From NCBI RefSeq assembly GCF_009695635.1, contig NZ_VUNN01000002.1, forward strand, positions 124,001-188,000: DNA of 64,000 nucleotides. The letters are read 5' to 3'. A model generated the notes under the pieces. It was not told the origin of the DNA, searched no databases, and saw nothing but the letters and a program-made list of their open reading frames with translations. This DNA comes from Bullifex porci. GTDB lineage: Bacteria > Spirochaetota > Spirochaetia > Sphaerochaetales > Sphaerochaetaceae. Below, piece by piece: positions 1-64,000 of this stretch. The number at the start of each line of letters is the position of its first letter. The stretch's first letter is position 1. A program made the translations under genes and the position numbers.

Positions 1-1
1 G

Positions 2-1345
2 GGTGCAGTAACTCTATTTAAGAAGCATGGATATCTATTACAGGGCTTTATTTGGATTAGCTATGCATATCTATCTGAGAGCTGGTTTGCAGGTTATCCA
101 TATGGAACAATTGCTTACGCTCTATATCAATATTTACCATTAATCCAAATTGCAGAGTACACAGGTATTTGGTTTATCATTTACATGATAATTGCGCCTC
201 AAGCATATATTGCAAATAATCTTGCAGATAGAGTTAAGAGACAAGGCGATAGATTCTTAGTTTACGTAAAGAAAAATTTATTATTCCCAATTATCTATGT
301 AGCTGTATTTATCGTTTGGCTTATAACTGGTACTATCCAGCTAAGCTATTGGGAAAATGCAAAAGAGGATAGAACCTGGAGAGTTGCAACCATACAGCAT
401 AACCATGACTCATGGCAGGGTGGGCTAACAACCTATAGGAGAAACTTCTCTAACCTAAGAAGGTTATCACTTGAAGCTATTAGGCAGAACCCAGATATAG
501 TTGTTTGGTCTGAGACTGCATTTGTCCCATCTGTAAGCTGGCATATGAACTACTCTTATGAGGGTGCAGGTGATACTCTAGGTAATGCTGAGACAGCAGA
601 GCTAGTTAAGGAGTTTGTTTCCTTTGCAGAGGAGCTCGATAAGCCTCTATTAACTGGTAACCCAACAGGTGTATTAAAGGACCCAACAAAGGGACCTATC
701 GACTTAGAAACTGGAGAGCTTAATAGAACAGATTATAACTCAGTTATTTTGTTTGATGATGGAACTATTAAGGCTACCTATAATAAGCAGCACCTAGTAC
801 CATTTACTGAACACTTCCCATATCAAAAGCAGCTTCCATGGCTATACAACATCTTAGTTGCTCTCGATTACAACTGGTGGGAGAAGGGTGATGAGCCTGT
901 AGTATTTGAATCTGATGGAGTAAAGTTCTCAACTCCAATTTGCTATGAGGATGTATTTGGATACCTTCCGGCAGAGTTTGTTAAAAATGGTGCTGATGTA
1001 ATAGTTAATATGACTAACGACCGTTGGTCTGGCTCTGCCGATGCGGCAGTACAGCATGCAACTATTGCAACTCTAAGAAGTGTAGAGACTAGAAAGTCTA
1101 CAGTAAGAAGTACTAACTCAGGACAAACCTGTATGATACTTCCAACTGGTAAGATCGTTGACCCAGTTGAGCAATTTAAGATGACATACCACATCTATGA
1201 TGTGCCTGTATATGAGAGTGCAACCTATGGTCACACCTTCTATGTAGAGCACATAGATTACTTAGCTTATGCATCGATTTATATCAGTGCTATTGCACTT
1301 ATTGTAGGCCTTGCATTAAATATTTTAAGAAGAATTAAAAAATGA
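2..1345 (+). CDS. lnt: Apolipoprotein N-acyltransferase (5' partial)
   Basis: Transfers the third acyl chain to the N-terminal cysteine of lipoproteins in the inner membrane. The frame is open to the left window edge, so the true start lies upstream; the ATG at 185 is internal. The first 60 visible codons contain the motif ESWFAGYPYG, which resembles the conserved segment before the last Lnt membrane helices. A nitrilase-fold domain follows, with the expected Glu-Lys-Cys triad: E in WSETAF (codon at 512), K in YNKQHLVPF (codon at 785) and C in PICYEDVF (codon at 941). A C-terminal membrane segment ends in basic residues. Its TGA stop overlaps the next ATG (ATGA), which indicates translational coupling with cinA. 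Confidence 0.93.
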   Translation, partial: GAVTLFKKHGYLLQGFIWISYAYLSESWFAGYPYGTIAYALYQYLPLIQIAEYTGIWFIIYMIIAPQAYIANNLADRVKRQGDRFLVYVKKNLLFPIIYVAVFIVWLITGTIQLSYWENAKEDRTWRVATIQHNHDSWQGGLTTYRRNFSNLRRLSLEAIRQNPDIVVWSETAFVPSVSWHMNYSYEGAGDTLGNAETAELVKEFVSFAEELDKPLLTGNPTGVLKDPTKGPIDLETGELNRTDYNSVILFDDGTIKATYNKQHLVPFTEHFPYQKQLPWLYNILVALDYNWWEKGDEPVVFESDGVKFSTPICYEDVFGYLPAEFVKNGADVIVNMTNDRWSGSADAAVQHATIATLRSVETRKSTVRSTNSGQTCMILPTGKIVDPVEQFKMTYHIYDVPVYESATYGHTFYVEHIDYLAYASIYISAIALIVGLALNILRRIKK

Positions 1346-2589
1346 ATAATACAACAGCTTCCTTAATTGTTATCGGTAGCGAGCTTACTCGCGGAATTAT
1401 ATCAGATAAGCATGGCCAGCTAGTCTCTAGAGAGCTAACTAAGCTTGGCTACCATATATCTCAGATAGTAGCCATCCCTGATGATGGAACTATAGAGCAA
1501 ATCTTACATGCTTTACTTAAATCAAATGATGTAATAATCATCACTGGTGGACTTGGTCCAACTAGTGATGATATGACGAGACAGGCTATTAGCGATGTAG
1601 CAGGAAGGAAGCTTGTAAAGAATGAAGCAGCTTATAGTCGTCTTTATAAGAGAGTTGGAGAGCGTATCCACGGAGCAAATGAGAAGCAAGCTTATTTTCC
1701 TGAGGGTTTTGAGACTATTTTAAATCCAAATGGAACTGCTGAGGGCTTCTATGGCTATGCGGGTAATACACTTTTAATATCACTACCAGGACCACCACGT
1801 GAGATGGAGCCTATGTTTAGGACAAATGTAATACCATTACTCTCTTCCTTAACAGGCCATGAGTATAAGCCACGCTTAGAGTACTCAACCTTCTTAATTG
1901 CTGAGGCTAAGCTAGAGGAGCTCACAAACGATGTTGATAGCTCCATTTCTTGGGGAACAAGGTTCCAGGATTATAGAATATCTTTATATGCTGAGGGCGA
2001 TGAGGCTGAGTGCGAAAGAGATATGGGTGAGCTTCAAAATAGATGTGGTAAGGAGCTTATAGTTCCAGGTGATGTTACAGCACTATCAGCATTAACCTCA
2101 TATTTAAGAGAAAATGGATTAACTATAGCAACAGCTGAAAGCTGTACTGGTGGGCTTTGTGCAATGCTCTTAACAGAGGAAGCGGGCTCAAGTGTATATT
2201 TTAATGGCTCAGTTGTTTCCTATGCACCAGCTGTAAAGGAGGGTGTATTAGGAGTTAAGAATGAAACTATTAATACCTTTGGAACCGTTAGCACACAGTG
2301 TGCTATTGAGATGGCAGAGGGTGCGCTAAAGAAGACAAATAGTGATTACGCCTTTTCAATTACTGGTGTTGCTGGACCTGATAAGAGTGAAGGTAAGGAC
2401 GTTGGCACTGTTTGCTTTGGCTTTGCTGGTAAAAATAGAGAAAGTGAGTGTGTAATGCTTAAGTTTACATCGTGGGGAAGAGCTTCAATTAGAAGAAAGA
2501 GTGCTACTGCAGCTTTTCTTTTAGCTAGATGTTTTATTGAGCATAAGGAGAACCTTATTGACATTACTAGCAGGTGGCATTATATTTAA
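1342..2589 (+). CDS. cinA: CinA-like nicotinamide-nucleotide amidase / competence-damage protein
   Basis: A 415-residue two-domain CinA. The N-terminal MoaB-like domain carries ITGGLGPT (about residues 67-74) followed by SDDMTRQA. The C-terminal NMN-deamidase domain carries TAESCTGG (264-271) and SITGVAGP. CinA proteins recycle NMN or hydrolyse ADP-ribose-type pyrophosphates in the cytoplasm. The length is normal for the family. The start overlaps the lnt stop by four bases. The C-terminal tail after the amidase domain (roughly residues 375-415) is rich in basic and hydrophobic residues and has no motif I recognise. Confidence 0.92.
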   Translation: MNNTTASLIVIGSELTRGIISDKHGQLVSRELTKLGYHISQIVAIPDDGTIEQILHALLKSNDVIIITGGLGPTSDDMTRQAISDVAGRKLVKNEAAYSRLYKRVGERIHGANEKQAYFPEGFETILNPNGTAEGFYGYAGNTLLISLPGPPREMEPMFRTNVIPLLSSLTGHEYKPRLEYSTFLIAEAKLEELTNDVDSSISWGTRFQDYRISLYAEGDEAECERDMGELQNRCGKELIVPGDVTALSALTSYLRENGLTIATAESCTGGLCAMLLTEEAGSSVYFNGSVVSYAPAVKEGVLGVKNETINTFGTVSTQCAIEMAEGALKKTNSDYAFSITGVAGPDKSEGKDVGTVCFGFAGKNRESECVMLKFTSWGRASIRRKSATAAFLLARCFIEHKENLIDITSRWHYI

Positions 2590-2668
2590 ACCGTTCTGAT
2601 TACTTCAAAAAGAATTACAATCATTCGATTTAAATATACTCACATAAATTATTCGGAGAAATTTTTTC

Positions 2669-4567
2669 ATGGCAGATGAAGATTTGTTTGAGCAAGGTCT
2701 GCTCGAAGCGACTCAGTCAACCGATGAAGGTGAAAAGAAAGAGAAGAGAGTTGTCAAGACCAAGCGAACGATCAAAGTAAAGGTTAAGGCGAAGGAACCT
2801 GTAGAGGAAACTAAAGAACCAATAGAGGAGCAGGGTGTCGCTGAGACCGAGAAAGTTGAAAAACCACGTCGTAAAGTACAAAGAAAACCAAAAAAGAAAG
2901 TAAATCCTGAGGTAGAGGTAAAGAGTGAGGAGGAGCAGCCTACACTAATTGATGTAGAGACTATTACTCCAGAGCCTGTAGTAGAATTACCTCCTACTCC
3001 TGTAGAGGTTGAAGAAAAGCCTCAAGAGGAGATCGCTACTCAAGAGGTAACTCCTACTGAGGAAGCTATAAATGAAGCTAATACAGAGACTCCTTCAGAG
3101 AGCGAAAGCGAAGAGAAGAGTGAAGAAGATAGCTCAAAAACAAATAAACAAATAAATCTCAACAAAAAAAATAAGTTTAATAAAAATCAAAAGCCAAAGA
3201 GAGAAGAGACTATAGAGGTAAATCTTGAGGAAAACCCAGATGCACCACTACTTTTTGTCTCATATCTTACAACTCTTCCAGTTGATAATCTTCGTGAATT
3301 AGCACGCCAAAAGGGTATTGCTGAGGATGTAATCTTAGATTGCAGAAAGCAGGATCTAATTAAGGAGATGTGCCGCTTACACTCCTTTAGTGGTGGAGCA
3401 TTAATGGTAGAGGGTACTATCGAAATCCTGCCTGACGGCTTTGGCTTCTTAAGATATTCAATAAATAGCTACCTCTCAGGAAGTGAGGATGTATATCTAT
3501 CTGCTGGTATGATTAGAGGGTGCGGACTAAGAACTGGTGATACAGTATATGGCCAAATTAGAACTCCAAGAGATACTGATAGATTCTACTCAATGTTTAG
3601 AGTAATGAAGGTTAATGATCAAACTCCACAGGAGGCTAAGCTCAGAGTTCCTTTCGATACCTTAACACCACTTTTCCCAGATGAGAAATTAGATTTACAA
3701 TATGTATCAGATAGTGAAAAGCCAGATACTATGGATATCGCAACTAGAGTAGTTGATCTCTTCTGTCCAATCGGAAAGGGACAAAGATCAATTATCGTTG
3801 CTCCTCCTAGAACTGGTAAGACTGTATTGATGCAGAAAATCGCTAATGCTATTACAACTAACCATCCAGAGGTTAAGCTCTTTGTTCTTCTTGTTGATGA
3901 AAGACCTGAAGAGGTAACAGATATGAGAAGAAATGTTAAGGGAGAGGTTGTAGCCTCAACCTTTGATGAGCAGGCAACTAGACACGTTCAAGTTGCAGAG
4001 ATGGTAATTGAGAAAGCAAAGCGCTTAGTTGAGCTTCATAAGGATGTAGTAATCCTTCTAGACTCTATTACTCGTTTAGCTAGAGCATATAACCAAACAG
4101 TACCTGCATCAGGTAAGATATTGTCTGGTGGTGTTGACTCTAATGCTCTTCATAAGCCAAAGAGATTCTTTGGTGCTGCTAGAAATATCGAAAATGGTGG
4201 CTCCTTAACAATTATCTCAACAGCTTTAATTGAGACTGGCTCTAGAATGGATGAGGTTATCTTTGAGGAATTCAAGGGAACAGGTAACAACGAAATAGTT
4301 CTCGATAGAAGAATGGCTGATTCAAGAAAGTTCCCAGCAATTAATATTAAAAAGTCTGGAACACGTCGTGATGACTTAATTCTCTCTAAGGATGAGCTAA
4401 CAAGATTGTGGTTACTTAGAAATGCTGTTTCTAACATGGATGATTTGGAGATGAGTGTATTCCTAATTGACAAGATGAAGAAAACGCACAATAATAAAGA
4501 GTTCCTAGCCTCTATGTCTGGTGCTGCAGTAAGCTCTGCGACTCAGACGATGAGCGTGTTAAAATGA
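2669..4567 (+). CDS. rho: Transcription termination factor Rho with long charged N-terminal extension
   Basis: RNA-dependent ATPase helicase that ends transcription. The C-terminal two thirds is canonical Rho: a Rho N-terminal segment near residues 195-240, an RNA-binding cold-shock fold ([16 protein letters not shown]), Walker A PPRTGKT at 379-385, Walker B in [16 protein letters not shown], and the Q/R-loop region around SGGVDSNAL. At 632 residues it is about 210 longer than E. coli Rho. Residues 1-180 are a low-complexity Lys/Glu/Pro-rich tract that switches from basic ([12 protein letters not shown]) to acidic ([11 protein letters not shown]) and then to Asn/Lys-rich. Such inserts occur in Rho of several phyla and are usually disordered and RNA-binding. 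No terminator is seen before rpmE. Confidence 0.97.
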
Positions 4568-4620
4568 TGTTAATCATCTGTGAAAGCAGGTGATAGAAGA
4601 TATAATATTTGGAGGACAAT

Positions 4621-4824
4621 ATGAAGAAGGATATTCACCCTAACTATCAGTTACAGGAGATTACATGTTCCTGTGGTAATGTAATTAAGACTAAGTCAAC
4701 AGCTAAGAGCATGCACGTTGAAATTTGTTCAGCTTGCCACCCATTCTTTACAGGAACTCAGAAGCTCGTAGACTCAACAGGTCGTGTTGAACGCTTCAAT
4801 AAGAGATACGCTAAGAATAACTAA
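4621..4824 (+). CDS. rpmE: 50S ribosomal protein L31 (zinc-binding type)
   Basis: A 67-residue L31 beginning [10 protein letters not shown]. Four cysteines (C16, C18, C36, C39) mark the zinc-binding C+ form, and the HPFFTG block is conserved. The ATG at 4621 is preferred over an in-frame TTG at 4609, because the GGAGG at 4611-4615 lies between them at the right distance for 4621. It sits 50 bases after rho, probably in the same transcript, and a strong terminator follows. Confidence 0.97.
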
Positions 4825-4842
4825 GATAAAATTTAAACTATT

Positions 4843-4870
4843 AGGAGGTAGAGCTTTCTACCTCTTTTTT
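4843..4870 (+). terminator. Intrinsic terminator after rpmE
   Basis: A 10-bp stem AGGAGGTAGA / TCTACCTctt with a four-base loop (GCTT) is followed by a run of seven or more T. It closes the lnt-cinA-rho-rpmE unit and marks the left boundary of the accessory segment. Confidence 0.85.
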
Positions 4871-4989
4871 TATCATCAATATAATAAATATCTGAATTCA
4901 AAACATTAATTAAATAACTAGATGTACTAATAGAAGTTTTTCTCCAAGTATATTTCAAAAAACTTATTATTTATAATTCCAAGAGATGT

Positions 4990-5886
4990 TTAAGAATAAA
5001 TCTTATATTCAAATGATAACAGAGCTTTTTTTCCTCGTACTTGGATTTCAATGTTTATGATTTTAACAGCAGCAAACTTATTGTGCCGATTCATAAGGAC
5101 AAGCACCTCTCCGACAGAAACTTCACGTGTTCTACTTGTAAAATCAAAGCTTGAAAAGTCAGTATCATCGGGGATGACATGTTGCCCATAACGATATCCT
5201 ATAAGTTTCACTTTGTCTCTATACGCATATATTGTATTAATGCCGCATTCGCTCCAACTTGTGACAAACTCATAATCACCAGTACCAATAGTAAAACACC
5301 CACTATTATTTTTGAAATCAAAAGAAGCTGTTCCTTCCATCAGTGGATTTTGATATTTGGATTTTTCTAAAGTTGTCATGATTGTAATAGAATTTGCGTT
5401 TTTATCTGAAAAAGGGTTTTCGCCTAATGCAGGCTTTCTTTTCACATCCTCGTCATATATACGCTCCAACAGTTCTTGATATCTTGCTAAATAGTTGTCA
5501 TCGTCATTGAAGTCAATGTAACTTTTGGAACCGAAGGCCAATGGCGTTTTTTGAGTACCCAAATTATTACGAATTACTGGGATCACAAAGTAGAGGTGTT
5601 GATCACGCAGTAAGCTCTGCGTCATAATCATCGCTTCATAGCCACTCCCTCCATGGCCCAAATTAGCTTTTTGGACATAGGTTTCTGAACAAATACACAA
5701 AACAAGATTTGAAGAATTTAAACCTTGTTCCATAAAGAATCGCAGGTCATTACCAAGTCGAAGGTCCCACTGATCAAGAATTACATTAACTCCGTGAGAG
5801 CGTAAATCTGTAGCAAGCTTTAGCACCCAATCTTTGTGTGCATCGTTATCATGCGAGTAAGAAATAAAAACATTAGGATTAACCAT
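4990..5886 (-). CDS. TIR/SEFIR-domain protein, candidate NAD-consuming effector
   Basis: The N-terminal 150 residues form a TIR/SEFIR domain: VFISYSHDN (6-14) as box 1, the VNVILDQWDLRLGND segment, LVLCICSETYV, and GGSGYE, where E84 is at the usual position of the catalytic glutamate of NADase TIR domains. Residues 160-298 are beta-rich with no match I recognise and could be a sensor or a ligand-binding or partner-binding domain. The start ATG has GAGG eight bases upstream. It is the third and last gene of a minus-strand operon behind a HigB-like toxin and a HigA/ImmA protein. Bacterial TIR proteins of this type often act in abortive anti-phage defence; that role is inferred here from domain and context only. 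Confidence 0.82.
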   Translation of the reverse strand: MVNPNVFISYSHDNDAHKDWVLKLATDLRSHGVNVILDQWDLRLGNDLRFFMEQGLNSSNLVLCICSETYVQKANLGHGGSGYEAMIMTQSLLRDQHLYFVIPVIRNNLGTQKTPLAFGSKSYIDFNDDDNYLARYQELLERIYDEDVKRKPALGENPFSDKNANSITIMTTLEKSKYQNPLMEGTASFDFKNNSGCFTIGTGDYEFVTSWSECGINTIYAYRDKVKLIGYRYGQHVIPDDTDFSSFDFTSRTREVSVGEVLVLMNRHNKFAAVKIINIEIQVRGKKALLSFEYKIYS

Positions 5887-5971
5887 CTTTATACCTCAAT
5901 TCTTCGTCCATCAGTTTTGGAAGCAGTCGACTTAGGGCTTGTTTTAGCTCTATATTATGGGAATAGTGCCT

Positions 5972-7024
5972 TTATACAACTATTTCGTATTTTTCTTTTA
6001 AGTTATTTAGCATGGTGTACTTTATCATTCCCTCCCGCTGCATTCTTCCAACTACTATACCAGGTGCAATTCCATTTTCATTCGCAAATTGAATTACACT
6101 ATTCTCTGAATAATCTCTAATACTTCTGAAAGTTTCAAAAGCATCAGCTGAAATAAGCGTATCACTAGACCATTTATCAGCTGACTTTTCATCATTTTCA
6201 GATGTCCCATTTTGTTGCCAAACATGTCCAAGAGCAATATGCCCAAGTTCATGGAAAAGACTGAACCAAAACTTATCCGCGTCCTTACCTCTAGCTGTGA
6301 GTCCAACAACAATCTTATTTCCACTTATAAAAGATGCTCCCTGAAGGAATGATCCTTTAAGGTGCGGTAGAAATACCAAAGCTATTCCGCAATCAGCAAG
6401 AAATTTCTTAAGCTGTGGACAAAAATCCTCTGGTTTAAGAACCGTCATTTTTCTTATTTCAGGTATAGAAGAAATCAAACCGTTGATATTTATTGGAGCT
6501 GTCGGCATATTACGTGCATTAATCTTTGCCTCCTGTGCCCATGCCATCAATGCTAAATCACTTTTTTCTGTAATCGCTAAACGTCTGCAAGCAATTCGCA
6601 TAATCTGCTTACTCTCAAGAAGTGAGAGTTCAACAACCTCAAAGTATTTCCTTAAGTTAACAACTTTTTCCTTAGCATCTCTAGTCTTTGGAACCCATCC
6701 AAATTTTGCCATTTCACTATAGGGAAAATGTTTTACCATTTCATCATCAGCATCTATTGCGTTTTCTGCTTCCGCCTTTATAATCTTCTCTCTGTAAATT
6801 GCCTCAAGATTATTCCAAAACTTAGCTGGTACACCTAAAACCACCTCCAGCTTAATAGCGGTCTCTGGTGTAAGCTGAACATCACCATTAATGAGCTTGC
6901 TGATATGCTTTTCAGACATATCCATCCTGGCTGCAAACTCCTTCTGGCTCATGCCTCTGTCGTTCAACTGCTCTTTAATTGTCGCCCCAGGTGGCGTTGC
7001 AATATAACTATGACTTCTTACCAT
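5972..7024 (-). CDS. HigA-type HTH antitoxin fused to ImmA/IrrE metallopeptidase
   Basis: 350 residues. Residues 10-75 are an XRE helix-turn-helix of the HigA/VapI addiction-module type (MSQKEFAARMDMSEKHISKL, then PETAIKLEVVLGVPAKFW). The C-terminal half is an ImmA/IrrE-like Zn peptidase with HELGH at 258-262. The start follows AAGGAGGT at a good distance, 19 bases after the toxin gene. HTH-ImmA fusions repress their own operon and in some systems cleave repressor proteins on a signal. Position second in a toxin-antitoxin-TIR operon suggests it neutralises the toxin and controls TIR expression (inference). Confidence 0.88.
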   Translation of the reverse strand: MVRSHSYIATPPGATIKEQLNDRGMSQKEFAARMDMSEKHISKLINGDVQLTPETAIKLEVVLGVPAKFWNNLEAIYREKIIKAEAENAIDADDEMVKHFPYSEMAKFGWVPKTRDAKEKVVNLRKYFEVVELSLLESKQIMRIACRRLAITEKSDLALMAWAQEAKINARNMPTAPININGLISSIPEIRKMTVLKPEDFCPQLKKFLADCGIALVFLPHLKGSFLQGASFISGNKIVVGLTARGKDADKFWFSLFHELGHIALGHVWQQNGTSENDEKSADKWSSDTLISADAFETFRSIRDYSENSVIQFANENGIAPGIVVGRMQREGMIKYTMLNNLKEKYEIVV

Positions 7025-7043
7025 ATTGCTACCTCCTTGACTA

Positions 7044-7340
7044 TTAATGATAATCGACTATTTCCAAAATATTTGCTATTTGGATTTCATCGCCATTCTT
7101 CTCGAATACCAATCTGTACGGTTGAACCAAATCCATCGCGTATTGTCCTTTCCTATTCTGCGTGAGAGGATGACACCTTCCGATATGGAACTGTATCAAC
7201 ATCTCAACAGTATCTGCAGCAGCAATTTCATCTATACGCTGATGTATTTTATCGGCCATTTCTCGACCGTAGGTTCTTTCTGCAATTGTGGCATTTGTAC
7301 AAATCTTTTTGATGCTGTTGTTCTTGTACTTAATATCCAA
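7044..7340 (-). CDS. HigB/RelE-family toxin
   Basis: A 98-residue RelE/ParE-superfamily protein. It has an N-terminal helix pair, then the beta-sheet core with CHPLTQNRKGQYAMDL, the PYRLVFE strand and IANILEIVDYH at the end, as in HigB mRNA interferases. The start is TTG at 7338-7340, with AGAGGTG seven bases upstream. It is the first gene of the operon, ahead of its HTH antitoxin, which is the gene order usual for higBA. A promoter and an inverted-repeat operator lie just upstream. Confidence 0.85.
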   Translation of the reverse strand: MDIKYKNNSIKKICTNATIAERTYGREMADKIHQRIDEIAAADTVEMLIQFHIGRCHPLTQNRKGQYAMDLVQPYRLVFEKNGDEIQIANILEIVDYH

Positions 7341-7359
7341 GCCATCACCTCTATTTGGG

Positions 7360-7409
7360 ATTTACCTATGAGGTAAATTAAATATAGCACTAATATCTCT
7401 TTTACTCAA
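7360..7409 (-). promoter_or_regulatory. Promoter and operator of the higB-higA-TIR operon
   Basis: Reading leftward, TTGAGT (7404-7409), a 17-base spacer and TATATT (7381-7386) form a near-consensus sigma-70 promoter. Over the expected start site lies a perfect inverted repeat ATTTACC-tatga-GGTAAAT (7360-7378), 20 bases before the toxin TTG codon. An operator there fits autorepression by the HTH antitoxin. Confidence 0.72.
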
Positions 7410-7632
7410 TATTTTTATTTATCTCTCAAAACTTTAAAAAGAGATTAGATTTTGGTTATTAATCTCATTTTTTTTTAATAATATAACTAGCTCTTATTTT
7501 TATTATTGATAATATATATACAAAATAGCTATCTACACTTGCTTTAAAAGTCAACAAAATTTGAATTTAGTTATCTAACTCTATAATTAAGTATAATTAA
7601 CAACTTTTGTGTTTAATTTTGTGATTATAATA

Positions 7633-7661
7633 TTGACCTTTAATAAAGCTATGTTATTAGA
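7633..7661 (+). promoter_or_regulatory. Candidate promoter of the small membrane toxin mRNA
   Basis: TTGACC at 7633-7638 is followed by a 16-17 base spacer and TATTAG/ATTAGA at 7655-7661. Predicted transcription would begin near 7667, just where the left inverted arm of the toxin locus begins. The -10 is imperfect; the -35 is good. Confidence 0.55.
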
Positions 7662-7764
7662 TTGAGATGTGGCCTAACTCGTAGAGCGGTAGGCGGTTTT
7701 CACTCCATGTCGCCTTGATATGGAGGTTTAACCTCCAAATCTTAATGATAAGGAGGTGATAGTT

Positions 7765-7866
7765 ATGAATGATTATCAAATCTTTGATTTAATAATTAAA
7801 GTAACAGGATTAGTTATTTCAGCAGTAATGCTTGGAATAGCTATCACTAAGAATAATCGCCACTAG
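7765..7866 (+). CDS. 33-residue single-helix membrane peptide, type I toxin-like
   Basis: A tiny ORF with a perfect AGGAGGTGAT Shine-Dalgarno at 7751-7760. The peptide has a short acidic N-terminus (MNDYQIFDLI), one hydrophobic helix (about residues 8-26) and a charged tail (TKNNRH). This layout and the sequence style match the holin-like/TxpA-Fst group of type I toxins, which insert in the inner membrane. The stop codon lies inside the stem of a terminator hairpin. A convergent antisense RNA promoter is found 85-115 bases downstream. The toxin role is inferred from architecture and not from a database match. Confidence 0.7.
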   Translation: MNDYQIFDLIIKVTGLVISAVMLGIAITKNNRH

Positions 7867-7944
7867 CCCACTTCAAATTCTAGTGACGATTTTTTTGTCT
7901 CTTAATCTTGGAGTGGAAAACCGTCTATCGATAGGCCACTTCCT
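7850..7944 (-). ncRNA. Antisense RNA 1, candidate antitoxin of the type I locus
   Basis: On the minus strand, TTGACG (7974-7979), exactly 17 bases and TACTAT (7951-7956) make an excellent promoter firing toward the toxin gene. The predicted RNA starts near 7944 and would run to the shared hairpin at 7855-7891, overlapping the 3' end of the toxin mRNA. Its 5' leader is homologous to the 5' leader of the toxin mRNA, which forms the inverted arms of the locus. Ends are predicted only. Confidence 0.65.
7855..7897 (+). terminator. Hairpin terminator of the toxin mRNA, overlapping its stop codon
   Basis: AATCGCCACTAG (7855-7866) pairs with CTAGTGACGATT (7880-7891), with one mismatch, and a T run follows. 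The same stem read leftward would end antisense RNA 1, so it may work in both directions. Confidence 0.8.
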
Positions 7945-8095
7945 ATTAAAATAGTAATCTTTCAACTATCGTACGTCAATAATATAGCTTAATTATTTTC
8001 TTAACTATACTCATAGAAATAAAGAGATACTTAAGTTTAATTCATTCCTTTAAATTTTAAGAAGAAATCCTAATATCACAATGCTATGAAACTAA

Positions 8096-8190
8096 AATAA
8101 TAATCGCCACTAATCCCCTTCAATTTATAGTGGCGATTTATCGCTAAAATATCTTGGAGTGGAAAATCGTCTCTCGATAGTTCACTTCCT
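8096..8190 (-). ncRNA. Antisense RNA 2, orphan copy of the antitoxin RNA
   Basis: A second copy of the antitoxin unit. A minus-strand promoter TTGACG (8220-8225), a 17-base spacer and TACTAT (8197-8202) precede a leader nearly the same as that of RNA 1, with the shared segment GATTTTCCACTCCAAGAT. A hairpin AATCGCCACT / AGTGGCGATT (8102-8111, 8129-8138) follows. No intact toxin ORF lies beyond it; only the tail codons AAT AAT CGC CAC TAA remain, preceded by in-frame stops. Confidence 0.62.
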
Positions 8191-8377
8191 ACTTGCATAG
8201 TAATCGTTCACCTACAACACGTCAATAAATTTTAACTATAGCTTAATACAAAAATAGGACAGAAAAACACATACAGAGACTCTAAGATCACTTGTTTTAT
8301 TGTATAAAAAATTTATATTGCAACAAATTATGTTAAAATAGTATTATTGCAAAGAATAACGTGAATTGAGGGTCGGT

Positions 8378-9538
8378 ATGGATAAAATAGCTACTTTCCA
8401 TATGGAAAATTATAAAGTAAAGCCTGATATTATTTGTCAGGTTCCAGGAGTTTGTACCCTAATGGGAGCATTCTCTGATTTCTGCAAAGGCTATTCTATT
8501 ACAGGAACTGGCACCTTAGGTCTTAGAATATCTATTTCAAAGAGAGATGATGATAGCGTAAGAATTTATAACGCTACTCGAAATGATAAAAAGCAATTCA
8601 CATTCTCACAAATTAAATATAGAAAGGAAGATAAGTGGGCTAACTTTATAAAGGGTGCAATAAGCATCCTGCTTGAACAAAATATCTTACCTCTACAGGG
8701 GTTAGATATAACAATAAAGGGAGCCCTCTTATTTTGTGATAACCTAACTATATCTGTTGCTATTACAGCAGGTATGATATCTGCATTAAATAGTGAGTTT
8801 AATTTAAACCTCGATAAGAGTGCAATTATAAGACTTACATATGCTGCTATTACAAAGTTTGCAAATCTTAATTGCCGTTTTAGAGATATCGTAACACTTA
8901 TGAATGCAGAGGAGGGCAAGGTATTTTGCTTTGACCTTCAGACTATGAACTATGCTCTTCATGATTTTACCTTTTCAGATGATATCTATTGCTTAGTTGT
9001 TGATCCTAATGTACCACCTCAGATATTACGTGAGGAGATCGAGGAAAAGAGACAAGATGCTCACGAATGCTGTAAAAAGCTATCAGCATCACTTCCAAAT
9101 GAATATAAGCTTAGAACATATCCTATTAAGGAATTAAAGAGCCACATTATCTCAGGGCTCTCTGAGCATGAGAGAAGAACCTGTGAGTATGTAATAACAG
9201 AGACAAAAGCCGCAGAGCGTGGTATGAAGGCTTTAGAGAGTGGTGATGCAGTTAACTTTGCAAAGCAGCTCTCAAGCATATACTTCGGGATGAGAGATGT
9301 ATTTGAAATTACCTGTCCTGAGGTTGACTGGCTAATTAAAAGAGCAAGCGAAATAGATGGTATCTATGGAGCCTCATTAGTAAGTAATGGTGCAACTGGC
9401 TCAATATTCTTAGTACTTGATAAAAAGGGTGAAGAAGAGTATATGGGTGTACTAAATGAATATAAGAGGATTTTCGATTTTAATCCTGAATTTAGAAGAT
9501 TTACACCTGGTAGCAATATAAAGGTAATCAAAAATTGA
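8378..9538 (+). CDS. Degenerate galactokinase-like GHMP-family protein
   Basis: Related to galactokinase by layout. The N-terminal segment VPGVCTLMGAFSDFCKG stands where galactokinases have GRVNLIGEHTDY, RFRDIVTLMNAEEGKVFCFD resembles the catalytic-Asp block (GIMDQF...HALLLD), and GASLVSNGATGSIFLVLD resembles the C-terminal GHMP motif. The glycine/serine-rich ATP loop (PxGxGLSSSA) is missing: the matching region reads ALLFCDNLTISVAITAGM. It may be a pseudokinase, a regulator or an enzyme of changed substrate. ATG 8378 is preferred over TTG 8366 because AGGG sits just before it. The stop overlaps the surE start. Confidence 0.72.
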   Translation: MDKIATFHMENYKVKPDIICQVPGVCTLMGAFSDFCKGYSITGTGTLGLRISISKRDDDSVRIYNATRNDKKQFTFSQIKYRKEDKWANFIKGAISILLEQNILPLQGLDITIKGALLFCDNLTISVAITAGMISALNSEFNLNLDKSAIIRLTYAAITKFANLNCRFRDIVTLMNAEEGKVFCFDLQTMNYALHDFTFSDDIYCLVVDPNVPPQILREEIEEKRQDAHECCKKLSASLPNEYKLRTYPIKELKSHIISGLSEHERRTCEYVITETKAAERGMKALESGDAVNFAKQLSSIYFGMRDVFEITCPEVDWLIKRASEIDGIYGASLVSNGATGSIFLVLDKKGEEEYMGVLNEYKRIFDFNPEFRRFTPGSNIKVIKN

Positions 9539-10293
9539 TAATACTTCTTACAAATGATGATGGATATCAAAGTGAGGGAATTAATACTCTAGAGAGAGTA
9601 TTAGCTTCCTATGGCCATGAGATATGGGTTTGTGCACCTAGTGGTAATAGAAGTGCACAATCCCATGCGATGAATATATTATCCCCAGTAACACTTACAA
9701 GGTATAAGGAAAACCACTTCCACTGTAGTGGAACTCCTACCGATTGTATCTTATATTCAATTAAGGGAAGAGTGTTTCCAAGTCTTCCTGATGTTGTTAT
9801 CTCTGGAATCAATCATGGCTACAATTGCTCAGCCGATATCCTATATAGTGGAACTTGTGGAGCTGCTTCTGAAGCAGTATTACAGGGACTTCCGGCTATA
9901 GCACTTTCATGTGAGAGCGACGATGATAAAAGCTTTGCTTTTGAATCAGCATCACATTTTGTTGCTAAGAATCTTGATAAGCTAATTAAGCTAACAACAG
10001 CTGATTCAATAGTTAATTTAAATTTCCCAACGCCTCATAGTGATAGAGTAGTTCCATCAACACTAGGAATCTTTAAATATCAAGATATAGCACTTCCTGT
10101 AGAGAAAACAGCTGATAGCATTACCTTTAAGCTTTCTGCAGCTGCAGATGTTACTAAGATTATAACAAATCCAACAGCTGATAATGACTTCGAGGTCTCT
10201 AAGGGTGGTGATATCTCATTAACTGTTTTAAAGGTTCTTCCACTTATCGATGAAGAAAAGCAAAGAGAAGCAATGGAGCTATTTAATGGTTAA
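9535..10293 (+). CDS. surE: 5'/3'-nucleotidase SurE
   Basis: A 252-residue SurE acid phosphatase acting on nucleoside monophosphates, a stationary-phase survival protein in other bacteria. The metal site is clear: LLTNDDG with D8 and D9, the serine in APSGNRSAQSHA, and the asparagine in VISGINHG. The start is TTG at 9535, overlapping the TGA of the upstream gene by four bases, so it is probably coupled to it. The following ORF overlaps its 3' end by eight bases, making a tight operon. Confidence 0.94.
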   Translation: MIILLTNDDGYQSEGINTLERVLASYGHEIWVCAPSGNRSAQSHAMNILSPVTLTRYKENHFHCSGTPTDCILYSIKGRVFPSLPDVVISGINHGYNCSADILYSGTCGAASEAVLQGLPAIALSCESDDDKSFAFESASHFVAKNLDKLIKLTTADSIVNLNFPTPHSDRVVPSTLGIFKYQDIALPVEKTADSITFKLSAAADVTKIITNPTADNDFEVSKGGDISLTVLKVLPLIDEEKQREAMELFNG

Positions 10294-10594
10294 GTGGGAG
10301 GATATTTGTGACCGCTGTGGATTATGCTGTCATAGAAAAGCTATCTCTGGAGATTATCTCTTACTAGATATAGAGAACCCATGTGAGCACTATGATAAGC
10401 AGACACACCTTTGCAAGGTCTATAATAATCGCTTTGAGGTTGAGAAAACCTGTAAGAAGGTAACTCCCTTCTTAGTTGCCTTCTCAGCAGCTCTTCCATC
10501 CTCCTGTGCCTATGTTAGGCTCTTTAAGAAATATCATTTAAGATTTAATAAAAAGGAAACTGTTTTAGCTCCAGGATTATTTAATGAAGAGTAA
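10286..10594 (+). CDS. YcgN/UPF0260-like cysteine-cluster protein
   Basis: A 102-residue protein with CDRCGLCCHRK near the N-terminus, then DIENPCEHYD, THLCKVYNNRFEVEKTC and a further Cys-containing helix. This spacing fits the YcgN/YkgJ zinc- or iron-chelating family of unknown reaction. ATG 10286 is chosen over a start at 10250, because GGAG at 10274-10277 precedes it and because it overlaps the surE stop by only eight bases. It overlaps the next ORF by 11 bases. Confidence 0.8.
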   Translation: MVKWEDICDRCGLCCHRKAISGDYLLLDIENPCEHYDKQTHLCKVYNNRFEVEKTCKKVTPFLVAFSAALPSSCAYVRLFKKYHLRFNKKETVLAPGLFNEE

Positions 10595-11303
10595 TTTATT
10601 TTTATTTATTGGGCAATCAAATATGGCAGGCCGTGGAGACTATAGAAAAGCTCCAAAGGCTATTAGTAATAACCTATATGAGTTTAGAGCAATAAGTGAC
10701 CCAACAAGATTATATCCAGTAGAGGAGCCCTTTGGAGTAAATGAAAACATCATCGGTGGAATTGATGATGGAATAAAGAAAAGTGGCTCCTTAGTAACTT
10801 CCTTTATGAATAAATTATACTCATTAACTAAAGCTCCTATAGTAGGAGTTAGTGCTTCAAAGGGTGGAAGCACTATTTCTCAGTGGCAAATAAATTCAGA
10901 GTGTGGCTATCTAAAGGATGCGATAAATAGACTCTTATTAGCTAAAAGCTTTCTTAAGGACGAAGTAAAGCATACATATGCTTTATTTCTTCAAGGCGAG
11001 AGCGATGGAGACAAAAATACTAGCGAAGAAGAGTATATAGCCCTATTTAATAGTATGTATAGCGAGTTAAAGAGAGCGGGCATTGAGAAGCTCTTTCTAA
11101 TTGAAATTGGAAGATGTAACATCAAGGGCGAAGAAAAGCGCTATGATGTAATAAGAAATGCTCAAAGAAAGCTTAAGGATGTAACAATCGTATCTTCAAT
11201 ACTAATTAATGAGCCTATGAAAGATGAATTTCACTTCTTTCAGGAGAGCTATAACAAAGTAGGTGAGGATGCAGCTGAGAATGTTGCAAAACTCATTGAA
11301 TAA
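10584..11303 (+). CDS. SASA-family carbohydrate esterase (sialate O-acetylesterase-like)
   Basis: An SGNH-type esterase of the SASA/DUF303 group. It has GQSNMAGRG with nucleophile S12, the glycine block SKGGSTISQW, FLQGESDGD with the oxyanion-hole residues, and DEFH (D214, H217) completing the catalytic site. Relatives remove acetyl groups from sialic acid or plant polysaccharides. No signal peptide is present, so it is probably cytoplasmic and would act on imported or intracellular sugars. It is last in the run that begins with the GHMP protein. Confidence 0.85.
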   Translation: MKSNLFLFIGQSNMAGRGDYRKAPKAISNNLYEFRAISDPTRLYPVEEPFGVNENIIGGIDDGIKKSGSLVTSFMNKLYSLTKAPIVGVSASKGGSTISQWQINSECGYLKDAINRLLLAKSFLKDEVKHTYALFLQGESDGDKNTSEEEYIALFNSMYSELKRAGIEKLFLIEIGRCNIKGEEKRYDVIRNAQRKLKDVTIVSSILINEPMKDEFHFFQESYNKVGEDAAENVAKLIE

Positions 11304-11346
11304 TATACTTTTATAAATAGTGTAAAAAGAATATACTTTTTTCATT

Positions 11347-13140
11347 ATGAAAGAATTAACTGCAAATCAATTAAGACAAATGTATATTGATTTCTTCGTA
11401 TCTAAGGGACACCACCAGATCTCTGGTGCTTCTCTTATTCCGGAGAATGACCCAACAGTACTTTTTACTACCGCTGGTATGCACCCACTTGTTCCATATA
11501 TCCTTGGACAAGAGCATCCTGCAGGTAATATGCTCGTTGACTATCAAAAGTGTATTAGAACTGGTGATATCGATGCTGTAGGTGACCCACACCACCTAAC
11601 CTTCTTCGAGATGTTAGGTAACTGGTCTCTTGGTGCATACTTTAAGGAAGAAGCTATCGCATATAGCTTTGAGTTCTTAACAAAGCACCTTGGAATCGAT
11701 CCTGAAAGATTATCAGTAACAGTATTCAAGGGTGATGATGAGGTTCCACGTGATGACGTAGCTGCTGCTAAGTGGGAAAGCCTTGGAATTAGCAAGGATA
11801 GAATCTACTTCATGCCACGTGAGGATAACTGGTGGGGACCAGCAGGTGAGACAGGTCCTTGTGGTCCTGACTCAGAGATGTTTATCGATACAGGTCGTCC
11901 AGCTTGTGGTCCTGACTGTAAGCCTGGCTGTAAGTGTGGTAAATACTTTGAAATTTGGAACGACGTTTTCATGGGCTATAGAAAGGAAGACGATGGTTCC
12001 TTCAAGGAAATGGCAAGAAAGTGTATCGATACAGGTATGGGTATTGAGAGAACTATCGCAATCTTACAGGGTAAGAAGAGCGTATATGAAACAGAGGTAT
12101 TCCAGCCAATTATCCATAAAATTGAAGCTTTAACAGGTAAAAAATATGGCGAGAACGAGGAAGATGATATTTCAATTAGAATTATCGCTGACCACGTTAG
12201 AACCTCATGCTTTATCCTAGGTGACCAGAAGGGTATGGCTCCTTCTAATGTTGGACAAGGCTACATCCTTCGCCGTTTAATCAGAAGAGCTGTAAGACAT
12301 GGTAAGAAGCTTGGAATCCAAGAGCACTTCCTAAGCGGGCTTGCAGAGGTAGTTCTAGAGCTTTACTCAGCTGCTTATCCAGAGCTTGAAGAGCATAAGG
12401 ATTTCATCTTTACTGAGCTAGAGAAGGAAGAAGCTAAGTTCTCTGATACTCTCGTTAAGGGTGAAAAGGAATTTGAGAAGATGCTTCCTAACCTCTTAAA
12501 GGGTAACTCTAGAGAGATTTCAGGTCGCTTAGCATTTAAGCTTTATGATACATATGGCTTCCCAATTGAGCTTACTGTAGAGCTTGCTAAAGAGCATGGC
12601 TTCACAGTAGATGAAAAGGGCTTTGCTGAAGCCTTTGAAAAGCACCAGCAGATCTCACGTGCAGGTGCAGAGGGCACCTTCAAGGGTGGTCTTGCTGATA
12701 ATAGTGAAGCAACTACAGCCTTACACACAGCTACACACCTCTTACATAAAGCACTATGTGTAGTTCTTGGTGGATATGTAAAGCAGCTTGGTTCAAATAT
12801 CACAGCTGAACGCTTAAGATTTGACTTTAATAATCCAGCTCCATTAACAAAGGAGCAGATTAAGCAGGTTGAAGATATTGTTAATGAACAGATCCAAAAG
12901 GACTTACCAGTTATCTGTGAGACTATGACACTTGAAGAAGCAAGAGAACAGGGAGCTGCTGCTCAGTTCGATGCTAAATATGGTGAGAAGGTTAAGGTAT
13001 ATTCAATTGGTGACTTCTCTAAGGAAGTATGTGGTGGCCCACACGTTGAGCATACTGGCAACATGGGTAAGTTTGTAATTAAGAAGGAACAATCTTCTTC
13101 AGCTGGTGTTAGAAGAATTAAAGCTGTATTAGAAAAGTAA
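11347..13140 (+). CDS. alaS: Alanyl-tRNA synthetase, short form without C-Ala domain
   Basis: Class II aminoacylation domain (TAGMHPLVPYILG, HHLTFFEMLGNWSLGAYF, then RLIRRAVRHGKKLG) and editing domain with HTATHLLH (460-467) and CGGPH (562-566). The protein ends directly after the editing domain (VRRIKAVLEK), at 597 residues against about 875 in E. coli, so the C-Ala domain is absent. Short AlaRS enzymes are known in spirochaetes, and this length supports that placement. An ORF-internal frameshift is not the cause, since a terminator follows immediately. No Shine-Dalgarno is visible; TATACT lies nine bases before the ATG, so a leaderless or very short leader is possible. Confidence 0.95.
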   Translation: MKELTANQLRQMYIDFFVSKGHHQISGASLIPENDPTVLFTTAGMHPLVPYILGQEHPAGNMLVDYQKCIRTGDIDAVGDPHHLTFFEMLGNWSLGAYFKEEAIAYSFEFLTKHLGIDPERLSVTVFKGDDEVPRDDVAAAKWESLGISKDRIYFMPREDNWWGPAGETGPCGPDSEMFIDTGRPACGPDCKPGCKCGKYFEIWNDVFMGYRKEDDGSFKEMARKCIDTGMGIERTIAILQGKKSVYETEVFQPIIHKIEALTGKKYGENEEDDISIRIIADHVRTSCFILGDQKGMAPSNVGQGYILRRLIRRAVRHGKKLGIQEHFLSGLAEVVLELYSAAYPELEEHKDFIFTELEKEEAKFSDTLVKGEKEFEKMLPNLLKGNSREISGRLAFKLYDTYGFPIELTVELAKEHGFTVDEKGFAEAFEKHQQISRAGAEGTFKGGLADNSEATTALHTATHLLHKALCVVLGGYVKQLGSNITAERLRFDFNNPAPLTKEQIKQVEDIVNEQIQKDLPVICETMTLEEAREQGAAAQFDAKYGEKVKVYSIGDFSKEVCGGPHVEHTGNMGKFVIKKEQSSSAGVRRIKAVLEK

Positions 13141-13163
13141 TTTAATAGTTCTTTAAGAAGAGA

Positions 13164-13207
13164 GACTGTTGCATGAAAATAATAACCATGCACAGTCTTT
13201 TTTTTAT
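13164..13207 (+). terminator. Intrinsic terminator after alaS
   Basis: GACTGTTGCATG and CATGCACAGTC form a stem with one mismatch, followed by eight T. Confidence 0.85.
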
Positions 13208-13336
13208 AAAGATTCACCCTAAAATCTTCTCTAACAACTTTATTAATGAAACAATTAAACATCTACTTACCATTTTCTGTTGTAATATGACACTTTGTAA
13301 TGACTTATGATATAAAAAAAGCATAAATGGGAGTTA

Positions 13337-13362
13337 ATAGATGGGAATATATTTAAATCCAG
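13337..13362 (+). repeat. 26-bp direct repeat, left copy
   Basis: Begins four bases before the start codon of the AAA/PD-(D/E)XK gene and covers its first seven codons. It matches 14912-14937 at 25 of 26 positions (ATG here, ATT there). Confidence 0.85.
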
Positions 13363-14915
13363 GCTTTAATAACCTTAATGAAGATAAACAGCTTATTAAC
13401 TTTGTAGATAAATCTATGCTAATTGCAACTTTAAATAAAAAGCTTAATACACGTGATTGCTTAATTTGTTCCTCCCGCCCAAGACGCTTTTGAAAAACTA
13501 TGGCAGCAAATATGATAGCAGCATATTACTCTAAAGGTTGTGACTCCCATGAAGTATTTTCTGATTTAAAGATATCTAAAGACCCTTCATTTGAAGAGAA
13601 TATCAATAAATATAACGTATTATTTATTGATTGTGCTGGGATGTATAATAATAAGCCTGATGATTATACTTTAGTTAAAATGATTACAGAAAGTGTTGTT
13701 AAAGAGTTTAGACAGAACTTTCAAAATATTATTTTCTCAGATAATTGTACATTAGCTCAAGCTATTTTATCGGTATATAGTGAATTAGGTGAAAAGTTTA
13801 TTATTATCTTAGATGAGTATGACATATTAATTAGGGAAAGGGATGAAAAAGAGTTAAAACTTTTTTTTAAATTATTAAATGGATTGTTTAAAGATAATGC
13901 CCTATTGAGTTCAATAGCATTAGCATATCTAACAGGGATAATGCCAATAATAAGGGAAAAAACACAGTCAAAGCTAAATAACTTCAAAGAGTATACAATG
14001 CTAGATGCTGAGGATATGGCACCATTTATGGGTTTTACAGTAGATGAAGTAAAGGCATTAGCTGATAAAAACAATATGGACTTTGAAGAGATAAAGAGAT
14101 GGTATGATGGATATAATCTTAATGGTGTAGAGCTATATTCTCCAATATCAATAATTAGAGCAATAGAAAAGAAACGATGTGATGATTATTGGACACAAAC
14201 ATCATCTTATGATGCTCTTAAAGACTTTATTTTGATGAATATAGAAGGTCTTAAAGAAGATGTCATTAAAATGATAGCTGGTGAAAGTGTATTAGTTAAC
14301 CCAAGGAAGTTTAGAAATACAGTGTGGAATATGGAGAGTAAAGATGAAGTTCTAACATGTCTAATACATATGGGTTATTTAGGCTTTAGATATATTAGTA
14401 GTGATAGAAAAGAATGCTTTATTCCAAATTATGAAATAAATAAAGAATGGGTTATTTCAATAGAGGATTCCCCTAAATACAAGAGAGTAATGAAATATAT
14501 AAATAGCTCAAGAGAACTATTAAATGCAACATGGAATAAAGAAGAGGAAATTGTTGCTGAAATAGTTGAGAAAACTCATATGGAGGTTACTAGTAATCTT
14601 TCGTATAACAATGAAGCATCATTTCAAAGTGCAATAAGACTTGCATACTTTTATGCAGATAGTTATTACACAATTGTTAATGAACTACCTGCAGGAAAGG
14701 GATATGCGGATATAGCTTTTATACCATATGTAAAAGATGTTCCAGCGATGATTATTGAGCTTAAAAAGGATAAGACTCCAAACAGTGCAATTGATCAGAT
14801 AAAGAGGAAGGAATATCCTGAGGCATTAAAGGAGTTTAAAGATAATCTACTAATTGTTGGTATTAGCTATGATAGTAAAACTAAAAAGCATACCTGTATA
14901 ATTGAAAGGGCATAG
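13341..14915 (+). pseudogene. AAA-ATPase/PD-(D/E)XK nuclease-family protein, broken by UGA in the Walker A-like motif
   Basis: The natural start is ATG 13341 (MGIYLNPGF, GGGAG upstream). The frame runs through CSSRPRRF and meets TGA at 13491-13493, then continues KTMAANMIAAYYSKG. Relatives read RPRRFGKS/T, so one G-to-T change turned the GGA glycine of the P-loop into a stop. The rest is open for 471 codons: Walker B-like FIIILDEYDI, the AAA_ATPase_like lid, and a C-terminal nuclease domain with ELPAGKGYADIAFIP and AMIIELKKDK. This family is often multicopy in gut bacteria. A restart at ATG 13500 would give a protein without the P-loop. A sequencing error is the other explanation. Confidence 0.85.
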
Positions 14916-14937
14916 ATTGGAATATATTTAAATCCAG
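14912..14937 (+). repeat. 26-bp direct repeat, right copy (remnant of a second gene start)
   Basis: Overlaps the last four bases of the broken AAA/PD-(D/E)XK gene and repeats the start region of that gene. Read on, it codes IYLNPELYQLREQ before a stop, so it looks like the vestige of a tandem copy or a recombination end point. Confidence 0.8.
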
Positions 14938-15012
14938 AGCTATACCAATTAAGAGAGCAAAAAGTTAGAACTTGAGTAATTAAAGTCTCTTTTTAACTCT
15001 CTTTTCTCTCCT

Positions 15013-15074
15013 TTTGAGCCAAAATGATTCAAAAAATGTATCAAAATAACTCCAATGTATCATTTTGACTCAAA
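15013..15074. promoter_or_regulatory. Long inverted repeat upstream of the Hsp20 promoter, candidate activator site
   Basis: TTTGAGCCAAAATGA (15013-15027) and TCATTTTGACTCAAA (15060-15074) are inverted with one mismatch. They lie about 75-135 bases before the sigma-54-like element, the normal distance for enhancer-binding-protein sites. The 32-base loop repeats parts of the arm (ATGATTCAAAA, ATGTATCAAAA). Confidence 0.55.
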
Positions 15075-15146
15075 GTTGGTGTTGTAAATTAACTTAAAAA
15101 GCTTATCAAAATTATTAAATCCTTATATTTAAATGACTTATAAAAG

Positions 15147-15163
15147 TTGGCATCAATGTTGCA
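15147..15163 (+). promoter_or_regulatory. Candidate sigma-54 (-24/-12) promoter of the Hsp20 pair
   Basis: TTGGCATC-AATG-TTGCA matches the sigma-54 consensus YTGGCACG-N4-TTGCW at all key positions, with correct GG-to-GC spacing. It places the transcript start near 15175, about 30 bases before the first hsp20 ATG. No comparable -35/-10 pair is obvious in the same stretch. Confidence 0.65.
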
Positions 15164-15206
15164 ATATATTTGGCATAACAAAAAGAAAATATAAGGAGGC
15201 CACAAA

Positions 15207-15602
15207 ATGGCAGATAGAAAATATAATAACAACTCTTACAACGATATCTTTAACACACTCTTTAGTGTATCAAAATTCCCACCAGTAGATATCTATGAAA
15301 ATGATAAAGGTTATGTAATCACAGCAGAGCTTGCTGGATATGATGAAGATAAGATTAACATCTTTGCTGAAAAGCATGTTCTACACATAGCATCTGATGA
15401 GCATGAGAATGCAAAAGAGAATAGTGATAGAAAGTACTTAATTAAGGAGCGCTCAGTAAAGTCCTTTGAAAGAAGCTTTACACTTCCTGAGGATGCAAAT
15501 GAAGAAAACATTACAGCATCCTATAAGATGGGTATCTTAAGTATCTTTATTCCAAAGATGCCAAAGGTAGAGCCTAAGAAGATTGAAGTAAAGATTAACT
15601 AA
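15207..15602 (+). CDS. Small heat-shock protein, Hsp20/alpha-crystallin family (copy 1)
   Basis: A 131-residue ATP-independent holdase chaperone. The alpha-crystallin domain begins at FPPVDIYENDKGYVI, includes AELAGYDEDKINIF, and ends with the ASYKMGILSIFIPK block, which corresponds to the usual A-x-x-x-n-G-v-L motif. The C-terminal tail contains a VEPKKIEVKIN extension. Strong AAGGAGG before the ATG. It is the first of two tandem paralogues behind a sigma-54-like promoter. Confidence 0.93.
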   Translation: MADRKYNNNSYNDIFNTLFSVSKFPPVDIYENDKGYVITAELAGYDEDKINIFAEKHVLHIASDEHENAKENSDRKYLIKERSVKSFERSFTLPEDANEENITASYKMGILSIFIPKMPKVEPKKIEVKIN

Positions 15603-15615
15603 GGAGGAGAAAACG

Positions 15616-16017
15616 ATGAGATATTATTACGACCCAATCGATACAATATTTAATGACTTATTTGACACTTGGACAGGTAGTGGCAGAAAGTATCCTAGTG
15701 TAGATGTATATGAGACTAAGGATGCATATATTATCGAAGCTGAAGTAGCTGGCTATGATAATGATAAGATAAATCTAAGTGTAGATAAGCACATCCTCAC
15801 AATTAGTAGTGAAGAGGTTAAGAAGGAGCTTAAAGAAGGAACTAGCAAGATAGCAGAAGAGATAAAACTTCCTGCATTTGAAAGAAGCTTCTCACTTCCT
15901 GATGGCACAGATGAAGAAAAGATTAGTGCCGACTATAAGAATGGTATTCTTCTAATTACTCTTCCTAAGCTTGAGAAGGCTATAGCTAAGAGAATAGAAG
16001 TAAAGATAAATAAATAA
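15616..16017 (+). CDS. Small heat-shock protein, Hsp20/alpha-crystallin family (copy 2)
   Basis: A 133-residue paralogue of the gene 13 bases upstream, with the same blocks: YPSVDVYETKDAYIIEAEVA, LPAFERSFSLPDGTDEEKI, and ADYKNGILLITLPK. AAGGAGG precedes the ATG. The two proteins differ most at the N-terminus, the part that sets oligomer form, so they may build mixed oligomers, as IbpA and IbpB do in E. coli (analogy only). A terminator follows. Confidence 0.93.
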   Translation: MRYYYDPIDTIFNDLFDTWTGSGRKYPSVDVYETKDAYIIEAEVAGYDNDKINLSVDKHILTISSEEVKKELKEGTSKIAEEIKLPAFERSFSLPDGTDEEKISADYKNGILLITLPKLEKAIAKRIEVKINK

Positions 16018-16043
16018 ATTGGATAACGCTTCACACATCCAAG

Positions 16044-16071
16044 GGACAGATCTTAAGGTCTGTCCTTTTTA
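16044..16071 (+). terminator. Intrinsic terminator after the Hsp20 pair
   Basis: GGACAGA (16044-16050) pairs with TCTGTCC (16059-16065), followed by a run of T. Confidence 0.85.
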
Positions 16072-16180
16072 TTATATGAGCATTTAATTAAAAAACTGGC
16101 ATAAGAGAAACACAAGAAGTACATAATTCTTTTGTTGTATTGCTTTATCTCATTGTATAATATTTTAATGAGGTAATAAG

Positions 16181-17518
16181 ATGGAAGATAATAAAAAGAA
16201 AATAGCCATAGTTGCTCTTGTTGTCTTTACGGTTTTTGCTATTGCAGCAATTACTGTAATTATATATTTAAATACAAAGCTAAATATTAAAGAAACTAAT
16301 ATTGAAGAGCCTCAAGTTATTACTAGTGAAGTTAAAAAAGTAGAAGAGACTAAGCCTACGTCTAGTAAATCTACTAATGCTACAGCCCATACTGTTCCAA
16401 CTACTCCTACTGCTCCAAAGGTAGCAGTTAAGGAAGAAGCTACTTCTTCAAAGACTGAAGAGGCTAAGCCTGTTATAGAAAAGAAAGCTGAACAAGAAGT
16501 AGTAGTTGATACTCCACCAGCTATAGTTGAAGAAATTAAGGATCCTAACTATGAGGATTTTAAATTCGTCCAAAATCTCGATATCTATGGTTATAATTGT
16601 GTTGTTACCTCAACAGATGGTATGACCACTATCACTTATCCATCAGAGCTAGTTCCTGTTGATTTCCTCCTCTATGTTGCTAAGGAGGTTGCAGAAGCTT
16701 ATCCTGAGGAGTGTAGCTATGTTACATTTGCTCTTGATAAGGACTTAATTATTTTAAGTTATCCTACTACCTTCACCGAATTTGATACTTGGCTATATTT
16801 AGATGTTTTAGCCGCTGATATTCCTATCTTTGCATCATGGCTATATGATGGAACCTATGAGAGTGTAAAGGTTGATGAAGCACCTCAAGAGGTATATGAA
16901 ACAGCTGTTCCTGCTGAAGCTGTAGCTGAGAGCAAGCCTGTTGAAATCCCATATGAGCCAGCAACTCCACTTCCTACAGCACAAGTAATTAGTAGTGTTG
17001 ATACCACAGAGCTAAAAGAGGATGAACAAAACACTGAAGTAATTGAAAAAGTTGCTGACAATAAGTCTATAGCTTTAAGTGGATATGTATCAGGTGGATA
17101 TGTTGGTAGCTATGTTGATAAGCTATCTAATGGTATTACCTTAGGTCTTGGCTTAGAGCTTGAGAACCTTGTTACCTTTGATAAGCTCTCTGTTGGTCTT
17201 GGCTTAGATGTTGGTCTTGAGCTATTTGATTACTACAATAATATACATACAGATTTAACCTTAAATGCAAGATATTTTATTAATCAAAAGCTATCAGTTG
17301 CAGGTAAGGTAGGTGCAAGACTCCTATTTGATGAAAATCCAAATAGTGGAATTTTCTCAATTGGAAAATATAATGCTCACTTTGGTTTAGTATTAGGAGC
17401 TGACGTAAGATATATGTTTAGTAAGCATATGGGCTTTGGCCTTGATCTAAGATACTCCTATCTACTAGATTTCGGCCATAGAGCTGAAGCTAAGGCTTAT
17501 TTTAGCTTTACCTTTTAG
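16181..17518 (+). CDS. Membrane-anchored protein with disordered linker and C-terminal beta-barrel-like domain
   Basis: 445 residues of unknown function. Residues 8-31 are a single hydrophobic helix with basic N-terminal flank and no clear signal-peptidase site. Residues 40-115 are a Thr/Pro/Lys/Glu-rich low-complexity linker. Residues 118-215 form a compact mixed alpha/beta region (NLDIYGYNCVVTSTDG onward). A second acidic linker leads to residues 295-445, a run of alternating strands rich in Gly and aromatic residues that ends in AKAYFSFTF, a typical outer-membrane barrel terminus. The layout suggests an inner-to-outer membrane link, or an uncleaved-looking signal on an outer-membrane protein. 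GAGG precedes the ATG. Confidence 0.7.
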   Translation: MEDNKKKIAIVALVVFTVFAIAAITVIIYLNTKLNIKETNIEEPQVITSEVKKVEETKPTSSKSTNATAHTVPTTPTAPKVAVKEEATSSKTEEAKPVIEKKAEQEVVVDTPPAIVEEIKDPNYEDFKFVQNLDIYGYNCVVTSTDGMTTITYPSELVPVDFLLYVAKEVAEAYPEECSYVTFALDKDLIILSYPTTFTEFDTWLYLDVLAADIPIFASWLYDGTYESVKVDEAPQEVYETAVPAEAVAESKPVEIPYEPATPLPTAQVISSVDTTELKEDEQNTEVIEKVADNKSIALSGYVSGGYVGSYVDKLSNGITLGLGLELENLVTFDKLSVGLGLDVGLELFDYYNNIHTDLTLNARYFINQKLSVAGKVGARLLFDENPNSGIFSIGKYNAHFGLVLGADVRYMFSKHMGFGLDLRYSYLLDFGHRAEAKAYFSFTF

Positions 17519-18521
17519 TCGAAGTAGCTAATTGACCACACGCTCCGCTTATGCTCCTACCCTTAGGCATGCGGAGCGTATAATTTATATGTAGACTATC
17601 AAGCTCTTTTGTGAATTCTCTTATCTCTGTGTTAGTAGGGGATTCATATTCAAGCTCATCAATAGGGTTCCAAGGTATTAAATTAACTACACACATTAAC
17701 CCTTTAGTAAAGCTTGATAGCTCTTTAGCAGCTTCCTTAGTAGTATTAACACCATGTAGCATACAATACTCTAATGTAATTCTTTTACCTGCTACGTGCT
17801 GGAATCCTATTAGAGCTCTTTTGAGCTCTGTTAATGGATAGCTTCTATTAACCTTCATTATTCTAGAGCGTAAATCATTATTTGCTGATACAAGAGATAC
17901 AGCGAGTCTAATACCAAGATTTAACTCAGTAAGCTTATTAATTCCTGGAACTAGTCCTGATGTACTAATAGTCATCCTACGCATAGAAATATTAAAGCCT
18001 TCAGGACGGTGGAACTCTGAAATAGCACTCATTAGTGGTCCAAAGTTATGAAGAGGCTCTCCCATACCCATGAATACTATATGTGTAATATCCTCTGCTA
18101 ATGTTCTTAGGTGTACCATTTGTTCAACTATTTCATAGTCCTCTAGGTTTCTTACTAACCCCATAGTTCCAGTTTTACAAAATGAGCATCCCATCGCGCA
18201 TCCAACTTGAGATGATATACAAGCAGTTTTTCTATCATCTCCATCTCTTAGCATTACACACTCAACTAATGCGCCATCGTGGAGCTCAATTAAAAGCTTA
18301 GTTGCGCTATCGGCTTTTTGAGTCTTTACAATCTTAGATGAGATTACACTAGGAAATTCCTCTGTTAAACGATCTCTAATCTTTTTGGAGACATCACTCA
18401 TAAGAGAGTAATCTGTTACACCCTTTATAAGCCAAGAATATATCTGCTTTGCTTGATAGCTCTTCTCAAGCTTTAATATTTTAACTAACTCAGCTGGACC
18501 TTTAGCATATAAACTTTTCAT
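17508..18521 (-). CDS. rlmN: Dual-specificity 23S rRNA/tRNA adenine-C2 methyltransferase RlmN
   Basis: A 337-residue radical SAM enzyme that methylates A2503 of 23S rRNA and A37 of tRNAs. The cluster motif CAMGCSFCKTG gives C108, C112 and C115; the glycine-rich GMGEPLHNF block and the methylation cysteine C328 in SGACGQL are present. The length is close to the family norm. It is convergent with the membrane-anchored barrel gene and overlaps it by 11 bases at the 3' end. GAGG precedes its ATG, with TATAAT further upstream. Confidence 0.95.
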   Translation of the reverse strand: MKSLYAKGPAELVKILKLEKSYQAKQIYSWLIKGVTDYSLMSDVSKKIRDRLTEEFPSVISSKIVKTQKADSATKLLIELHDGALVECVMLRDGDDRKTACISSQVGCAMGCSFCKTGTMGLVRNLEDYEIVEQMVHLRTLAEDITHIVFMGMGEPLHNFGPLMSAISEFHRPEGFNISMRRMTISTSGLVPGINKLTELNLGIRLAVSLVSANNDLRSRIMKVNRSYPLTELKRALIGFQHVAGKRITLEYCMLHGVNTTKEAAKELSSFTKGLMCVVNLIPWNPIDELEYESPTNTEIREFTKELDSLHINYTLRMPKGRSISGACGQLATSTKR

Positions 18522-18710
18522 GATTAACCTCTTAATTAAAGCAATTATAACAACTATATTAAACTTTGTGAATTTTTAGCTAAAGTTGACAAAATAAATT
18601 AAAAATGTAAAAAATAAGATTAAAGGTGTAACCTTTATATTTTTTATTCGTTGTCTTAATGGATAAAAGATATTATCTTTGAAAAAGACTATTTTTAATA
18701 GGAGATTTTA

Positions 18711-19214
18711 ATGAAAAAGAGATTAGTATTAGTAGCACTTATTGCTCTTTGTCTCGTAGCTCCAGTATTTGCAGCTGACAATTACTCAGGAGTAGCTAAG
18801 AAGGATTCTGTTGGTCTTGGTCTTAACCTTGGTACTAACACTGGTGTTGGCTTCCGCTATGGAATGGGTGATTTCGATATCCTCGCAAATATCGGTCTCA
18901 ATTTATTCAAGCTTAATCCTCTTACACTCTCAGGAGATGTAGCTGCATCATACAACGTTTACACAATCGACGGTGGAAAGAACCTTCAGTTCCCTATCAC
19001 AGTTGGTGCAGGTGTTAAGACTGGCTTCAGATTTGGTGATAATTTCGGTTTTGACCTCTCTGTTTTAGTACCAGTAGGTATTGAGTACACATTCTCTAAC
19101 GTACCTATCACATTGTACTTACGCTTAGCTCCAGGAGTACAACTCTTTAAGAATACTGATTTTAAAGTTGGTTTTGACTTCGCTGGTTACGTTGGTGCTC
19201 TTTGGAACTTCTAA
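18711..19214 (+). CDS. Small outer-membrane beta-barrel protein
   Basis: 167 residues with a classic signal peptide (MKKRLVLVALIALCLVAPVFA, cleavage near residue 21) and a mature part of about 145 residues made of alternating Gly/aromatic strands (GLGLNLGTNTGVGFRYG, FDLSVLVPVGIEYTF) ending in YVGALWNF. This is the size of an eight-stranded barrel. Codon use is richer in C-ending codons than the neighbours, as seen in highly expressed genes. AGGAG precedes the ATG and a terminator follows, so it is a single-gene unit. The specific function is unknown. Confidence 0.78.
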   Translation: MKKRLVLVALIALCLVAPVFAADNYSGVAKKDSVGLGLNLGTNTGVGFRYGMGDFDILANIGLNLFKLNPLTLSGDVAASYNVYTIDGGKNLQFPITVGAGVKTGFRFGDNFGFDLSVLVPVGIEYTFSNVPITLYLRLAPGVQLFKNTDFKVGFDFAGYVGALWNF

Positions 19215-19234
19215 TAGTTTAGAGAATCAAAATG

Positions 19235-19278
19235 GAGACTTCAAAATAGAGAAATCTAATTTGAGGTCTCTATTTTTT
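19235..19278 (+). terminator. Intrinsic terminator after the small barrel gene
   Basis: GAGACTTCAAA and TTTGAGGTCTC pair with one mismatch across a 14-base loop; a T-rich run (TATTTTTTT) follows. Confidence 0.75.
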
Positions 19279-19464
19279 TACATATTTTTACTAACCAATT
19301 CAAAATACGAGATATTTTGTAAAAGAAAAATAAATAAAAAGTACACAATATTCATAAATATTTTTGAATATATAGTAATTCTATATAAAATATATAAAAA
19401 TACAACAACTTTTGACTTAATAGTAGCATTGGTGTATCATTGATACCATCAACGGGGAAATAGA

Positions 19465-20679
19465 TTGAAAAAATTACTTACAACAATAATATTAGTGTGC
19501 CTGCTACCACTATTGGTTTTTGCAGATTCTTTTACATTTAGTACTTCAATAAATGGGGTTAGTGGTGGAGCAAACGGATTTGGAAAGGGGTTGTTCCCAT
19601 TAGGAACTAGCTATTCACATGCTAAATCCTTCTCCCTATTAGGCGAAAAGTTTCCAGCATCTACATTTAATATATCGATAGATTTTGGATTTGGGGATAA
19701 CTGGATACCAGATGCATACACCTATGATGGTGGTATCCCATATTGGTCAATGACTGTTAATGAAAGATGGTCTCCAGAAATAGCATCATCATTCGTCAGT
19801 GGAAGATACTTTAATCCTAGAGGAAATTTATACTTGTATTTGCAACAGGGCTTTGGTACTAATCCAGTAGCTAAAGGTGGTAATTTAGTTGATATACGCC
19901 TTGCATTTAATACTAAATATTCTTTAGCACTAGAAGGAAATCCTTTCCTAAAAGATGTAAATTATCTCTCCTTTGTAAATCCAGATGGAACTCCAAAAGC
20001 TCCATTTGGACCTGGAACAACACTTCCTAGTATTCCTTGGCTCCAAGATAATAGAATTGCTGTAAATAATAATTTAGCATTATCAACATATTGGAATTTA
20101 AATAAATGGACTGGAACTGATGCATATGACGGTGCATATGCAGAGTTAACTCTAGAATATGGTCCATCATGGCTTGCTAATACAATTACTCCAAAAGGAA
20201 CTATTTCAAACTACTGGAAAGCTTATGCATATTTAGAAGAAAAGTTAACTCTTTTCTCAACTAGACAAGAAAATGGAATGAACTGGGCTACAATGTATGT
20301 TGGGCACAGTAATAGCTATTCATACGTTGGTGGAGATGTTGTTCCAGAAAATAAGATTCCTGGAGATAGATTGAGAAATACTTTTTCAGATAGAATATGG
20401 TTACATTTTGCAGGTCCTCATTTTATTGCTGGGGATTGTTACACATATATTGAATTAGGAATTTCAAATACAGTTTACTGGGGCAATGTTGTAAATGAAG
20501 TATCCCAAAAAACTAAATCAATTGAGCTACAAAGTAGTCTTAATGGATTATTCCATTTAAGGTTATTTGGCTTCATTCGTTTTGACTATTCCTTTGGTTA
20601 TGTATTTAATAGAGGTCTTTATGCTGCTGGTCCATATTGGTGGCAAGCTGCAGAAGTATCATTCTATGTTACAGTATGA
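19465..20679 (+). CDS. Secreted/outer-membrane protein, first of a four-gene envelope operon
   Basis: 404 residues. The start is TTG 19465 with GGGGAAA upstream. Signal peptide MKKLLTTIILVCLLPLLVFA with cleavage after about residue 20. The mature part has many Gly/aromatic strands and ends in AAEVSFYVTV, in keeping with a beta-barrel, but no named family is recognised. The next gene begins 11 bases after its stop and shares its general pattern (SWC or NWA near VGHSN, R-x-W/Y-L-x-x-x-GP strands), so the two are probably distant paralogues. AT-rich DNA with no gene lies between the preceding terminator and this start. Confidence 0.7.
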   Translation: MKKLLTTIILVCLLPLLVFADSFTFSTSINGVSGGANGFGKGLFPLGTSYSHAKSFSLLGEKFPASTFNISIDFGFGDNWIPDAYTYDGGIPYWSMTVNERWSPEIASSFVSGRYFNPRGNLYLYLQQGFGTNPVAKGGNLVDIRLAFNTKYSLALEGNPFLKDVNYLSFVNPDGTPKAPFGPGTTLPSIPWLQDNRIAVNNNLALSTYWNLNKWTGTDAYDGAYAELTLEYGPSWLANTITPKGTISNYWKAYAYLEEKLTLFSTRQENGMNWATMYVGHSNSYSYVGGDVVPENKIPGDRLRNTFSDRIWLHFAGPHFIAGDCYTYIELGISNTVYWGNVVNEVSQKTKSIELQSSLNGLFHLRLFGFIRFDYSFGYVFNRGLYAAGPYWWQAAEVSFYVTV

Positions 20680-20690
20680 GGAGTAAAGAG

Positions 20691-21884
20691 ATGAAAAAGA
20701 TACTATTACTGACTATTTTATTAACAATTCTTGCTCTTCCTGTTTTCTCAATTGGATTTGGTTATCATATTCTTGAAGTGAGAAGTGAACCAGAGTTTGC
20801 AAATGGAACTTTTCCTTCATCAATAAAATATCAATTTAATTTCCCTGTTCCTGATTTTATTGGTGGAAATATTACAGAGCTTACCTTCCGTTTGGATAAT
20901 GGACTAATTTATAGATCTTTAGATCAAGATCCTGTAACAGGAAAGTATTATTCAAAATACCCTGAGCTGTTAGCTAGTGCGGGCTTTGAAGAGGGACAGA
21001 GAAGAGATTATAGTGTTCAATTTGATGAGTTTGCACTTATATTCTCACAAGGTATTTTAAAAACTCCTCTTTCTGATAAGGATTTATTTAGAATAGAAGC
21101 TTCCTTTGGTGGTAGATTTGAGAATGCTTTTGAAAGATTATTCTTTATGTATAACGAAGATAATACTTCTGGTGTTTTTAATAGTTCTTATAATGTTCCA
21201 AGATTTCCATCCGAAGTATGGAACGCATATCCAGAATTAGCTAAAAAGGATGATGGTCTACGTTCAACATTGACAACTTTCTTAAACTGTGGGTTTGATA
21301 TCAATCTATTAAGAGATGAAATTGTAAAGAAAAATGGAATTAAGCTTTCTGCTGAATATAGATATTCTCCTAAGAGCTTACCACTTAGTGATGGAAAGGC
21401 TGACTTTAATAGATTAACAGTAAAGCTTGAAGGAGCTCTTACTTTATTTACTATTAAGCAATCAAATGGCTATAGCTGGTGCAGTACTGTTATTGGAGTT
21501 GATGTAACATATAGAAATATTAAGGGTAGTATTGTTCCTGCTTATGCTACAAGTGGGGAAATATTTGGTATCATTCCACCAAGAACAGAACAAAATATTT
21601 ATGGTAGACTATATTTAACAATATTTGGACCACAAATTAAGGCAAAGGATTTATATCCATTTTTTACAATATTTAATGATTTTGCATTAAGTAAGGGTAG
21701 AGTAATTAATAGCCAAGAAGATGAAGTAATAAAAGAATATGCATTAAGCTATGGTATTAAGGCTGAATTAGTTATTTATAACTTTGCAAATATATTCTAT
21801 GAAATAGGATATGTTTATAAAAATGTATTTAATAATAGTCCTTACCAAGTACAAGCTAAATTTGGAATTACAGTAGGAGTATAG
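20691..21884 (+). CDS. Secreted/outer-membrane protein, paralogue of upstream gene
   Basis: 397 residues from ATG 20691, which follows GAGGAGTAAAG; a longer frame from 20637 lies inside the upstream gene and is rejected. Signal peptide MKKILLLTILLTILALPVFS. The mature part is predicted mostly beta, with GRLYLTIFGPQIKAKDLYPF matching the R-x-W-L-H-F-x-GPHFIAGD region of the upstream protein in layout, and it ends in QVQAKFGITVGV. Function unknown; probably an outer-membrane barrel. Confidence 0.7.
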   Translation: MKKILLLTILLTILALPVFSIGFGYHILEVRSEPEFANGTFPSSIKYQFNFPVPDFIGGNITELTFRLDNGLIYRSLDQDPVTGKYYSKYPELLASAGFEEGQRRDYSVQFDEFALIFSQGILKTPLSDKDLFRIEASFGGRFENAFERLFFMYNEDNTSGVFNSSYNVPRFPSEVWNAYPELAKKDDGLRSTLTTFLNCGFDINLLRDEIVKKNGIKLSAEYRYSPKSLPLSDGKADFNRLTVKLEGALTLFTIKQSNGYSWCSTVIGVDVTYRNIKGSIVPAYATSGEIFGIIPPRTEQNIYGRLYLTIFGPQIKAKDLYPFFTIFNDFALSKGRVINSQEDEVIKEYALSYGIKAELVIYNFANIFYEIGYVYKNVFNNSPYQVQAKFGITVGV

Positions 21885-21888
21885 TAAT

Positions 21889-22563
21889 ATGAAGAGATTA
21901 ATTACAATTTTATTTTTGATATCTATTTCTACGGTGTTATTTGCAGCTCCTTCAACGTATTTCAAAGTAGACTATGATATTTCTTATGATAGTAATGTGT
22001 ATTCTGAGCCTCTTCCAAGACATGCAGATGTCAATTGGTTAAATGGCAAGGTTAGTGAGCCATATTTTAAAAGATTAAACCACGGAATATCATTAACTGT
22101 AGATCAATATTTCTCTCCAAAGGGAAGAACTGGGTTATCAATTAATGCTAAGATAGGAAATGCCTTTAAGTGCGATGACTTTATTCCAGAGGGAGACTTT
22201 AGTTCTGCAACCTGGGAGTATGTTAAGCATGATGGCTTAGAAGATGAAAAGCTTAAGGTTTTTCTGTCTATTGGACCAATATTTAGAGCGCAGTTTGGAA
22301 AATTTGATTTAGGTATTGCATTACGTGGTTCCGCTGGTAGCTTCGATTTGTTCGTGGATGGTGTAATAGTAGGTATTCAAGCAGAGCCTTATGTTAATGT
22401 ATTTTTTAATGACTCTATATTCTTAAATATTGGTGCTTACTTTGATGCACATCTTATGTACTTATATACTAAGCACGAAGATTTATGGTTTAAGGATGGT
22501 TATACAGCTATTTCGATGGGTGCTTTTGTTGGCGTTGGAATAAAGCTGGGAGAAAGAGGTTGA
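21889..22563 (+). CDS. Secreted/outer-membrane protein of unknown function
   Basis: 224 residues. Signal peptide MKRLITILFLISISTVLFA. The mature part has beta-strand periodicity (GLSINAKIGNAFK, FDLGIALRGSAGSFDLF) and ends in GAFVGVGIKLGERG. It starts four bases after the preceding stop, so it is co-transcribed. No family recognised. Confidence 0.68.
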   Translation: MKRLITILFLISISTVLFAAPSTYFKVDYDISYDSNVYSEPLPRHADVNWLNGKVSEPYFKRLNHGISLTVDQYFSPKGRTGLSINAKIGNAFKCDDFIPEGDFSSATWEYVKHDGLEDEKLKVFLSIGPIFRAQFGKFDLGIALRGSAGSFDLFVDGVIVGIQAEPYVNVFFNDSIFLNIGAYFDAHLMYLYTKHEDLWFKDGYTAISMGAFVGVGIKLGERG

Positions 22564-22565
22564 AA

Positions 22566-23192
22566 ATGAAAAAGATAATTTGTTTACTATTAATTCTATT
22601 TACATTATTACCTCTAGTAGCAGCACCAGAGGTCTGGGGCGGAATTTCATTAACCTCTGGAAGGAACTACTTTTCATCTGAGTTAAAGGAAGCATTAACA
22701 GTTAACCCAATGTATAATGGTGTAAAGAGAATTAATACGCTTGGTCCAAGTGCTGATATAGCATTATTCCCTTTTTCACAGTTTAGAATTGGTGCAGTAG
22801 GTTCTGCAGAAATTGGTATTACAATAGGAAAAGATATTGAAGGAAAGGGATTTGAAGGATATATCTCTCGCCACTTTGATAATAGCTTTGAATATAGCTA
22901 TGGCTTAGCATATTACCAACTATTTAGTAATGATACTTGGGGCTTCTTTGCTGATGCAAGATTCTATAAGAAGACTTATAGTTTTGCTACTAGTAATGAA
23001 AAAAATGATAAGCATGAAGTATTTGAAATTACAAAGCTAGAGGAATCTGGAATTAATGCAAGTATTGGATTCCTTGCTAAGATGAAGCATAGCTACTTTA
23101 AAATGGGCTTTAAGTATGAAATGCCTCGTTCATATACAAAAAACGATGGCTGGAGACTTGATATCTTTGCAGGTGGCGGTTTCTGCTTCTAA
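22566..23192 (+). CDS. Secreted/outer-membrane protein of unknown function
   Basis: 208 residues from ATG 22566 (AGAGG upstream); a TTG two codons earlier is possible. Signal peptide MKKIICLLLILFTLLPLVAA. The mature part is barrel-like (FRIGAVGSAEIGITIG, YFKMGFKYEMPRSYT) and ends in GWRLDIFAGGGFCF, with a C-terminal Phe. It starts just after the preceding stop. Function unknown. Confidence 0.68.
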   Translation: MKKIICLLLILFTLLPLVAAPEVWGGISLTSGRNYFSSELKEALTVNPMYNGVKRINTLGPSADIALFPFSQFRIGAVGSAEIGITIGKDIEGKGFEGYISRHFDNSFEYSYGLAYYQLFSNDTWGFFADARFYKKTYSFATSNEKNDKHEVFEITKLEESGINASIGFLAKMKHSYFKMGFKYEMPRSYTKNDGWRLDIFAGGGFCF

Positions 23193-23216
23193 TATTTTAT
23201 AGAGGACTATAATAAA

Positions 23217-24953
23217 ATGAGAAAAGCTGTTTTAGTATTTTTATTAGCTTTAGTTTGTTTATCATCATTATTTGCTAACAATGGTCAAAAGACCTATCTC
23301 ATGAGTGATGATGTATGGAAGATGGTTGATAAGATATGTAGGATGAATGGAGTGCTTGGTCCAACACCTATTTCGCCTTCAACTGAAGCAGAGCTACTAA
23401 CAGCTCTTTCTCGTTTAGATTACAATAAATTAAATAATGATAGTAAAGTGTTATACGATAGAATTGTAGCTAAGCTTGATTCTACAAAGGGGTGGGCTTA
23501 TAAGGATGAGAAGCTTACCTTAGATCCTTCTATTTCAATTAATCCTCAGATTTATCTATTTAATAATACAAATAATACTTATGGGGAAGAATTCTTTATG
23601 CAATATAAGGATAGGGACCAGCTTCTATCAATAGATTTAGAAGCCTCTATCTATGATAATATCTATTTAGATTTTCATTATTCCTTTATGGATACTCCTA
23701 CAACCTTTGACTTAGGTAGTGATGGTAAACAGATTACAGGTTATTACTTCCATAACTTTAGTAATTTTGCAACTTTCTTTAATGTTGCGATGAATAATGA
23801 TATAACTGGATTATTTTCTGGAAATAAAGGTAATACAGTTACTCGTATCTTTTCATATCAGCCAACTAAGGTTGGTGGTTCCTTTGGTAATGATTATTTT
23901 AATCTATTTATCGGTAGAACAAGACAAGCCTTTGGAAATGGTGTTACAGGAAACTTAATTATTGGAGACAACTTTACATATCAAGAGGTTGCTAAATTAA
24001 GTGTATTTACTAACATTTTCTCTTATCATTTATCATTAACACACTATGATAATGCAGAAAAGGGCGAATCCTTTAGATTTGATACTAAGCATCAAAGTAG
24101 AACAATTCAAAGATTAGACTTTAATATTAATAACAAATTAAGATTTGCTATTAATATTGGTGCTCATATTTATTCAAACTCAATGTTTGATTGGCGAATG
24201 ATAATGCCAATGATGCTTGTCCATAACTGGAATAATAATAGTGAGAAAACTGTACTAGCTCCAGGAGATGAGATCAATAATATTTTAGGCCTAGAAGCAG
24301 AATGGATAATAAATAGAAAAATAATGTTGACAGCTCAAGTAGCAATTGACCAATTTAGATTACCTGTTGAAAATGAAAGTGTAGTTCCATCTGCATTTGG
24401 AGTATTAGTTAATTCTAAATATATTACTCCTGTAAAGAATGGAATATTTGACTCTTGGCTTGAGCTAGTTTATACAAATCCATATCTTTATCTTAATTAT
24501 AAATCAGATAGTTTAAATCCTGATTATGGTCTTGACCATATTGCAGGCTATTACTGGGCACAAAGCGGAAAGGGTGAGCTTAATTATTTAGGGCACTCAT
24601 TTGGTCCTGATACAATTGCAATCTCTATTGGTACAGAGTTTATTTCTAACAGTAACTACGATATTTCAGCTTCACTCTTATATAAGATCCACGGAGAAAA
24701 GGGAATAGAGTATAGCTACTGGCCAAAGCAGAATCAATCAAATGCTGTTGAGATTGGAAAAGAAGTTTCTACTCCATCTGGTGTAGCTGAGCATACAGTA
24801 GAGTGTACTATTTCTGGAAGCTATAAGCTTAATAATGACCTTTCATTTAATGGTTCAGTACTTAATAGAATGCAGTGGAACTATCATAATATCAAAGGTG
24901 AAACAAAGTATAGTATTCAAACTTCCTTTGGTTTAAGGTGGATAATCATATAA
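23217..24953 (+). CDS. Wzi-like outer-membrane protein (paralogue 1)
   Basis: 578 residues with signal peptide MRKAVLVFLLALVCLSSLFA. An N-terminal helical part (about 25-95, VWKMVDKICRMNGVLGPTPI) is followed by a large barrel. The segment FIGRTRQAFGNGVTGNLIIG resembles the G-R-x-R-x-x-W-G-x-G-x-x-G-x-L-L-x-S block of capsule-assembly Wzi proteins, which bind capsule at the outer membrane. It ends in TSFGLRWIII. It is the first of four paralogues in a row, all directly before a glycan locus. The Wzi assignment is by motif and context. Confidence 0.66.
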   Translation: MRKAVLVFLLALVCLSSLFANNGQKTYLMSDDVWKMVDKICRMNGVLGPTPISPSTEAELLTALSRLDYNKLNNDSKVLYDRIVAKLDSTKGWAYKDEKLTLDPSISINPQIYLFNNTNNTYGEEFFMQYKDRDQLLSIDLEASIYDNIYLDFHYSFMDTPTTFDLGSDGKQITGYYFHNFSNFATFFNVAMNNDITGLFSGNKGNTVTRIFSYQPTKVGGSFGNDYFNLFIGRTRQAFGNGVTGNLIIGDNFTYQEVAKLSVFTNIFSYHLSLTHYDNAEKGESFRFDTKHQSRTIQRLDFNINNKLRFAINIGAHIYSNSMFDWRMIMPMMLVHNWNNNSEKTVLAPGDEINNILGLEAEWIINRKIMLTAQVAIDQFRLPVENESVVPSAFGVLVNSKYITPVKNGIFDSWLELVYTNPYLYLNYKSDSLNPDYGLDHIAGYYWAQSGKGELNYLGHSFGPDTIAISIGTEFISNSNYDISASLLYKIHGEKGIEYSYWPKQNQSNAVEIGKEVSTPSGVAEHTVECTISGSYKLNNDLSFNGSVLNRMQWNYHNIKGETKYSIQTSFGLRWIII

Positions 24954-24994
24954 TTTTTGTATAAAGAAAAATAATTACATGTTAGAATGGTTGT

Positions 24995-26710
24995 GTGAAA
25001 GCTATATCTAAAATTTGTGTATTATTAATTTGTTTTGCGTTCTGTAGTTCAATGATCTTTGCTGCATCATTGGAGCTCTTTGAATTATCTCATCCTGTAT
25101 ATGATGAATTAGAAGCGTTGTACGTTATGGAAGGTAAAGCTTCCCCGATGGGAGCAAAGCCTTGGACTCAAGCCGATGTACGACGCTTATTAGATGGTAT
25201 TACACCATCTTATGATGGCTCTAAAGAGCTATGGAATCATATTAATGGATATATTAAAGAATCAGATGGATTTATCTTTAATGCGGTTCTAGATCCTCAA
25301 TTCTTCTACCATACAAATGAGGATTTTAAGGGTGCTAAATATATCGCAAGCAGTGATGAACTTGATAAACAAGTAGCTGTATTAGGGTTTGGTTATAAAT
25401 ATAAAGATAATGTAGCTTTATATATGGATTTATCTGTTGGTGTTACTCCATCAGATGTTCATACATTCAATGTCGTTAATGAAAAATTAATTAAAATAGA
25501 TAATACTAATAATAGACTTTATTCAAAATGGGGAACTAATATTCCTTACCTTAAGGATCCACTAAATATTATGAATTTCCCTAATAATGCTTACTTAGCT
25601 GTAGGTACTAGTGCTTTTAGATTAGTTTCTGGAAGGGGACAGGTCGAGTGGGGCAACGGTGTATTGGGAAACATGATCATTGGAAATACTCTTCCATATC
25701 ATGATTATATTTCTCTAACCTTCAATGGAAGTAATAAATTCACATACCAATTATTATCAAGCTTCTTCTCTCATTCAATAAATAAATTAAATGTTACAAA
25801 TAAAAGTAGTACTGATAGAATGCCATTAAACGGTTTACGATTCTTCCTTGGACATAGATTTGAATTCTCACTCTTTAATGGAAAGCTAATGTTAGCTTTA
25901 AATGATACAATTATGTATCAATCAAAGGATAACTATGTTGATTTAAGAGTATTGAATCCTTTGTTCTTCTTACATAATGGTTATATGGCAGGAAACTCAA
26001 ATTCTCTTGCATCATTAGAAATAGAGTTTTCACCTACTCAATTTGTATCTATTTATGCTCAGTTTGGCTTGGATGACTATGCTATTATTGGAGAGCCTAG
26101 ACCTAATGAAGCAGGTTCATCTGCAGATGGTCTTGGTCTAATGCTAGGCTTTAGATATAGAAAACCTCTTACAAGAACATTTTTATTCCATGGAAATGGT
26201 GAGTTAGTTTATACAACTCCATATATGTATCATAGAGCAATGGAGCATGAAGATACATTTACTAGAGAGCTATACTTTGTGTCATCTACTAGATATATGA
26301 TATCAGGGCAGAGCTTCTTAGAGCGTTATCTCTCATTCCCATTTGGTTCTGATGCTATTGCAGCTTCCTTTAGTGCAGGAATAGAGAAGATTGGATTATT
26401 TGATATTTCAGCTAATTTATTCTTAATGGCTCATGGTGTTATTGATGAGTACAGTAGTATTAGACAATATACTGGTAGTGAGGCTATTACGATGACTCCT
26501 AGTACATCTAACCCTCTTGGAACAGGAGAAGATAAGGGTGGTGTTCAAGAATATACATTAGCTGCAGGCCTTGATCTTACCTTCTATATTCAGTCATGGT
26601 TACCATTAAATATTGGTGTTGACTTTGTTTCTGTATGGAATAAAGGAAATTATAAAGCTCCAGTTGCATACGATATCCAAGTTAACGCTGGATTAACAAT
26701 TAAATATTAA
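24995..26710 (+). CDS. Wzi-like outer-membrane protein (paralogue 2)
   Basis: 571 residues from GTG 24995, with signal peptide ICVLLICFAFCSSMIFA after a short lead. It shares the N-terminal helical region (VYDELEALYVMEGKASPMGA) and the key block WGNGVLGNMIIGNTLPYHDY, in which W-G-N-G is closer to classical Wzi than in its neighbours. The barrel ends in IQVNAGLTIKY. No Shine-Dalgarno is seen, and TAGAAT lies six bases before the GTG, so the message may be leaderless. It is the most divergent of the four. Confidence 0.66.
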   Translation: MKAISKICVLLICFAFCSSMIFAASLELFELSHPVYDELEALYVMEGKASPMGAKPWTQADVRRLLDGITPSYDGSKELWNHINGYIKESDGFIFNAVLDPQFFYHTNEDFKGAKYIASSDELDKQVAVLGFGYKYKDNVALYMDLSVGVTPSDVHTFNVVNEKLIKIDNTNNRLYSKWGTNIPYLKDPLNIMNFPNNAYLAVGTSAFRLVSGRGQVEWGNGVLGNMIIGNTLPYHDYISLTFNGSNKFTYQLLSSFFSHSINKLNVTNKSSTDRMPLNGLRFFLGHRFEFSLFNGKLMLALNDTIMYQSKDNYVDLRVLNPLFFLHNGYMAGNSNSLASLEIEFSPTQFVSIYAQFGLDDYAIIGEPRPNEAGSSADGLGLMLGFRYRKPLTRTFLFHGNGELVYTTPYMYHRAMEHEDTFTRELYFVSSTRYMISGQSFLERYLSFPFGSDAIAASFSAGIEKIGLFDISANLFLMAHGVIDEYSSIRQYTGSEAITMTPSTSNPLGTGEDKGGVQEYTLAAGLDLTFYIQSWLPLNIGVDFVSVWNKGNYKAPVAYDIQVNAGLTIKY

Positions 26711-26730
26711 TTTTTCATTAAAACAAATAG

Positions 26731-26757
26731 AGGCGGATCCAAAAAGACCCGCCTTTT
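26731..26757 (+). terminator. Intrinsic terminator after Wzi-like paralogue 2
   Basis: AGGCGG (26731-26736) pairs with CCGCCT across a short loop, followed by TTTT. Confidence 0.8.
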
Positions 26758-26796
26758 TGCTTTTTTAATATTTTAATATCAAAGACTTACTATTTC

Positions 26797-26841
26797 TTTT
26801 AGTTGTACTTTTTATTTTAAAATAATATATTCATCCGTATG
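26797..26841 (+). promoter_or_regulatory. Promoter giving a leaderless mRNA for Wzi-like paralogue 3
   Basis: TTGTAC, a 17-base spacer and TATATT end only seven bases before the ATG, so transcription should begin at or next to the start codon. No Shine-Dalgarno is present. Confidence 0.6.
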
Positions 26842-28500
26842 ATGAAGAGGAAATTAATAGTTATTATTTTACTAGTTATAGGTATGAGTCTATTTGCAGG
26901 TAATCAAAAGCTATACGATGCTTTCTCTCCTGTATATAAGGATGTAGTTACACTTTGTAGAGTATCAGGAGTAGTAGGACCATCTTCAGCAACTCCAATA
27001 ACAGCAGATGAGCTTAAAATGGCTATAGAGCGAATAGATATAAATAAGCTTGATAGTTATTATAAAGCTATATTAGATAGGGTAAATCAAGAATTAAAAT
27101 CAAATGATGATTTCTCCTTTGGTTATGATATTTCGCTCTCTCCTCAAATATTTTATTCAAAGGACTATGAGAAAATTGAACCAAAAGATTTCTTCATCCC
27201 TTTTAATGAGCAAGATGCATTATTAGATTTAGGGTTAAATCTAGAATATGGGGATTCTGCATTCTTTGAAACAGCTTTTGAGTTTATGAATAATACTCCT
27301 ATGGGTGTAATAGAAACTGAGAATGGTTATTCTGTTATTCCTGGTATTCCTTTGTCTTCCTTTGGGTTTATCATAGACTATAGATCAGGAAAATTAACTT
27401 TATCAAATGATTTAAACCATAGAATCCCAAACTATGTTGATTTCCCTGCTATTGCAAGAGGCGCAATAGGTGGAAGATGGATGAATGTTGTAATAGGAAG
27501 AACTAAACAACAAATGGGTAGCAGTAGAACTGCTAACCTAGTTATTGGTGATAACTATAGATTCCAAGAAGCAATGGATTTCTCATTCTTTGCAAAGCCT
27601 TTTACATATTCATTGAACTTAACTCACTTTGACTCACAGAATAAGAATGGAATAGTAGATCATACAAGATATAGTGGGCCAAAACAGCAAATAAGAATAA
27701 TGCATCGATTTGATGCAACACTAATCGATAACTTTAGATTTGCATTAAATCTTGGAAATGTTATTTACACAGATAATCCATTTGATTTTAGATATTTATT
27801 CCCAGTATTTATGTCTCATAACTTATTTAATTATGAAGAAACTACAGAGACAACAAAACATAACTATGATGAAGCAAATAATATAATGGGATTTGAATTC
27901 GAATATGTCCCACTTCCAAGATTAGAATTACATATGCAGCTTGTTGTTGACCAATTTAAGACAGTTTTTGAGAATGGTTCAAGTGTACCTAATGCAATTG
28001 GTGGGATGATAGGAGCTTCATATTTAAAATCCTTTGAAGATTTTGATGTAGATTTCTGGGCAGAAGCAGTATATACATCACCTGTACTTTATTTAAATTA
28101 TAAAACTACAAATGGAGAAAAACAAAATAACTATAATTGGGCATTAGGCTATTGGAGAAGGTTAACTCAAGGAGATCTTGAGTGGTCAGGTTATAAGGGC
28201 GGCCCTGGAGTAATAGCTCTTACTCTTGGAAGTGATTTTGATTTCTATAAAAAGAATATAGAGCTAAAGTCTAATATTACTATTAAGGTATCAAATGATA
28301 GAGCATATACAGATCAATTAATAACACCAATAAGTAATAAGTACTTATATCTACAGTGGGATAACATAGTTAATTGGTATTACACAGAAAAATTAAGTAT
28401 ATATGGTGGATTAAGTGTACAAGGAAGGTGGGACTTAATGAATAACACAGAGTTTAGGTTCTTACCACAATGTGCATTTGGTGTTAAATGGAGTATATAA
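26839..28500 (+). CDS. Wzi-like outer-membrane protein (paralogue 3, left tandem copy)
   Basis: 553 residues with signal peptide ending GMSLFA. It has the family N-terminal domain (DAFSPVYKDVVTLCRVSGVV) and the block VVIGRTKQQMGSSRTANLVIG, where the tryptophan/glycine pair of classical Wzi is altered. It ends in PQCAFGVKWSI. It is very similar to the next gene except between about residues 95 and 215. Two ATG codons lie in tandem at the start (26839, 26842). It is probably a barrel exposed at the surface, with the variable part in external loops. Confidence 0.68.
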   Translation: MMKRKLIVIILLVIGMSLFAGNQKLYDAFSPVYKDVVTLCRVSGVVGPSSATPITADELKMAIERIDINKLDSYYKAILDRVNQELKSNDDFSFGYDISLSPQIFYSKDYEKIEPKDFFIPFNEQDALLDLGLNLEYGDSAFFETAFEFMNNTPMGVIETENGYSVIPGIPLSSFGFIIDYRSGKLTLSNDLNHRIPNYVDFPAIARGAIGGRWMNVVIGRTKQQMGSSRTANLVIGDNYRFQEAMDFSFFAKPFTYSLNLTHFDSQNKNGIVDHTRYSGPKQQIRIMHRFDATLIDNFRFALNLGNVIYTDNPFDFRYLFPVFMSHNLFNYEETTETTKHNYDEANNIMGFEFEYVPLPRLELHMQLVVDQFKTVFENGSSVPNAIGGMIGASYLKSFEDFDVDFWAEAVYTSPVLYLNYKTTNGEKQNNYNWALGYWRRLTQGDLEWSGYKGGPGVIALTLGSDFDFYKKNIELKSNITIKVSNDRAYTDQLITPISNKYLYLQWDNIVNWYYTEKLSIYGGLSVQGRWDLMNNTEFRFLPQCAFGVKWSI

Positions 28501-28506
28501 ATAAAG

Positions 28507-28529
28507 CAGCCTCATTTGAGGCTGTTTTT
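28507..28529 (+). terminator. Intrinsic terminator after Wzi-like paralogue 3
   Basis: An eight-base-pair stem CAGCCTCA / TGAGGCTG followed by five T; identical to the hairpin after the next gene. Confidence 0.85.
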
Positions 28530-28565
28530 GTCTTTAATTAAAAGTAATTGTTTTAAGCTTTGCAA

Positions 28566-28603
28566 TTGAATTCTTTAATGCTAAATATTATATTCATTGT
28601 GTG
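28566..28603 (+). promoter_or_regulatory. Promoter giving a leaderless mRNA for Wzi-like paralogue 4
   Basis: TTGAAT, a 17-base spacer and TATATT, then six bases to the GTG start. It has the same arrangement as the promoter of the left copy, and no Shine-Dalgarno. Confidence 0.6.
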
Positions 28604-30256
28604 AATAGGAAATTATTAACAGTTATTTTTTTGTTAGTTATAGGTGTGAGTCTATTTGCAGGTAATCAAAAGCTATATGATGCTTTCTCTCCTGTATATA
28701 AGGATGTAGTTACACTTTGTAGAGTATCAGGAGTAGTAGGACCATCCTCAGCAACTCCAATAACAGCAGATGAGCTTAAAATGGCTATAGAGCGAATAGA
28801 TGTAAATAAGCTTGATAGCCACTATAAAGCTCTATTAGATAGTGTGAATCAAGAGCTAAAATCAAATGATGATTTCTCATTTGATTATGACCTTGCAATC
28901 TCACCTCAAATATTCTACTCAAAGGACTATGAAAAGATTGAGCAAAAGGAATTCTTTATTCCATTTAATGATCAAGATCCTTTAGTTTACTTTGGATTAG
29001 AGTTTGAATATGGAGATTCTGCATTTTTAGAGACTAGCTTTGAATTAATGAGTACTAGTGCAATAGGAGTTACTGAAGAGGAGGGTAGTTATTCTGTTAT
29101 TAAAGGCATTCCTTTATCATCCTTTTCCTTCCTTATTGATTATCGAAATAATATTATTCATTCTATTAATGATAATAGAATATCTGTATATGGAGAGACT
29201 CCATCTGTTGCAAGAGGAGCAATTGGTGGAAGATGGATGAATGTTGTAATAGGAAGAACTAGGCAGCAAATGGGTAGTAGTAGAACTGCTAACCTAGTAG
29301 TTGGTGATAACTATAGATTCCAAGAAGCAATGGATTTCTCGTTCTTTACAAAGCCTTTTACATATTCATTGAACTTAACTCACTTCGACTCACAGAATAA
29401 GAATGGTATAATTGAGCATACACGATATAGTGGGCCTAAACAGCAAATAAGAATCATGAACCGATTTGATGCAATATTAGAAGATGATTTTAGAGTTGCA
29501 TTTAATCTTGGAAATGTTATTTATACAGATAATCCATTTGATTTCAGATATTTATTCCCAGTATTTATGTCTCATAACTTATTTAATTATGAAGAAACCA
29601 CAGAGACAACAGTTAATAACTATGATGAAGCAAATAACATAATGGGATTTGAATTTGAATATGTACCACTTCCAAGATTAGAATTACATATACAGCTTGT
29701 TGTTGACCAATTTAGGACAATATTTGAGACTGGCTCAACTTTACCAAATGCAATCGGTGAAATGATAGGAGCATCATACTTGAAATCCTTTGAAGATTTT
29801 GATGTGGATTTCTGGGCAGAAGCAGTATATACATCATCTGTACTCTATTTGAATTATAAAACTACAAATGGAGAAAAAGAGAATAATTACGATTGGGCAT
29901 TAGGCTATTGGAGAAGATTAACACAAGGAGATCTTGAGTGGGCTGGCTATAAGGGCGGCCCTGGTGTAATAGCTCTTACACTTGGAAGTGATTTTGATTT
30001 CTATAAAAAGAATATAGAGCTAAAGTCTAATATTACTATTAAGGTATCAAATGATAGAGCTTATACAGATCAATTAATAACACCAGTAAGTAAGAAGTAC
30101 TTATATCTACAGTGGGATAACATAGTAAATTGGTATTACACAGAAATAGTAAGTATATATGGTGGATTAAGTGTACAAGGAAGGTGGGACTTAATGAATA
30201 ACACAGAGTTTAGGTTCTTACCACAATGTGCATTTGGAGTTAAATGGAGTATATAA
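28601..30256 (+). CDS. Wzi-like outer-membrane protein (paralogue 4, right tandem copy)
   Basis: 551 residues from GTG 28601, with signal peptide ending GVSLFA. Nearly the same as paralogue 3 at both ends (DAFSPVYKDVVTLCRVSGVV, FRFLPQCAFGVKWSI) and different in the region around residues 95-210, for example IGVTEEEGSYSVIKGIPL here against MGVIETENGYSVIPGIPL there. The pattern suggests duplication followed by diversification of exposed loops, with the ends kept alike by gene conversion. It sits directly beside the convergent glf gene. Confidence 0.68.
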   Translation: MNRKLLTVIFLLVIGVSLFAGNQKLYDAFSPVYKDVVTLCRVSGVVGPSSATPITADELKMAIERIDVNKLDSHYKALLDSVNQELKSNDDFSFDYDLAISPQIFYSKDYEKIEQKEFFIPFNDQDPLVYFGLEFEYGDSAFLETSFELMSTSAIGVTEEEGSYSVIKGIPLSSFSFLIDYRNNIIHSINDNRISVYGETPSVARGAIGGRWMNVVIGRTRQQMGSSRTANLVVGDNYRFQEAMDFSFFTKPFTYSLNLTHFDSQNKNGIIEHTRYSGPKQQIRIMNRFDAILEDDFRVAFNLGNVIYTDNPFDFRYLFPVFMSHNLFNYEETTETTVNNYDEANNIMGFEFEYVPLPRLELHIQLVVDQFRTIFETGSTLPNAIGEMIGASYLKSFEDFDVDFWAEAVYTSSVLYLNYKTTNGEKENNYDWALGYWRRLTQGDLEWAGYKGGPGVIALTLGSDFDFYKKNIELKSNITIKVSNDRAYTDQLITPVSKKYLYLQWDNIVNWYYTEIVSIYGGLSVQGRWDLMNNTEFRFLPQCAFGVKWSI

Positions 30257-30262
30257 ATAAAG

Positions 30263-30286
30263 CAGCCTCATTTGAGGCTGTTTTTT
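30263..30286 (+). terminator. Terminator after Wzi-like paralogue 4, overlapping the glf stop
   Basis: CAGCCTCA (30263-30270) and TGAGGCTG (30273-30280), followed by six T. Read leftward, the same bases code the last residues and TGA stop of glf. Confidence 0.85.
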
Positions 30287-31359
30287 GAAAGCTCTAAAGA
30301 AGCTAAAATAGTTTTATCCATATCGAAGTAGCTATAGAGGGCTAAGCGACCACCTAATATTAGCTTCTCATCTGTTTTAGCTAATTCTTTATATTTATTA
30401 TAAAGCTCCATGTTAGCTTTATCATTAATTGGATAATAAGGCTCTCCAGTTTCCTTGTAGTCAACAGGGTACTCTTTACTAATATAAGTTACAGGAGAGG
30501 AGCTTTTCTCAAAGTGCTTATGCTCAATTATTCTTGTATATGGAATTTCTCTCTCTGTATAGTTAACTACAGCAACACCTTGATAGTTCTCTTCTTCAAC
30601 TCTTTCAAGCTCAAATCTTTCACTTCGATATTGAAGGTACCCAAGAGAGTAGTCGAAGTAAGCATCAAGAGCACCTGTGTATAGAATTTTCTTTGCAAGC
30701 TTTGATAGCTCTTCCTTAGCCTTACAGAAATCTGTATTTAATCGTACTTCAATACCATCTAAAAGCTTTTCAATAATCTGTGTGTACCCACCAATTGGAA
30801 TTCCTTGATAGCGGTCATTAAAGTAGTTGTTATCATAGGTATATCTTACAGGAAGTCTCTTTATTATCTCTGGTGGTAACTCACTACATGAGCGTCCCCA
30901 CTGCTTTTCTGTATAACCCTTAATAAGCTTTTCATATATATCATGACCCACCAAGCTAATAGCTTGGTCCTCAAGGTTATTAATTTCTTTAATTTCACTT
31001 CTTTGCTTACTAATAATTTCCTGAGCTTCCTTAGGAGTTTTTATATTCCACATCCTAGAGAAGGTATTCATATTAAAAGGTAGGTTATATATTTCTTCCT
31101 TATAGTTAGCAATAGGGGAGTTAATAAAGTTATTAAAGCTTGCAAATTGATTAATGTAATCCCAAGCCTCTTGGCTTGAGGTATGGAAGATATGAGCACC
31201 ATATTTATGGATGTTTATTCCATCCTTTTCATATGTGTAGATGTTACCACCAATATGGTTTCTCTTTTCTACTACTAAGCATTTATAGCCTTTCTTTTTT
31301 GCTTCATGAGCAAATACAGAACCAAATAAACCTGAACCAACTATTAAATAATCATACAT
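30268..31359 (-). CDS. glf: UDP-galactopyranose mutase
   Basis: Flavoenzyme converting UDP-galactopyranose to UDP-galactofuranose. 363 residues with the N-terminal FAD-binding GSGLFGSVFA, VVEKRNHIGGN, and the substrate-site signatures YGAHIFHT, EKQWGRSCSELP and ILGGRLALYSYFDMD. The length is normal. It is the last gene of a minus-strand run with two lipid-type glycosyltransferases, so galactofuranose may be placed on a glycolipid or glycan made by this locus. The 3' end lies inside the terminator of the convergent neighbour. Confidence 0.96.
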   Translation of the reverse strand: MYDYLIVGSGLFGSVFAHEAKKKGYKCLVVEKRNHIGGNIYTYEKDGINIHKYGAHIFHTSSQEAWDYINQFASFNNFINSPIANYKEEIYNLPFNMNTFSRMWNIKTPKEAQEIISKQRSEIKEINNLEDQAISLVGHDIYEKLIKGYTEKQWGRSCSELPPEIIKRLPVRYTYDNNYFNDRYQGIPIGGYTQIIEKLLDGIEVRLNTDFCKAKEELSKLAKKILYTGALDAYFDYSLGYLQYRSERFELERVEEENYQGVAVVNYTEREIPYTRIIEHKHFEKSSSPVTYISKEYPVDYKETGEPYYPINDKANMELYNKYKELAKTDEKLILGGRLALYSYFDMDKTILASLELSKNSLK

Positions 31360-31366
31360 ATTAGCT

Positions 31367-32488
31367 TTATTTTACCAAATCTATTAATCGTTTTGCTAAT
31401 TTATCTGCGCCATATTCTATTGGAATTAAATCAAAGTTCTTATCCATTGACTCTAAGATCGATTTATCATTGATACAGCTCTTTATAATCTCAAATTGCT
31501 TCTCTGGATCTAAGTGAGCATTCCAACCAACATTATATTTTTCAATATATGCTGCGCTAGCCTTTACAGTATATACAAGCTCTGTAATTAGGAATGGTCT
31601 TCTTAAGTAGAAAGCCTCTAATATTGTATTAATTCCTGCTCTACCCGCGATTATATCTGATGCTATTGCATATAGATTTACTTTATCTGTAAAGCCTACA
31701 ATGTGGACATGAATATTCTCAGGAAGCTTAGCACTAATTAATCTTAAGCTATCCTTTGTAGTCTCCTTCATGCCTCCTAGAATTACAACCTGAAGCTCAG
31801 TATTAATATACTCTAAAGACTTTAATAATGAGTTAGTACCAAGTCCCTCACCACCATAGTTAATCTGGAGAGTAAATATATCTTCCTTTAGATTTAATAA
31901 TCTTCTAGCCTCTGCTTTGCTTTTAATAGTATTTTCAGCACAAGATTTTTGAAGAGGAAATGGTGCTAATTCAAGAGTGCTCTCAGCTTGTCCTAAGCCT
32001 TTAACTATCTCTAAGCCTTCGCGTGTTGAAATATAGTATTTAGTTAGCTTATTACAAATCGTAGCAACAGGTGCTGAGAATACATCTGTTGCATAGTAGG
32101 TAACAGGGATGTTTAAGCCTAGCTTGTCTACCATCTCAGATATAAATACATCTGGATATGGGTGTGTTGTGAAAATTAAATCAGGGTTTAATTTCTTTAT
32201 TGTTTTTTTAAAGCTTCTTTTCAAGCAAAACTTTACAGCCTTGCTTGCTATTTCCATTCCATTTGAATCTTGGTCATTGTGTTTTGAAAGATTGTTCTCT
32301 ATTTTTGGAGAACGTAGCATTAAGCGCCAAACCTTTTTATTAATCCTTCCGATCCATTTGATTTTAAATAAATCAAAGAACTCAATTAATGTTGCCTCAT
32401 GACCTATGGCGATAAGCTGTTCTTGAACTGCTTTTGCAGGGATGTAATGGCCTTTTCCACCATCAACATATACGCATAAGAAATGCAT
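31367..32488 (-). CDS. MGDG-synthase/processive diacylglycerol glycosyltransferase-like GT28 enzyme
   Basis: A 373-residue GT-B enzyme. The N-terminus FLCVYVDGGKGHYIPAKAVQ and the helical segment IEFFDLFKIKWIGRINKKVW are typical of MGDG synthases and the YpfP/UgtP group, which transfer glucose or galactose from a UDP-sugar to diacylglycerol at the inner membrane. The donor site segment ADIIAGRAGINTILEAFYLRRPFL resembles the GT28 signature. Together with the GT4 gene upstream it probably builds the glycolipids that are abundant in spirochaete envelopes. Confidence 0.82.
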   Translation of the reverse strand: MHFLCVYVDGGKGHYIPAKAVQEQLIAIGHEATLIEFFDLFKIKWIGRINKKVWRLMLRSPKIENNLSKHNDQDSNGMEIASKAVKFCLKRSFKKTIKKLNPDLIFTTHPYPDVFISEMVDKLGLNIPVTYYATDVFSAPVATICNKLTKYYISTREGLEIVKGLGQAESTLELAPFPLQKSCAENTIKSKAEARRLLNLKEDIFTLQINYGGEGLGTNSLLKSLEYINTELQVVILGGMKETTKDSLRLISAKLPENIHVHIVGFTDKVNLYAIASDIIAGRAGINTILEAFYLRRPFLITELVYTVKASAAYIEKYNVGWNAHLDPEKQFEIIKSCINDKSILESMDKNFDLIPIEYGADKLAKRLIDLVK

Positions 32489-32503
32489 CAGTTCTCCTTG
32501 GGA

Positions 32504-33745
32504 CTAATTATTTTCGTATTGGATAGCTTTCTTTTCTCCGTCTACTACATAAAAGCCCTGTTTCTTTTTTTCTATAAGTTCAAGATAAATGCTTTCGAAC
32601 TCTTTTGCAATCTTTTTTCCATCATACTTATCGATTGATTTAATTGCATTAGCACTCTTTTGGTCTCTTTCTTCTCTGTGTGATGAAACATAAAGTATCT
32701 TTTCTGCTAAATCATCGATGTTTCCACCTTCAAAGTACCATCCAGAGTCTTTATCTACTAGGGCTGTCATATTAAAGACGTTAGCACATATTACAGGACA
32801 TCCAGAGCATAGAGCTTCTATTACTGTTATTGCTTGGTTCTCTGAGAGGGAAGCAGTAATAAAGGCAACTGCCTTTTTTAATACTCCACTGTCAATTAGA
32901 CGGTGGTTATCAATTAAGCCTGTAAAATAAATATTCTTTTCATCTAAGTTTAATTCTTGTACAAGCTCGATGAGCTCCTTATGAGCTGGTCCTTCACCAA
33001 TAATTAAGAACTTTAGCTTTGGGTTTTTCTCTATTGCCTTAGCAAAGCCTTTAATGGCTACATCGATTGCTTTCTCATATCCAAGCCTTCCGATGTATAT
33101 AAAGGTATTTTCATCGATAAAGCCCTCTGGTACTTCCTTTAATGGAGTTCCTGATGGAGTTTTCTTAAATCTTTCAATTTCAATACCGTTAGATACATAT
33201 CTAACCTCTAAATCTGGAAGATGTTCCTTAATATTCTTACAGGTTTCCTTATTAGGAGCTGTTACCATCCAAACTAAGCGGAAGAATGGATCAAAGACAA
33301 TTGGCCAAATTGGTTTTTGAGCAATGTTAGCAAGAGCAGTGCTCTTAAGTGCGTATTTAATATAAATAGGGTTATCAATTAAAGTATGATGAGTTGCTAA
33401 TACAGGAATGTGCATTCTTCTTGCACAATGGTTCATCGCTTGACACACAAGCCATGGAGAGGTGCAATGGATGACATCAAATTTATACTTTAAGAAATAT
33501 TTCTTTAAGTACCAGCTCTGAACTGGTAATACTTTAATTCCCTTATATATTGGTGTTGAAAGAGCCTTAACACGAATAATATGAATATTATTCTCTATTA
33601 CTGTATCTGTGAATTGTTTATCTTCAGGTACAAAGAAGTAAACTTCATGGCCTAGGGCCACCAAGTTGTTAGCTAAATTTATTGTAGTTGTTATGACACC
33701 ATTTGTTTCTGGATAAAAGATGTCAAAGCCAAAAGCAATTCTCAT
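32504..33745 (-). CDS. GT4 glycosyltransferase, glycolipid-type (alpha-diacylglycerol glucosyltransferase-like)
   Basis: A 413-residue GT-B fold enzyme. The N-terminus RIAFGFDIFYPETNGVIT resembles the FxxxFxPxxnGVxxxxxxL start of bacterial 1,2-diacylglycerol 3-glucosyltransferases and mannosyltransferases. The donor-site region contains FIYIGRLGYEKAIDVAI and the glutamate pair in SLSENQAITVIEALCSG. It lies 15 bases upstream of the GT28 gene in the same direction, with glf downstream, forming a three-gene glycolipid unit. The exact sugar is not readable. Confidence 0.82.
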   Translation of the reverse strand: MRIAFGFDIFYPETNGVITTTINLANNLVALGHEVYFFVPEDKQFTDTVIENNIHIIRVKALSTPIYKGIKVLPVQSWYLKKYFLKYKFDVIHCTSPWLVCQAMNHCARRMHIPVLATHHTLIDNPIYIKYALKSTALANIAQKPIWPIVFDPFFRLVWMVTAPNKETCKNIKEHLPDLEVRYVSNGIEIERFKKTPSGTPLKEVPEGFIDENTFIYIGRLGYEKAIDVAIKGFAKAIEKNPKLKFLIIGEGPAHKELIELVQELNLDEKNIYFTGLIDNHRLIDSGVLKKAVAFITASLSENQAITVIEALCSGCPVICANVFNMTALVDKDSGWYFEGGNIDDLAEKILYVSSHREERDQKSANAIKSIDKYDGKKIAKEFESIYLELIEKKKQGFYVVDGEKKAIQYENN

Positions 33746-34030
33746 TAACTAATTAAACACTCCAAACAGACAGTAGTAACAATATTAACATTATCTTTTA
33801 AGAATGTGAACAATTCTGTAGTATTTTAAGCGAGTTAATCAAGCTCTTTCAATAAATAAAAATTGTAAATTCATAAAAGATCTACTCATAATTATGCCCT
33901 AAATCTTAAAAGAAAATAATAAAATTATTTTATTTCAGAACTTATGTTACTCTATTTGTAATTAAATACTATATACATATTAGTAATCAAACATGTTATA
34001 ATTTGTTTGTATTTCTCATGGAGATGAATT

Positions 34031-35152
34031 TTGGATAGTAAATCATATAAAATCTTAATTAGTGGAATGTCATTCAATGTAGGTGGTGTTGAAACCTACA
34101 TCAGAAGTGTATTTAGAAATATCGATAAAAGTATTTTTCACATAGATTTTATTAATGACCAGGTAAGAGATGATATTGCATTCCAAGAAGAGATATTGGC
34201 CGAAGGAAGTAACATTTATCACCTTCATGGAAAAAAACAGTGGAAGGATTTTCTTAAGAAGAATAGGGGAAGATATGATGCGATAATATTTAATATTATT
34301 GCACCATATTTTCATCAAATAAGAGTTTGCTGTAAATATGGTGGCTTTAAGGCTGTAATCGTACATAGTCATAATGGCTTTGTCGATCTTCCAAGCTTTT
34401 TAAAACCAATAATACCTCTTACAATGAAATATGAACGTTTTAAGCTCTCTCATCTCCCGATTATTCGTTGGGCATGCTCTGATAGAGCAGCTGAATGGAT
34501 GTTTGGGAAAAATAAGCAATATGAGTTTATCAAGAATGGTATAAATGCTGAGAAATTTAAATTTTCAAATAGTGTAAGAGAGTGTGTTAGAAAGGAGCTA
34601 GGATTACATAGCTCTGATTATTGCATTGGTCATATTGGAAGATTTGATCCTCAAAAAAATCATGAATACTTGATTAAAATTTTTATTCAATACTCTAAGA
34701 TAGATAAAGATGCGAAGCTATTATTAGCAGGACCTTTATTAAATGAAGCTATTGTAAATAGTGTTAAAAAGGAAATAGCTGAAAATAATATATCTGATAG
34801 AGTAATCTTTCTTGGTCCTAGGAATGATGCTGATAGACTTTATCAAGCGATGGATGTATTCATCTTACCAAGCCTTTATGAAGGATTACCAATAGTTGGA
34901 GTTGAAGCTCAAGACTCAGGACTCCCTTGTTTATTTAGTGATAAGATATCAAAGCAAGTTTGTGTAAATGAGTATTGTAAATTCCTACCTATTAATGATG
35001 AATCTATTCCTCTTTGGCTTGATGCTCTAAAAGATATAAAAAATGCAAAAATTGATAGAGAATTAGGATACGATGCCATTATTAGTAATGGCTTTGTTAT
35101 GGAAAAAGAAATAAAGCATATTGAGAAAGTATTAGTAAATATACTTAATTAA
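34031..35152 (+). CDS. GT4-family glycosyltransferase
   Basis: 373 residues from TTG 34031; the upstream ATG at 34024 is out of frame and stops at once, and GGAG lies just before. GT-B features: GMSFNVGGVETYIRSVFRNI at the N-terminus, GHIGRFDPQKNHEYLI as the donor-domain start, and EGLPIVGVEAQDSGLP with the two conserved glutamates. It is a paralogue of the gene at 37208. It heads a plus-strand run with a DUF4422 transferase and a Wzy-like polymerase and is divergent from the glycolipid unit. The 285-base divergent spacer is AT-rich, and I see no firm promoter in it. Confidence 0.88.
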   Translation: MDSKSYKILISGMSFNVGGVETYIRSVFRNIDKSIFHIDFINDQVRDDIAFQEEILAEGSNIYHLHGKKQWKDFLKKNRGRYDAIIFNIIAPYFHQIRVCCKYGGFKAVIVHSHNGFVDLPSFLKPIIPLTMKYERFKLSHLPIIRWACSDRAAEWMFGKNKQYEFIKNGINAEKFKFSNSVRECVRKELGLHSSDYCIGHIGRFDPQKNHEYLIKIFIQYSKIDKDAKLLLAGPLLNEAIVNSVKKEIAENNISDRVIFLGPRNDADRLYQAMDVFILPSLYEGLPIVGVEAQDSGLPCLFSDKISKQVCVNEYCKFLPINDESIPLWLDALKDIKNAKIDRELGYDAIISNGFVMEKEIKHIEKVLVNILN

Positions 35153-35895
35153 TGTTACTGGAGTACAACTTGAAGTCGACAGAAATATTTGTAATAACAC
35201 ATAAGCCTTGTAAGCTTATTCCAAAAGATAATATATATAAAATGATACAAGCTGGAGCCGCAGGAAAAGATCATTTTCTTCCATTAACAGATGATATGTT
35301 TAAAGACAATATTTCAAATAAGAATGCATCCTTTTGTGAGCTTACTGCTATGTATCATATTTGGAAATATTCAAATGCCGATATCAAAGGACTCTGTCAT
35401 TATAGACGCTATTTTACTAAACATCGATATCTAAGTGAGGCTTTAAGCTACACAGTTAAAAAGTATCCTTTTATTTTGAAAAAAGAAAAGATAGAAAGGA
35501 TATTAGATAACTATGATTTAATAGTAGGAGAGCATATTCATAAAGGATGTTCTGGATATGATTATTATGCTTCTCAGCATATTTTATCTGATTTAATGTG
35601 TACTAGGGATGTAATTGCAGAAATATATCCTGATTATTTAGAAGCATTTAATAGCTGCCTTAATAGTGATAGCTTCTACTTAGCTAATATGATATATACC
35701 TCTAAGGATATTTTTGATTCATATTCAAAGTGGTTATTTGATATCCTATTTGAAGTAGAAAAGAGGGTAGATATCTCAAATCGTGATAATTATCAAAAAA
35801 GAATATTTGGTTTCTTATCTGAACGCTTATTGAAGGTTTGGGTAGATAAAAATAATCTTAAGCCTTACATTGGATACATTATTAAGATTCTTTAG
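35152..35895 (+). CDS. DUF4422-family glycosyltransferase
   Basis: A 247-residue DUF4422 protein: EIFVITHKPCKLIPKDNIYK, then IQAGAAGKDHFLPLTDDM, ELTAMYHIWKYSNADIKG and LCHYRRYF, all family hallmarks. DUF4422 proteins are capsule or exopolysaccharide glycosyltransferases with a GT-A-like fold. The ATG shares a base with the upstream TAA, so translation is coupled. Confidence 0.88.
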   Translation: MLLEYNLKSTEIFVITHKPCKLIPKDNIYKMIQAGAAGKDHFLPLTDDMFKDNISNKNASFCELTAMYHIWKYSNADIKGLCHYRRYFTKHRYLSEALSYTVKKYPFILKKEKIERILDNYDLIVGEHIHKGCSGYDYYASQHILSDLMCTRDVIAEIYPDYLEAFNSCLNSDSFYLANMIYTSKDIFDSYSKWLFDILFEVEKRVDISNRDNYQKRIFGFLSERLLKVWVDKNNLKPYIGYIIKIL

Positions 35896-35959
35896 CTCTT
35901 GATAGTGATAATTACTTATAGCAATAATTATTTTATTCATATATAGTTTGACAGGGGGT

Positions 35960-37201
35960 ATGACTAATATGCTTAATAAAAAAATAAATGTAAATCTGTA
36001 TATCATTGCACAATGTATTATTATGTTTAATTTCTATTTGTGCACTTTAAAAATATATGCAGAAAAGCTAGTTATTTATTCTTATTTCCTTATAGGAATA
36101 GCAATTATGCTTTTCCTGTTATCTGGTATATATAAGAAGTTTAAGCTATCCTTTATGCCTACTGCATTTATTATTTTATTTGGTTATATGCTACTTACAG
36201 ATGTAATCAATGCAAATTTCTCTTCCTTTGACTGCTATATGGCAATCGCTTGCTTCTTACTTTGTTATTTCTTTTCCTTTTTCCTTAATGATAAAGAGGA
36301 TAATATAAAGTCCCTTACATATAATTTTTATGTGTGCTTAGTATGCTCAACTTTACTAAGTATTTTTTCTTTAATAGTGATTTTTAGAGATAATAATCTA
36401 GATGGAATTACAATTAATAGAAATGCTCTTGCTTCATGTGCTTGTGTATCTATAATTGGATCCTATTGGTTAATTAACAAAAAAAATAAAATATCATTAA
36501 TTAATTTAATTGTATTATTATGTGATTTAATTAATATCTTTACATTAATTAAAACGGAAAGTAGAACTCCCCTAACTTTACTTGCAACATTTATTATAGT
36601 TATGTTAGCATATTATGCTTTCTTTGTGTTTGGAAAGAAATTTAATAAATTATTTATTTTAGTATTATTTATTCTAATTAGCTTACTAATTGTAGGAATA
36701 GTATTTAGCTTTATAATAAAGCGTAATGTAGTTGATGAAAGCTCTGGATCAATAAGAAATATAATAGATAGAATTAGTTCTGGTAGACTTACTCTTTGGG
36801 AAGCTTGCTTTGATTTAATTTCAGAAAGCCCTATAACTGGTGTTAATAATGATACTTTCCATCAAAAAACGATAAGTGATTTAGGTACTTATTATTATCA
36901 TCAACATAGTGTCTATATTGGTTTGATGACAATTCATGGTATACCTTCATTTCTTATTTACCTAGCTATTATCATTTTTACTATTATTAATTCTTTAAAA
37001 ATTATTTTTACATCAAAAGACACAGAATCAATAAAAAGAGTTTCATTCTTTTTCGCTTTCCTATTAGGACTATTAGTAAGTGATTTATTTGAGTCTTACA
37101 CCTTCTCTTCATTTATACCCTATGCCTTTATAGTATTTCTTATGTATAACAGCATTGAAATAGAGCGCTTAAGCATGGAAAAAGATTTAATTAAGGGATG
37201 A
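35960..37201 (+). CDS. O-antigen polymerase/ligase-like membrane protein (Wzy 1)
   Basis: About 413 residues, with 10-12 predicted membrane helices and a large periplasmic loop near residues 240-320 containing GRLTLWEACFDLISESPITG and HQKTISDLGTYYYHQHSVY, the pattern of Wzy_C/O-antigen ligase proteins (Arg, Trp, then Gly-x-Asn-x-His-like motifs). It is expected to polymerise or transfer lipid-linked repeat units in the periplasm. ATG 35960 and 35969 are both possible; GGGGG at 35953-35957 precedes them, and the TTG at 35948 is less likely. Confidence 0.8.
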   Translation: MTNMLNKKINVNLYIIAQCIIMFNFYLCTLKIYAEKLVIYSYFLIGIAIMLFLLSGIYKKFKLSFMPTAFIILFGYMLLTDVINANFSSFDCYMAIACFLLCYFFSFFLNDKEDNIKSLTYNFYVCLVCSTLLSIFSLIVIFRDNNLDGITINRNALASCACVSIIGSYWLINKKNKISLINLIVLLCDLINIFTLIKTESRTPLTLLATFIIVMLAYYAFFVFGKKFNKLFILVLFILISLLIVGIVFSFIIKRNVVDESSGSIRNIIDRISSGRLTLWEACFDLISESPITGVNNDTFHQKTISDLGTYYYHQHSVYIGLMTIHGIPSFLIYLAIIIFTIINSLKIIFTSKDTESIKRVSFFFAFLLGLLVSDLFESYTFSSFIPYAFIVFLMYNSIEIERLSMEKDLIKG

Positions 37202-37207
37202 GCTATA

Positions 37208-38326
37208 GTGATTAAAGTTTTAGTTTTTGGAATGGGTTCCTATTCTGGTGGTGGAATAGTAAATTATATTATGAACCAGGTTAGAACCTTTGATAAAAAT
37301 AAAATTCATGTTGACTTAATATACCATTATAAGCATGGGCGAATTGCATATGAGGATGAGCTTAATTCTAATGGCTCTGTTGTATACTATTTACCAAATA
37401 GAAAAGCTTGGAAAAGCTTTTTAAAAGATCACTATGGAGAATATGATTTATTAATATTTCATACCTCTAATCCAATATTTCTTCCTCTAAATTTAGTAAA
37501 GAAAAGAGGAGGCTTTAAAGAAATAATTATACATAGCCATTGTGCAGCTTATTCAATGCCATGGTATATGACTATGTTTACGCCAATTACAGGCTTTTAC
37601 TTGAAGCAAAAGCTTCACTATTTAAAAGTAAAGAAATGGGCCGTCTCAGAGCCAGCAGGTCACTTTATGTTTAAAAACGGTGATAACTTTGAGATTATAA
37701 AGAACTCTGTAGATATCGATTACTTTAAATTTAATGAAGAAAATCGAATAAAGATTCGAAAAGAACTTAATTTAAGTAATGATACTATAGCCGTTGGAAT
37801 GGTTGCTCGTATAGATCCTATAAAGAATATCCCATTTGCTCTTAATGTGTTTGATAAATATCGTAAGCTAAATCCTAATTCTAAGTTTATCTTAGCTGGT
37901 GGGGTTAGTATGGAATATGAGTTAGAGAATATTAATAAACGAGTTAAAGCGTTAGGATTAGAAGAAAGCTATATTCACTTAGGAAATAGGGATGATATTT
38001 CTGATATATATAGTGCCTTTGATATTCTTTTATTTCCAAGTAAAGCAGAAGGCTTTGGCTTAACAGGGCTAGAAGCTCAAATATCTGGGCTTCCTTCTTT
38101 AGCTAGTGATACTGTACCAAGATTAATAAAAATTGGTGATTGGGTAACCTTTTTACCAATAGAAGAAAAAGAATCAAATTATTGTAATTGGGCTAATACT
38201 ATTGAGATGATGCTAAAAGTAAAAAATAATAGAGCCGATAGATATAAAGATGCATATTTAGCAGGCTTTGATACAGAGTCAGTAACAAAGCATGTTGAAT
38301 GTCTTATGGAAGAATATTGTAAATAG
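37208..38326 (+). CDS. GT4-family glycosyltransferase
   Basis: 372 residues from GTG 37208, with GGGATGAG upstream. N-terminus GMGSYSGGGIVNYIMNQVRT, donor domain VGMVARIDPIKNIPFALNVF, and glutamate pair in SKAEGFGLTGLEAQISGLP. It is a paralogue of the gene at 34031 (same order of short conserved blocks such as WK-x-F-L-K and GGFK-x-x-IVHSH). It is convergent with the flippase gene, only three bases apart. Confidence 0.88.
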   Translation: MIKVLVFGMGSYSGGGIVNYIMNQVRTFDKNKIHVDLIYHYKHGRIAYEDELNSNGSVVYYLPNRKAWKSFLKDHYGEYDLLIFHTSNPIFLPLNLVKKRGGFKEIIIHSHCAAYSMPWYMTMFTPITGFYLKQKLHYLKVKKWAVSEPAGHFMFKNGDNFEIIKNSVDIDYFKFNEENRIKIRKELNLSNDTIAVGMVARIDPIKNIPFALNVFDKYRKLNPNSKFILAGGVSMEYELENINKRVKALGLEESYIHLGNRDDISDIYSAFDILLFPSKAEGFGLTGLEAQISGLPSLASDTVPRLIKIGDWVTFLPIEEKESNYCNWANTIEMMLKVKNNRADRYKDAYLAGFDTESVTKHVECLMEEYCK

Positions 38327-38329
38327 TAA

Positions 38330-39916
38330 TTATTTTCTCTTCATCAATGTCTTTTTAATTATTGCAGCACTTTCTGTTTTTCTAAAAATTAAGATATATA
38401 TGCCATTTGTAATAGCAAGTGAAACTATAGCATTGAAAATAATTTCAACAAATGAGCCTAGATTTAATTTAAAGGTTCCAATAGAAAGAGTTGCATTAAT
38501 ATAGCTACTAATATTTATTTTAGCATTAATATAATATGTAATAATTGCAATTATAATAACTAAGATAAATCTAAGGGTATTAGAAAAATAAAAGCCATAT
38601 GCTGAGCGCGTAAATCCATAGTGGAATATTACTACCGGTTCAAGCATAAAATTAACAAATATAGATGTAATCATTGTGCCAATCAAAATACCATTCAAGC
38701 CCCAGAAATAACCAAAAACTATCGATGTAATTAGATTAGTTATGCCCTCAATCAATGGTCTTTTTCTATCTTCCCAATATAAGCCTAATGATGATTTATA
38801 TGAGAGTATTAGCTCTCTCATTGCTTGGAAATAAAAATTAACACATATTATAGCAACAGTAGATAGAGGTAGGGTTCTATTTTCACCAAAGAATGTTGAA
38901 ACAATTGGATTTACTACATTTAATAGCATGATAGCAAATGCAGAATAGATAAAAAAGGATGATAAATCTAAGATTGAAAAACCTCTACTCATAGTTCTTT
39001 TTGATTCAGTAACACCTGCATTTCCTATACTTGCTGTAATATTCTGTGGAAGTAAAATAGCTAAGGTTAGAAGACCTAAATATATAATTTGGTAGTTAGA
39101 ATACTTTCCTAAGGTTGCAGTTCCTACAAGAGCTGAAATAAGCATTGAATCGGTACATGATACCATTGCAATACCTACTCTAGTAAGAATAAGTCCTTTA
39201 GTGTTTTTTATTATTTTGTTTTTTATTGATGAATCGAGCTTAATATTTTTATCTTTGAAGTTTAAATAAGGATACTCTCGTCTTGCTAATATATTTAGAA
39301 CGAAGTTCTTAATTAGGTTAGCAATCATTATAGCAATTGAATAAAGTAAGAAGCTTTGTGTAAAAACAGCAATTAATATTTCAACTAAATATAATACAGT
39401 CCAGGAAATATTAGTCACCATTGTGACCTTGTATTGTTCCTGATTGGCATTAAATAATATATTTTTGTAGTTAATATAATAGCTTGATACATTTCCAATT
39501 AAAAATAGTACAAAATAGATTTGTACATGAGAAATCTCTACTGTAGTCTTAATAATTCTAGGTAGTATAGGTAATAAGATTAAGCCTGAAATAAGAATTA
39601 AAGAACCTATAATGAAATATGCATTTCTAAAGAATTTCATTATAGCCGTTATTTGTTCTTTATTATTATATTCAAGTGGCGCATATAGTGCATAAGCAAC
39701 AGCAGATGCTAAGCCAAGCTCAAATAGTGTAAGAATACCAATTATATTATTATTGAAGCTATATAAGCCTAGATAATCCTCTGTGAAGAAATGGTTAAAT
39801 ACTGTTCTTTCTGCAAAAGATAATACACCCATTACTATATTTGTAAAGAGTGCAACGGTAGTATTTATCTTTGATTTCTCTATTCTTTTTAGATTCCTAG
39901 CTTCTTTCTTATCCAT
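38330..39916 (-). CDS. Wzx-like polysaccharide flippase (MATE/MOP superfamily), copy 1
   Basis: 528 residues, about 14 membrane helices, with typical Wzx segments: TIVALFTNIVMGVLSFAERT-like N-terminus, LGLYSFNNNIIGILTLFELG, and the later GAVGTATLGKYSNYQIIYLG-like region (LVGTATLGKYSNYQ). It would flip lipid-linked repeat units across the inner membrane. It lies on the minus strand with two Caps_synth transferases upstream, so it is expressed with them and not with the convergent Wzy-like gene. Confidence 0.86.
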   Translation of the reverse strand: MDKKEARNLKRIEKSKINTTVALFTNIVMGVLSFAERTVFNHFFTEDYLGLYSFNNNIIGILTLFELGLASAVAYALYAPLEYNNKEQITAIMKFFRNAYFIIGSLILISGLILLPILPRIIKTTVEISHVQIYFVLFLIGNVSSYYINYKNILFNANQEQYKVTMVTNISWTVLYLVEILIAVFTQSFLLYSIAIMIANLIKNFVLNILARREYPYLNFKDKNIKLDSSIKNKIIKNTKGLILTRVGIAMVSCTDSMLISALVGTATLGKYSNYQIIYLGLLTLAILLPQNITASIGNAGVTESKRTMSRGFSILDLSSFFIYSAFAIMLLNVVNPIVSTFFGENRTLPLSTVAIICVNFYFQAMRELILSYKSSLGLYWEDRKRPLIEGITNLITSIVFGYFWGLNGILIGTMITSIFVNFMLEPVVIFHYGFTRSAYGFYFSNTLRFILVIIIAIITYYINAKINISSYINATLSIGTFKLNLGSFVEIIFNAIVSLAITNGIYILIFRKTESAAIIKKTLMKRK

Positions 39917-39941
39917 AATTAATAAAACTAATTAATCAAAA

Positions 39942-40883
39942 TTATTGTAAATTGACAATATGTGAGTAATAGGTTTCCTTCCCTTTGATAGATAATTTAT
40001 ATTCTTTATGCCAATCAAGCTTTGAAAAGATACATTCCTCCATTAAAGAATTAAAGTATTTTTCATCATATTCATTATTTAATATAGTGACTAACTCATA
40101 GAGTCTCTCACTAGAGTAAGGAAGGCTATCTATTTCCTCTTTTATGTCATTAAAGTGGTTATATGCAATCATAAGGATGTAGTCAATCATTAAATAATCA
40201 ACTATCACATCATGATTCTCCCAATAGTCAAAGAACATTTCTTTAGCAAAAGAAACTAGCTTTCCTCCTTTTTTACTACCAATACAGAATCCATGCCATA
40301 AATTGTGCTGCACAAAGCAGGTATCAGCCCATTTTGTATGCTGCGAGAAAAAAGGATAATCAAAGTATTCCTTTGGTATTGGTTTTGAGGTATATATTGT
40401 CGAATCGAGCCAAAGACCTCCATACTTTTCAAGTAGTGTAAAGCGAATAATATCTGAAAGCTGTTGAAAGGTTATATATCCTTTTTCTCTCTTCTCTAAG
40501 ATATATGGTGGAAGCTCGATATAATCCTTATAGTTATCTTTAGTAATAAGTACAACCTTAGCTCCATTAGAATTCTCTTTTAATTGATTAAGGCATAGTT
40601 TTACAACCTCTGGTGCAAGGTCTTCTCCTTGCCACCAAAGTGTCCAAATATATCTTACTCCTACTTCATCATGTTTTTTTTCTTTAAGATTTTTGTATTT
40701 TGCTATCACATCAGCTTGTTCTTTTTCTAAAAATTTAAAAACAAGCTTATGCTTTCTTTCTGCAACCTTTAATATTAAAGGATTTTTAAACGCTTTATTG
40801 AGATATAAAAAAGATATACGAGAGTAAAGCTCTAATTTCTTAAATTTTTTTGGTCCACCTCTCATCTTTTTTCTACTATTCAT
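39942..40883 (-). CDS. Capsular polysaccharide synthesis glycosyltransferase (Caps_synth/GT32-like), copy 1
   Basis: 313 residues. The core is YIWTLWWQGEDLAPEVVKLC, LITKDNYKDYIELPPYI, LSDIIRFTLLEKYGGLWLDS and THTKW-type blocks, as in Caps_synth proteins; the D-x-x within WLDSTI is the likely metal/sugar site. It is a tandem paralogue of the next gene upstream (shared endings LPYSSERLYELVTIL and ETYYSHIVN). It probably adds successive sugars or sugar phosphates to a surface glycan. Confidence 0.86.
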   Translation of the reverse strand: MNSRKKMRGGPKKFKKLELYSRISFLYLNKAFKNPLILKVAERKHKLVFKFLEKEQADVIAKYKNLKEKKHDEVGVRYIWTLWWQGEDLAPEVVKLCLNQLKENSNGAKVVLITKDNYKDYIELPPYILEKREKGYITFQQLSDIIRFTLLEKYGGLWLDSTIYTSKPIPKEYFDYPFFSQHTKWADTCFVQHNLWHGFCIGSKKGGKLVSFAKEMFFDYWENHDVIVDYLMIDYILMIAYNHFNDIKEEIDSLPYSSERLYELVTILNNEYDEKYFNSLMEECIFSKLDWHKEYKLSIKGKETYYSHIVNLQ

Positions 40884-40946
40884 AATGTATTCCTAATGAA
40901 AAATGATATCATATTACAACTTATTATATAAAGTAATTATTGAGCT

Positions 40947-41924
40947 TTAGACTTTGCCAATAAGGTGTGAATAATAGGTTTCTTTACCATTTTTTACTAC
41001 TTTATAGTTTTTATGCCAGTCTAGCTTTGAGAAAAGACACTCATTCATTAAAGTATCAAAATAGTTTTTATCATACTTTTTAGATAAAATTGTAACTAAA
41101 TCATATAGTCGTTCACTAGAATATGGTAAGGTATCAATCTCTGCTTTGATATCAGGAAAGTTTCTGTAAGCAACCATTAATGTGTAATCAAGAAGGAAAT
41201 AGTCGATGATGTAATCAAATCTTTTCCAGTATTCAAGAAAAAGATCTCTTACAAAAGAAGTTAGTTTACCATTAGGTGCACTTCCTAAAATAAAAATATG
41301 GTAAAGGTTATGCTGTACATAGCAATTATGATCGTATTTTGTATGCAGAGAATAGAATGGTAAATCAAAGAATGAAGATGGTATTTCATTTGAAGTAAAT
41401 ATAGTTGAATCAAGCCATATACCACCATATTTACTTAATAGCATGACTCTAATTAAATCTGTCATATTTGCCATAGACATTTTTCCAGAGCTTTGTAGGT
41501 CGATTATATATTGTGGAACCTTTATATAGGAATCAATATTATCTTTTGTAATTAAAATTACTTTAGCACTTCCTTTATGTTTAATTGAGCTATTGATACA
41601 AGCTTTAACTAATGGGGGAGCATTTTCTAGTCCTTGCCACCATAAAATCCATATTATATTTTCTTTATTCTTTTCTTCTGGTTCTGGGATGTTTTTATAT
41701 TTATCTATAAGCTCTTTAAATTCTGTTTCTAGGAAAGATAATATTATTTCATGCTTTTTATCGGCACATTTAACTAAGAAGCTATTTCTTAAATTATCAT
41801 TTAAGCCAATAAAGCCTGCTAAGGTATTAAATGATAGCTTCCAAGAAAAATTCTTACCAACACGAAACCAGTTTTTTACATGCCATAAATATCCCATTAG
41901 CTGTCCCCTAGAAAATGGTAACAT
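40947..41924 (-). CDS. Capsular polysaccharide synthesis glycosyltransferase (Caps_synth/GT32-like), copy 2
   Basis: 325 residues. The same blocks as the downstream paralogue: IIWILWWQGLENAPPLVKAC, LITKDNIDSYIKVPQYI, LIRVMLLSKYGGIWLDS and LPYSSERLYDLVTIL. The start is uncertain by a few codons (an internal ATG at MGYLWHVKNW is also possible). Tandem paralogy suggests two related sugar additions or subfunctionalisation. Confidence 0.85.
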   Translation of the reverse strand: MLPFSRGQLMGYLWHVKNWFRVGKNFSWKLSFNTLAGFIGLNDNLRNSFLVKCADKKHEIILSFLETEFKELIDKYKNIPEPEEKNKENIIWILWWQGLENAPPLVKACINSSIKHKGSAKVILITKDNIDSYIKVPQYIIDLQSSGKMSMANMTDLIRVMLLSKYGGIWLDSTIFTSNEIPSSFFDLPFYSLHTKYDHNCYVQHNLYHIFILGSAPNGKLTSFVRDLFLEYWKRFDYIIDYFLLDYTLMVAYRNFPDIKAEIDTLPYSSERLYDLVTILSKKYDKNYFDTLMNECLFSKLDWHKNYKVVKNGKETYYSHLIGKV

Positions 41925-41950
41925 ACAAAATTATTAAAATAAAGTTAGAC

Positions 41951-42985
41951 TTAATTTGAAAGCTCTTGTATGAATTCTTCTAAATTAAAATTTAAGTTAT
42001 TAGCTCTACTTGGATCATACTCTTTTAAATAGGTTTTTATCTCTTCAGCTTGCTTATCATTATTATTTGATAATACAAGCCCAAGCTTATTTGCTAAAAG
42101 ATAATCTGTAATATCTGCTGCTTTTTTCTTTTTCTCTGTTAAGAAATAAGCTTTATTATAATAGAGAGCAATTAGCATACTCTTTCTATCTGGTGGTCCA
42201 ATAATGATATCGACACTCGAAAATAAATCAAATTTATTACTATTATTAGAGGAATAAAGCTTTAAATTTTTGCATTTAGATGCTTCAGCATTTATTTTCT
42301 TAAATTTCTCTTGACTACAATTAATTAAAAGAAAATCTGCATTAATATCTTTTCTTATTAGCTTAGAAAGATTAATTTTATCATCCTTAGTATCGTAGAG
42401 TATTTTTATCCTATTATCTTTTCGCTCTACTTTATTAACATTTAAGGTGTATATATATGCAGATATAATAGGAGCAAAAGATATTGTTTCTTTCTTTTGA
42501 CCTAAAGCAAGTGCTTCTTCTTTCCCTTTATTAGTTGAGATAAAGAACTTATCTAAATCATTATTTATAGCTCTCTTACTTAGAGAAAAGAATCTTGTTT
42601 CATAGTAGTAAACAGATATGTCAGTAATGTTAGTTTTATCCCTTAAGGCTGTAATTAACTGACTTGTATATGGATGGATGCAGATAAATAAATCTGTAGG
42701 AGCTTCCTCTAGATTTGATTGAAAAGCGCGATAACCGTGTTTTTTTGCAAATTTTAATAAGGTATCAAGCTCACGTGAACTTGATTTAATTTGGTTATTA
42801 AATCTTAGCTTTGAAAAGAGTTTTATAGTAAAACTAAGAAATGTATCTAGCCATTTTATATCTAAGTAATCAAATAGCTCTTCAACTACAGCTTGATGAC
42901 CTGCTTTTATTAATTCATTACAAATTAATTCAGCTGTAGCTTTATATTCTTCCCCACGATTAGCATAGATACAAATAACTTTCAT
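41951..42985 (-). CDS. Degenerate MGDG-synthase-like GT-B protein
   Basis: 344 residues. The N-terminus aligns by eye with the GT28 glycolipid enzyme at 31367 (ELFDYLDIKWLDTFLSFTIK here, EFFDLFKIKWIGRINKKVWR there), and the central TDLFICIHPYTSQLITAL matches its DLIFTTHPYPDVFISEM. The glycine-rich GGKGHY loop is replaced by NRGEEYKATA, and the donor site AGRAGINTILEA by GPPDRKSMLIAL. It may be a catalytically altered or inactive partner. It begins the minus-strand run with the Caps_synth pair and Wzx. Confidence 0.7.
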   Translation of the reverse strand: MKVICIYANRGEEYKATAELICNELIKAGHQAVVEELFDYLDIKWLDTFLSFTIKLFSKLRFNNQIKSSSRELDTLLKFAKKHGYRAFQSNLEEAPTDLFICIHPYTSQLITALRDKTNITDISVYYYETRFFSLSKRAINNDLDKFFISTNKGKEEALALGQKKETISFAPIISAYIYTLNVNKVERKDNRIKILYDTKDDKINLSKLIRKDINADFLLINCSQEKFKKINAEASKCKNLKLYSSNNSNKFDLFSSVDIIIGPPDRKSMLIALYYNKAYFLTEKKKKAADITDYLLANKLGLVLSNNNDKQAEEIKTYLKEYDPSRANNLNFNLEEFIQELSN

Positions 42986-43087
42986 TAATGCTCCTATTGA
43001 GTAATTATAACTATATTTAAAAAAATGACAAATCAGGATTTAATTTATATATTGTTTTTGCCAATTTATTAATTTATCCTCATAAAT

Positions 43088-45583
43088 ATGAGAAGAGAAT
43101 TTAATATTATTGAGTCCTTAATGAAGCTTATTATAAAGCATGCGAAGCTTGTAATCTTTTTACTATTAGTTATTACTGCTTTTTTTGCTTATCATGCTAA
43201 GGATGTAAGAATTGATGCTAATATATTTGCTTTTGCAGGTGAAGCAGATCCACCTGTGTTTGTTCTCACTCCCAAAGATAAGCCGGAAGAATATTTAAAA
43301 TTAAAAAAGATTGGCACAATTACTCAAATTCCTGAAAAAGGGGAAGTTGTAGAGTATCAAAGAAATCCTAATACCTTTGATGATGGTGAATTCATCAATC
43401 CTATTCCGTATGAGGAAAAGGAGATTCCTGATTATATTTATCCAACGGATAGAGATAATAATACAGGTTATTGGGATGGCTATGTAATAATTTTCTCTTC
43501 TGAAAATATGTTTACTACCGAGGTTCTAAATGCTATTTATGAGGTTAGAGATAATCTTTCTAAGCGTTGGGAAATTGGTCAGTGCCTATCACCTTTTGAC
43601 TATGTAACTGTTGAGAAAAAGGGTACAAGACTTAGTTTAGTTCCAATTGCTCCAGTAAAGGCTGGAGAGATTTGGACAGATGATGATGTTGAAGTCTTTA
43701 AGAGAAGATTAATGAATGATAGCGTGGCTAAGGACTATCTTTACTCCTCTGATGGCACAACAATAATGATTTATTATCGTGCTCGAGGGCTAAATGAAGC
43801 TTCCATTGCAGAGCTTGATACAATAGTAAATCCATTAAGGCAATATGGACGTGTTGCACTTAATGGAGGAGGACTATTAACTAATGCAGTATATAAGTAT
43901 ATCAATACAGATTTAATAGTTCTTGCAGTTTTGTGCTTTATAGCTATATTGGTTGTTTTCTTCTTCTCCTTTAGAACTATTAAATCAATGCTGATACCAG
44001 CATCTCTATCTTTGATGGGTATTATTTGGACTTTAGGGATAATGGCTATGTATGGTTACAATCTTACTATTGTAACTATTTTAACCCCATGCCTAGTACT
44101 TACCTTTGGTTCTTCCTACTCAATCCATATGATTAGTGAGTACTTTAAAGCGATGGATGATAAAGAAGCCTTACCAAAACACTATTCAAAGATAACTAAG
44201 ACTATTTTCTTTGCAATGATGACTACAGTTTCAGGATTCCTATCACAGTTAATTTGTAGAATGCAGTTCTTTAGAGAGTTCGGTATTACAATATCCTTCG
44301 GTGTATTAATCTGTGCTATTTTATCCTTTACATATATTCCAGCTATATTATCTCTTGCAAAGCCTCCTAAGCAGAAGAGTGTTAAGAAAATTAGTAATGG
44401 TGTTTTAAATAAGCTCATAGGTAAGTGTGCAAGCTTTATAGTAAAATATTGGTGGGTAATGCTTATTGTTATTGTATTATTAACAATTTTCTTCTTTGCG
44501 ATAAAGGATGATATGAGCTTTGATTCAAACTATATGAACTATTTCCCATCTAGTGATCCTATAGTTCAGGATACAATATATTTTGCTAAAACATTAGGAG
44601 GAACTGATCCTTACTATCTAACAATCAAAGCCCCAAATAATGAGGCAAATTTCTTCTTAAAGTCTGAAAACTTAAAGCTAATCTATGCATATGAAAGTGC
44701 TGTAATGGCTGCTAATCCAGATTTAGTACAGGTTTTATCTTTTAGCCAATATGTAAGCTTCTTAAATGAAACCTATAATGGTGAAAAGGGTATTCCTGAT
44801 AATGCGGGCTTAATAAATTATCTTTCAAGGACTTTAAAGCAAATTAAAGCTCAAATTGGCTCTGATGTTCTTAATTTTATCATCAGTGATGATGGAAGTG
44901 AAATTACACTTTCCATGAGACACTATGATTATGTTGAACAGGATATTCAAACTAATGCTAGTGCTAAAAGAATTGAACAAACTCTTGATTACTATAGGTA
45001 TATGCTTCCTGAGGGAACAACTAGTATGATTTGGTCTGGAGCTTCAAGCGGACTTAAGGCTAGCGAAATGATAATTGAAGATCAAAATAAGGCAACACTT
45101 ATTTCGATGGTACTAATTTTGATTTTTGCATCATGTGCATGTGTAAGCCTTTCATCTGGTATTTCAGCTTTAATTCCTGTCTTAACTGCAGTTATGATTA
45201 ATTATGTATTTATGTGGTTATTTAATCTTCCTTTTGATATGGTAACTATAGGATTTTCATCGGTGGCAATAGGAACTGGTGTTGATGATGCTATTCACTT
45301 CTTATTAAGGCTGAAGAGTAGAAGAAAAGAAAATCCTAATGAAAATTATATTGATGCAGTTAAACAGAATATTATTGATACTGGAAGACCAATAATACTT
45401 ACTACTGTAAGTGTTGATGCTGGATTAGTAATGCTACTCTTTGCTTCCTTTAATCCAATAAAATTCTTTGGAGCTTTAATGTTCCTCGCATTAACTGCTG
45501 CGATGATTGCAACACTATTTGTTCTTCCATCTTGGTTGATAATGATTTATAAAATAAAGGAAAAGGTTGTTGCAAAGAAATGA
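43088..45583 (+). CDS. MMPL/RND-superfamily exporter (hopanoid/lipid transporter type)
   Basis: 831 residues, 12 predicted membrane helices in two homologous halves, each with a large periplasmic domain after helix 1. The second half keeps the proton-relay-like GTGVDDAIHFL; the first half has FGSSYSIHMISEY, without the acidic residues. SSD-type MMPL proteins of this group move lipids, glycolipids or other hydrophobic envelope molecules. Location between glycolipid/glycan genes and a GT2 gene suggests export of a lipid-linked product (inference). The stop overlaps the next ATG. Confidence 0.85.
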   Translation: MRREFNIIESLMKLIIKHAKLVIFLLLVITAFFAYHAKDVRIDANIFAFAGEADPPVFVLTPKDKPEEYLKLKKIGTITQIPEKGEVVEYQRNPNTFDDGEFINPIPYEEKEIPDYIYPTDRDNNTGYWDGYVIIFSSENMFTTEVLNAIYEVRDNLSKRWEIGQCLSPFDYVTVEKKGTRLSLVPIAPVKAGEIWTDDDVEVFKRRLMNDSVAKDYLYSSDGTTIMIYYRARGLNEASIAELDTIVNPLRQYGRVALNGGGLLTNAVYKYINTDLIVLAVLCFIAILVVFFFSFRTIKSMLIPASLSLMGIIWTLGIMAMYGYNLTIVTILTPCLVLTFGSSYSIHMISEYFKAMDDKEALPKHYSKITKTIFFAMMTTVSGFLSQLICRMQFFREFGITISFGVLICAILSFTYIPAILSLAKPPKQKSVKKISNGVLNKLIGKCASFIVKYWWVMLIVIVLLTIFFFAIKDDMSFDSNYMNYFPSSDPIVQDTIYFAKTLGGTDPYYLTIKAPNNEANFFLKSENLKLIYAYESAVMAANPDLVQVLSFSQYVSFLNETYNGEKGIPDNAGLINYLSRTLKQIKAQIGSDVLNFIISDDGSEITLSMRHYDYVEQDIQTNASAKRIEQTLDYYRYMLPEGTTSMIWSGASSGLKASEMIIEDQNKATLISMVLILIFASCACVSLSSGISALIPVLTAVMINYVFMWLFNLPFDMVTIGFSSVAIGTGVDDAIHFLLRLKSRRKENPNENYIDAVKQNIIDTGRPIILTTVSVDAGLVMLLFASFNPIKFFGALMFLALTAAMIATLFVLPSWLIMIYKIKEKVVAKK

Positions 45584-46518
45584 GAGAACCTCTTTGTTCC
45601 ATAATAGTTCCTATATATAACGTGGAAGCATTACTTCCACGTTGTATTGATAGTTTAACTGGCCAGCAATATCAAAATATTGAGATAATCTTAGTTAACG
45701 ATGGTTCTACCGATAGTAGTGAAGCTATATGTAGAGAATATTTAAATAGAGATTCTAGAATAAAGCTTATAAATAAAGAAAATGGTGGATTATCATCGGC
45801 AAGGAACGCAGGGCTTAAGCTTTCTAAGGGTGAATATATTTTCTTTGTAGATAGTGATGATTATGTTACTTCTGATTTTTGTTCAGTTGGTGTTGATGGT
45901 TTTCTTAATCATAATGCAGATGTAGTAATCTTCGGCTTTAATAATATTTTTGTTGATACAAATAAGATAATAAAGAAGCATTGTAAGAAATCAAGAATCA
46001 TTTCTAAAGAAGAAGCTTTAAAGGGAACTCTAATCGATGGATATATTAATAGTCTTGCTTGGAATAAGGCTTATAAGAGAGAGTTATTTGATAATATTAA
46101 ATATCCAGAAGGTATGGTATTTGAGGATGTAGGTACTACATACAAAATCTTTGATAAAGCAAATACTATCTATATTTCTAGTAATATTACATATAACTAT
46201 GAGCTTAGGAATGGGAGTATATCAAATAAGTGGTGGTGTAATGATAAAAAGATTAATGATTTTTTTATTCTGAGATCTGAGCAACTTCAATTTATTAATA
46301 ATAATTACCCAAGTCTTATTAAGCTTTCTTATGCAACAACTGGGTTTGTTGCAATTATGGCTCATATATATTTAAAAGAGAAAAATGAGTTAATTGATAA
46401 TTGGCTTGATAGTGAAAGGAAAATGTTAATTCATTCTGCTTTCCCTTATAGTATATTATTTCGGTTTTTCTATTTTGCTCCGAAGCTTTCAAAAAAGATT
46501 ATTAAACGAATTTTTTAA
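45580..46518 (+). CDS. GT2-family glycosyltransferase
   Basis: 312 residues of GT-A fold: CSIIVPIYNVEALLPRCIDS at the N-terminus, VNDGSTDSS, NGGLSSARNAG and the metal-binding FVDSDDYV. ATGA overlap with the MMPL exporter indicates coupling. It would add one sugar from a nucleotide donor on the cytoplasmic face. A convergent hairpin follows. Confidence 0.92.
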   Translation: MREPLCSIIVPIYNVEALLPRCIDSLTGQQYQNIEIILVNDGSTDSSEAICREYLNRDSRIKLINKENGGLSSARNAGLKLSKGEYIFFVDSDDYVTSDFCSVGVDGFLNHNADVVIFGFNNIFVDTNKIIKKHCKKSRIISKEEALKGTLIDGYINSLAWNKAYKRELFDNIKYPEGMVFEDVGTTYKIFDKANTIYISSNITYNYELRNGSISNKWWCNDKKINDFFILRSEQLQFINNNYPSLIKLSYATTGFVAIMAHIYLKEKNELIDNWLDSERKMLIHSAFPYSILFRFFYFAPKLSKKIIKRIF

Positions 46519-46522
46519 AGCA

Positions 46523-46550
46523 GATGAGAGACGATTCATCGTCTCCCATC
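46523..46550. terminator. Hairpin between convergent genes
   Basis: GATGAGAGACGAT (46523-46535) and ATCGTCTCCCATC (46538-46550) are inverted with one mismatch. No clear T tract follows, so termination strength is uncertain. Confidence 0.55.
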
Positions 46551-46559
46551 AAGCTTACT

Positions 46560-47018
46560 TTATTCCTCTTTTACAAAGAATAACTTTTCTTCTTTTCCCT
46601 TAATCGTTACAGTAGGGTAGGTATTACTTTCACTAACGCTATACCAGAGCTCAAGTATTGCTCCATCAACATCTAGTAATAAAGTGTTATCTCCCTTTGT
46701 AATAGTTCCAAAGTAGTTAATCTCTTCACCCTTTAGAGTAAGTGTTAAATCATTAAAGCCATCATATTCTGAGAATTGAATAGCACTAATAGTTGAATAA
46801 GAAAATTCTCTTATCCTAGTATTCTTACTCACTTCATCTACCACCCAGTAGGAGGCTGAGAGAGTGGGGTACCACCCACTCTTCTCTTCCTCCTTAAACT
46901 GTGGAGGATTAGGATCTGTAACCTTATTAAATATTCCTAGCAAGTAAACTGCGATAAAGAGTATTACTACAAAGGTAAGGGTAAGAATAATCTTTTTTAG
47001 CTTATTCTGCTGGTCCAT
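46560..47018 (-). CDS. Small membrane-anchored envelope protein of unknown function
   Basis: 152 residues from ATG 47018 (MDQQNKLKK), preferred over 47033 because it overlaps the upstream stop and keeps a normal basic N-terminus. One membrane helix (about residues 9-28) is followed by a periplasmic beta-rich domain in which ISAIQFSEYDGFNDLTLTLK, TITKGDNTLLLDVDGAILEL and PTVTIKGKEEKLFFV look like a small lipocalin-like or beta-sandwich fold. It is the second gene of a two-gene unit with a lipoprotein. Confidence 0.65.
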   Translation of the reverse strand: MDQQNKLKKIILTLTFVVILFIAVYLLGIFNKVTDPNPPQFKEEEKSGWYPTLSASYWVVDEVSKNTRIREFSYSTISAIQFSEYDGFNDLTLTLKGEEINYFGTITKGDNTLLLDVDGAILELWYSVSESNTYPTVTIKGKEEKLFFVKEE

Positions 47019-47400
47019 ACACTTTTCCGCCAATAGTAATATTAATGGTATCTAATTCTTCTTTAATTTTTAATTCAAAATCACCACAATAATATTTGTT
47101 ATTTTCAATAGTTATTGAAATAGAATGTCTATTTCCTTCATCTTGAACTTCCAGCGTATAATTATAACTTATGTCCTTTAATATTTTAAAACTTATAACT
47201 GGATATCCTTCTAACGCTACAGGGGAACCATCTGCAATAAAAATCTTATCTAGCACTTTGTCTATTTGATTTATAGCCGGTTCCTGCTCTAGTACATCTT
47301 TTATCTCGTCTGGTACTGGAGGTTCAGGGATTGGAATGTTACAACTGGCAAGAGCTACCAGTGATACGATTGTTAAAATGATAATTAATAGTTTTTTCAT
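47002..47400 (-). CDS. Small lipoprotein of unknown function
   Basis: 132 residues with a lipoprotein signal peptide and a lipobox at ALASC (Cys about residue 20), followed by a Pro/Glu-rich stretch (NIPIPEPPVPDEI) and a small beta domain (YNYTLEVQDEGNRHSISITI). AGGAGG lies before the ATG. The 3' end overlaps the following gene by 17 bases. Its C-terminal domain resembles that of its partner in style (strand-turn-strand ending in GKVYGPAE), so the two may share a fold. Confidence 0.72.
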   Translation of the reverse strand: MKKLLIIILTIVSLVALASCNIPIPEPPVPDEIKDVLEQEPAINQIDKVLDKIFIADGSPVALEGYPVISFKILKDISYNYTLEVQDEGNRHSISITIENNKYYCGDFELKIKEELDTINITIGGKVYGPAE

Positions 47401-47568
47401 ATCAATTATCCTCCTTTGCTATAGATTGATATGAGGAAATTAATCTTGTACACATATAAGTTGGAGAGTAATTTTTTATAAAAAGGGGGCCCTCTAATTT
47501 TAATTTATGTTGCAATATAATGAATTAGTGGTACACTATATACGTTCAAGGATCCTTTAGTAATTGGC

Positions 47569-47590
47569 TTAAGAGTAAAAACTACTCTTA
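47569..47590. promoter_or_regulatory. Perfect inverted repeat in front of the unknown 47594 gene
   Basis: TAAGAGTA-aaaaac-TACTCTTA, eight-base arms, ends three bases before the first possible ATG. It could be an operator or an mRNA hairpin that hides the upstream start. Confidence 0.5.
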
Positions 47591-47593
47591 GGG

Positions 47594-48115
47594 ATGTGTT
47601 CTACTGTTAAGAAATTAACAGAATTGCAAGGGAAGGCTATGGATCTAAGCAATTTATATGAAAGTTTGTTATCGGAAATAAAAGCTATTAATAGTTTTTT
47701 AGTAACTTTATTTAGATTAAATGCAAAGAAATTAAAAAATAAGCATCACAGTAACCATCTATGGAAAAAGGCTTATAGAATTAATTATAAAGTAGATTGC
47801 TATAATATTACCTTAAGAGCTTTAGATAAGTGCTTAAGTATTATTAATTGGTCATTCCTTGATTTAGAAAGAGAGATTTATAAAATTGATAATAGTAAAT
47901 ATACTTTTAAAACTCCTCTATGTGAGTTTAAGAATAATGATCTTATTCCTCTATTATTAAATATTCCAGAAGGGAAGGATTTACTATATAGATTAAGGTG
48001 TAATGCTAAAAAGAATTGTGGCCTTACTATTTTTAATCTTTGTGAAGCTAAGCTAATACTTAATAAGCCGTTATCCTGTATTTTACATGAGATCGATATT
48101 AATAAACTAAGCTAA
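47594..48115 (+). CDS. Unknown small helical, basic protein upstream of a glycan locus
   Basis: 173 residues from ATG 47594, or 158 from ATG 47639, which has the better ribosome site (AAGGGAAGG at 47628-47636). Mostly helical: an N-terminal helix SNLYESLLSEIKAINSFLVT, a basic stretch NAKKLKNKHHSNHLWKKAYR, several Cys residues and LLLNIPEGKDLLYRL. No family recognised. It stands alone between two envelope genes and the first gene of the second glycan locus. By position it could be a regulator, but no motif supports this. Confidence 0.6.
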   Translation: MCSTVKKLTELQGKAMDLSNLYESLLSEIKAINSFLVTLFRLNAKKLKNKHHSNHLWKKAYRINYKVDCYNITLRALDKCLSIINWSFLDLEREIYKIDNSKYTFKTPLCEFKNNDLIPLLLNIPEGKDLLYRLRCNAKKNCGLTIFNLCEAKLILNKPLSCILHEIDINKLS

Positions 48116-48437
48116 TGTTATAAAATATAAGTGTAACCTATGTATACCTTAATATGTTTCATAGTGTACATAAATAATTTTAAATGGTAGAATTAACACA
48201 AATACTGAGGGGATGGGATTTTTACCAATTAATAAAAATAAATATCGGTTCGTCCATTATTTTTGCCCCGAGGGATATTTTTTTCTTATTTTGGGGTAAG
48301 GGGGAGGTATACCCTAATGATAAGAGTTTATCATTTTTAATAATTTAGATTGGTAATCGTTTTAATTTCTATATAAATATATATTGTAAATATTTATTTT
48401 TCATGTAATTATTACCAACATGCTAATTGGGGGAGAA
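48116..48437 (+). other. Long untranslated leader before the second glycan locus
   Basis: 322 bases without a gene. Contains G-rich tracts (GAGGGGATGGGA; GGGGTAAGGGGGAGG), a TTGCCCC (near 48267) / GGGGTAA (near 48293) inverted pair flanking a T-rich stretch, and at 48316-48335 a hairpin AATGATAA-gagt-TTATCATT followed by TTT that looks like a weak terminator or attenuator. The GGGGGAG ribosome site of the next gene is at its end. Confidence 0.5.
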
Positions 48438-50345
48438 ATGGGTAATAAGAAAATCAGATTGTCATTAGCATTTTATGATTTAATAATTTTTTCATTGGTA
48501 GCATTTGCTCTATTTTGGTGGTATAAGGGAGCTTCTTATTTATCTAGAAATGGATTCCTCTATCAATTTGGTTTAGCTTTAGTATTAATATTTTCAACAA
48601 GATTTGTTGGAAAAATATATCGCCAAATATGGCGTTATGGTGGAATACAATGCTACATCAGGTTATTAATCTGTGACACTATTAGTGGAATTCTTTACCT
48701 ATTTATTGAACGTCTTCTTCCAATTCCACATATTCCATTTATTCAGTTAGTAGCATTTTGTTCAATGAACTGTTTAGGCTCTCTTTCTATTAGAATGCTA
48801 TATAGATATGCATATAAGTTTGGTGGAGCAGATAATAAAATAGGAAGGTTCTTACGTTTCTGTATTCGTATCGTTGCTGGTAAAAGAGTAAGAACAGAAC
48901 AAATTAGTGATACCCAGAAGATTAAGATAGCTATTATTGGTGCTGGTAATGTTGGTATTAGCTTAGCTGATGAATTGTTGAATAATAAAAAAGCTTTATA
49001 TGTCCCACGCTGCTTTATCGATACTAATAAAGATAAGATTGGCCGTGAGATTAGAGGCTTATACGTTTATTCAGAGGACGAAGTTACTCTAGATATCCTC
49101 CAAGAGCACCAAATACAAGAGGTTGTATTTGCTGTTCCTGAGATGGAAGTTGAAAAGCGTTATAAGCTTTTTGATTACTATCAGAAAGCGGGCTTTGGCT
49201 TAAAGCTTTATGACTTCCCAGCTATGGATACTCCTAATAAGAAAAGACAGCTTAGACCTTTTGGTGTTGAAGATCTTTTATTTAGAAAGCAGATTAAAGT
49301 AGTTGATGATAAAACTGCAGCATACTATAAGGATAAAACTATTCTTATTACAGGTGGTGGAGGTTCTATTGGTTCTGAGCTTTGTAGACAGGTTGCTGCT
49401 ATGGAGCCAAAGAAGCTTATTATAGTTGATATCTATGAAAACTGTGCATATGAGATTCAACAATCATTAATTAGTAAGTATGGTAAAAAGCTAAACTTAT
49501 TTGTTGAGATTGTTTCAATAACAAATAAGAAGGGCTTAGCTAGAGTATTTGAAGCACACCACCCAGATATTGTTATTAATGCTGCTGCTCATAAGCATGT
49601 TCCATTAATGGAGCATAACTGTATTGAGGCTGTAGAGAATAATGTATTTGGCTGTATGAATGTTATTGAGCTATGTGAGGAGTATGGTGCCTCAAGGTTC
49701 ATGATGGTTTCAACAGATAAGGCAGTAAATCCTACTAACGTAATGGGTGCTACAAAGAGAATGTGCGAGATGATTATGCAAGCATATTCAACTCGCGGTA
49801 AAGTAAAGTGTTCTGCAACTCGTTTTGGTAATGTACTTGGAAGTGCAGGTAGTGTAATACCACTATTTAAAAGTCAAATCGCTGCTGGTGGTCCTATTAC
49901 CTTAACCGATAGAAGAATAATTCGATACTTTATGACTATCCCTGAAGCTAGCCAATTAGTTCTTGAGTCTGGAGCTATGGCAAATAATGGTGAGATTTTT
50001 GTTCTTGATATGGGTAAGCCTGTCAAAATTTATGATCTTGCTATGAATATGATAAATCTTTCTGGTGTACAGGGTATTCAAATTATTGAGACTGGATTAC
50101 GCCCAGGTGAAAAGCTTTATGAGGAGCTTTTAGTAAAGAAAGATGAGCTTGAGAAAACAGAAAATGATTTAATCTTTGTTGAGAAGGAAAATCCTGTGAC
50201 AATGGAAGAGTTGCAAGAAAAACTTGCATATCTTCATGAGGCAACATCAAAGCTGGATGATAACGGTGTAAGAGAAGCATTAAGAAAGGTTGTCCCAACA
50301 TTTATTAAGCCAGAAGAGGTTAATGAGAAACTAAAAAACTTATAA
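48438..50345 (+). CDS. Membrane-bound nucleotide-sugar 4,6-dehydratase (CapD/WbpM/PglF type)
   Basis: 635 residues from ATG 48438 (GGGGGAG upstream); ATG 48420 is less likely. Four N-terminal membrane helices (about 8-120), a first Rossmann domain (AIIGAGNVGISLADEL), and a C-terminal dehydratase domain with ILITGGGGSIGSELCRQV and STDKAVNPTNVMGATKR, where Met replaces the usual Tyr of the SDR catalytic pair, as is normal in WbpM/PglF enzymes. It converts UDP-GlcNAc to a 4-keto-6-deoxy sugar, the first step to bacillosamine, QuiNAc or FucNAc. It probably supplies the first sugar for the PglC-like transferase at 53155. Confidence 0.93.
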   Translation: MGNKKIRLSLAFYDLIIFSLVAFALFWWYKGASYLSRNGFLYQFGLALVLIFSTRFVGKIYRQIWRYGGIQCYIRLLICDTISGILYLFIERLLPIPHIPFIQLVAFCSMNCLGSLSIRMLYRYAYKFGGADNKIGRFLRFCIRIVAGKRVRTEQISDTQKIKIAIIGAGNVGISLADELLNNKKALYVPRCFIDTNKDKIGREIRGLYVYSEDEVTLDILQEHQIQEVVFAVPEMEVEKRYKLFDYYQKAGFGLKLYDFPAMDTPNKKRQLRPFGVEDLLFRKQIKVVDDKTAAYYKDKTILITGGGGSIGSELCRQVAAMEPKKLIIVDIYENCAYEIQQSLISKYGKKLNLFVEIVSITNKKGLARVFEAHHPDIVINAAAHKHVPLMEHNCIEAVENNVFGCMNVIELCEEYGASRFMMVSTDKAVNPTNVMGATKRMCEMIMQAYSTRGKVKCSATRFGNVLGSAGSVIPLFKSQIAAGGPITLTDRRIIRYFMTIPEASQLVLESGAMANNGEIFVLDMGKPVKIYDLAMNMINLSGVQGIQIIETGLRPGEKLYEELLVKKDELEKTENDLIFVEKENPVTMEELQEKLAYLHEATSKLDDNGVREALRKVVPTFIKPEEVNEKLKNL

Positions 50346-50714
50346 TAGAAGATGAACATAGATAGTTATTACTATTATCTAATATGTTCTTTACAATAAA
50401 TTACTTAATTAAATGTAAGAGAAATAATTACTTATACTTTGAGAATAATATAAAAATGAATTATTCTCAGAGTTAATTGTTATAACATAATTTGTAGTAT
50501 TAATGTTTTTGATAAGTAATTCTCAAAATTAGTATCTAAAGAATAGCTATTACTTTCTTACTCTTTTCTAATTTTATTTATTGGTTTAGATAAATATCTA
50601 AATGAATTAGAATGGGGGCCTTACATAATAGTTAAAATATGAATTCTATTTCTTGACACTTAAGGAAGTATTAAAAGAGGTTCAATACCTCTATTATCTA
50701 TAAGCTATATAATA
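50346..50714. other. AT-rich spacer with two hairpins
   Basis: No gene seen. GAGAATAAT (50441-50449) and ATTATTCTC (50460-50468) form a perfect nine-base-pair stem; AGAGGT (50676-50681) and ACCTCT (50687-50692) form a second close to the next gene. TTGACA occurs near 50653 without an obvious -10 at normal spacing; TATATAAT lies just before the next ATG. Confidence 0.5.
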
Positions 50715-51920
50715 ATGAAAGAATACTTTAAGTATAATCTATTTGTCCCAAATTCTAATGGATATCGTTCACAATATCAGTTGATATCAGGATACAATGA
50801 TGCCGTAATTATTCTATTGAATGAAATAAAGAATATAAGAGGTCGTGTTAATACATTGTCTTATCCTATGCTCTTTTGTGCACGACACAGCATTGAGCTT
50901 CAATTTAAACTATTGATAGATATGGTTAACGACTTTAATAATTATCGAACTGGTGAAAGAAATAAAGCAAATATTACGGGACATAATTTAAGAAATCTTA
51001 GTGAAAGACTGAATGAATTAGTATTAAACTCAGATAGAAGAATCATTGGATATTATAAAGAAATTGATGTTGAAAGCTTATTACAATTCTTTGAGACTTA
51101 TGATTCTACATCACAATCTTTTCGGTATCTTATTGATAAAAAAGGGAATATGCTAATTAAATCAAATTTAAATATTCTTAAACCTATAGAGGACTATCAA
51201 AATTTATTCAACTTCCTAGATTGGATGCAGGAAGTGATAAGTGAATATTATGAAGAATATAGTACTAAAACATATACAAAGAAACTTTCAAGAAGTGATC
51301 TTGTATTGATTGCAAAGAGACTTCCAAATAAGGAAGAATGGGGAAATCAATTATTTTTGGATGAAAAAGAAGTAATCAAGGCTGAGTATTCTTTATCAAA
51401 CAGAGATTTTAGTGCCGCTTTGAATATTATAAAAGCTAATCCTTTTCTTTGTAGTTTAATTGGTATGGAGATTAAAGAAGAAGGTTTTTCTGATGAATTT
51501 TTCAAACAATATCCTATAATGAAAGCAATAGAAATAAAAAGAGACTCTTTTGAAGACGCTTTACATAAGGGAGAGGATGGTATTCCTATTATTTCTTTTG
51601 AAGAAGCAGATAAAGATCCAAATATTTCTTATTGTAATAGAATTATGGATGAATGCATAAGTAAGCTTACTAATGATGATTGTATTCTTTTTAATACATA
51701 TAGATGTATAGAAAAATACTGTGAAGAGTATGATGCACGAAAAAAATATTTCTCTACTATTTTTTCTGAATCAGATCGAACTTATACTAATGATAAAATG
51801 ACTAGTTCTTGTTTCCTTCGTTTTGAAGAGGGGCTTCAATTATGTGGTAGAACCACAGTATTGAAGAAACTTGGAGTATCTTTAAAAGATAATATTGATA
51901 GACGTGGATTTGTTTGTTAA
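50715..51920 (+). CDS. HEPN-like domain protein of unknown function (accessory insert)
   Basis: 401 residues, cytoplasmic. Residues about 45-110 contain FCARHSIELQFKLLIDMV and, after a charged stretch, TGHNLRNLSERLNEL. This two-helix pattern (a helix with R-H-x-x-E-L-x-x-K-x-L, then G-H-x-L-x-x-L) is that of HEPN/APEA-like domains found in RNases and defence proteins. The rest is helical with many acidic residues and no recognised domain. It is not a glycan enzyme and breaks the run of biosynthetic genes, so it may be an inserted defence or stress gene. Confidence 0.55.
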   Translation: MKEYFKYNLFVPNSNGYRSQYQLISGYNDAVIILLNEIKNIRGRVNTLSYPMLFCARHSIELQFKLLIDMVNDFNNYRTGERNKANITGHNLRNLSERLNELVLNSDRRIIGYYKEIDVESLLQFFETYDSTSQSFRYLIDKKGNMLIKSNLNILKPIEDYQNLFNFLDWMQEVISEYYEEYSTKTYTKKLSRSDLVLIAKRLPNKEEWGNQLFLDEKEVIKAEYSLSNRDFSAALNIIKANPFLCSLIGMEIKEEGFSDEFFKQYPIMKAIEIKRDSFEDALHKGEDGIPIISFEEADKDPNISYCNRIMDECISKLTNDDCILFNTYRCIEKYCEEYDARKKYFSTIFSESDRTYTNDKMTSSCFLRFEEGLQLCGRTTVLKKLGVSLKDNIDRRGFVC

Positions 51921-52089
51921 GGAATTTCATTCTGTATAAGAAAGGAAAAATCAAACGTAGTCATTCATTAATTAACTGTTTGCCTCAATTTAATAATCAT
52001 CTTGGGATTAGTATTAGTGTTGTTAAAATGAGAATATTTTAACAGATTAAGGCTATAAAATATTACACCATAGAATAAAGGAAGAAGAA

Positions 52090-52467
52090 ATGGAATTGGA
52101 TCATATTGCTCTCATTATGAGCAAGGAAGAGAATCTCTCCTTCTATAAGAATCTAGGCTTTAAAGAGAAAAATAGAATAGAGCGCAGATATGATACTGTT
52201 GTGTTCATGGAGAACAACTCCATCGTCTTGGAGATATTTATCGACCCTAACCATCCTAAGCGAGTAACAAATCCTGAAGCAATGGGACTTCGCCACATTG
52301 CATTTGTGGTTGATAGCTTAGAAGAAGTGATGAAGAATGTAGAGTGTGATGGAATAAGAACCGATTGGTTCGGTAGAAGATTTACCTTCACAAAGGATTT
52401 CGATGAGCAGCCGGTTGAGTTGAAGGAAAAGATGAATACATCAAAAGATGGTGAGAAAAATAGATAA
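52090..52467 (+). CDS. VOC-superfamily (glyoxalase-fold) protein
   Basis: 125 residues with the two VOC half-motifs: LDHIALIMSKEENLSFYKNL with VVFMENNSIVLEIFI, and LRHIAFVVDSLEEVMKN ending in PVELKEKM. Metal-ligand candidates are the His in LDHIAL, Glu in LEIF, His in LRHIAF and the C-terminal Glu. VOC proteins of this size occur in many surface-glycan clusters, often just before PIG-L and ATP-grasp genes; the reaction is unknown. It opens the less AT-rich block 52090-56193. Confidence 0.82.
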   Translation: MELDHIALIMSKEENLSFYKNLGFKEKNRIERRYDTVVFMENNSIVLEIFIDPNHPKRVTNPEAMGLRHIAFVVDSLEEVMKNVECDGIRTDWFGRRFTFTKDFDEQPVELKEKMNTSKDGEKNR

Positions 52468-52479
52468 GGGGAAGAGGAA

Positions 52480-53151
52480 ATGAATTATTTGGTAGTAGTT
52501 GCACATCCAGATGATGAGGTTCTGGGAGCTGGAGCAACAATACATAAATTGATAAAAGAGGGGCACAAGGTGGCGGTGGCGATTATGGTCAGTCAGGCTG
52601 CTGCTAGAAAAGATCTCTCTTCTACACTCGCTTCAGATGAAGCAGAATCAATGAAGATAATGGGTGTGGAGAAGGTCTACAACGCATATTTCCCGAACAT
52701 CAAGATGAACACAGTCCCTCACCTAGAACTAGTCCAGTTTGTGGAATCCAGCATTGAGGATTGGAAAGCTGAGGCTATCATCACTCATCATCCTTCCGAT
52801 ACTAACAATGACCATATTCAGACCTCTTTTGCCGTTCAAGCAGCAAGTAGATTATTCCAGCGAAGAGAGAATATTCCTGCTCTGAAAGAGCTTCTCTATA
52901 TGGAAGTACCTTCAAGCACTGAATGGTCTCTTGATAGCTCCTCTAACCATTTTACTCCAAATTATTTCGTTGAGATAGGTAAGGAAGGTGTGGAAACAAA
53001 GATAAAAGCACTTGAGGCATATAAAGGCGTAATGAGGCCATATCCTCATCCGAGGAGCAAGGAAGCATTAGAAGGACTTGCTGCATATAGAGGATCGCAG
53101 TCTGGCTGCAATTACGCTGAAGCTTTTGAGTGTGTTTACAAGAGAGGGTAA
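52480..53151 (+). CDS. PIG-L/LmbE-family N-acetylsugar deacetylase
   Basis: 223 residues. N-terminal VVVAHPDDEVLGAGATIHKL contains the zinc-binding H-P-D-D and the catalytic Asp; TIITHHPSDTNNDHIQTS-like segment (ITHHPSDTNNDHIQ) gives the third zinc-binding His. Family members remove N-acetyl groups from GlcNAc-type sugars or free amino sugars. In this cluster it probably acts on a nucleotide- or lipid-linked amino sugar. It begins 12 bases after the VOC gene. Confidence 0.9.
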   Translation: MNYLVVVAHPDDEVLGAGATIHKLIKEGHKVAVAIMVSQAAARKDLSSTLASDEAESMKIMGVEKVYNAYFPNIKMNTVPHLELVQFVESSIEDWKAEAIITHHPSDTNNDHIQTSFAVQAASRLFQRRENIPALKELLYMEVPSSTEWSLDSSSNHFTPNYFVEIGKEGVETKIKALEAYKGVMRPYPHPRSKEALEGLAAYRGSQSGCNYAEAFECVYKRG

Positions 53152-53154
53152 GAG

Positions 53155-53781
53155 ATGTACGCAAAATACATAAAGAGACTTCTTGATATTGTTCTTTCCT
53201 TGATTGCCATTATTGTTCTTTCTCCTGTCTACTTGATTGTGGCCATAGTGGTCCGAATCCAGATGGGCTCTCCGGTTTTGTTCTCTCAAGACAGAATTGG
53301 AAAGGACGAGAAGGTATTCAAGCTCTATAAATTCCGCTCCATGACCAATGAGAAAGACGAGAAAGGAAAACTGTTGCCGGAAGAAAAGAGACTGACGAAA
53401 TTTGGCTTGACACTCAGGTCCACTTCCTTAGACGAACTTCCTGAGCTGTTTTCAATATTAAAGGGAGATATGTCGATTGTCGGTCCTAGACCACTCCCAA
53501 CATATTATGGCCCTTACTACTTACCAGAAGAAAGAAAAAGGCATCAGGTTCGTGGTGGGCTGATTCCGCCAGATGGACTATCAAAAGAAACCACTCCTGA
53601 GTGGGAAACACAGTTCAAGTATGACAACTATTACGTTGATAATGTTTCATTCCTGCTGGACTGCAAAGTAATCCTTGTAACCTTCTTAATCCTTTTTAAA
53701 CGTGTTGAAACCCAATACGGAACAAAAGACAGACCCCATCTTAATGAGTACAGAGCATGGATGGATAAGGAGAAAGTATGA
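53155..53781 (+). CDS. Polyprenyl-phosphate phosphoglycosyltransferase (PglC/WcaJ-type initiating enzyme)
   Basis: A 208-residue monotopic phosphoglycosyltransferase, small like PglC. It has one re-entrant N-terminal helix (RLLDIVLSLIAIIVLSPVYL), then GSPVLFSQDRIG, FKLYKFRSM, LRSTSLDELPELFSILKGDM and the signature SIVGPRPLP. The E/D catalytic dyad is placed in SLDELPE. It attaches the first sugar phosphate to undecaprenyl phosphate and so starts the repeat unit. ATGA overlap with the next gene. Confidence 0.93.
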   Translation: MYAKYIKRLLDIVLSLIAIIVLSPVYLIVAIVVRIQMGSPVLFSQDRIGKDEKVFKLYKFRSMTNEKDEKGKLLPEEKRLTKFGLTLRSTSLDELPELFSILKGDMSIVGPRPLPTYYGPYYLPEERKRHQVRGGLIPPDGLSKETTPEWETQFKYDNYYVDNVSFLLDCKVILVTFLILFKRVETQYGTKDRPHLNEYRAWMDKEKV

Positions 53782-55028
53782 ATTGTGAACTGACTAAAGA
53801 GCAGGTTGTTGGATACGTTCAGCAATACGGTTCCCCATTATATATATTTCATGGTGAGGAGTTCAGGAAGAATTACCTTGACCTGCTCAACACAATGCGT
53901 GCCATCTACCCTAAATACAATATTGCCTATTCCTACAAGACCAACTATACACCAAAGATCATCTCCCTGGTAAAAGAGCTAGGTGGCCTTGCGGAAGTAG
54001 TCTCTGAAATGGAATATACCCTCGCAAAAAGAGTGGGATATGAAAGCAAGGACATCGTTTATAATGGACCTGTAAAGGGTAATGCCCTGTTTGAGCATCT
54101 TGCTGAGGATGGTGTGGCAAACATCGATAGTCTGGATGAATTGGACACAGTTATCGAGTTTGCAGCTTCCCACCCAAGCCTAAAAATAAAGCTTGCCTTC
54201 CGTGTGAACATCGATATTGAACAGGGCTTCATTTCCCGCTTTGGTGTCGATGCTTATGAAGAAGAAAGCAAGGATGCTGAAATCGACAAGGCATTTGAGC
54301 TGGTGAGGAAAGAGAAAAATATCGAGGTGGTGGGGCTCCACTGCCATATCGGTCGCTCCAGAAGTATCGATGCATGGAAGAATCGTGTCCGCATTATGTT
54401 CAAATTGATTGACAGGTATTTCGATAAGACTCCTGAATTCATTGATTTGGGAAGTGGTATGAACTCCGTGATGGAGCCAGCGTTGGCTTGTCAGTTTGGT
54501 GGGCATATTCCTACTTTTGCTGAGTACGCAGATGTGGTTGCAACCGCAATGAATGAGAAATATGGTTCTCTACCGGTTGAAGAACAGCCTGCTCTATATA
54601 CCGAACCTGGCACTACTCTTATCTCTGGTTGCATGTCCTTTATTGGATCTGTAAAGACAATCAAGAATGTCAAAGGAAAGAGCTATGTGACTTTTGACTG
54701 CTGCGGTGGAAACATGGGTGATATCTGTCACCTCAAGCAGTTGCCGATTAGCGTTTTCCACAGAGGTGGAGAAATTAAAAAAGTAGAAGATGCTATTTTC
54801 GTAGGATACACATGCTTGGAGCATGACCATATTTATGAAGGTTTCTCGGGTGAACTTGCAGTCGGTGATTTGGTTCAGTTCAGGAATGTCGGCAGCTACA
54901 GCAATGTATTCAAGCCGCCATTCATTCTTCCTAACTGCGCAATGATTCAGATTGATGGAGATGGCACTCCTTCACTGATGAAAAGAGCAGAGACAATAGA
55001 TGATCTGTTCCATACCTATGTCTTCTGA
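53778..55028 (+). CDS. Fold-type III PLP decarboxylase-like enzyme (LysA family)
   Basis: 416 residues of the diaminopimelate/ornithine decarboxylase group. PLP lysine K54 in YSYKTNY, GLHCHIG (186-192) and EPGTTLISG (from residue 276) are conserved. The C-terminal catalytic cysteine motif is unusual, reading FDCCGGNMGDICHL where LysA has V-x-G-P-x-C-E-x-x-D. With the adjacent ATP-grasp enzyme it may make or attach an amino-acid-like group to a sugar. It is therefore more likely a cluster-specific enzyme than the housekeeping lysA. Confidence 0.85.
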   Translation: MNCELTKEQVVGYVQQYGSPLYIFHGEEFRKNYLDLLNTMRAIYPKYNIAYSYKTNYTPKIISLVKELGGLAEVVSEMEYTLAKRVGYESKDIVYNGPVKGNALFEHLAEDGVANIDSLDELDTVIEFAASHPSLKIKLAFRVNIDIEQGFISRFGVDAYEEESKDAEIDKAFELVRKEKNIEVVGLHCHIGRSRSIDAWKNRVRIMFKLIDRYFDKTPEFIDLGSGMNSVMEPALACQFGGHIPTFAEYADVVATAMNEKYGSLPVEEQPALYTEPGTTLISGCMSFIGSVKTIKNVKGKSYVTFDCCGGNMGDICHLKQLPISVFHRGGEIKKVEDAIFVGYTCLEHDHIYEGFSGELAVGDLVQFRNVGSYSNVFKPPFILPNCAMIQIDGDGTPSLMKRAETIDDLFHTYVF

Positions 55029-55149
55029 GAAGAATAAGGGTTAAGTGTGGCAGAGAAGAGAGAATCGGAAGAAAAGCAGATGATTGAAGAGAGCTGAAGA
55101 ACAGAAATAGAAACAGAAGCAAAAGACACGGAAAAGAGGAAGCGAAGCA
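55029..55149 (+). other. Strongly purine-rich intergenic spacer
   Basis: Of about 120 bases only about one in five is a pyrimidine on the plus strand, with repeated GAAGA/AGAGA/GAAAC units. No ORF or terminator is seen. GAGGAAGCG near its end can serve as ribosome site for the ATP-grasp gene. Confidence 0.6.
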
Positions 55150-56193
55150 ATGAAAGATATAACAGTATTAGTATCTGCATGTGGCGCCCAGTTCATGCCA
55201 GGACTTGCCGATTGCCTTAAACAAAATGGTGAGCGCAATGTCCGTATCGTTGGCGTGGATATGGGAATTGATAAGACGGTTCTGCAGATGGTAGATGCGC
55301 TTTACCAGGTACCAAGAGCAACAGACCCTGAATATGTAGATAGACTTCTTGAAATTTGCAAGAAGGAAAAAGTTGATGTTGTGATGCCTTTCATGTCCGC
55401 CGAGCTTCTTCCGTTGATTGATAGAAAAGAAGAGTTCGAGGCTATCGGCACAAAGGTATCTGTGTCTGATAGGCACAGTGTTGAAGTAACGAACAATAAA
55501 TACAAGTTCTATGATTTCCTGAAGGAGAACGGACTTCCTGTTCCAAAGTTTGCTCCTGTAAGAAGCGCGGACGAGCTTATCCCGGCATGTGAAGCCTGTG
55601 GCTATCCGAACAATGCTGTATGCGTAAAGGCCACAGAACTCAGTGGTAGCAGAGGCATCAGGATTATTAAACCAGGCGTATCACGCTTTGACATTCTCTT
55701 TGGTGAAAAGCCTAATTCCTTCTTTACCACAATGGATGAACTGCTCTCCACTTTGAAGGAAAGAGACGAAATGCCCGAGATGATGGCGATGGAGTATCTC
55801 CCTGGCATGGAGGGGTCAGTAGACCTTATTGCGGAGAATGGAAAGATTCTGTACATGGCTTATCGTGAGAGTACGGTAAATCTCCACAGCATCCCACAGG
55901 CGGGAGAGTTGAAGGATAACAAAGAGGCATATGAGATCGCAGAGAAGGTAATTGCTGCACTGAAGTTTACCGGCAATGCCGATCTGGACTTTAAGAATGA
56001 CAAGGACGGACATCCCGTGCTGATGGAAATCAATCCAAGAATCGCTGCAACCATGAAGATTTTTAAGGAGGGAGGATTGAACCTCCCATACCTAAGAATC
56101 AAGCAGCTTCTTGGTGAGAAACTGCCGGATGTGGATGTTAAGTACGGGATTAAGTTCAAGAGAAGGTATCTTGAGATGTTTTGTGAGGATTAA
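55150..56193 (+). CDS. ATP-grasp ligase (carbamoyl-phosphate-synthase-like)
   Basis: 347 residues. The N-terminal Rossmann-like domain has VLVSACGAQFMPGLADCLKQ, the ATP-grasp core has VCVKATELSGSRGIRIIK and MEYLPGMEGSVDLI, and the metal site VLMEINPRIAATM. Enzymes of this type in capsule and exopolysaccharide clusters usually join an amino acid or carboxylate to an amine through an acyl phosphate. The adjoining PLP enzyme could provide the substrate (inference). DNA of this gene is visibly richer in G and C than genes further right. Confidence 0.88.
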   Translation: MKDITVLVSACGAQFMPGLADCLKQNGERNVRIVGVDMGIDKTVLQMVDALYQVPRATDPEYVDRLLEICKKEKVDVVMPFMSAELLPLIDRKEEFEAIGTKVSVSDRHSVEVTNNKYKFYDFLKENGLPVPKFAPVRSADELIPACEACGYPNNAVCVKATELSGSRGIRIIKPGVSRFDILFGEKPNSFFTTMDELLSTLKERDEMPEMMAMEYLPGMEGSVDLIAENGKILYMAYRESTVNLHSIPQAGELKDNKEAYEIAEKVIAALKFTGNADLDFKNDKDGHPVLMEINPRIAATMKIFKEGGLNLPYLRIKQLLGEKLPDVDVKYGIKFKRRYLEMFCED

Positions 56194-56196
56194 GGT

Positions 56197-57051
56197 ATGA
56201 AGAAGGTATTAATTTTAGGAAAAGATAGTTATTTAGGTGAGAGTTTGTACTCTTGGCTTAAAAAAAAACCAGATAGCTACGAGATTGATCTTGCCGTTAC
56301 AAAAGATGGCGAGTGGAAAAATAAGAACCTTGCTAACTTTGATACCGTAGTTAATTTTGCCGGAATTGCTCACATAAACAATATCACACCGGATTTAGAA
56401 GGACTGTTCTTCTCCGTCAATAGAGATTTAGCAATAGAGATGTGCACTTGGGCAAAAGAACATGGTGTAAAACATTTTATCCAGTTCAGCTCAATGAATG
56501 TATACGGCGACTATTGTGGTGTTGTTACAGACCGCATGAAAACAAATCCAACTAGCTTTTATGGAAGAAGCAAGCTGGAGGGGGACGAAGGAATCCACAA
56601 ATTAGCAGATGAGAACTTTACAGTTGCCAGCATCAGACCTCCTTTTGTATATGGGAAAGGATGTAGAGGAAATTACAATACTGTCCGTAAGCTAACTCTT
56701 AAGCTTCCTGTCTTTCCAACTTATCAGAATAAGAAGAGCATGATTTATATAGATAATCTATGTGAGTTTATTAGGTTAACAATCGACGCTGGTGCTGGTG
56801 GTGTGTTTACTCCACAAAACAGGGAACTGGTTTCAACAAGTGAGCTGGTAAACGAAATCGCAAAGAATAATCAGCATAAGATAATCAGAACACCCATATT
56901 TAATTGGTCTATTCCAATTCTTATGCGTATTACGGATTTAGCTAAGAAAGCATTTATTGATGATAGTTACAGTTTGGAATTGTTTGACTATTACGATTGG
57001 AAATATTGCGTTGTGGATTTTAAGGATTCAATAAAACGTACTGAATTGTGA
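56197..57051 (+). CDS. NAD-dependent epimerase/reductase of nucleotide sugars
   Basis: A 284-residue extended SDR. N-terminal VLILGKDSYLGESLYSWL (a variant of GxxGxxG, with the first Gly kept), FSSMNVYGDY (catalytic Ser), and the YxxxK pair in SFYGRSKLEGDEG. Similar proteins follow ATP-grasp and sugar transferase genes in many glycan clusters and act as 4-reductases or epimerases on UDP-4-keto sugars. It could complete the product of the 4,6-dehydratase at 48438. Base composition returns to AT-rich here. Confidence 0.88.
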   Translation: MKKVLILGKDSYLGESLYSWLKKKPDSYEIDLAVTKDGEWKNKNLANFDTVVNFAGIAHINNITPDLEGLFFSVNRDLAIEMCTWAKEHGVKHFIQFSSMNVYGDYCGVVTDRMKTNPTSFYGRSKLEGDEGIHKLADENFTVASIRPPFVYGKGCRGNYNTVRKLTLKLPVFPTYQNKKSMIYIDNLCEFIRLTIDAGAGGVFTPQNRELVSTSELVNEIAKNNQHKIIRTPIFNWSIPILMRITDLAKKAFIDDSYSLELFDYYDWKYCVVDFKDSIKRTEL

Positions 57052-57061
57052 GTGTAAAGAA

Positions 57062-58258
57062 ATGAATATACTGGTAGTAAGCCAATACTATTATCCGGAA
57101 CAATTTCGAGTTAATGATATCTGCGAAGAATTAGCACGCAGAGGAAATACTGTGACAGTGTTAACTGGCCTTCCTAACTATCCAAAAGGTGAAGTGTATG
57201 AAGGATACAGAAACGGAGAGAATCGTGAACAGACAATTAATGGAGTAAATATTGTTAGATGTTCAATAAAACCAAGAAAAACAGGAGTTGCTAATCTTGC
57301 ATTAAACTATGTTACTTATGCAGTTAATGCTTCAAGAATGGCAAAAAAAATAAGGAACGTATTTGATGTAGTATTTGTGTATCAAATGTCTCCTGTGACA
57401 ATGGCCTTTCCGGCTATTACAGTTAAAAAGAAATATGGTATTCCTATCGTATTATATTGTTGTGACCTATGGCCTGCATCAATTCTTGATGTAAACATTA
57501 ATCGCGATAGTATTTTGTATAAGATGGTAAAGAGAATGTCATCATATATTTATAACTCTTGTGATGAAATAATTGTGACCTCCCCATCTTTTAAGAATTA
57601 TCTTCGGAAAGAGTGTGATGTTAAGAATATAAAAATGGATTATGTTCCACAACATGCTGAGGATACCTATTCGGAAGATACCTGTAATGCTGTTGATAAT
57701 GGTATAGTTGATTTTATGTTCCTAGGGAATATTGGGCTTTCACAAAATTGCGACTGTATAATAAAAGCTGCTTCTCTATTAGATAATGGACTTCCGTTCA
57801 GAATCCATTTTGTTGGATCTGGATCGAAATTAGAAGATTTGAAGAAAATGGTAGACAACTATGGTTTGAATGAAAGAGTTGTTTTTCACGGTTTTCAGAA
57901 AATGGAGAATTTACCAAGGTTTTATTCGATTGCAGATGCGTGCTTGCTAACGTTGGCTTTCGATAGTGAAATTGGACTAACTATTCCCGCAAAACTTCAA
58001 GGCTATATGGCAGCAGGCAAACCTGTAGTAGCAGCAATCAGTGGGGATGCGAAGAAAATAATTAATGAATCTGAGTGCGGTTATCAAGTTGAGGCTGGAG
58101 ACTATGAAGGACTAGCAAGAATCATGCTAGATGTAATTAATAATCCAAATTCATTGAAAGTAATGGGCGAAAACGGCAGAGTGTATTTTAATAAACATTT
58201 TGCTAAAGAGGCCGTAATAAATCAATTAGAGAATAAGATTAGGGATTGCTTGAAATGA
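57062..58258 (+). CDS. GT4-family glycosyltransferase (WbuB-like)
   Basis: 398 residues. N-terminus ILVVSQYYYPEQFRVNDICE, TVLTGLPNYPKGEVYEGYR and YQMSPVTMAFPAI are typical of WbuB-type GT4 enzymes acting on undecaprenyl-linked amino sugars; the donor side has FLGNIGLSQNCDCIIKA and IPAKLQGYMAAGKPVVAAIS. It probably adds the second sugar of the repeat unit. The stop overlaps the next start by four bases. Confidence 0.9.
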   Translation: MNILVVSQYYYPEQFRVNDICEELARRGNTVTVLTGLPNYPKGEVYEGYRNGENREQTINGVNIVRCSIKPRKTGVANLALNYVTYAVNASRMAKKIRNVFDVVFVYQMSPVTMAFPAITVKKKYGIPIVLYCCDLWPASILDVNINRDSILYKMVKRMSSYIYNSCDEIIVTSPSFKNYLRKECDVKNIKMDYVPQHAEDTYSEDTCNAVDNGIVDFMFLGNIGLSQNCDCIIKAASLLDNGLPFRIHFVGSGSKLEDLKKMVDNYGLNERVVFHGFQKMENLPRFYSIADACLLTLAFDSEIGLTIPAKLQGYMAAGKPVVAAISGDAKKIINESECGYQVEAGDYEGLARIMLDVINNPNSLKVMGENGRVYFNKHFAKEAVINQLENKIRDCLK

Positions 58259-59424
58259 AGATATTGATGATAAATGTCTCGTGTGGCACTGGAAGTACGG
58301 GGCGTATTTGTACTGATTTAGCAGATGCACTTGAGAAAAATGGTCATATAGTAAAAATAGCATATGGTAGAGATGCTGTTGCTCAAAGGCATCAGAAATA
58401 CGCTGTAAGGATTGGAAATGATTTTGATGTCTATAGCCACGTCCTACAAGCAAGGCTTTTTGACAGAATGGGCTTTGGAAGCAAAAGAGTTACAGAAAAG
58501 TTCATTGAGTGGGTAAAGGAATATGACCCTGATGTGATTCATCTTCACAATATTCATGGATATTACATTAATATCGAGGTGCTCTTTAACTATCTGAAAA
58601 CATGCGGGAAAAGAATTATCTGGACACTTCATGACTGCTGGGCATTTACTGGACATTGTGCGTTTTTTGATTATGTTGGATGCAATAAATGGAAAACAGG
58701 ATGCGAACATTGTTCACAGAAAACAGAGTATCCAGCCAGGGTGGGCATTGATGGGTCAAAACGGAATTATGGTGTAAAGAAAGAACTATTTTCTGGTGTT
58801 CATAACTTAACTATTGTCACTCCCTCTGAGTGGTTGGCAAAACTGTTGAAAGAATCATTCCTAGCAGAGTATCCAGTTAAAGTAATAAAAAATGGTATTA
58901 ATACTAGCATTTTTAAGAATACAAAATCGAATATAAAAGAAAGATTCGGGATAAGCGAAGATAAAAAAATTGTATTAGGTGTTGCGTCCGTTTGGGACAG
59001 TAGAAAAGGATTAGAGGATTTTCTAAAACTTAGTAAACTGCTGGATGATAAATATAAAATTGTCTTAATCGGTTTGAATAAAAAGCAGATAGAAAAGCTT
59101 CCGAATAATATTTTAGGAATAGAGCGAACTGAAAATATTCAGGAATTAGTCGCTTGGTATTCTGTTGCTGATGTGTTTGTTAACCCTACATATGAAGATA
59201 ATTACCCAACTACGAATCTAGAGTCAATTGCTTGTGGTACACCTGTGATTACGTATGATACAGGAGGAAGCGGAGAGAGCGCAAAGATATATGGGAATAT
59301 TATCAAGAAAAAAGATGTTAATTCTCTATATAAAACGTTAGTAGATACACAAACTATTATAAGGAAAGATTGTAACCTTGATTATCGGTTTGCTTTAGAA
59401 CAATATCTTGTTCTGTATGGATAA
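58255..59424 (+). CDS. GT4-family glycosyltransferase
   Basis: 389 residues from ATG 58255, overlapping the previous TGA. N-terminus ILMINVSCGTGSTGRICTDL, acceptor segment DVIHLHNIHGYYINIEVLF, then TLHDCWAFTGHCAFFDYVGC with a Cys-rich CNKWKTGCEHC block typical of this colanic-acid-type GT4 subgroup. The donor side has GVASVWDSRKGLEDFLKL and YEDNYPTTNLESIACGTPVI. The end of the protein is normal. The 166 bases that follow it are AT-rich, with no clear terminator. Confidence 0.9.
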   Translation: MKILMINVSCGTGSTGRICTDLADALEKNGHIVKIAYGRDAVAQRHQKYAVRIGNDFDVYSHVLQARLFDRMGFGSKRVTEKFIEWVKEYDPDVIHLHNIHGYYINIEVLFNYLKTCGKRIIWTLHDCWAFTGHCAFFDYVGCNKWKTGCEHCSQKTEYPARVGIDGSKRNYGVKKELFSGVHNLTIVTPSEWLAKLLKESFLAEYPVKVIKNGINTSIFKNTKSNIKERFGISEDKKIVLGVASVWDSRKGLEDFLKLSKLLDDKYKIVLIGLNKKQIEKLPNNILGIERTENIQELVAWYSVADVFVNPTYEDNYPTTNLESIACGTPVITYDTGGSGESAKIYGNIIKKKDVNSLYKTLVDTQTIIRKDCNLDYRFALEQYLVLYG

Positions 59425-59590
59425 TATATTAAATCATAGTCTGTTTTATTTTTTGTATTATGATTTTGAAACTTTGCTGGCAATAATGACAATATTATTG
59501 AAATCTCTTTTTCTTATATAAAGAACAATACGCTAATTGTTGATCGACAATAAAAGACGAAAAAAAGAGTAAAAGGACTAATAGTTTGAT

Positions 59591-60841
59591 ATGACAAAAA
59601 AACACTTTATAACAGCTTTTATCCTCACCGTTATTACGAGTTTTCTTTTAATATTAAATAGTAATGGGGATTATAATAAAATTGTTGCGGCTTTAGTATT
59701 AATTCTAAATCTAATAGAACTGTTGAAACATAGAAAAAATGTATATTTGCTGATTGTTAACATTATTATTTTATATTGTAATTACAGTATAACTGTCTGT
59801 AACTATTTTTCTACTTTCTCAACCTCTTTTACGGAGTTCTCCAATGAATATGTAGGTGTGCAAGGAATAAATATATTATGTGTGTTTTCATTGTTTCTGT
59901 TCGTCTTCTCGCCTAGTGCGAGTATCAAAGAATTTGAATATGAAAAACCAATTACAAGCAGTAGCAGATATAATACTTTAGTAGAAATGGCTCTAGTAGT
60001 TTTTCTATGCTTAATTTGGTATTTTGGATTTACTAGACCATCAGTATCTGGAATGCGAGGAAGCCCATCTGCTATATATGAATATAGTATAATTCTAATA
60101 ATCATGGGGTATTATTTTAGCGGTAATAGGTTATCATGGAAAATCATATTTACATTAATTTCTCTAGCATATGCTTTGCAAAACTTCATATATGGCGGAA
60201 GAATAACAGGAATTCAGGTGATTATGACAAGTGGAATTTGCCTTTTTATAGATAAAATTACTATGAAAAGAATTGTAATTTCATCACTTTTGGTAATTCC
60301 TTTATTGACTGCAATAGGAATACAAAGGGGCGGAATATCTTTTTCTATGGAATCTATATTTGAAGGGTTACAAGCAATAAACACAAACAAAATGGCATTG
60401 GATACTGCTTATTCAGCTTATTACACATCACTGACATTTTTGAAAGCGATGGACTATACTCCATTTACTTCGAGGTTTTCAATGTTTGGCTGTTTCTTAT
60501 TATCAATGATTTTTGGCGGTAGTATCCCTAACTCGAATTTAGCTGACTATACAAGGGAAAGGTTCCTTCATTATTGGGGAGGTGTCGCCCCATTTTTTGG
60601 GTACTTTTATATAGGTTGGATAGGAGTATTTTTATTAGCTTTTTATATTTGCTTTTTAAAGAAAAAGATTATTTATGGTAGAACAGAAAATGATTTTTTT
60701 AAGTGTCTATCCATTTATGTAGCTGTTACTACGTTTCGATGGTACTTGTATTCACCGACACAGCTTTTCAGGGGGGTTATGCTTTTATGGATCGTATATA
60801 TTTCTTTGAAGTATTTTGATCAAATATTCAGAAAGGCCTAA
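59591..60841 (+). CDS. O-antigen/capsule polymerase-like membrane protein (Wzy 2)
   Basis: 416 residues with about 10-12 predicted membrane helices and little conserved sequence, as is normal for Wzy. Recognisable are the repeated hydrophobic blocks, FTRPSVSGMRGSPSAIYEYS in a loop, and a periplasmic stretch RERFLHYWGGVAPFFGYFYIGW, in which the G-x-x-P-F-F-G-Y-x-Y-x-G-W pattern matches the O-antigen polymerase family. It stands directly before a Wzx gene. It differs fully from the Wzy-like protein at 35960. Confidence 0.78.
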   Translation: MTKKHFITAFILTVITSFLLILNSNGDYNKIVAALVLILNLIELLKHRKNVYLLIVNIIILYCNYSITVCNYFSTFSTSFTEFSNEYVGVQGINILCVFSLFLFVFSPSASIKEFEYEKPITSSSRYNTLVEMALVVFLCLIWYFGFTRPSVSGMRGSPSAIYEYSIILIIMGYYFSGNRLSWKIIFTLISLAYALQNFIYGGRITGIQVIMTSGICLFIDKITMKRIVISSLLVIPLLTAIGIQRGGISFSMESIFEGLQAINTNKMALDTAYSAYYTSLTFLKAMDYTPFTSRFSMFGCFLLSMIFGGSIPNSNLADYTRERFLHYWGGVAPFFGYFYIGWIGVFLLAFYICFLKKKIIYGRTENDFFKCLSIYVAVTTFRWYLYSPTQLFRGVMLLWIVYISLKYFDQIFRKA

Positions 60842-60843
60842 AA

Positions 60844-62067
60844 ATGAAGAAAAATATTCTTAAAAATATCATAATGCTATATGGTTTGAGTATAGCGAAA
60901 ATTGTTTTTCCACTATTAACGCTCCCATATCTAACGAGAGTTTTGTCAGTAGATACTTATGGCGTTGTCTCATATGTAAAGACGATTATGACATATCTTC
61001 AGATATTCGTAGATTTTGGGTTTATGTTGTCTGGGACAAAAGACATAATTAAGGTACGAGATGATAAAAATAAACTTGGTTTTGTAGTAGGCGATGTATT
61101 ACTTGCTAGGATAATTCTAGGGCTTATTGGATTTGCAGTTCTCATCGTCTTAACAATTACGCTCCCTATTTTAAGAGAAAATATCTTATATACATATATA
61201 ACCTATTTTGCAGTGTTCTTATCAGTTTTCTTATTTGATTATGTCTTTCGTGGTTTGGAGGAGATGCAAGTTATAACGATAAGGTTTGTTGCGATGAAAG
61301 GAATTGCCGCTGTATTAACTTTTGTGTTTGTACATAATGATGCTGATATAATGTGGATTCCTATTCTAGATTGTTTAGGCACTTTTGTATCGGTCGTTTT
61401 TGTCCTAATCGAGTTAAATAAAAGAACAATCAAAGTTGCATTTACATCGATTAGTAATGCAGTAAAAAAACTTGGAGAATCTGCTGTCTACTTTGCTTCA
61501 GAAATGGCAACGACAGCATTTGGCGCTTTGAATACTGTCTTGATTGGTGCCTTTTTATCTAAAGCGGATGTCGCATACTGGAGCCTGTGTATATCAATGA
61601 CTAGTGCTGTGCAGGCTATGTATTCTCCTATTAATAATGGTATATACCCAGATATGGTAAAGAATAAGAATTTAAACATTATAAAGAAGACATTAAAACT
61701 AATCATGCCTGTGGTAGCTGCTGGATGTTTGTTTACAATTGTAGTAGCTAAATATGCTTTAATGATTGTTGGTGGAAAACAATATGTTGCTGCAGCTAAT
61801 GTCCTTAGAGCACTAACCCCGGTATTGTTTTTTAGTTTTCCTGCAATGTTGTTAGGTTGGCCAACACTAGGTGCAATTGGAAAAGCTAGAGAAGTCACAA
61901 CTACAACAATTCTAACTGCTATATTGCAGGTTGTTGGCTTGGGGTTACTGATTTCATTTAACAATTTTGAATTAATCTCAATTGCACTACTAAGAGGATT
62001 TACAGAATTATTTATGTTGGTATCAAGAACACTTATCTGTTGGAAAAACAGAAAAGAGTTTAATTAA
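60844..62067 (+). CDS. Wzx-like polysaccharide flippase, copy 2
   Basis: 407 residues, about 12 membrane helices. N-terminus NIIMLYGLSIAKIVFPLLTL, PYLTRVLSVDTYGVVSYVKT and FGFMLSGTKDI are typical of polysaccharide_synt/RfbX flippases. Starts two bases after the polymerase gene, with which it forms a Wzy/Wzx pair. Shorter than the flippase at 38330 and from a different subfamily, so the two probably serve different glycans. Confidence 0.9.
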   Translation: MKKNILKNIIMLYGLSIAKIVFPLLTLPYLTRVLSVDTYGVVSYVKTIMTYLQIFVDFGFMLSGTKDIIKVRDDKNKLGFVVGDVLLARIILGLIGFAVLIVLTITLPILRENILYTYITYFAVFLSVFLFDYVFRGLEEMQVITIRFVAMKGIAAVLTFVFVHNDADIMWIPILDCLGTFVSVVFVLIELNKRTIKVAFTSISNAVKKLGESAVYFASEMATTAFGALNTVLIGAFLSKADVAYWSLCISMTSAVQAMYSPINNGIYPDMVKNKNLNIIKKTLKLIMPVVAAGCLFTIVVAKYALMIVGGKQYVAAANVLRALTPVLFFSFPAMLLGWPTLGAIGKAREVTTTTILTAILQVVGLGLLISFNNFELISIALLRGFTELFMLVSRTLICWKNRKEFN

Positions 62068-62116
62068 ATATTAGTACAATGCGGATATTACTTTATTTAC
62101 TAAGGACGGTTAAGAA

Positions 62117-62842
62117 ATGAATTATGCATTGATTTTTGCTGGTGGTGTTGGAAGCAGAATGAATTCCAAAGCGTGCCCAAAGTAATTTCTTGAAATACAC
62201 GGTAAACCCATTCTTGTCCACACAATTGAACATTTTGAGTTACATCCAGACATTGATTCTGTCTGTTTAGTACTAGTAAAAGAATGGATTGACTATGCAA
62301 AAAAATTAATAGAAAAATTTAACCTTAAGAAAGTGAAATGGATTGTTCTTGGCGGAAGTAGTGCGTTGGAATCACAATTCTTCGGAATGCAAGCTATTAA
62401 ATCAAATGTGAATATTTCTGATGAAGACATAGTGTTGTTCCATGATGGCGTGAGGCCTTTAATCAACGAACAGGTAATTACTGATTGTATAGAAGGGGTA
62501 AAACAATATGGGTCTGCTGTAACCGTAGCTCCGGCTATTGAAACAATAATTCGTGAGGATGAGTATGGAATTATTAAAGACACCTTTCCTAGAACAGAGT
62601 GTAAGCTTGCAAGAGCCCCTCAATCTTTTTTATTAAATGAAATCATGGTAGCACATCAAAAAGCAAAAGAAGAGGGAAAATATGATTATATAGATTCCAC
62701 AAGTTTGCTACTTCATTTTAACAAGAGAATACATACAGTTATTGGTCCTTCTGAGAATATAAAAGTTACTAATCCTGCAGATTTTTATATTTGCCGAGCA
62801 CTGCTTGATGCAAAGGAGAATTCACAAATATATGGGCTCTAG
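62117..62842 (+). pseudogene. IspD/TarI-family cytidylyltransferase broken by one nonsense codon
   Basis: ATG 62117 begins NYALIFAGGVGSRMNSKACP-K, then TAA at 62183-62185, then FLEIHGKPILVHTIEHFE in the same frame and onward without a break to 62842. Family members read PKQF here, so CAA (Gln23) became TAA by one C-to-T change. The remainder has FHDGVRPLI and TVAPAIETI-R-type blocks typical of MEP or ribitol-5-phosphate cytidylyltransferases. Next to a LicD gene it was more likely a CDP-polyol (ribitol/glycerol-type) enzyme than housekeeping IspD. Restart is possible only far downstream (ATG 62333), which loses the nucleotide-binding loop. Confidence 0.85.
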
Positions 62843-63833
62843 TTCGATAGATTATTTAAAAGAAGACTTACTCAATGTGGCTGAGTATATATATCAAAAC
62901 GAATTTTCAAATTGTAGTATATTGATTACTGGAGCCACAGGCCTTTTAGGCTTTTTATGTATTAAATCTTTATTAGTCTATCAAAAAAAGTATTGTAAGA
63001 ATGTATCAGTGTATGGGTTAGCAAGGAATCCACAGAAAGTTAGTGATATATTTTCAGAAGAGGAATTGAAGTCGATTAATATAATTTATCAAGATATAAC
63101 AGCACCTCTGTCGGATTCACTAAAGTTTGATTATATTATTCATACAGCTAATCCTACTACTTCAAAATTCTTCCTGACAAATCCTGTAGAGGTAATTGAT
63201 AGTATTTATTTGGGAATAAAAAACATTCTAGAAAATGCTCTTAAATCAGGCACAAAGGGCGTAGTATATCTCTCGTCAATGGAAGTATTTGAAATTGTTG
63301 AGGAGAAAGAATCGCGCCATAGCGAAAAGGATTTGGGGTACGTAGATTTACAAAGTACTAGGAGCTGTTATTCTGAAGGAAAAAGACTAGCAGAATTACT
63401 CTGTAAATCTTACGTAACTGAATATAATTTGCCTGTAAGAATAGCTAGATTGGCACAAACTTTTGGCGCAGGTGTTCAGAAATCAGAAAACAGAGTATTT
63501 GCACAGTTTTTGAGAAGCGCAATTTACGGAGAAGATATTGTACTTCATACAAAGGGACAATCCTTTGGGAATTATTGCTATACCGCTGATGTTATTCGCG
63601 CGTTGTTTCTGCTTCCAAAAAGAGGAGAAGCTGGTGATGTATTCAATATAGTTAACGAAGATAGTACTGTAAGTATTGCCGAAATGGCTCAGATGGTCGC
63701 ACACGAGTTTTCAAATGGAAAATCGAAAGTGATATTTGACATCCCAACTGATAATGTATATGGATACGCACCTGATACAAAGCTTAAGTTAAGTAATGAA
63801 AAAATGGCTGGAAACCAAATTATTCGTTGGTAG
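62832..63833 (+). CDS. NAD-dependent epimerase/dehydratase
   Basis: 333 residues from ATG 62832 (AAGGAG at 62812-62817); ATG 62808 and TTG 62805 are in frame upstream. Extended SDR: SILITGATGLLGFLCIKSLL, DYIIHTANPTTSKFF, catalytic Ser in YLSSMEVFE, and Y-x-x-x-K in SCYSEGKRLAEL. It overlaps the broken cytidylyltransferase. Proteins of this kind often stand between an IspD-like and a LicD gene in capsule clusters and probably reduce or rearrange the CDP-linked group. Confidence 0.88.
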   Translation: MGSSSIDYLKEDLLNVAEYIYQNEFSNCSILITGATGLLGFLCIKSLLVYQKKYCKNVSVYGLARNPQKVSDIFSEEELKSINIIYQDITAPLSDSLKFDYIIHTANPTTSKFFLTNPVEVIDSIYLGIKNILENALKSGTKGVVYLSSMEVFEIVEEKESRHSEKDLGYVDLQSTRSCYSEGKRLAELLCKSYVTEYNLPVRIARLAQTFGAGVQKSENRVFAQFLRSAIYGEDIVLHTKGQSFGNYCYTADVIRALFLLPKRGEAGDVFNIVNEDSTVSIAEMAQMVAHEFSNGKSKVIFDIPTDNVYGYAPDTKLKLSNEKMAGNQIIRW

Positions 63834-63877
63834 AAATGTATAGGCGCATGTTGCCATATTTATAAGAGGTGAGTACT

Positions 63878-64000
63878 TTGAAAGAAATATCAGTTGAAGA
63901 ATACAAACCGAAGCTTGTTGAAATTCTGCTGTTTTTTCATGATTTCTGCGAAAAGAATGGAATAATATATTTTATGACTGGTGGCACTTTATTGGGTGCT
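63878..64000 (+). CDS. LicD-family phosphotransferase (3' partial)
   Basis: Open from TTG 63878 (GAGGTGAG upstream) to the window edge, 41 codons. The end, IIYFMTGGTLLGA, is the start of the LicD nucleotidyltransferase-like signature (GGTLLGAIRH). LicD/fukutin-type enzymes transfer phosphocholine or polyol phosphate from a CDP donor to a glycan, which matches the IspD-like gene upstream. Confidence 0.86.
   Translation, partial: MKEISVEEYKPKLVEILLFFHDFCEKNGIIYFMTGGTLLGA

What the first reader, a model, noticed from the sequence alone, without database searches (positions are those of the whole stretch)
7633..7979. Type I toxin-antitoxin-like locus in a spirochaete-like chromosome
The sequence shows a 33-residue single-helix peptide with a perfect ribosome site, a stop codon buried in a terminator, and a convergent near-consensus promoter (TTGACG-17-TACTAT) that would make an antisense RNA over the toxin 3' end. 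This matches the TxpA/Fst/holin-like toxin plan, which I know mainly from Firmicutes. In this host it would be either a horizontal arrival or a group not yet described for the lineage.
Basis: partly seen in the sequence, partly recalled or inferred. Interest (0 to 1): 0.75.

Follow-up and report, generated by a model that had tools for sequence, protein, structure and literature searches.

The report
Type I toxin-antitoxin family in spirochaetes
A gut spirochaete carries several copies of a tiny membrane-peptide gene paired with an opposing RNA gene, the layout of a self-poisoning and self-protecting switch, and relatives of this switch, with an unusual RNA front end shared by both partners, occur in gut Firmicutes.

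Summary
The 33-aa peptide (7765-7866 +) has five intact copies in its own genome and matches in 43 of 139 genomes of its spirochaete family (own included). The same kind of unit occurs in a second spirochaete family and in gut Bacillota. The peptide is under purifying selection (pN/pS 0.21; 42 of 42 independent pairs). The convergent promoter is conserved (TTGAC in 57 of 76 loci, about 10 expected). The antisense terminator overlaps the last codons. The leader is predicted to hide the ribosome site more than shuffled leaders do in 68 of 76 loci. The own genome has six antisense units whose toxin is lost or broken, three of them complete. Best reading: a type I toxin-antitoxin family. It is not a Fst/par member, because the repeats shared by the two RNAs are inverted, not direct. 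The window peptide fails Hol_Tox, though three relatives with the same RNA layout pass it. The new feature: toxin mRNA and antitoxin RNA begin with near-copies of one domain that co-vary locus by locus. This fits an mRNA closed 5' to 3', with the antitoxin mimicking its 5' end; support is moderate and partly confounded. Toxicity and transcripts are untested.

The parts
7633..7660 (+). toxin promoter: TTGACC (7633-7638), 16 nt, TATTAG (7655-7660); weak -10
   Evidence: sequence; over 76 loci the best sense promoter averages 7.9 of 12 matches against 6.5 shuffled
7669..7709 (+). 5' domain of the toxin mRNA (GTGGCCT...CGGTAGGCGGTTTTCACTCCATG), contains hairpin P1 (7672-7676 / 7690-7694); near-copy of the antisense RNA 5' domain
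7703..7725 (+). leader hairpin P2, CTCCATGTC (7703-7711) with GATATGGAG (7717-7725)
   Evidence: fold; 98.5% of cells paired in 15 leaders, changes one-sided G-U types, two unpaired cells
7721..7737 (+). alternative hairpin P3, TGGAGGT / ACCTCCA, mutually exclusive with P2 and P4
   Evidence: one U-A to C-G compensatory pair, in 4 of 15 sequences
7731..7757 (+). P4: anti-SD ACCTCC (7731-7736) paired with SD GGAGGT (7752-7757), silences translation in the predicted fold
7765..7866 (+). toxin ORF, 33 aa, one hydrophobic helix; C-terminal NNRH-stop codons double as antisense terminator stem
7855..7896 (+). stem-loop overlapping the stop codon plus T7; terminator-like on both strands
   Evidence: sequence, folds; runs on both strands counted over 76 loci
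7848..7944 (-). predicted antitoxin RNA, about 97 nt, start near 7944, end near 7848; both ends are inferred
   Evidence: fold z -2.7; own-genome copies
7907..7939 (-). 5' domain of the antitoxin RNA (GTGGCCTATCGATAGACGGTTTTCCACTCCAAG), the inverted copy of 7669-7709
7951..7979 (-). antitoxin promoter TTGACG-17-TACTAT
   Evidence: conserved across 76 loci
8096..8228 (-). second antitoxin unit without a toxin (promoter, 5' domain and terminator stem present)
   Evidence: fold z -3.2

Best explanation
This is a chromosomal type I toxin-antitoxin locus. A weak promoter makes a toxin mRNA whose leader folds P1, P2 and an anti-SD:SD helix (P4), so the primary transcript is translationally silent. 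The 33-aa peptide is a single membrane helix, distantly Hol_Tox-like, and is inferred to damage the membrane when made. A stronger convergent promoter makes an antisense RNA of about 97 nt that ends in the stem inside the last toxin codons, pairs with the mRNA 3' end and keeps it silent or has it degraded. Shown by sequence: peptide conservation, promoter conservation, predicted hiding of the SD, antisense units beside lost toxins, and the shared inverted 5' domain. Inferred: the transcripts, toxicity, the activation step (removal of the anti-SD by processing or refolding), and the role of the shared 5' domain. The last is most likely a helix between the mRNA 5' end and a read-through 3' end, for which the antitoxin 5' domain competes.
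For: Homologues: 5 intact copies plus 1 truncated in the own genome; 43 of 139 genomes of the family. Purifying selection over the first 21 codons: pN/pS 0.21, 42 of 42 independent pairs. Antisense promoter: 9.6 of 12 matches against 6.7 shuffled, TTGAC in 57 of 76 loci against 10.5 expected; A-run of 4 or more in the last codons (antisense U-run) in 44 of 76. SD hidden: unpaired probability 0.148 against 0.319 for dinucleotide-shuffled leaders, lower in 68 of 76, p 1.5e-12. Six antisense units beside lost or broken toxins in the own genome, three complete; all five intact toxins there have one. Shared 5' domain: inverted-repeat score 34.5, direct 22.3, shuffled 21.2; also without the motif filter, 49 of 49 spirochaete loci above shuffles. 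Cognate similarity beats noncognate (78 loci, 0 of 10,000 permutations; against 5 nearest, p 6e-5). Full-length mRNA fold z -9.5. Three relatives with the same layout pass the Hol_Tox cut-off.
Against: No transcript or toxicity data. The peptide itself matches no toxin model. The promoter alone is at the chance rate. Three of the six toxin-less antisense units are incomplete. Pair counts of P1, P2 and P4 do not exceed shuffles, and P1 is paired in only 77% of cells. With a stricter alignment the inverted domain beat all of 50 shuffles in only 58 of 122 loci. The G-U asymmetry that supports the closing helix weakens once core positions are left out: 126 to 51, against 117 to 71 in an ORF control, p 0.08, and 409 to 284 noncognate, p 0.003; energy controls show the same asymmetry in part. 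In the window locus the sense strand has a T7 after the stem, so read-through may be a minority there, and its predicted SD exposure does not change between short and long forms.
Confidence: 0.8

Rival explanations
1. A small membrane regulator, not a toxin: the peptide has a benign role and the antisense RNA merely tunes it.
For: Conservation and purifying selection would look the same; no toxicity assay exists; only three of six toxin-less antisense units are complete.
Against: Six own-genome units lost or broke the toxin while keeping some or all of the antisense part, and all five intact toxins there have one; weaker sense than antisense promoter; ribosome site hidden; link to Hol_Tox through relatives with the same layout.
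Confidence: 0.15
2. A Fst/par-type system in which the two RNAs meet through complementary 5' repeats (DRa/DRb) and a shared terminator.
For: Convergent genes, shared stem at the 3' ends, peptide of 33 aa; Fst layout as described in passages of PMC4147584 and PMC8167048.
Against: Repeats are inverted, not direct: direct-repeat score 22.3 against 21.2 shuffled; antisense segment not more complementary to its own leader than to others, p 0.80; no model match.
Confidence: 0.03
3. A mobile inverted-repeat (MITE-like) element whose ends are the 5' domains, with the peptide as passenger.
For: Several copies per genome with inverted ends.
Against: Conservation runs outward past the repeats into promoters, above all on the antisense side; cognate co-variation of the repeats; coding selection on the peptide. 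Target duplications were not searched for.
Confidence: 0.02

Closest known systems
Hol_Tox (PF16935), putative holin-like toxins
   Same: Short single-helix peptide with a start like M-x-x-[YF]-E; three relatives that share the RNA layout score above the curated 23.3 bits: L144 27.6, L188 24.1, L176 23.9
   Different: The window peptide has no match; the other spirochaete peptides tried stay below the cut-off, best 14.3 bits in the window's family and 17.5 in the second family
Fst / par of pAD1 (RNA I and RNA II)
   Same: Convergent toxin mRNA and antisense RNA with a shared terminator, peptide of about 33 aa (passages)
   Different: par has direct repeats that base-pair between the RNAs; here the repeats are inverted, so the two RNAs carry the same sequence
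AapA/IsoA of Helicobacter pylori; hok/sok
   Same: AapA1 mRNA is silent, its SD hidden by a 5'-3' long-distance interaction (passage of PMC8167048); a 5'-3' helix and hidden SD are predicted here. The hok comparison is recalled, from no call
   Different: The 3' partner of the mRNA 5' end is here the very site where the antitoxin RNA starts; 3' processing not tested; peptide not compared directly
TxpA/RatA and BsrG/SR4 of Bacillus subtilis
   Same: Antisense RNA complementary to the toxin mRNA; RNase III duplex decay for txpA-RatA (passages); 3' overlap recalled
   Different: Longer peptides (recalled); none of our peptides tried passes an NCBIfam type I toxin cut-off

Membership tests
type I toxin-antitoxin (general) | conserved short hydrophobic peptide under selection | tested here: met
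type I toxin-antitoxin (general) | antisense RNA gene with own promoter and terminator overlapping the toxin mRNA | tested here: met
   by sequence and conservation only; transcript not seen
type I toxin-antitoxin (general) | toxic when expressed, neutralised by the RNA | not testable with these tools
   no expression data; indirect sign only: antisense units beside lost toxins
Hol_Tox PF16935 | score at or above the curated 23.3 bits | tested here: not met
   0 families for the window peptide; own genome 0 matches over cut-off; 3 of 10 other peptides pass
Fst/par | direct repeats at the 5' ends of both genes giving complementary RNAs | tested here: not met
   76 loci; 74 loci
Fst/par | convergent genes sharing a terminator | tested here: met
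   window; in the family only 25 of 76 loci have 4 or more T in a row after the stem in the sense direction
AapA/hok-like 5'-3' closed mRNA | mRNA 5' end pairs with its own 3' region | tested here: inconclusive
   cognate helix -47.7 against -37.8 kcal/mol noncognate; G-U asymmetry partly explained by composition
AapA/hok-like 5'-3' closed mRNA | activation by 3' processing | not testable with these tools
   needs RNA end mapping
Rfam families | match at gathering score | tested here: not met
   0 matches in the window; best weak match ncr1575, 26.3 bits against 60; in 8 relatives' loci only tRNAs

The most novel reading that the evidence does not exclude
A cross-phylum class of type I toxin-antitoxin systems in which the antitoxin RNA is a molecular mimic of the toxin mRNA's own 5' end. 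Both RNAs start with the same domain; the mRNA 5' domain closes onto the read-through 3' end of the same mRNA, and the antitoxin, starting exactly at that 3' strand, takes the 5' domain's place, freeing the leader to lock the ribosome site. Repression would work by strand replacement within the mRNA rather than by covering the ribosome site.
Probability: 0.3. Interest if true: 0.8.

Novelty: new variant of a known kind. Interest (0 to 1): 0.6.

Why it matters
A 2025 paper states that type I systems were known only from Proteobacteria, Firmicutes and Tenericutes before its own cyanobacterial case (passages of PMC12390103). In the listings of my searches I saw no title or abstract start that describes a type I system in spirochaetes or this peptide group in Lachnospiraceae; [quoted passage not shown] A multi-copy family shared by gut spirochaetes and gut Bacillota widens the range. 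A co-varying 5' domain on both RNAs is a layout that the listings and passages I saw do not describe. It makes a clear prediction about how an antitoxin can act at a distance. The library held lacks most subscription papers.

Tried and rejected
Chance ORF with chance promoter: rejected. Anti-SD mimic acting in trans, that is, the antisense 5' segment pairing with the leader below its own copy: tested on 74 loci, cognates no better than noncognates, permutation p 0.80. A wider leader x antisense duplex test on 78 loci gave p 0.016, but its strongest row was a spurious locus (L179), so I do not use it. P3 as a sufficient 'on' switch: cutting the leader to 44-74 nt opens the SD (above 0.5) in only 5 to 10 of 76 loci; cutting into or past the anti-SD (20-32 nt kept) opens 24 to 46 of 75 or 76. 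Direct repeats as in par: not found. Rfam: nothing but tRNAs. Phage and plasmid records: no match for three peptides in four searches (low-complexity filtering may hide such peptides). IMG/VR: 3 loci on 2 contigs. Hol_Tox model in the own genome: one chance hit in a 415-aa frame. PHROGs: for the toxin peptides only weak hits to families of unknown function.

Rows dropped and bias: one search accepted a unit only if a short motif of the antisense domain lay within 130 nt downstream. That favours my reading in the spirochaete rows of all statistics from then on; the genome contigs rows had no such filter. Repeated without the filter, 49 nonredundant spirochaete loci give TTGAC in 42 (6.7 expected) and the inverted score above shuffles in 49 of 49; the 34 unfiltered genome-contig loci give 21 (5.3 expected) and 28 of 34. 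From 79 distinct candidates, 5 were dropped as not of the family and 3 by hand (71 spirochaete plus 55 genome contigs rows = 126, of which 122 were long enough there and 120). Two spurious rows (L179, L182) are still among the 78 loci but not among the 76, or the 74. Of the 118 stretches the statistics use the 80 whose titles were listed; all 118 were inspected (123 matches, 85 short frames, of which 6 could not be tested and 53 showed the inverted domain above the second highest of 40 shuffles). Weak rows in long frames (for example L127, L131) were judged chance.

Full report
What is there. The single-window scan shows that such promoters are at the chance rate, so the case had to be decided by comparison.

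Copies and relatives. The own genome (67 contigs, 2.42 Mb) has six matches: five full-length, one truncated with a TGA. In the same family 43 of 139 genomes match at E 0.01 or better, own included, in 4 of 22 genera. Some carry arrays: in G006 copies lie about 420 bp apart. Over the phylum sample 21 of 392 genomes match at E 0.003. Five of these are in one genus of another family; I looked at all five, and four (L125, L128-L130) show by eye a leader, SD, downstream stem and inverted domain, while the fifth lies in a long frame. In these, 85 of 123 matches are short frames; 6 of the 85 could not be tested and 53 show the inverted 5' domain above shuffles. Titles were listed for 80 of the 118. 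Of the 55 short frames in those 80, by my count of the titles, 40 are from Clostridia, 7 from spirochaetes, 3 from Veillonella, 1 each from Thomasclavelia and Ornithinibacillus, and 3 are truncated or chance. Long frames look like ribosomal protein S6 and cytochrome bd genes (recognised from memory), that is, chance. In a sample of the family of the [Ruminococcus] torques genome (G517, included) 20 of 200 genomes match at E 1e-4.

Host. Contigs of the window's family equal in length records titled 'uncultured Spirochaetaceae bacterium' (G111:C44 and L151, both 78,896 bases; G110:C20 and L184, both 142,940). So the spirochaete assignment holds; the genus name is not known to me.

The peptide. 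Over the first 21 codons, 42 independent pairs give 257 synonymous and 173 nonsynonymous differences, pN/pS 0.21, pN below pS in 42 of 42. The C-terminal codons are also RNA: NNRH-stop (AATAATCGCCACTAG) is an arm of the antisense terminator stem, and in other clades KK-stop supplies its U-run. The window peptide hits no Pfam family and only a weak irrelevant NCBIfam one. Of ten peptides from genome contigs and the second spirochaete family, three pass the Hol_Tox cut-off of 23.3 bits (L144 27.6, L188 24.1, L176 23.9), and two come near (L204 21.4; second family 17.5). The three that pass share the RNA layout; L204 did not test positive for it. I therefore regard the window peptide as a distant relative of Hol_Tox, but not a member by the test.

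The antisense gene. In 76 nonredundant loci the best antisense promoter scores 9.6 of 12 against 6.7 in shuffles, and TTGAC is found in 57 of 76 against 10.5 expected; the sense promoter is weaker (7.9 against 6.5; TTGAC in 13 of 76, in a shorter stretch). An A-run of 4 or more in the last seven codons, a U-run on the antisense strand, is present in 44 of 76; a T-run of 4 or more on the sense strand after the stem in 25 of 76. The stem thus looks first of all like the antitoxin's terminator, and toxin mRNA may often read through; the window locus, with T7, is one of the 25. The spirochaete rows had been chosen with a downstream motif; without that filter the promoter and the inverted domain hold (42 of 49 and 49 of 49; genome contigs rows 21 of 34 and 28 of 34).

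Antisense units without a toxin. A search of the own genome with the antisense region gives 12 matches. One is an 18-nt chance match; five belong to the intact toxins. Of the other six, two have no toxin (one of them is window 8096-8228), one has a toxin without its N-terminus, and three have toxin remains with lost start or frame. Three of the six keep promoter, domain and stem (L260, with a changed domain, L261 and L264); L263 lacks the stem, L267 the promoter and L268 the domain. No intact toxin of this genome lacks an antisense unit. This is the direction that a toxic product would favour, but the numbers are small.

The leader. In the window the leader folds with z -3.2: P1, P2, and P4, which pairs the anti-SD ACCUCC with the SD GGAGGU. 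P3 (UGGAGGU with ACCUCCA) is mutually exclusive with both P2 and P4. Over 76 loci the SD is unpaired with probability 0.148, against 0.319 when the leader upstream of the SD is shuffled (lower in 68 of 76, p 1.5e-12). In an alignment of 15 leaders P1 is paired in 77.3%, P2 in 98.5% and P4 in 94.3% of cells; none of the counts clearly exceeds shuffles, though slid versions pair only 41-56%. P3 has one compensatory pair, in 4 of 15. The truncation scan suggests that the SD opens mainly when the anti-SD is removed, so I infer an activation step by processing or refolding.

The shared 5' domain. The mRNA leader and the antisense RNA begin with near-copies (window 7669-7709 and 7939-7907). Across 76 loci the inverted-repeat score is 34.5, the direct-repeat score 22.3 and the shuffled score 21.2; with a stricter scoring 58 of 122 loci beat all of 50 shuffles. 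The two copies co-vary by locus: cognate similarity 39.7 against 31.9 noncognate, reached in 0 of 10,000 permutations, and better than the mean of the five nearest noncognates in 55 of 78 (p 6e-5). Gene conversion between the arms could also do this. If the mRNA 5' domain pairs with a read-through 3' end, differences should be of the G-U kind in the sense strand: 181 against 51, 55 loci against 5, ratio 3.55 against 1.4 to 2.4 in four controls. With the core positions left out it is 126 to 51, against an ORF control of 117 to 71 (p 0.08) and noncognates of 409 to 284 (p 0.003). So the direction is as predicted, but composition and P1 explain part of it. The sense-strand helix is stronger than its antisense-strand counterpart (-47.7 against -39.8 kcal/mol), but two controls show a smaller asymmetry of the same sign; cognate helices are stronger than noncognate ones (-47.7 against -37.8). 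The full-length window mRNA folds with z -9.5. The long form exposes the SD slightly more than the short form on average (0.216 against 0.154; 24 loci more open, 4 less), with no change in the window itself. The obvious alternative, that the antisense copy pairs in trans with the leader, was tested and not supported.

Where it sits. In 14 of the 15 other genomes of the genus, rho and the downstream kinase gene lie on one contig with 352 to 565 bp between their matches; in the window genome it is 3.8 kb (in G010 they lie on different contigs). The insert carries a bSEFIR-like protein (PADLOC 2.6e-70), a HigA-like protein (NCBIfam above cut-off) that matches PD-Lambda-2_B (3.5e-38), a 98-aa toxin-like ORF (PHROG 3066, 9e-13), the type I locus and the toxin-less antitoxin unit. 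The type I pair may thus hold a small defence insert in place; that is inference.

Comparison with what is known. Fst/par was read in passages of two reviews: convergent RNAs, shared terminator, direct repeats. The first two are met here; the third is not. AapA1 is described as silent through a 5'-3' long-distance interaction, the closest known mechanism that I saw. A 2025 paper states that type I systems were known only from three phyla before its cyanobacterial case (passages). [quoted passage not shown] bolteae and a Fst-like one in C. asparagiforme (passage). In search listings (titles and abstract starts) I saw no spirochaete case and no description of this group in Lachnospiraceae; the library lacks most subscription papers.

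Verdict. By sequence evidence a type I toxin-antitoxin family that matches no curated model for the window peptide, not seen for spirochaetes in the literature searches named, and a new variant because both RNAs share a co-varying 5' domain. Toxicity and transcripts remain to be shown.

Noticed in passing
window 4990-7340 (-): A defence-like set lies next to the locus: bSEFIR/TIR protein (4990-5886), HigA-like HTH protein matching PD-Lambda-2_B (5972-7024) and a 98-aa toxin-like ORF (7044-7340).
   Followed up: partly
window 4567-8366: About 3.4 kb more DNA between rho and a kinase gene than in the 14 other genomes of the genus where both genes lie on one contig (gap 352-565 bp there).
   Followed up: partly
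G000 C12:121336 and C12:121674 (L260, L263), about 2.5 kb left of the window start: Two further antisense units, one with no toxin and one with a truncated toxin and no terminator stem.
   Followed up: partly
L050, L083 (G006), L063 (G105): Arrays of toxin units: G006 spacing about 420 bp, G105 spacings 855 and 433 bp.
   Followed up: no
L070 (G105:C12), unit at 976: Its antisense segment has a stretch of about 15 nt complementary to its own leader, by far the strongest of 74 loci; perhaps a converted arm.
   Followed up: no
L142, L185, L212, L245: Peptides starting MSDYE[LI]I with a different leader (in the Veillonella loci L142 and L185 AGTCAG..CGAGGTTGGGCC, similar in L212); perhaps a separate branch (L245 has no title listed).
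   Followed up: no
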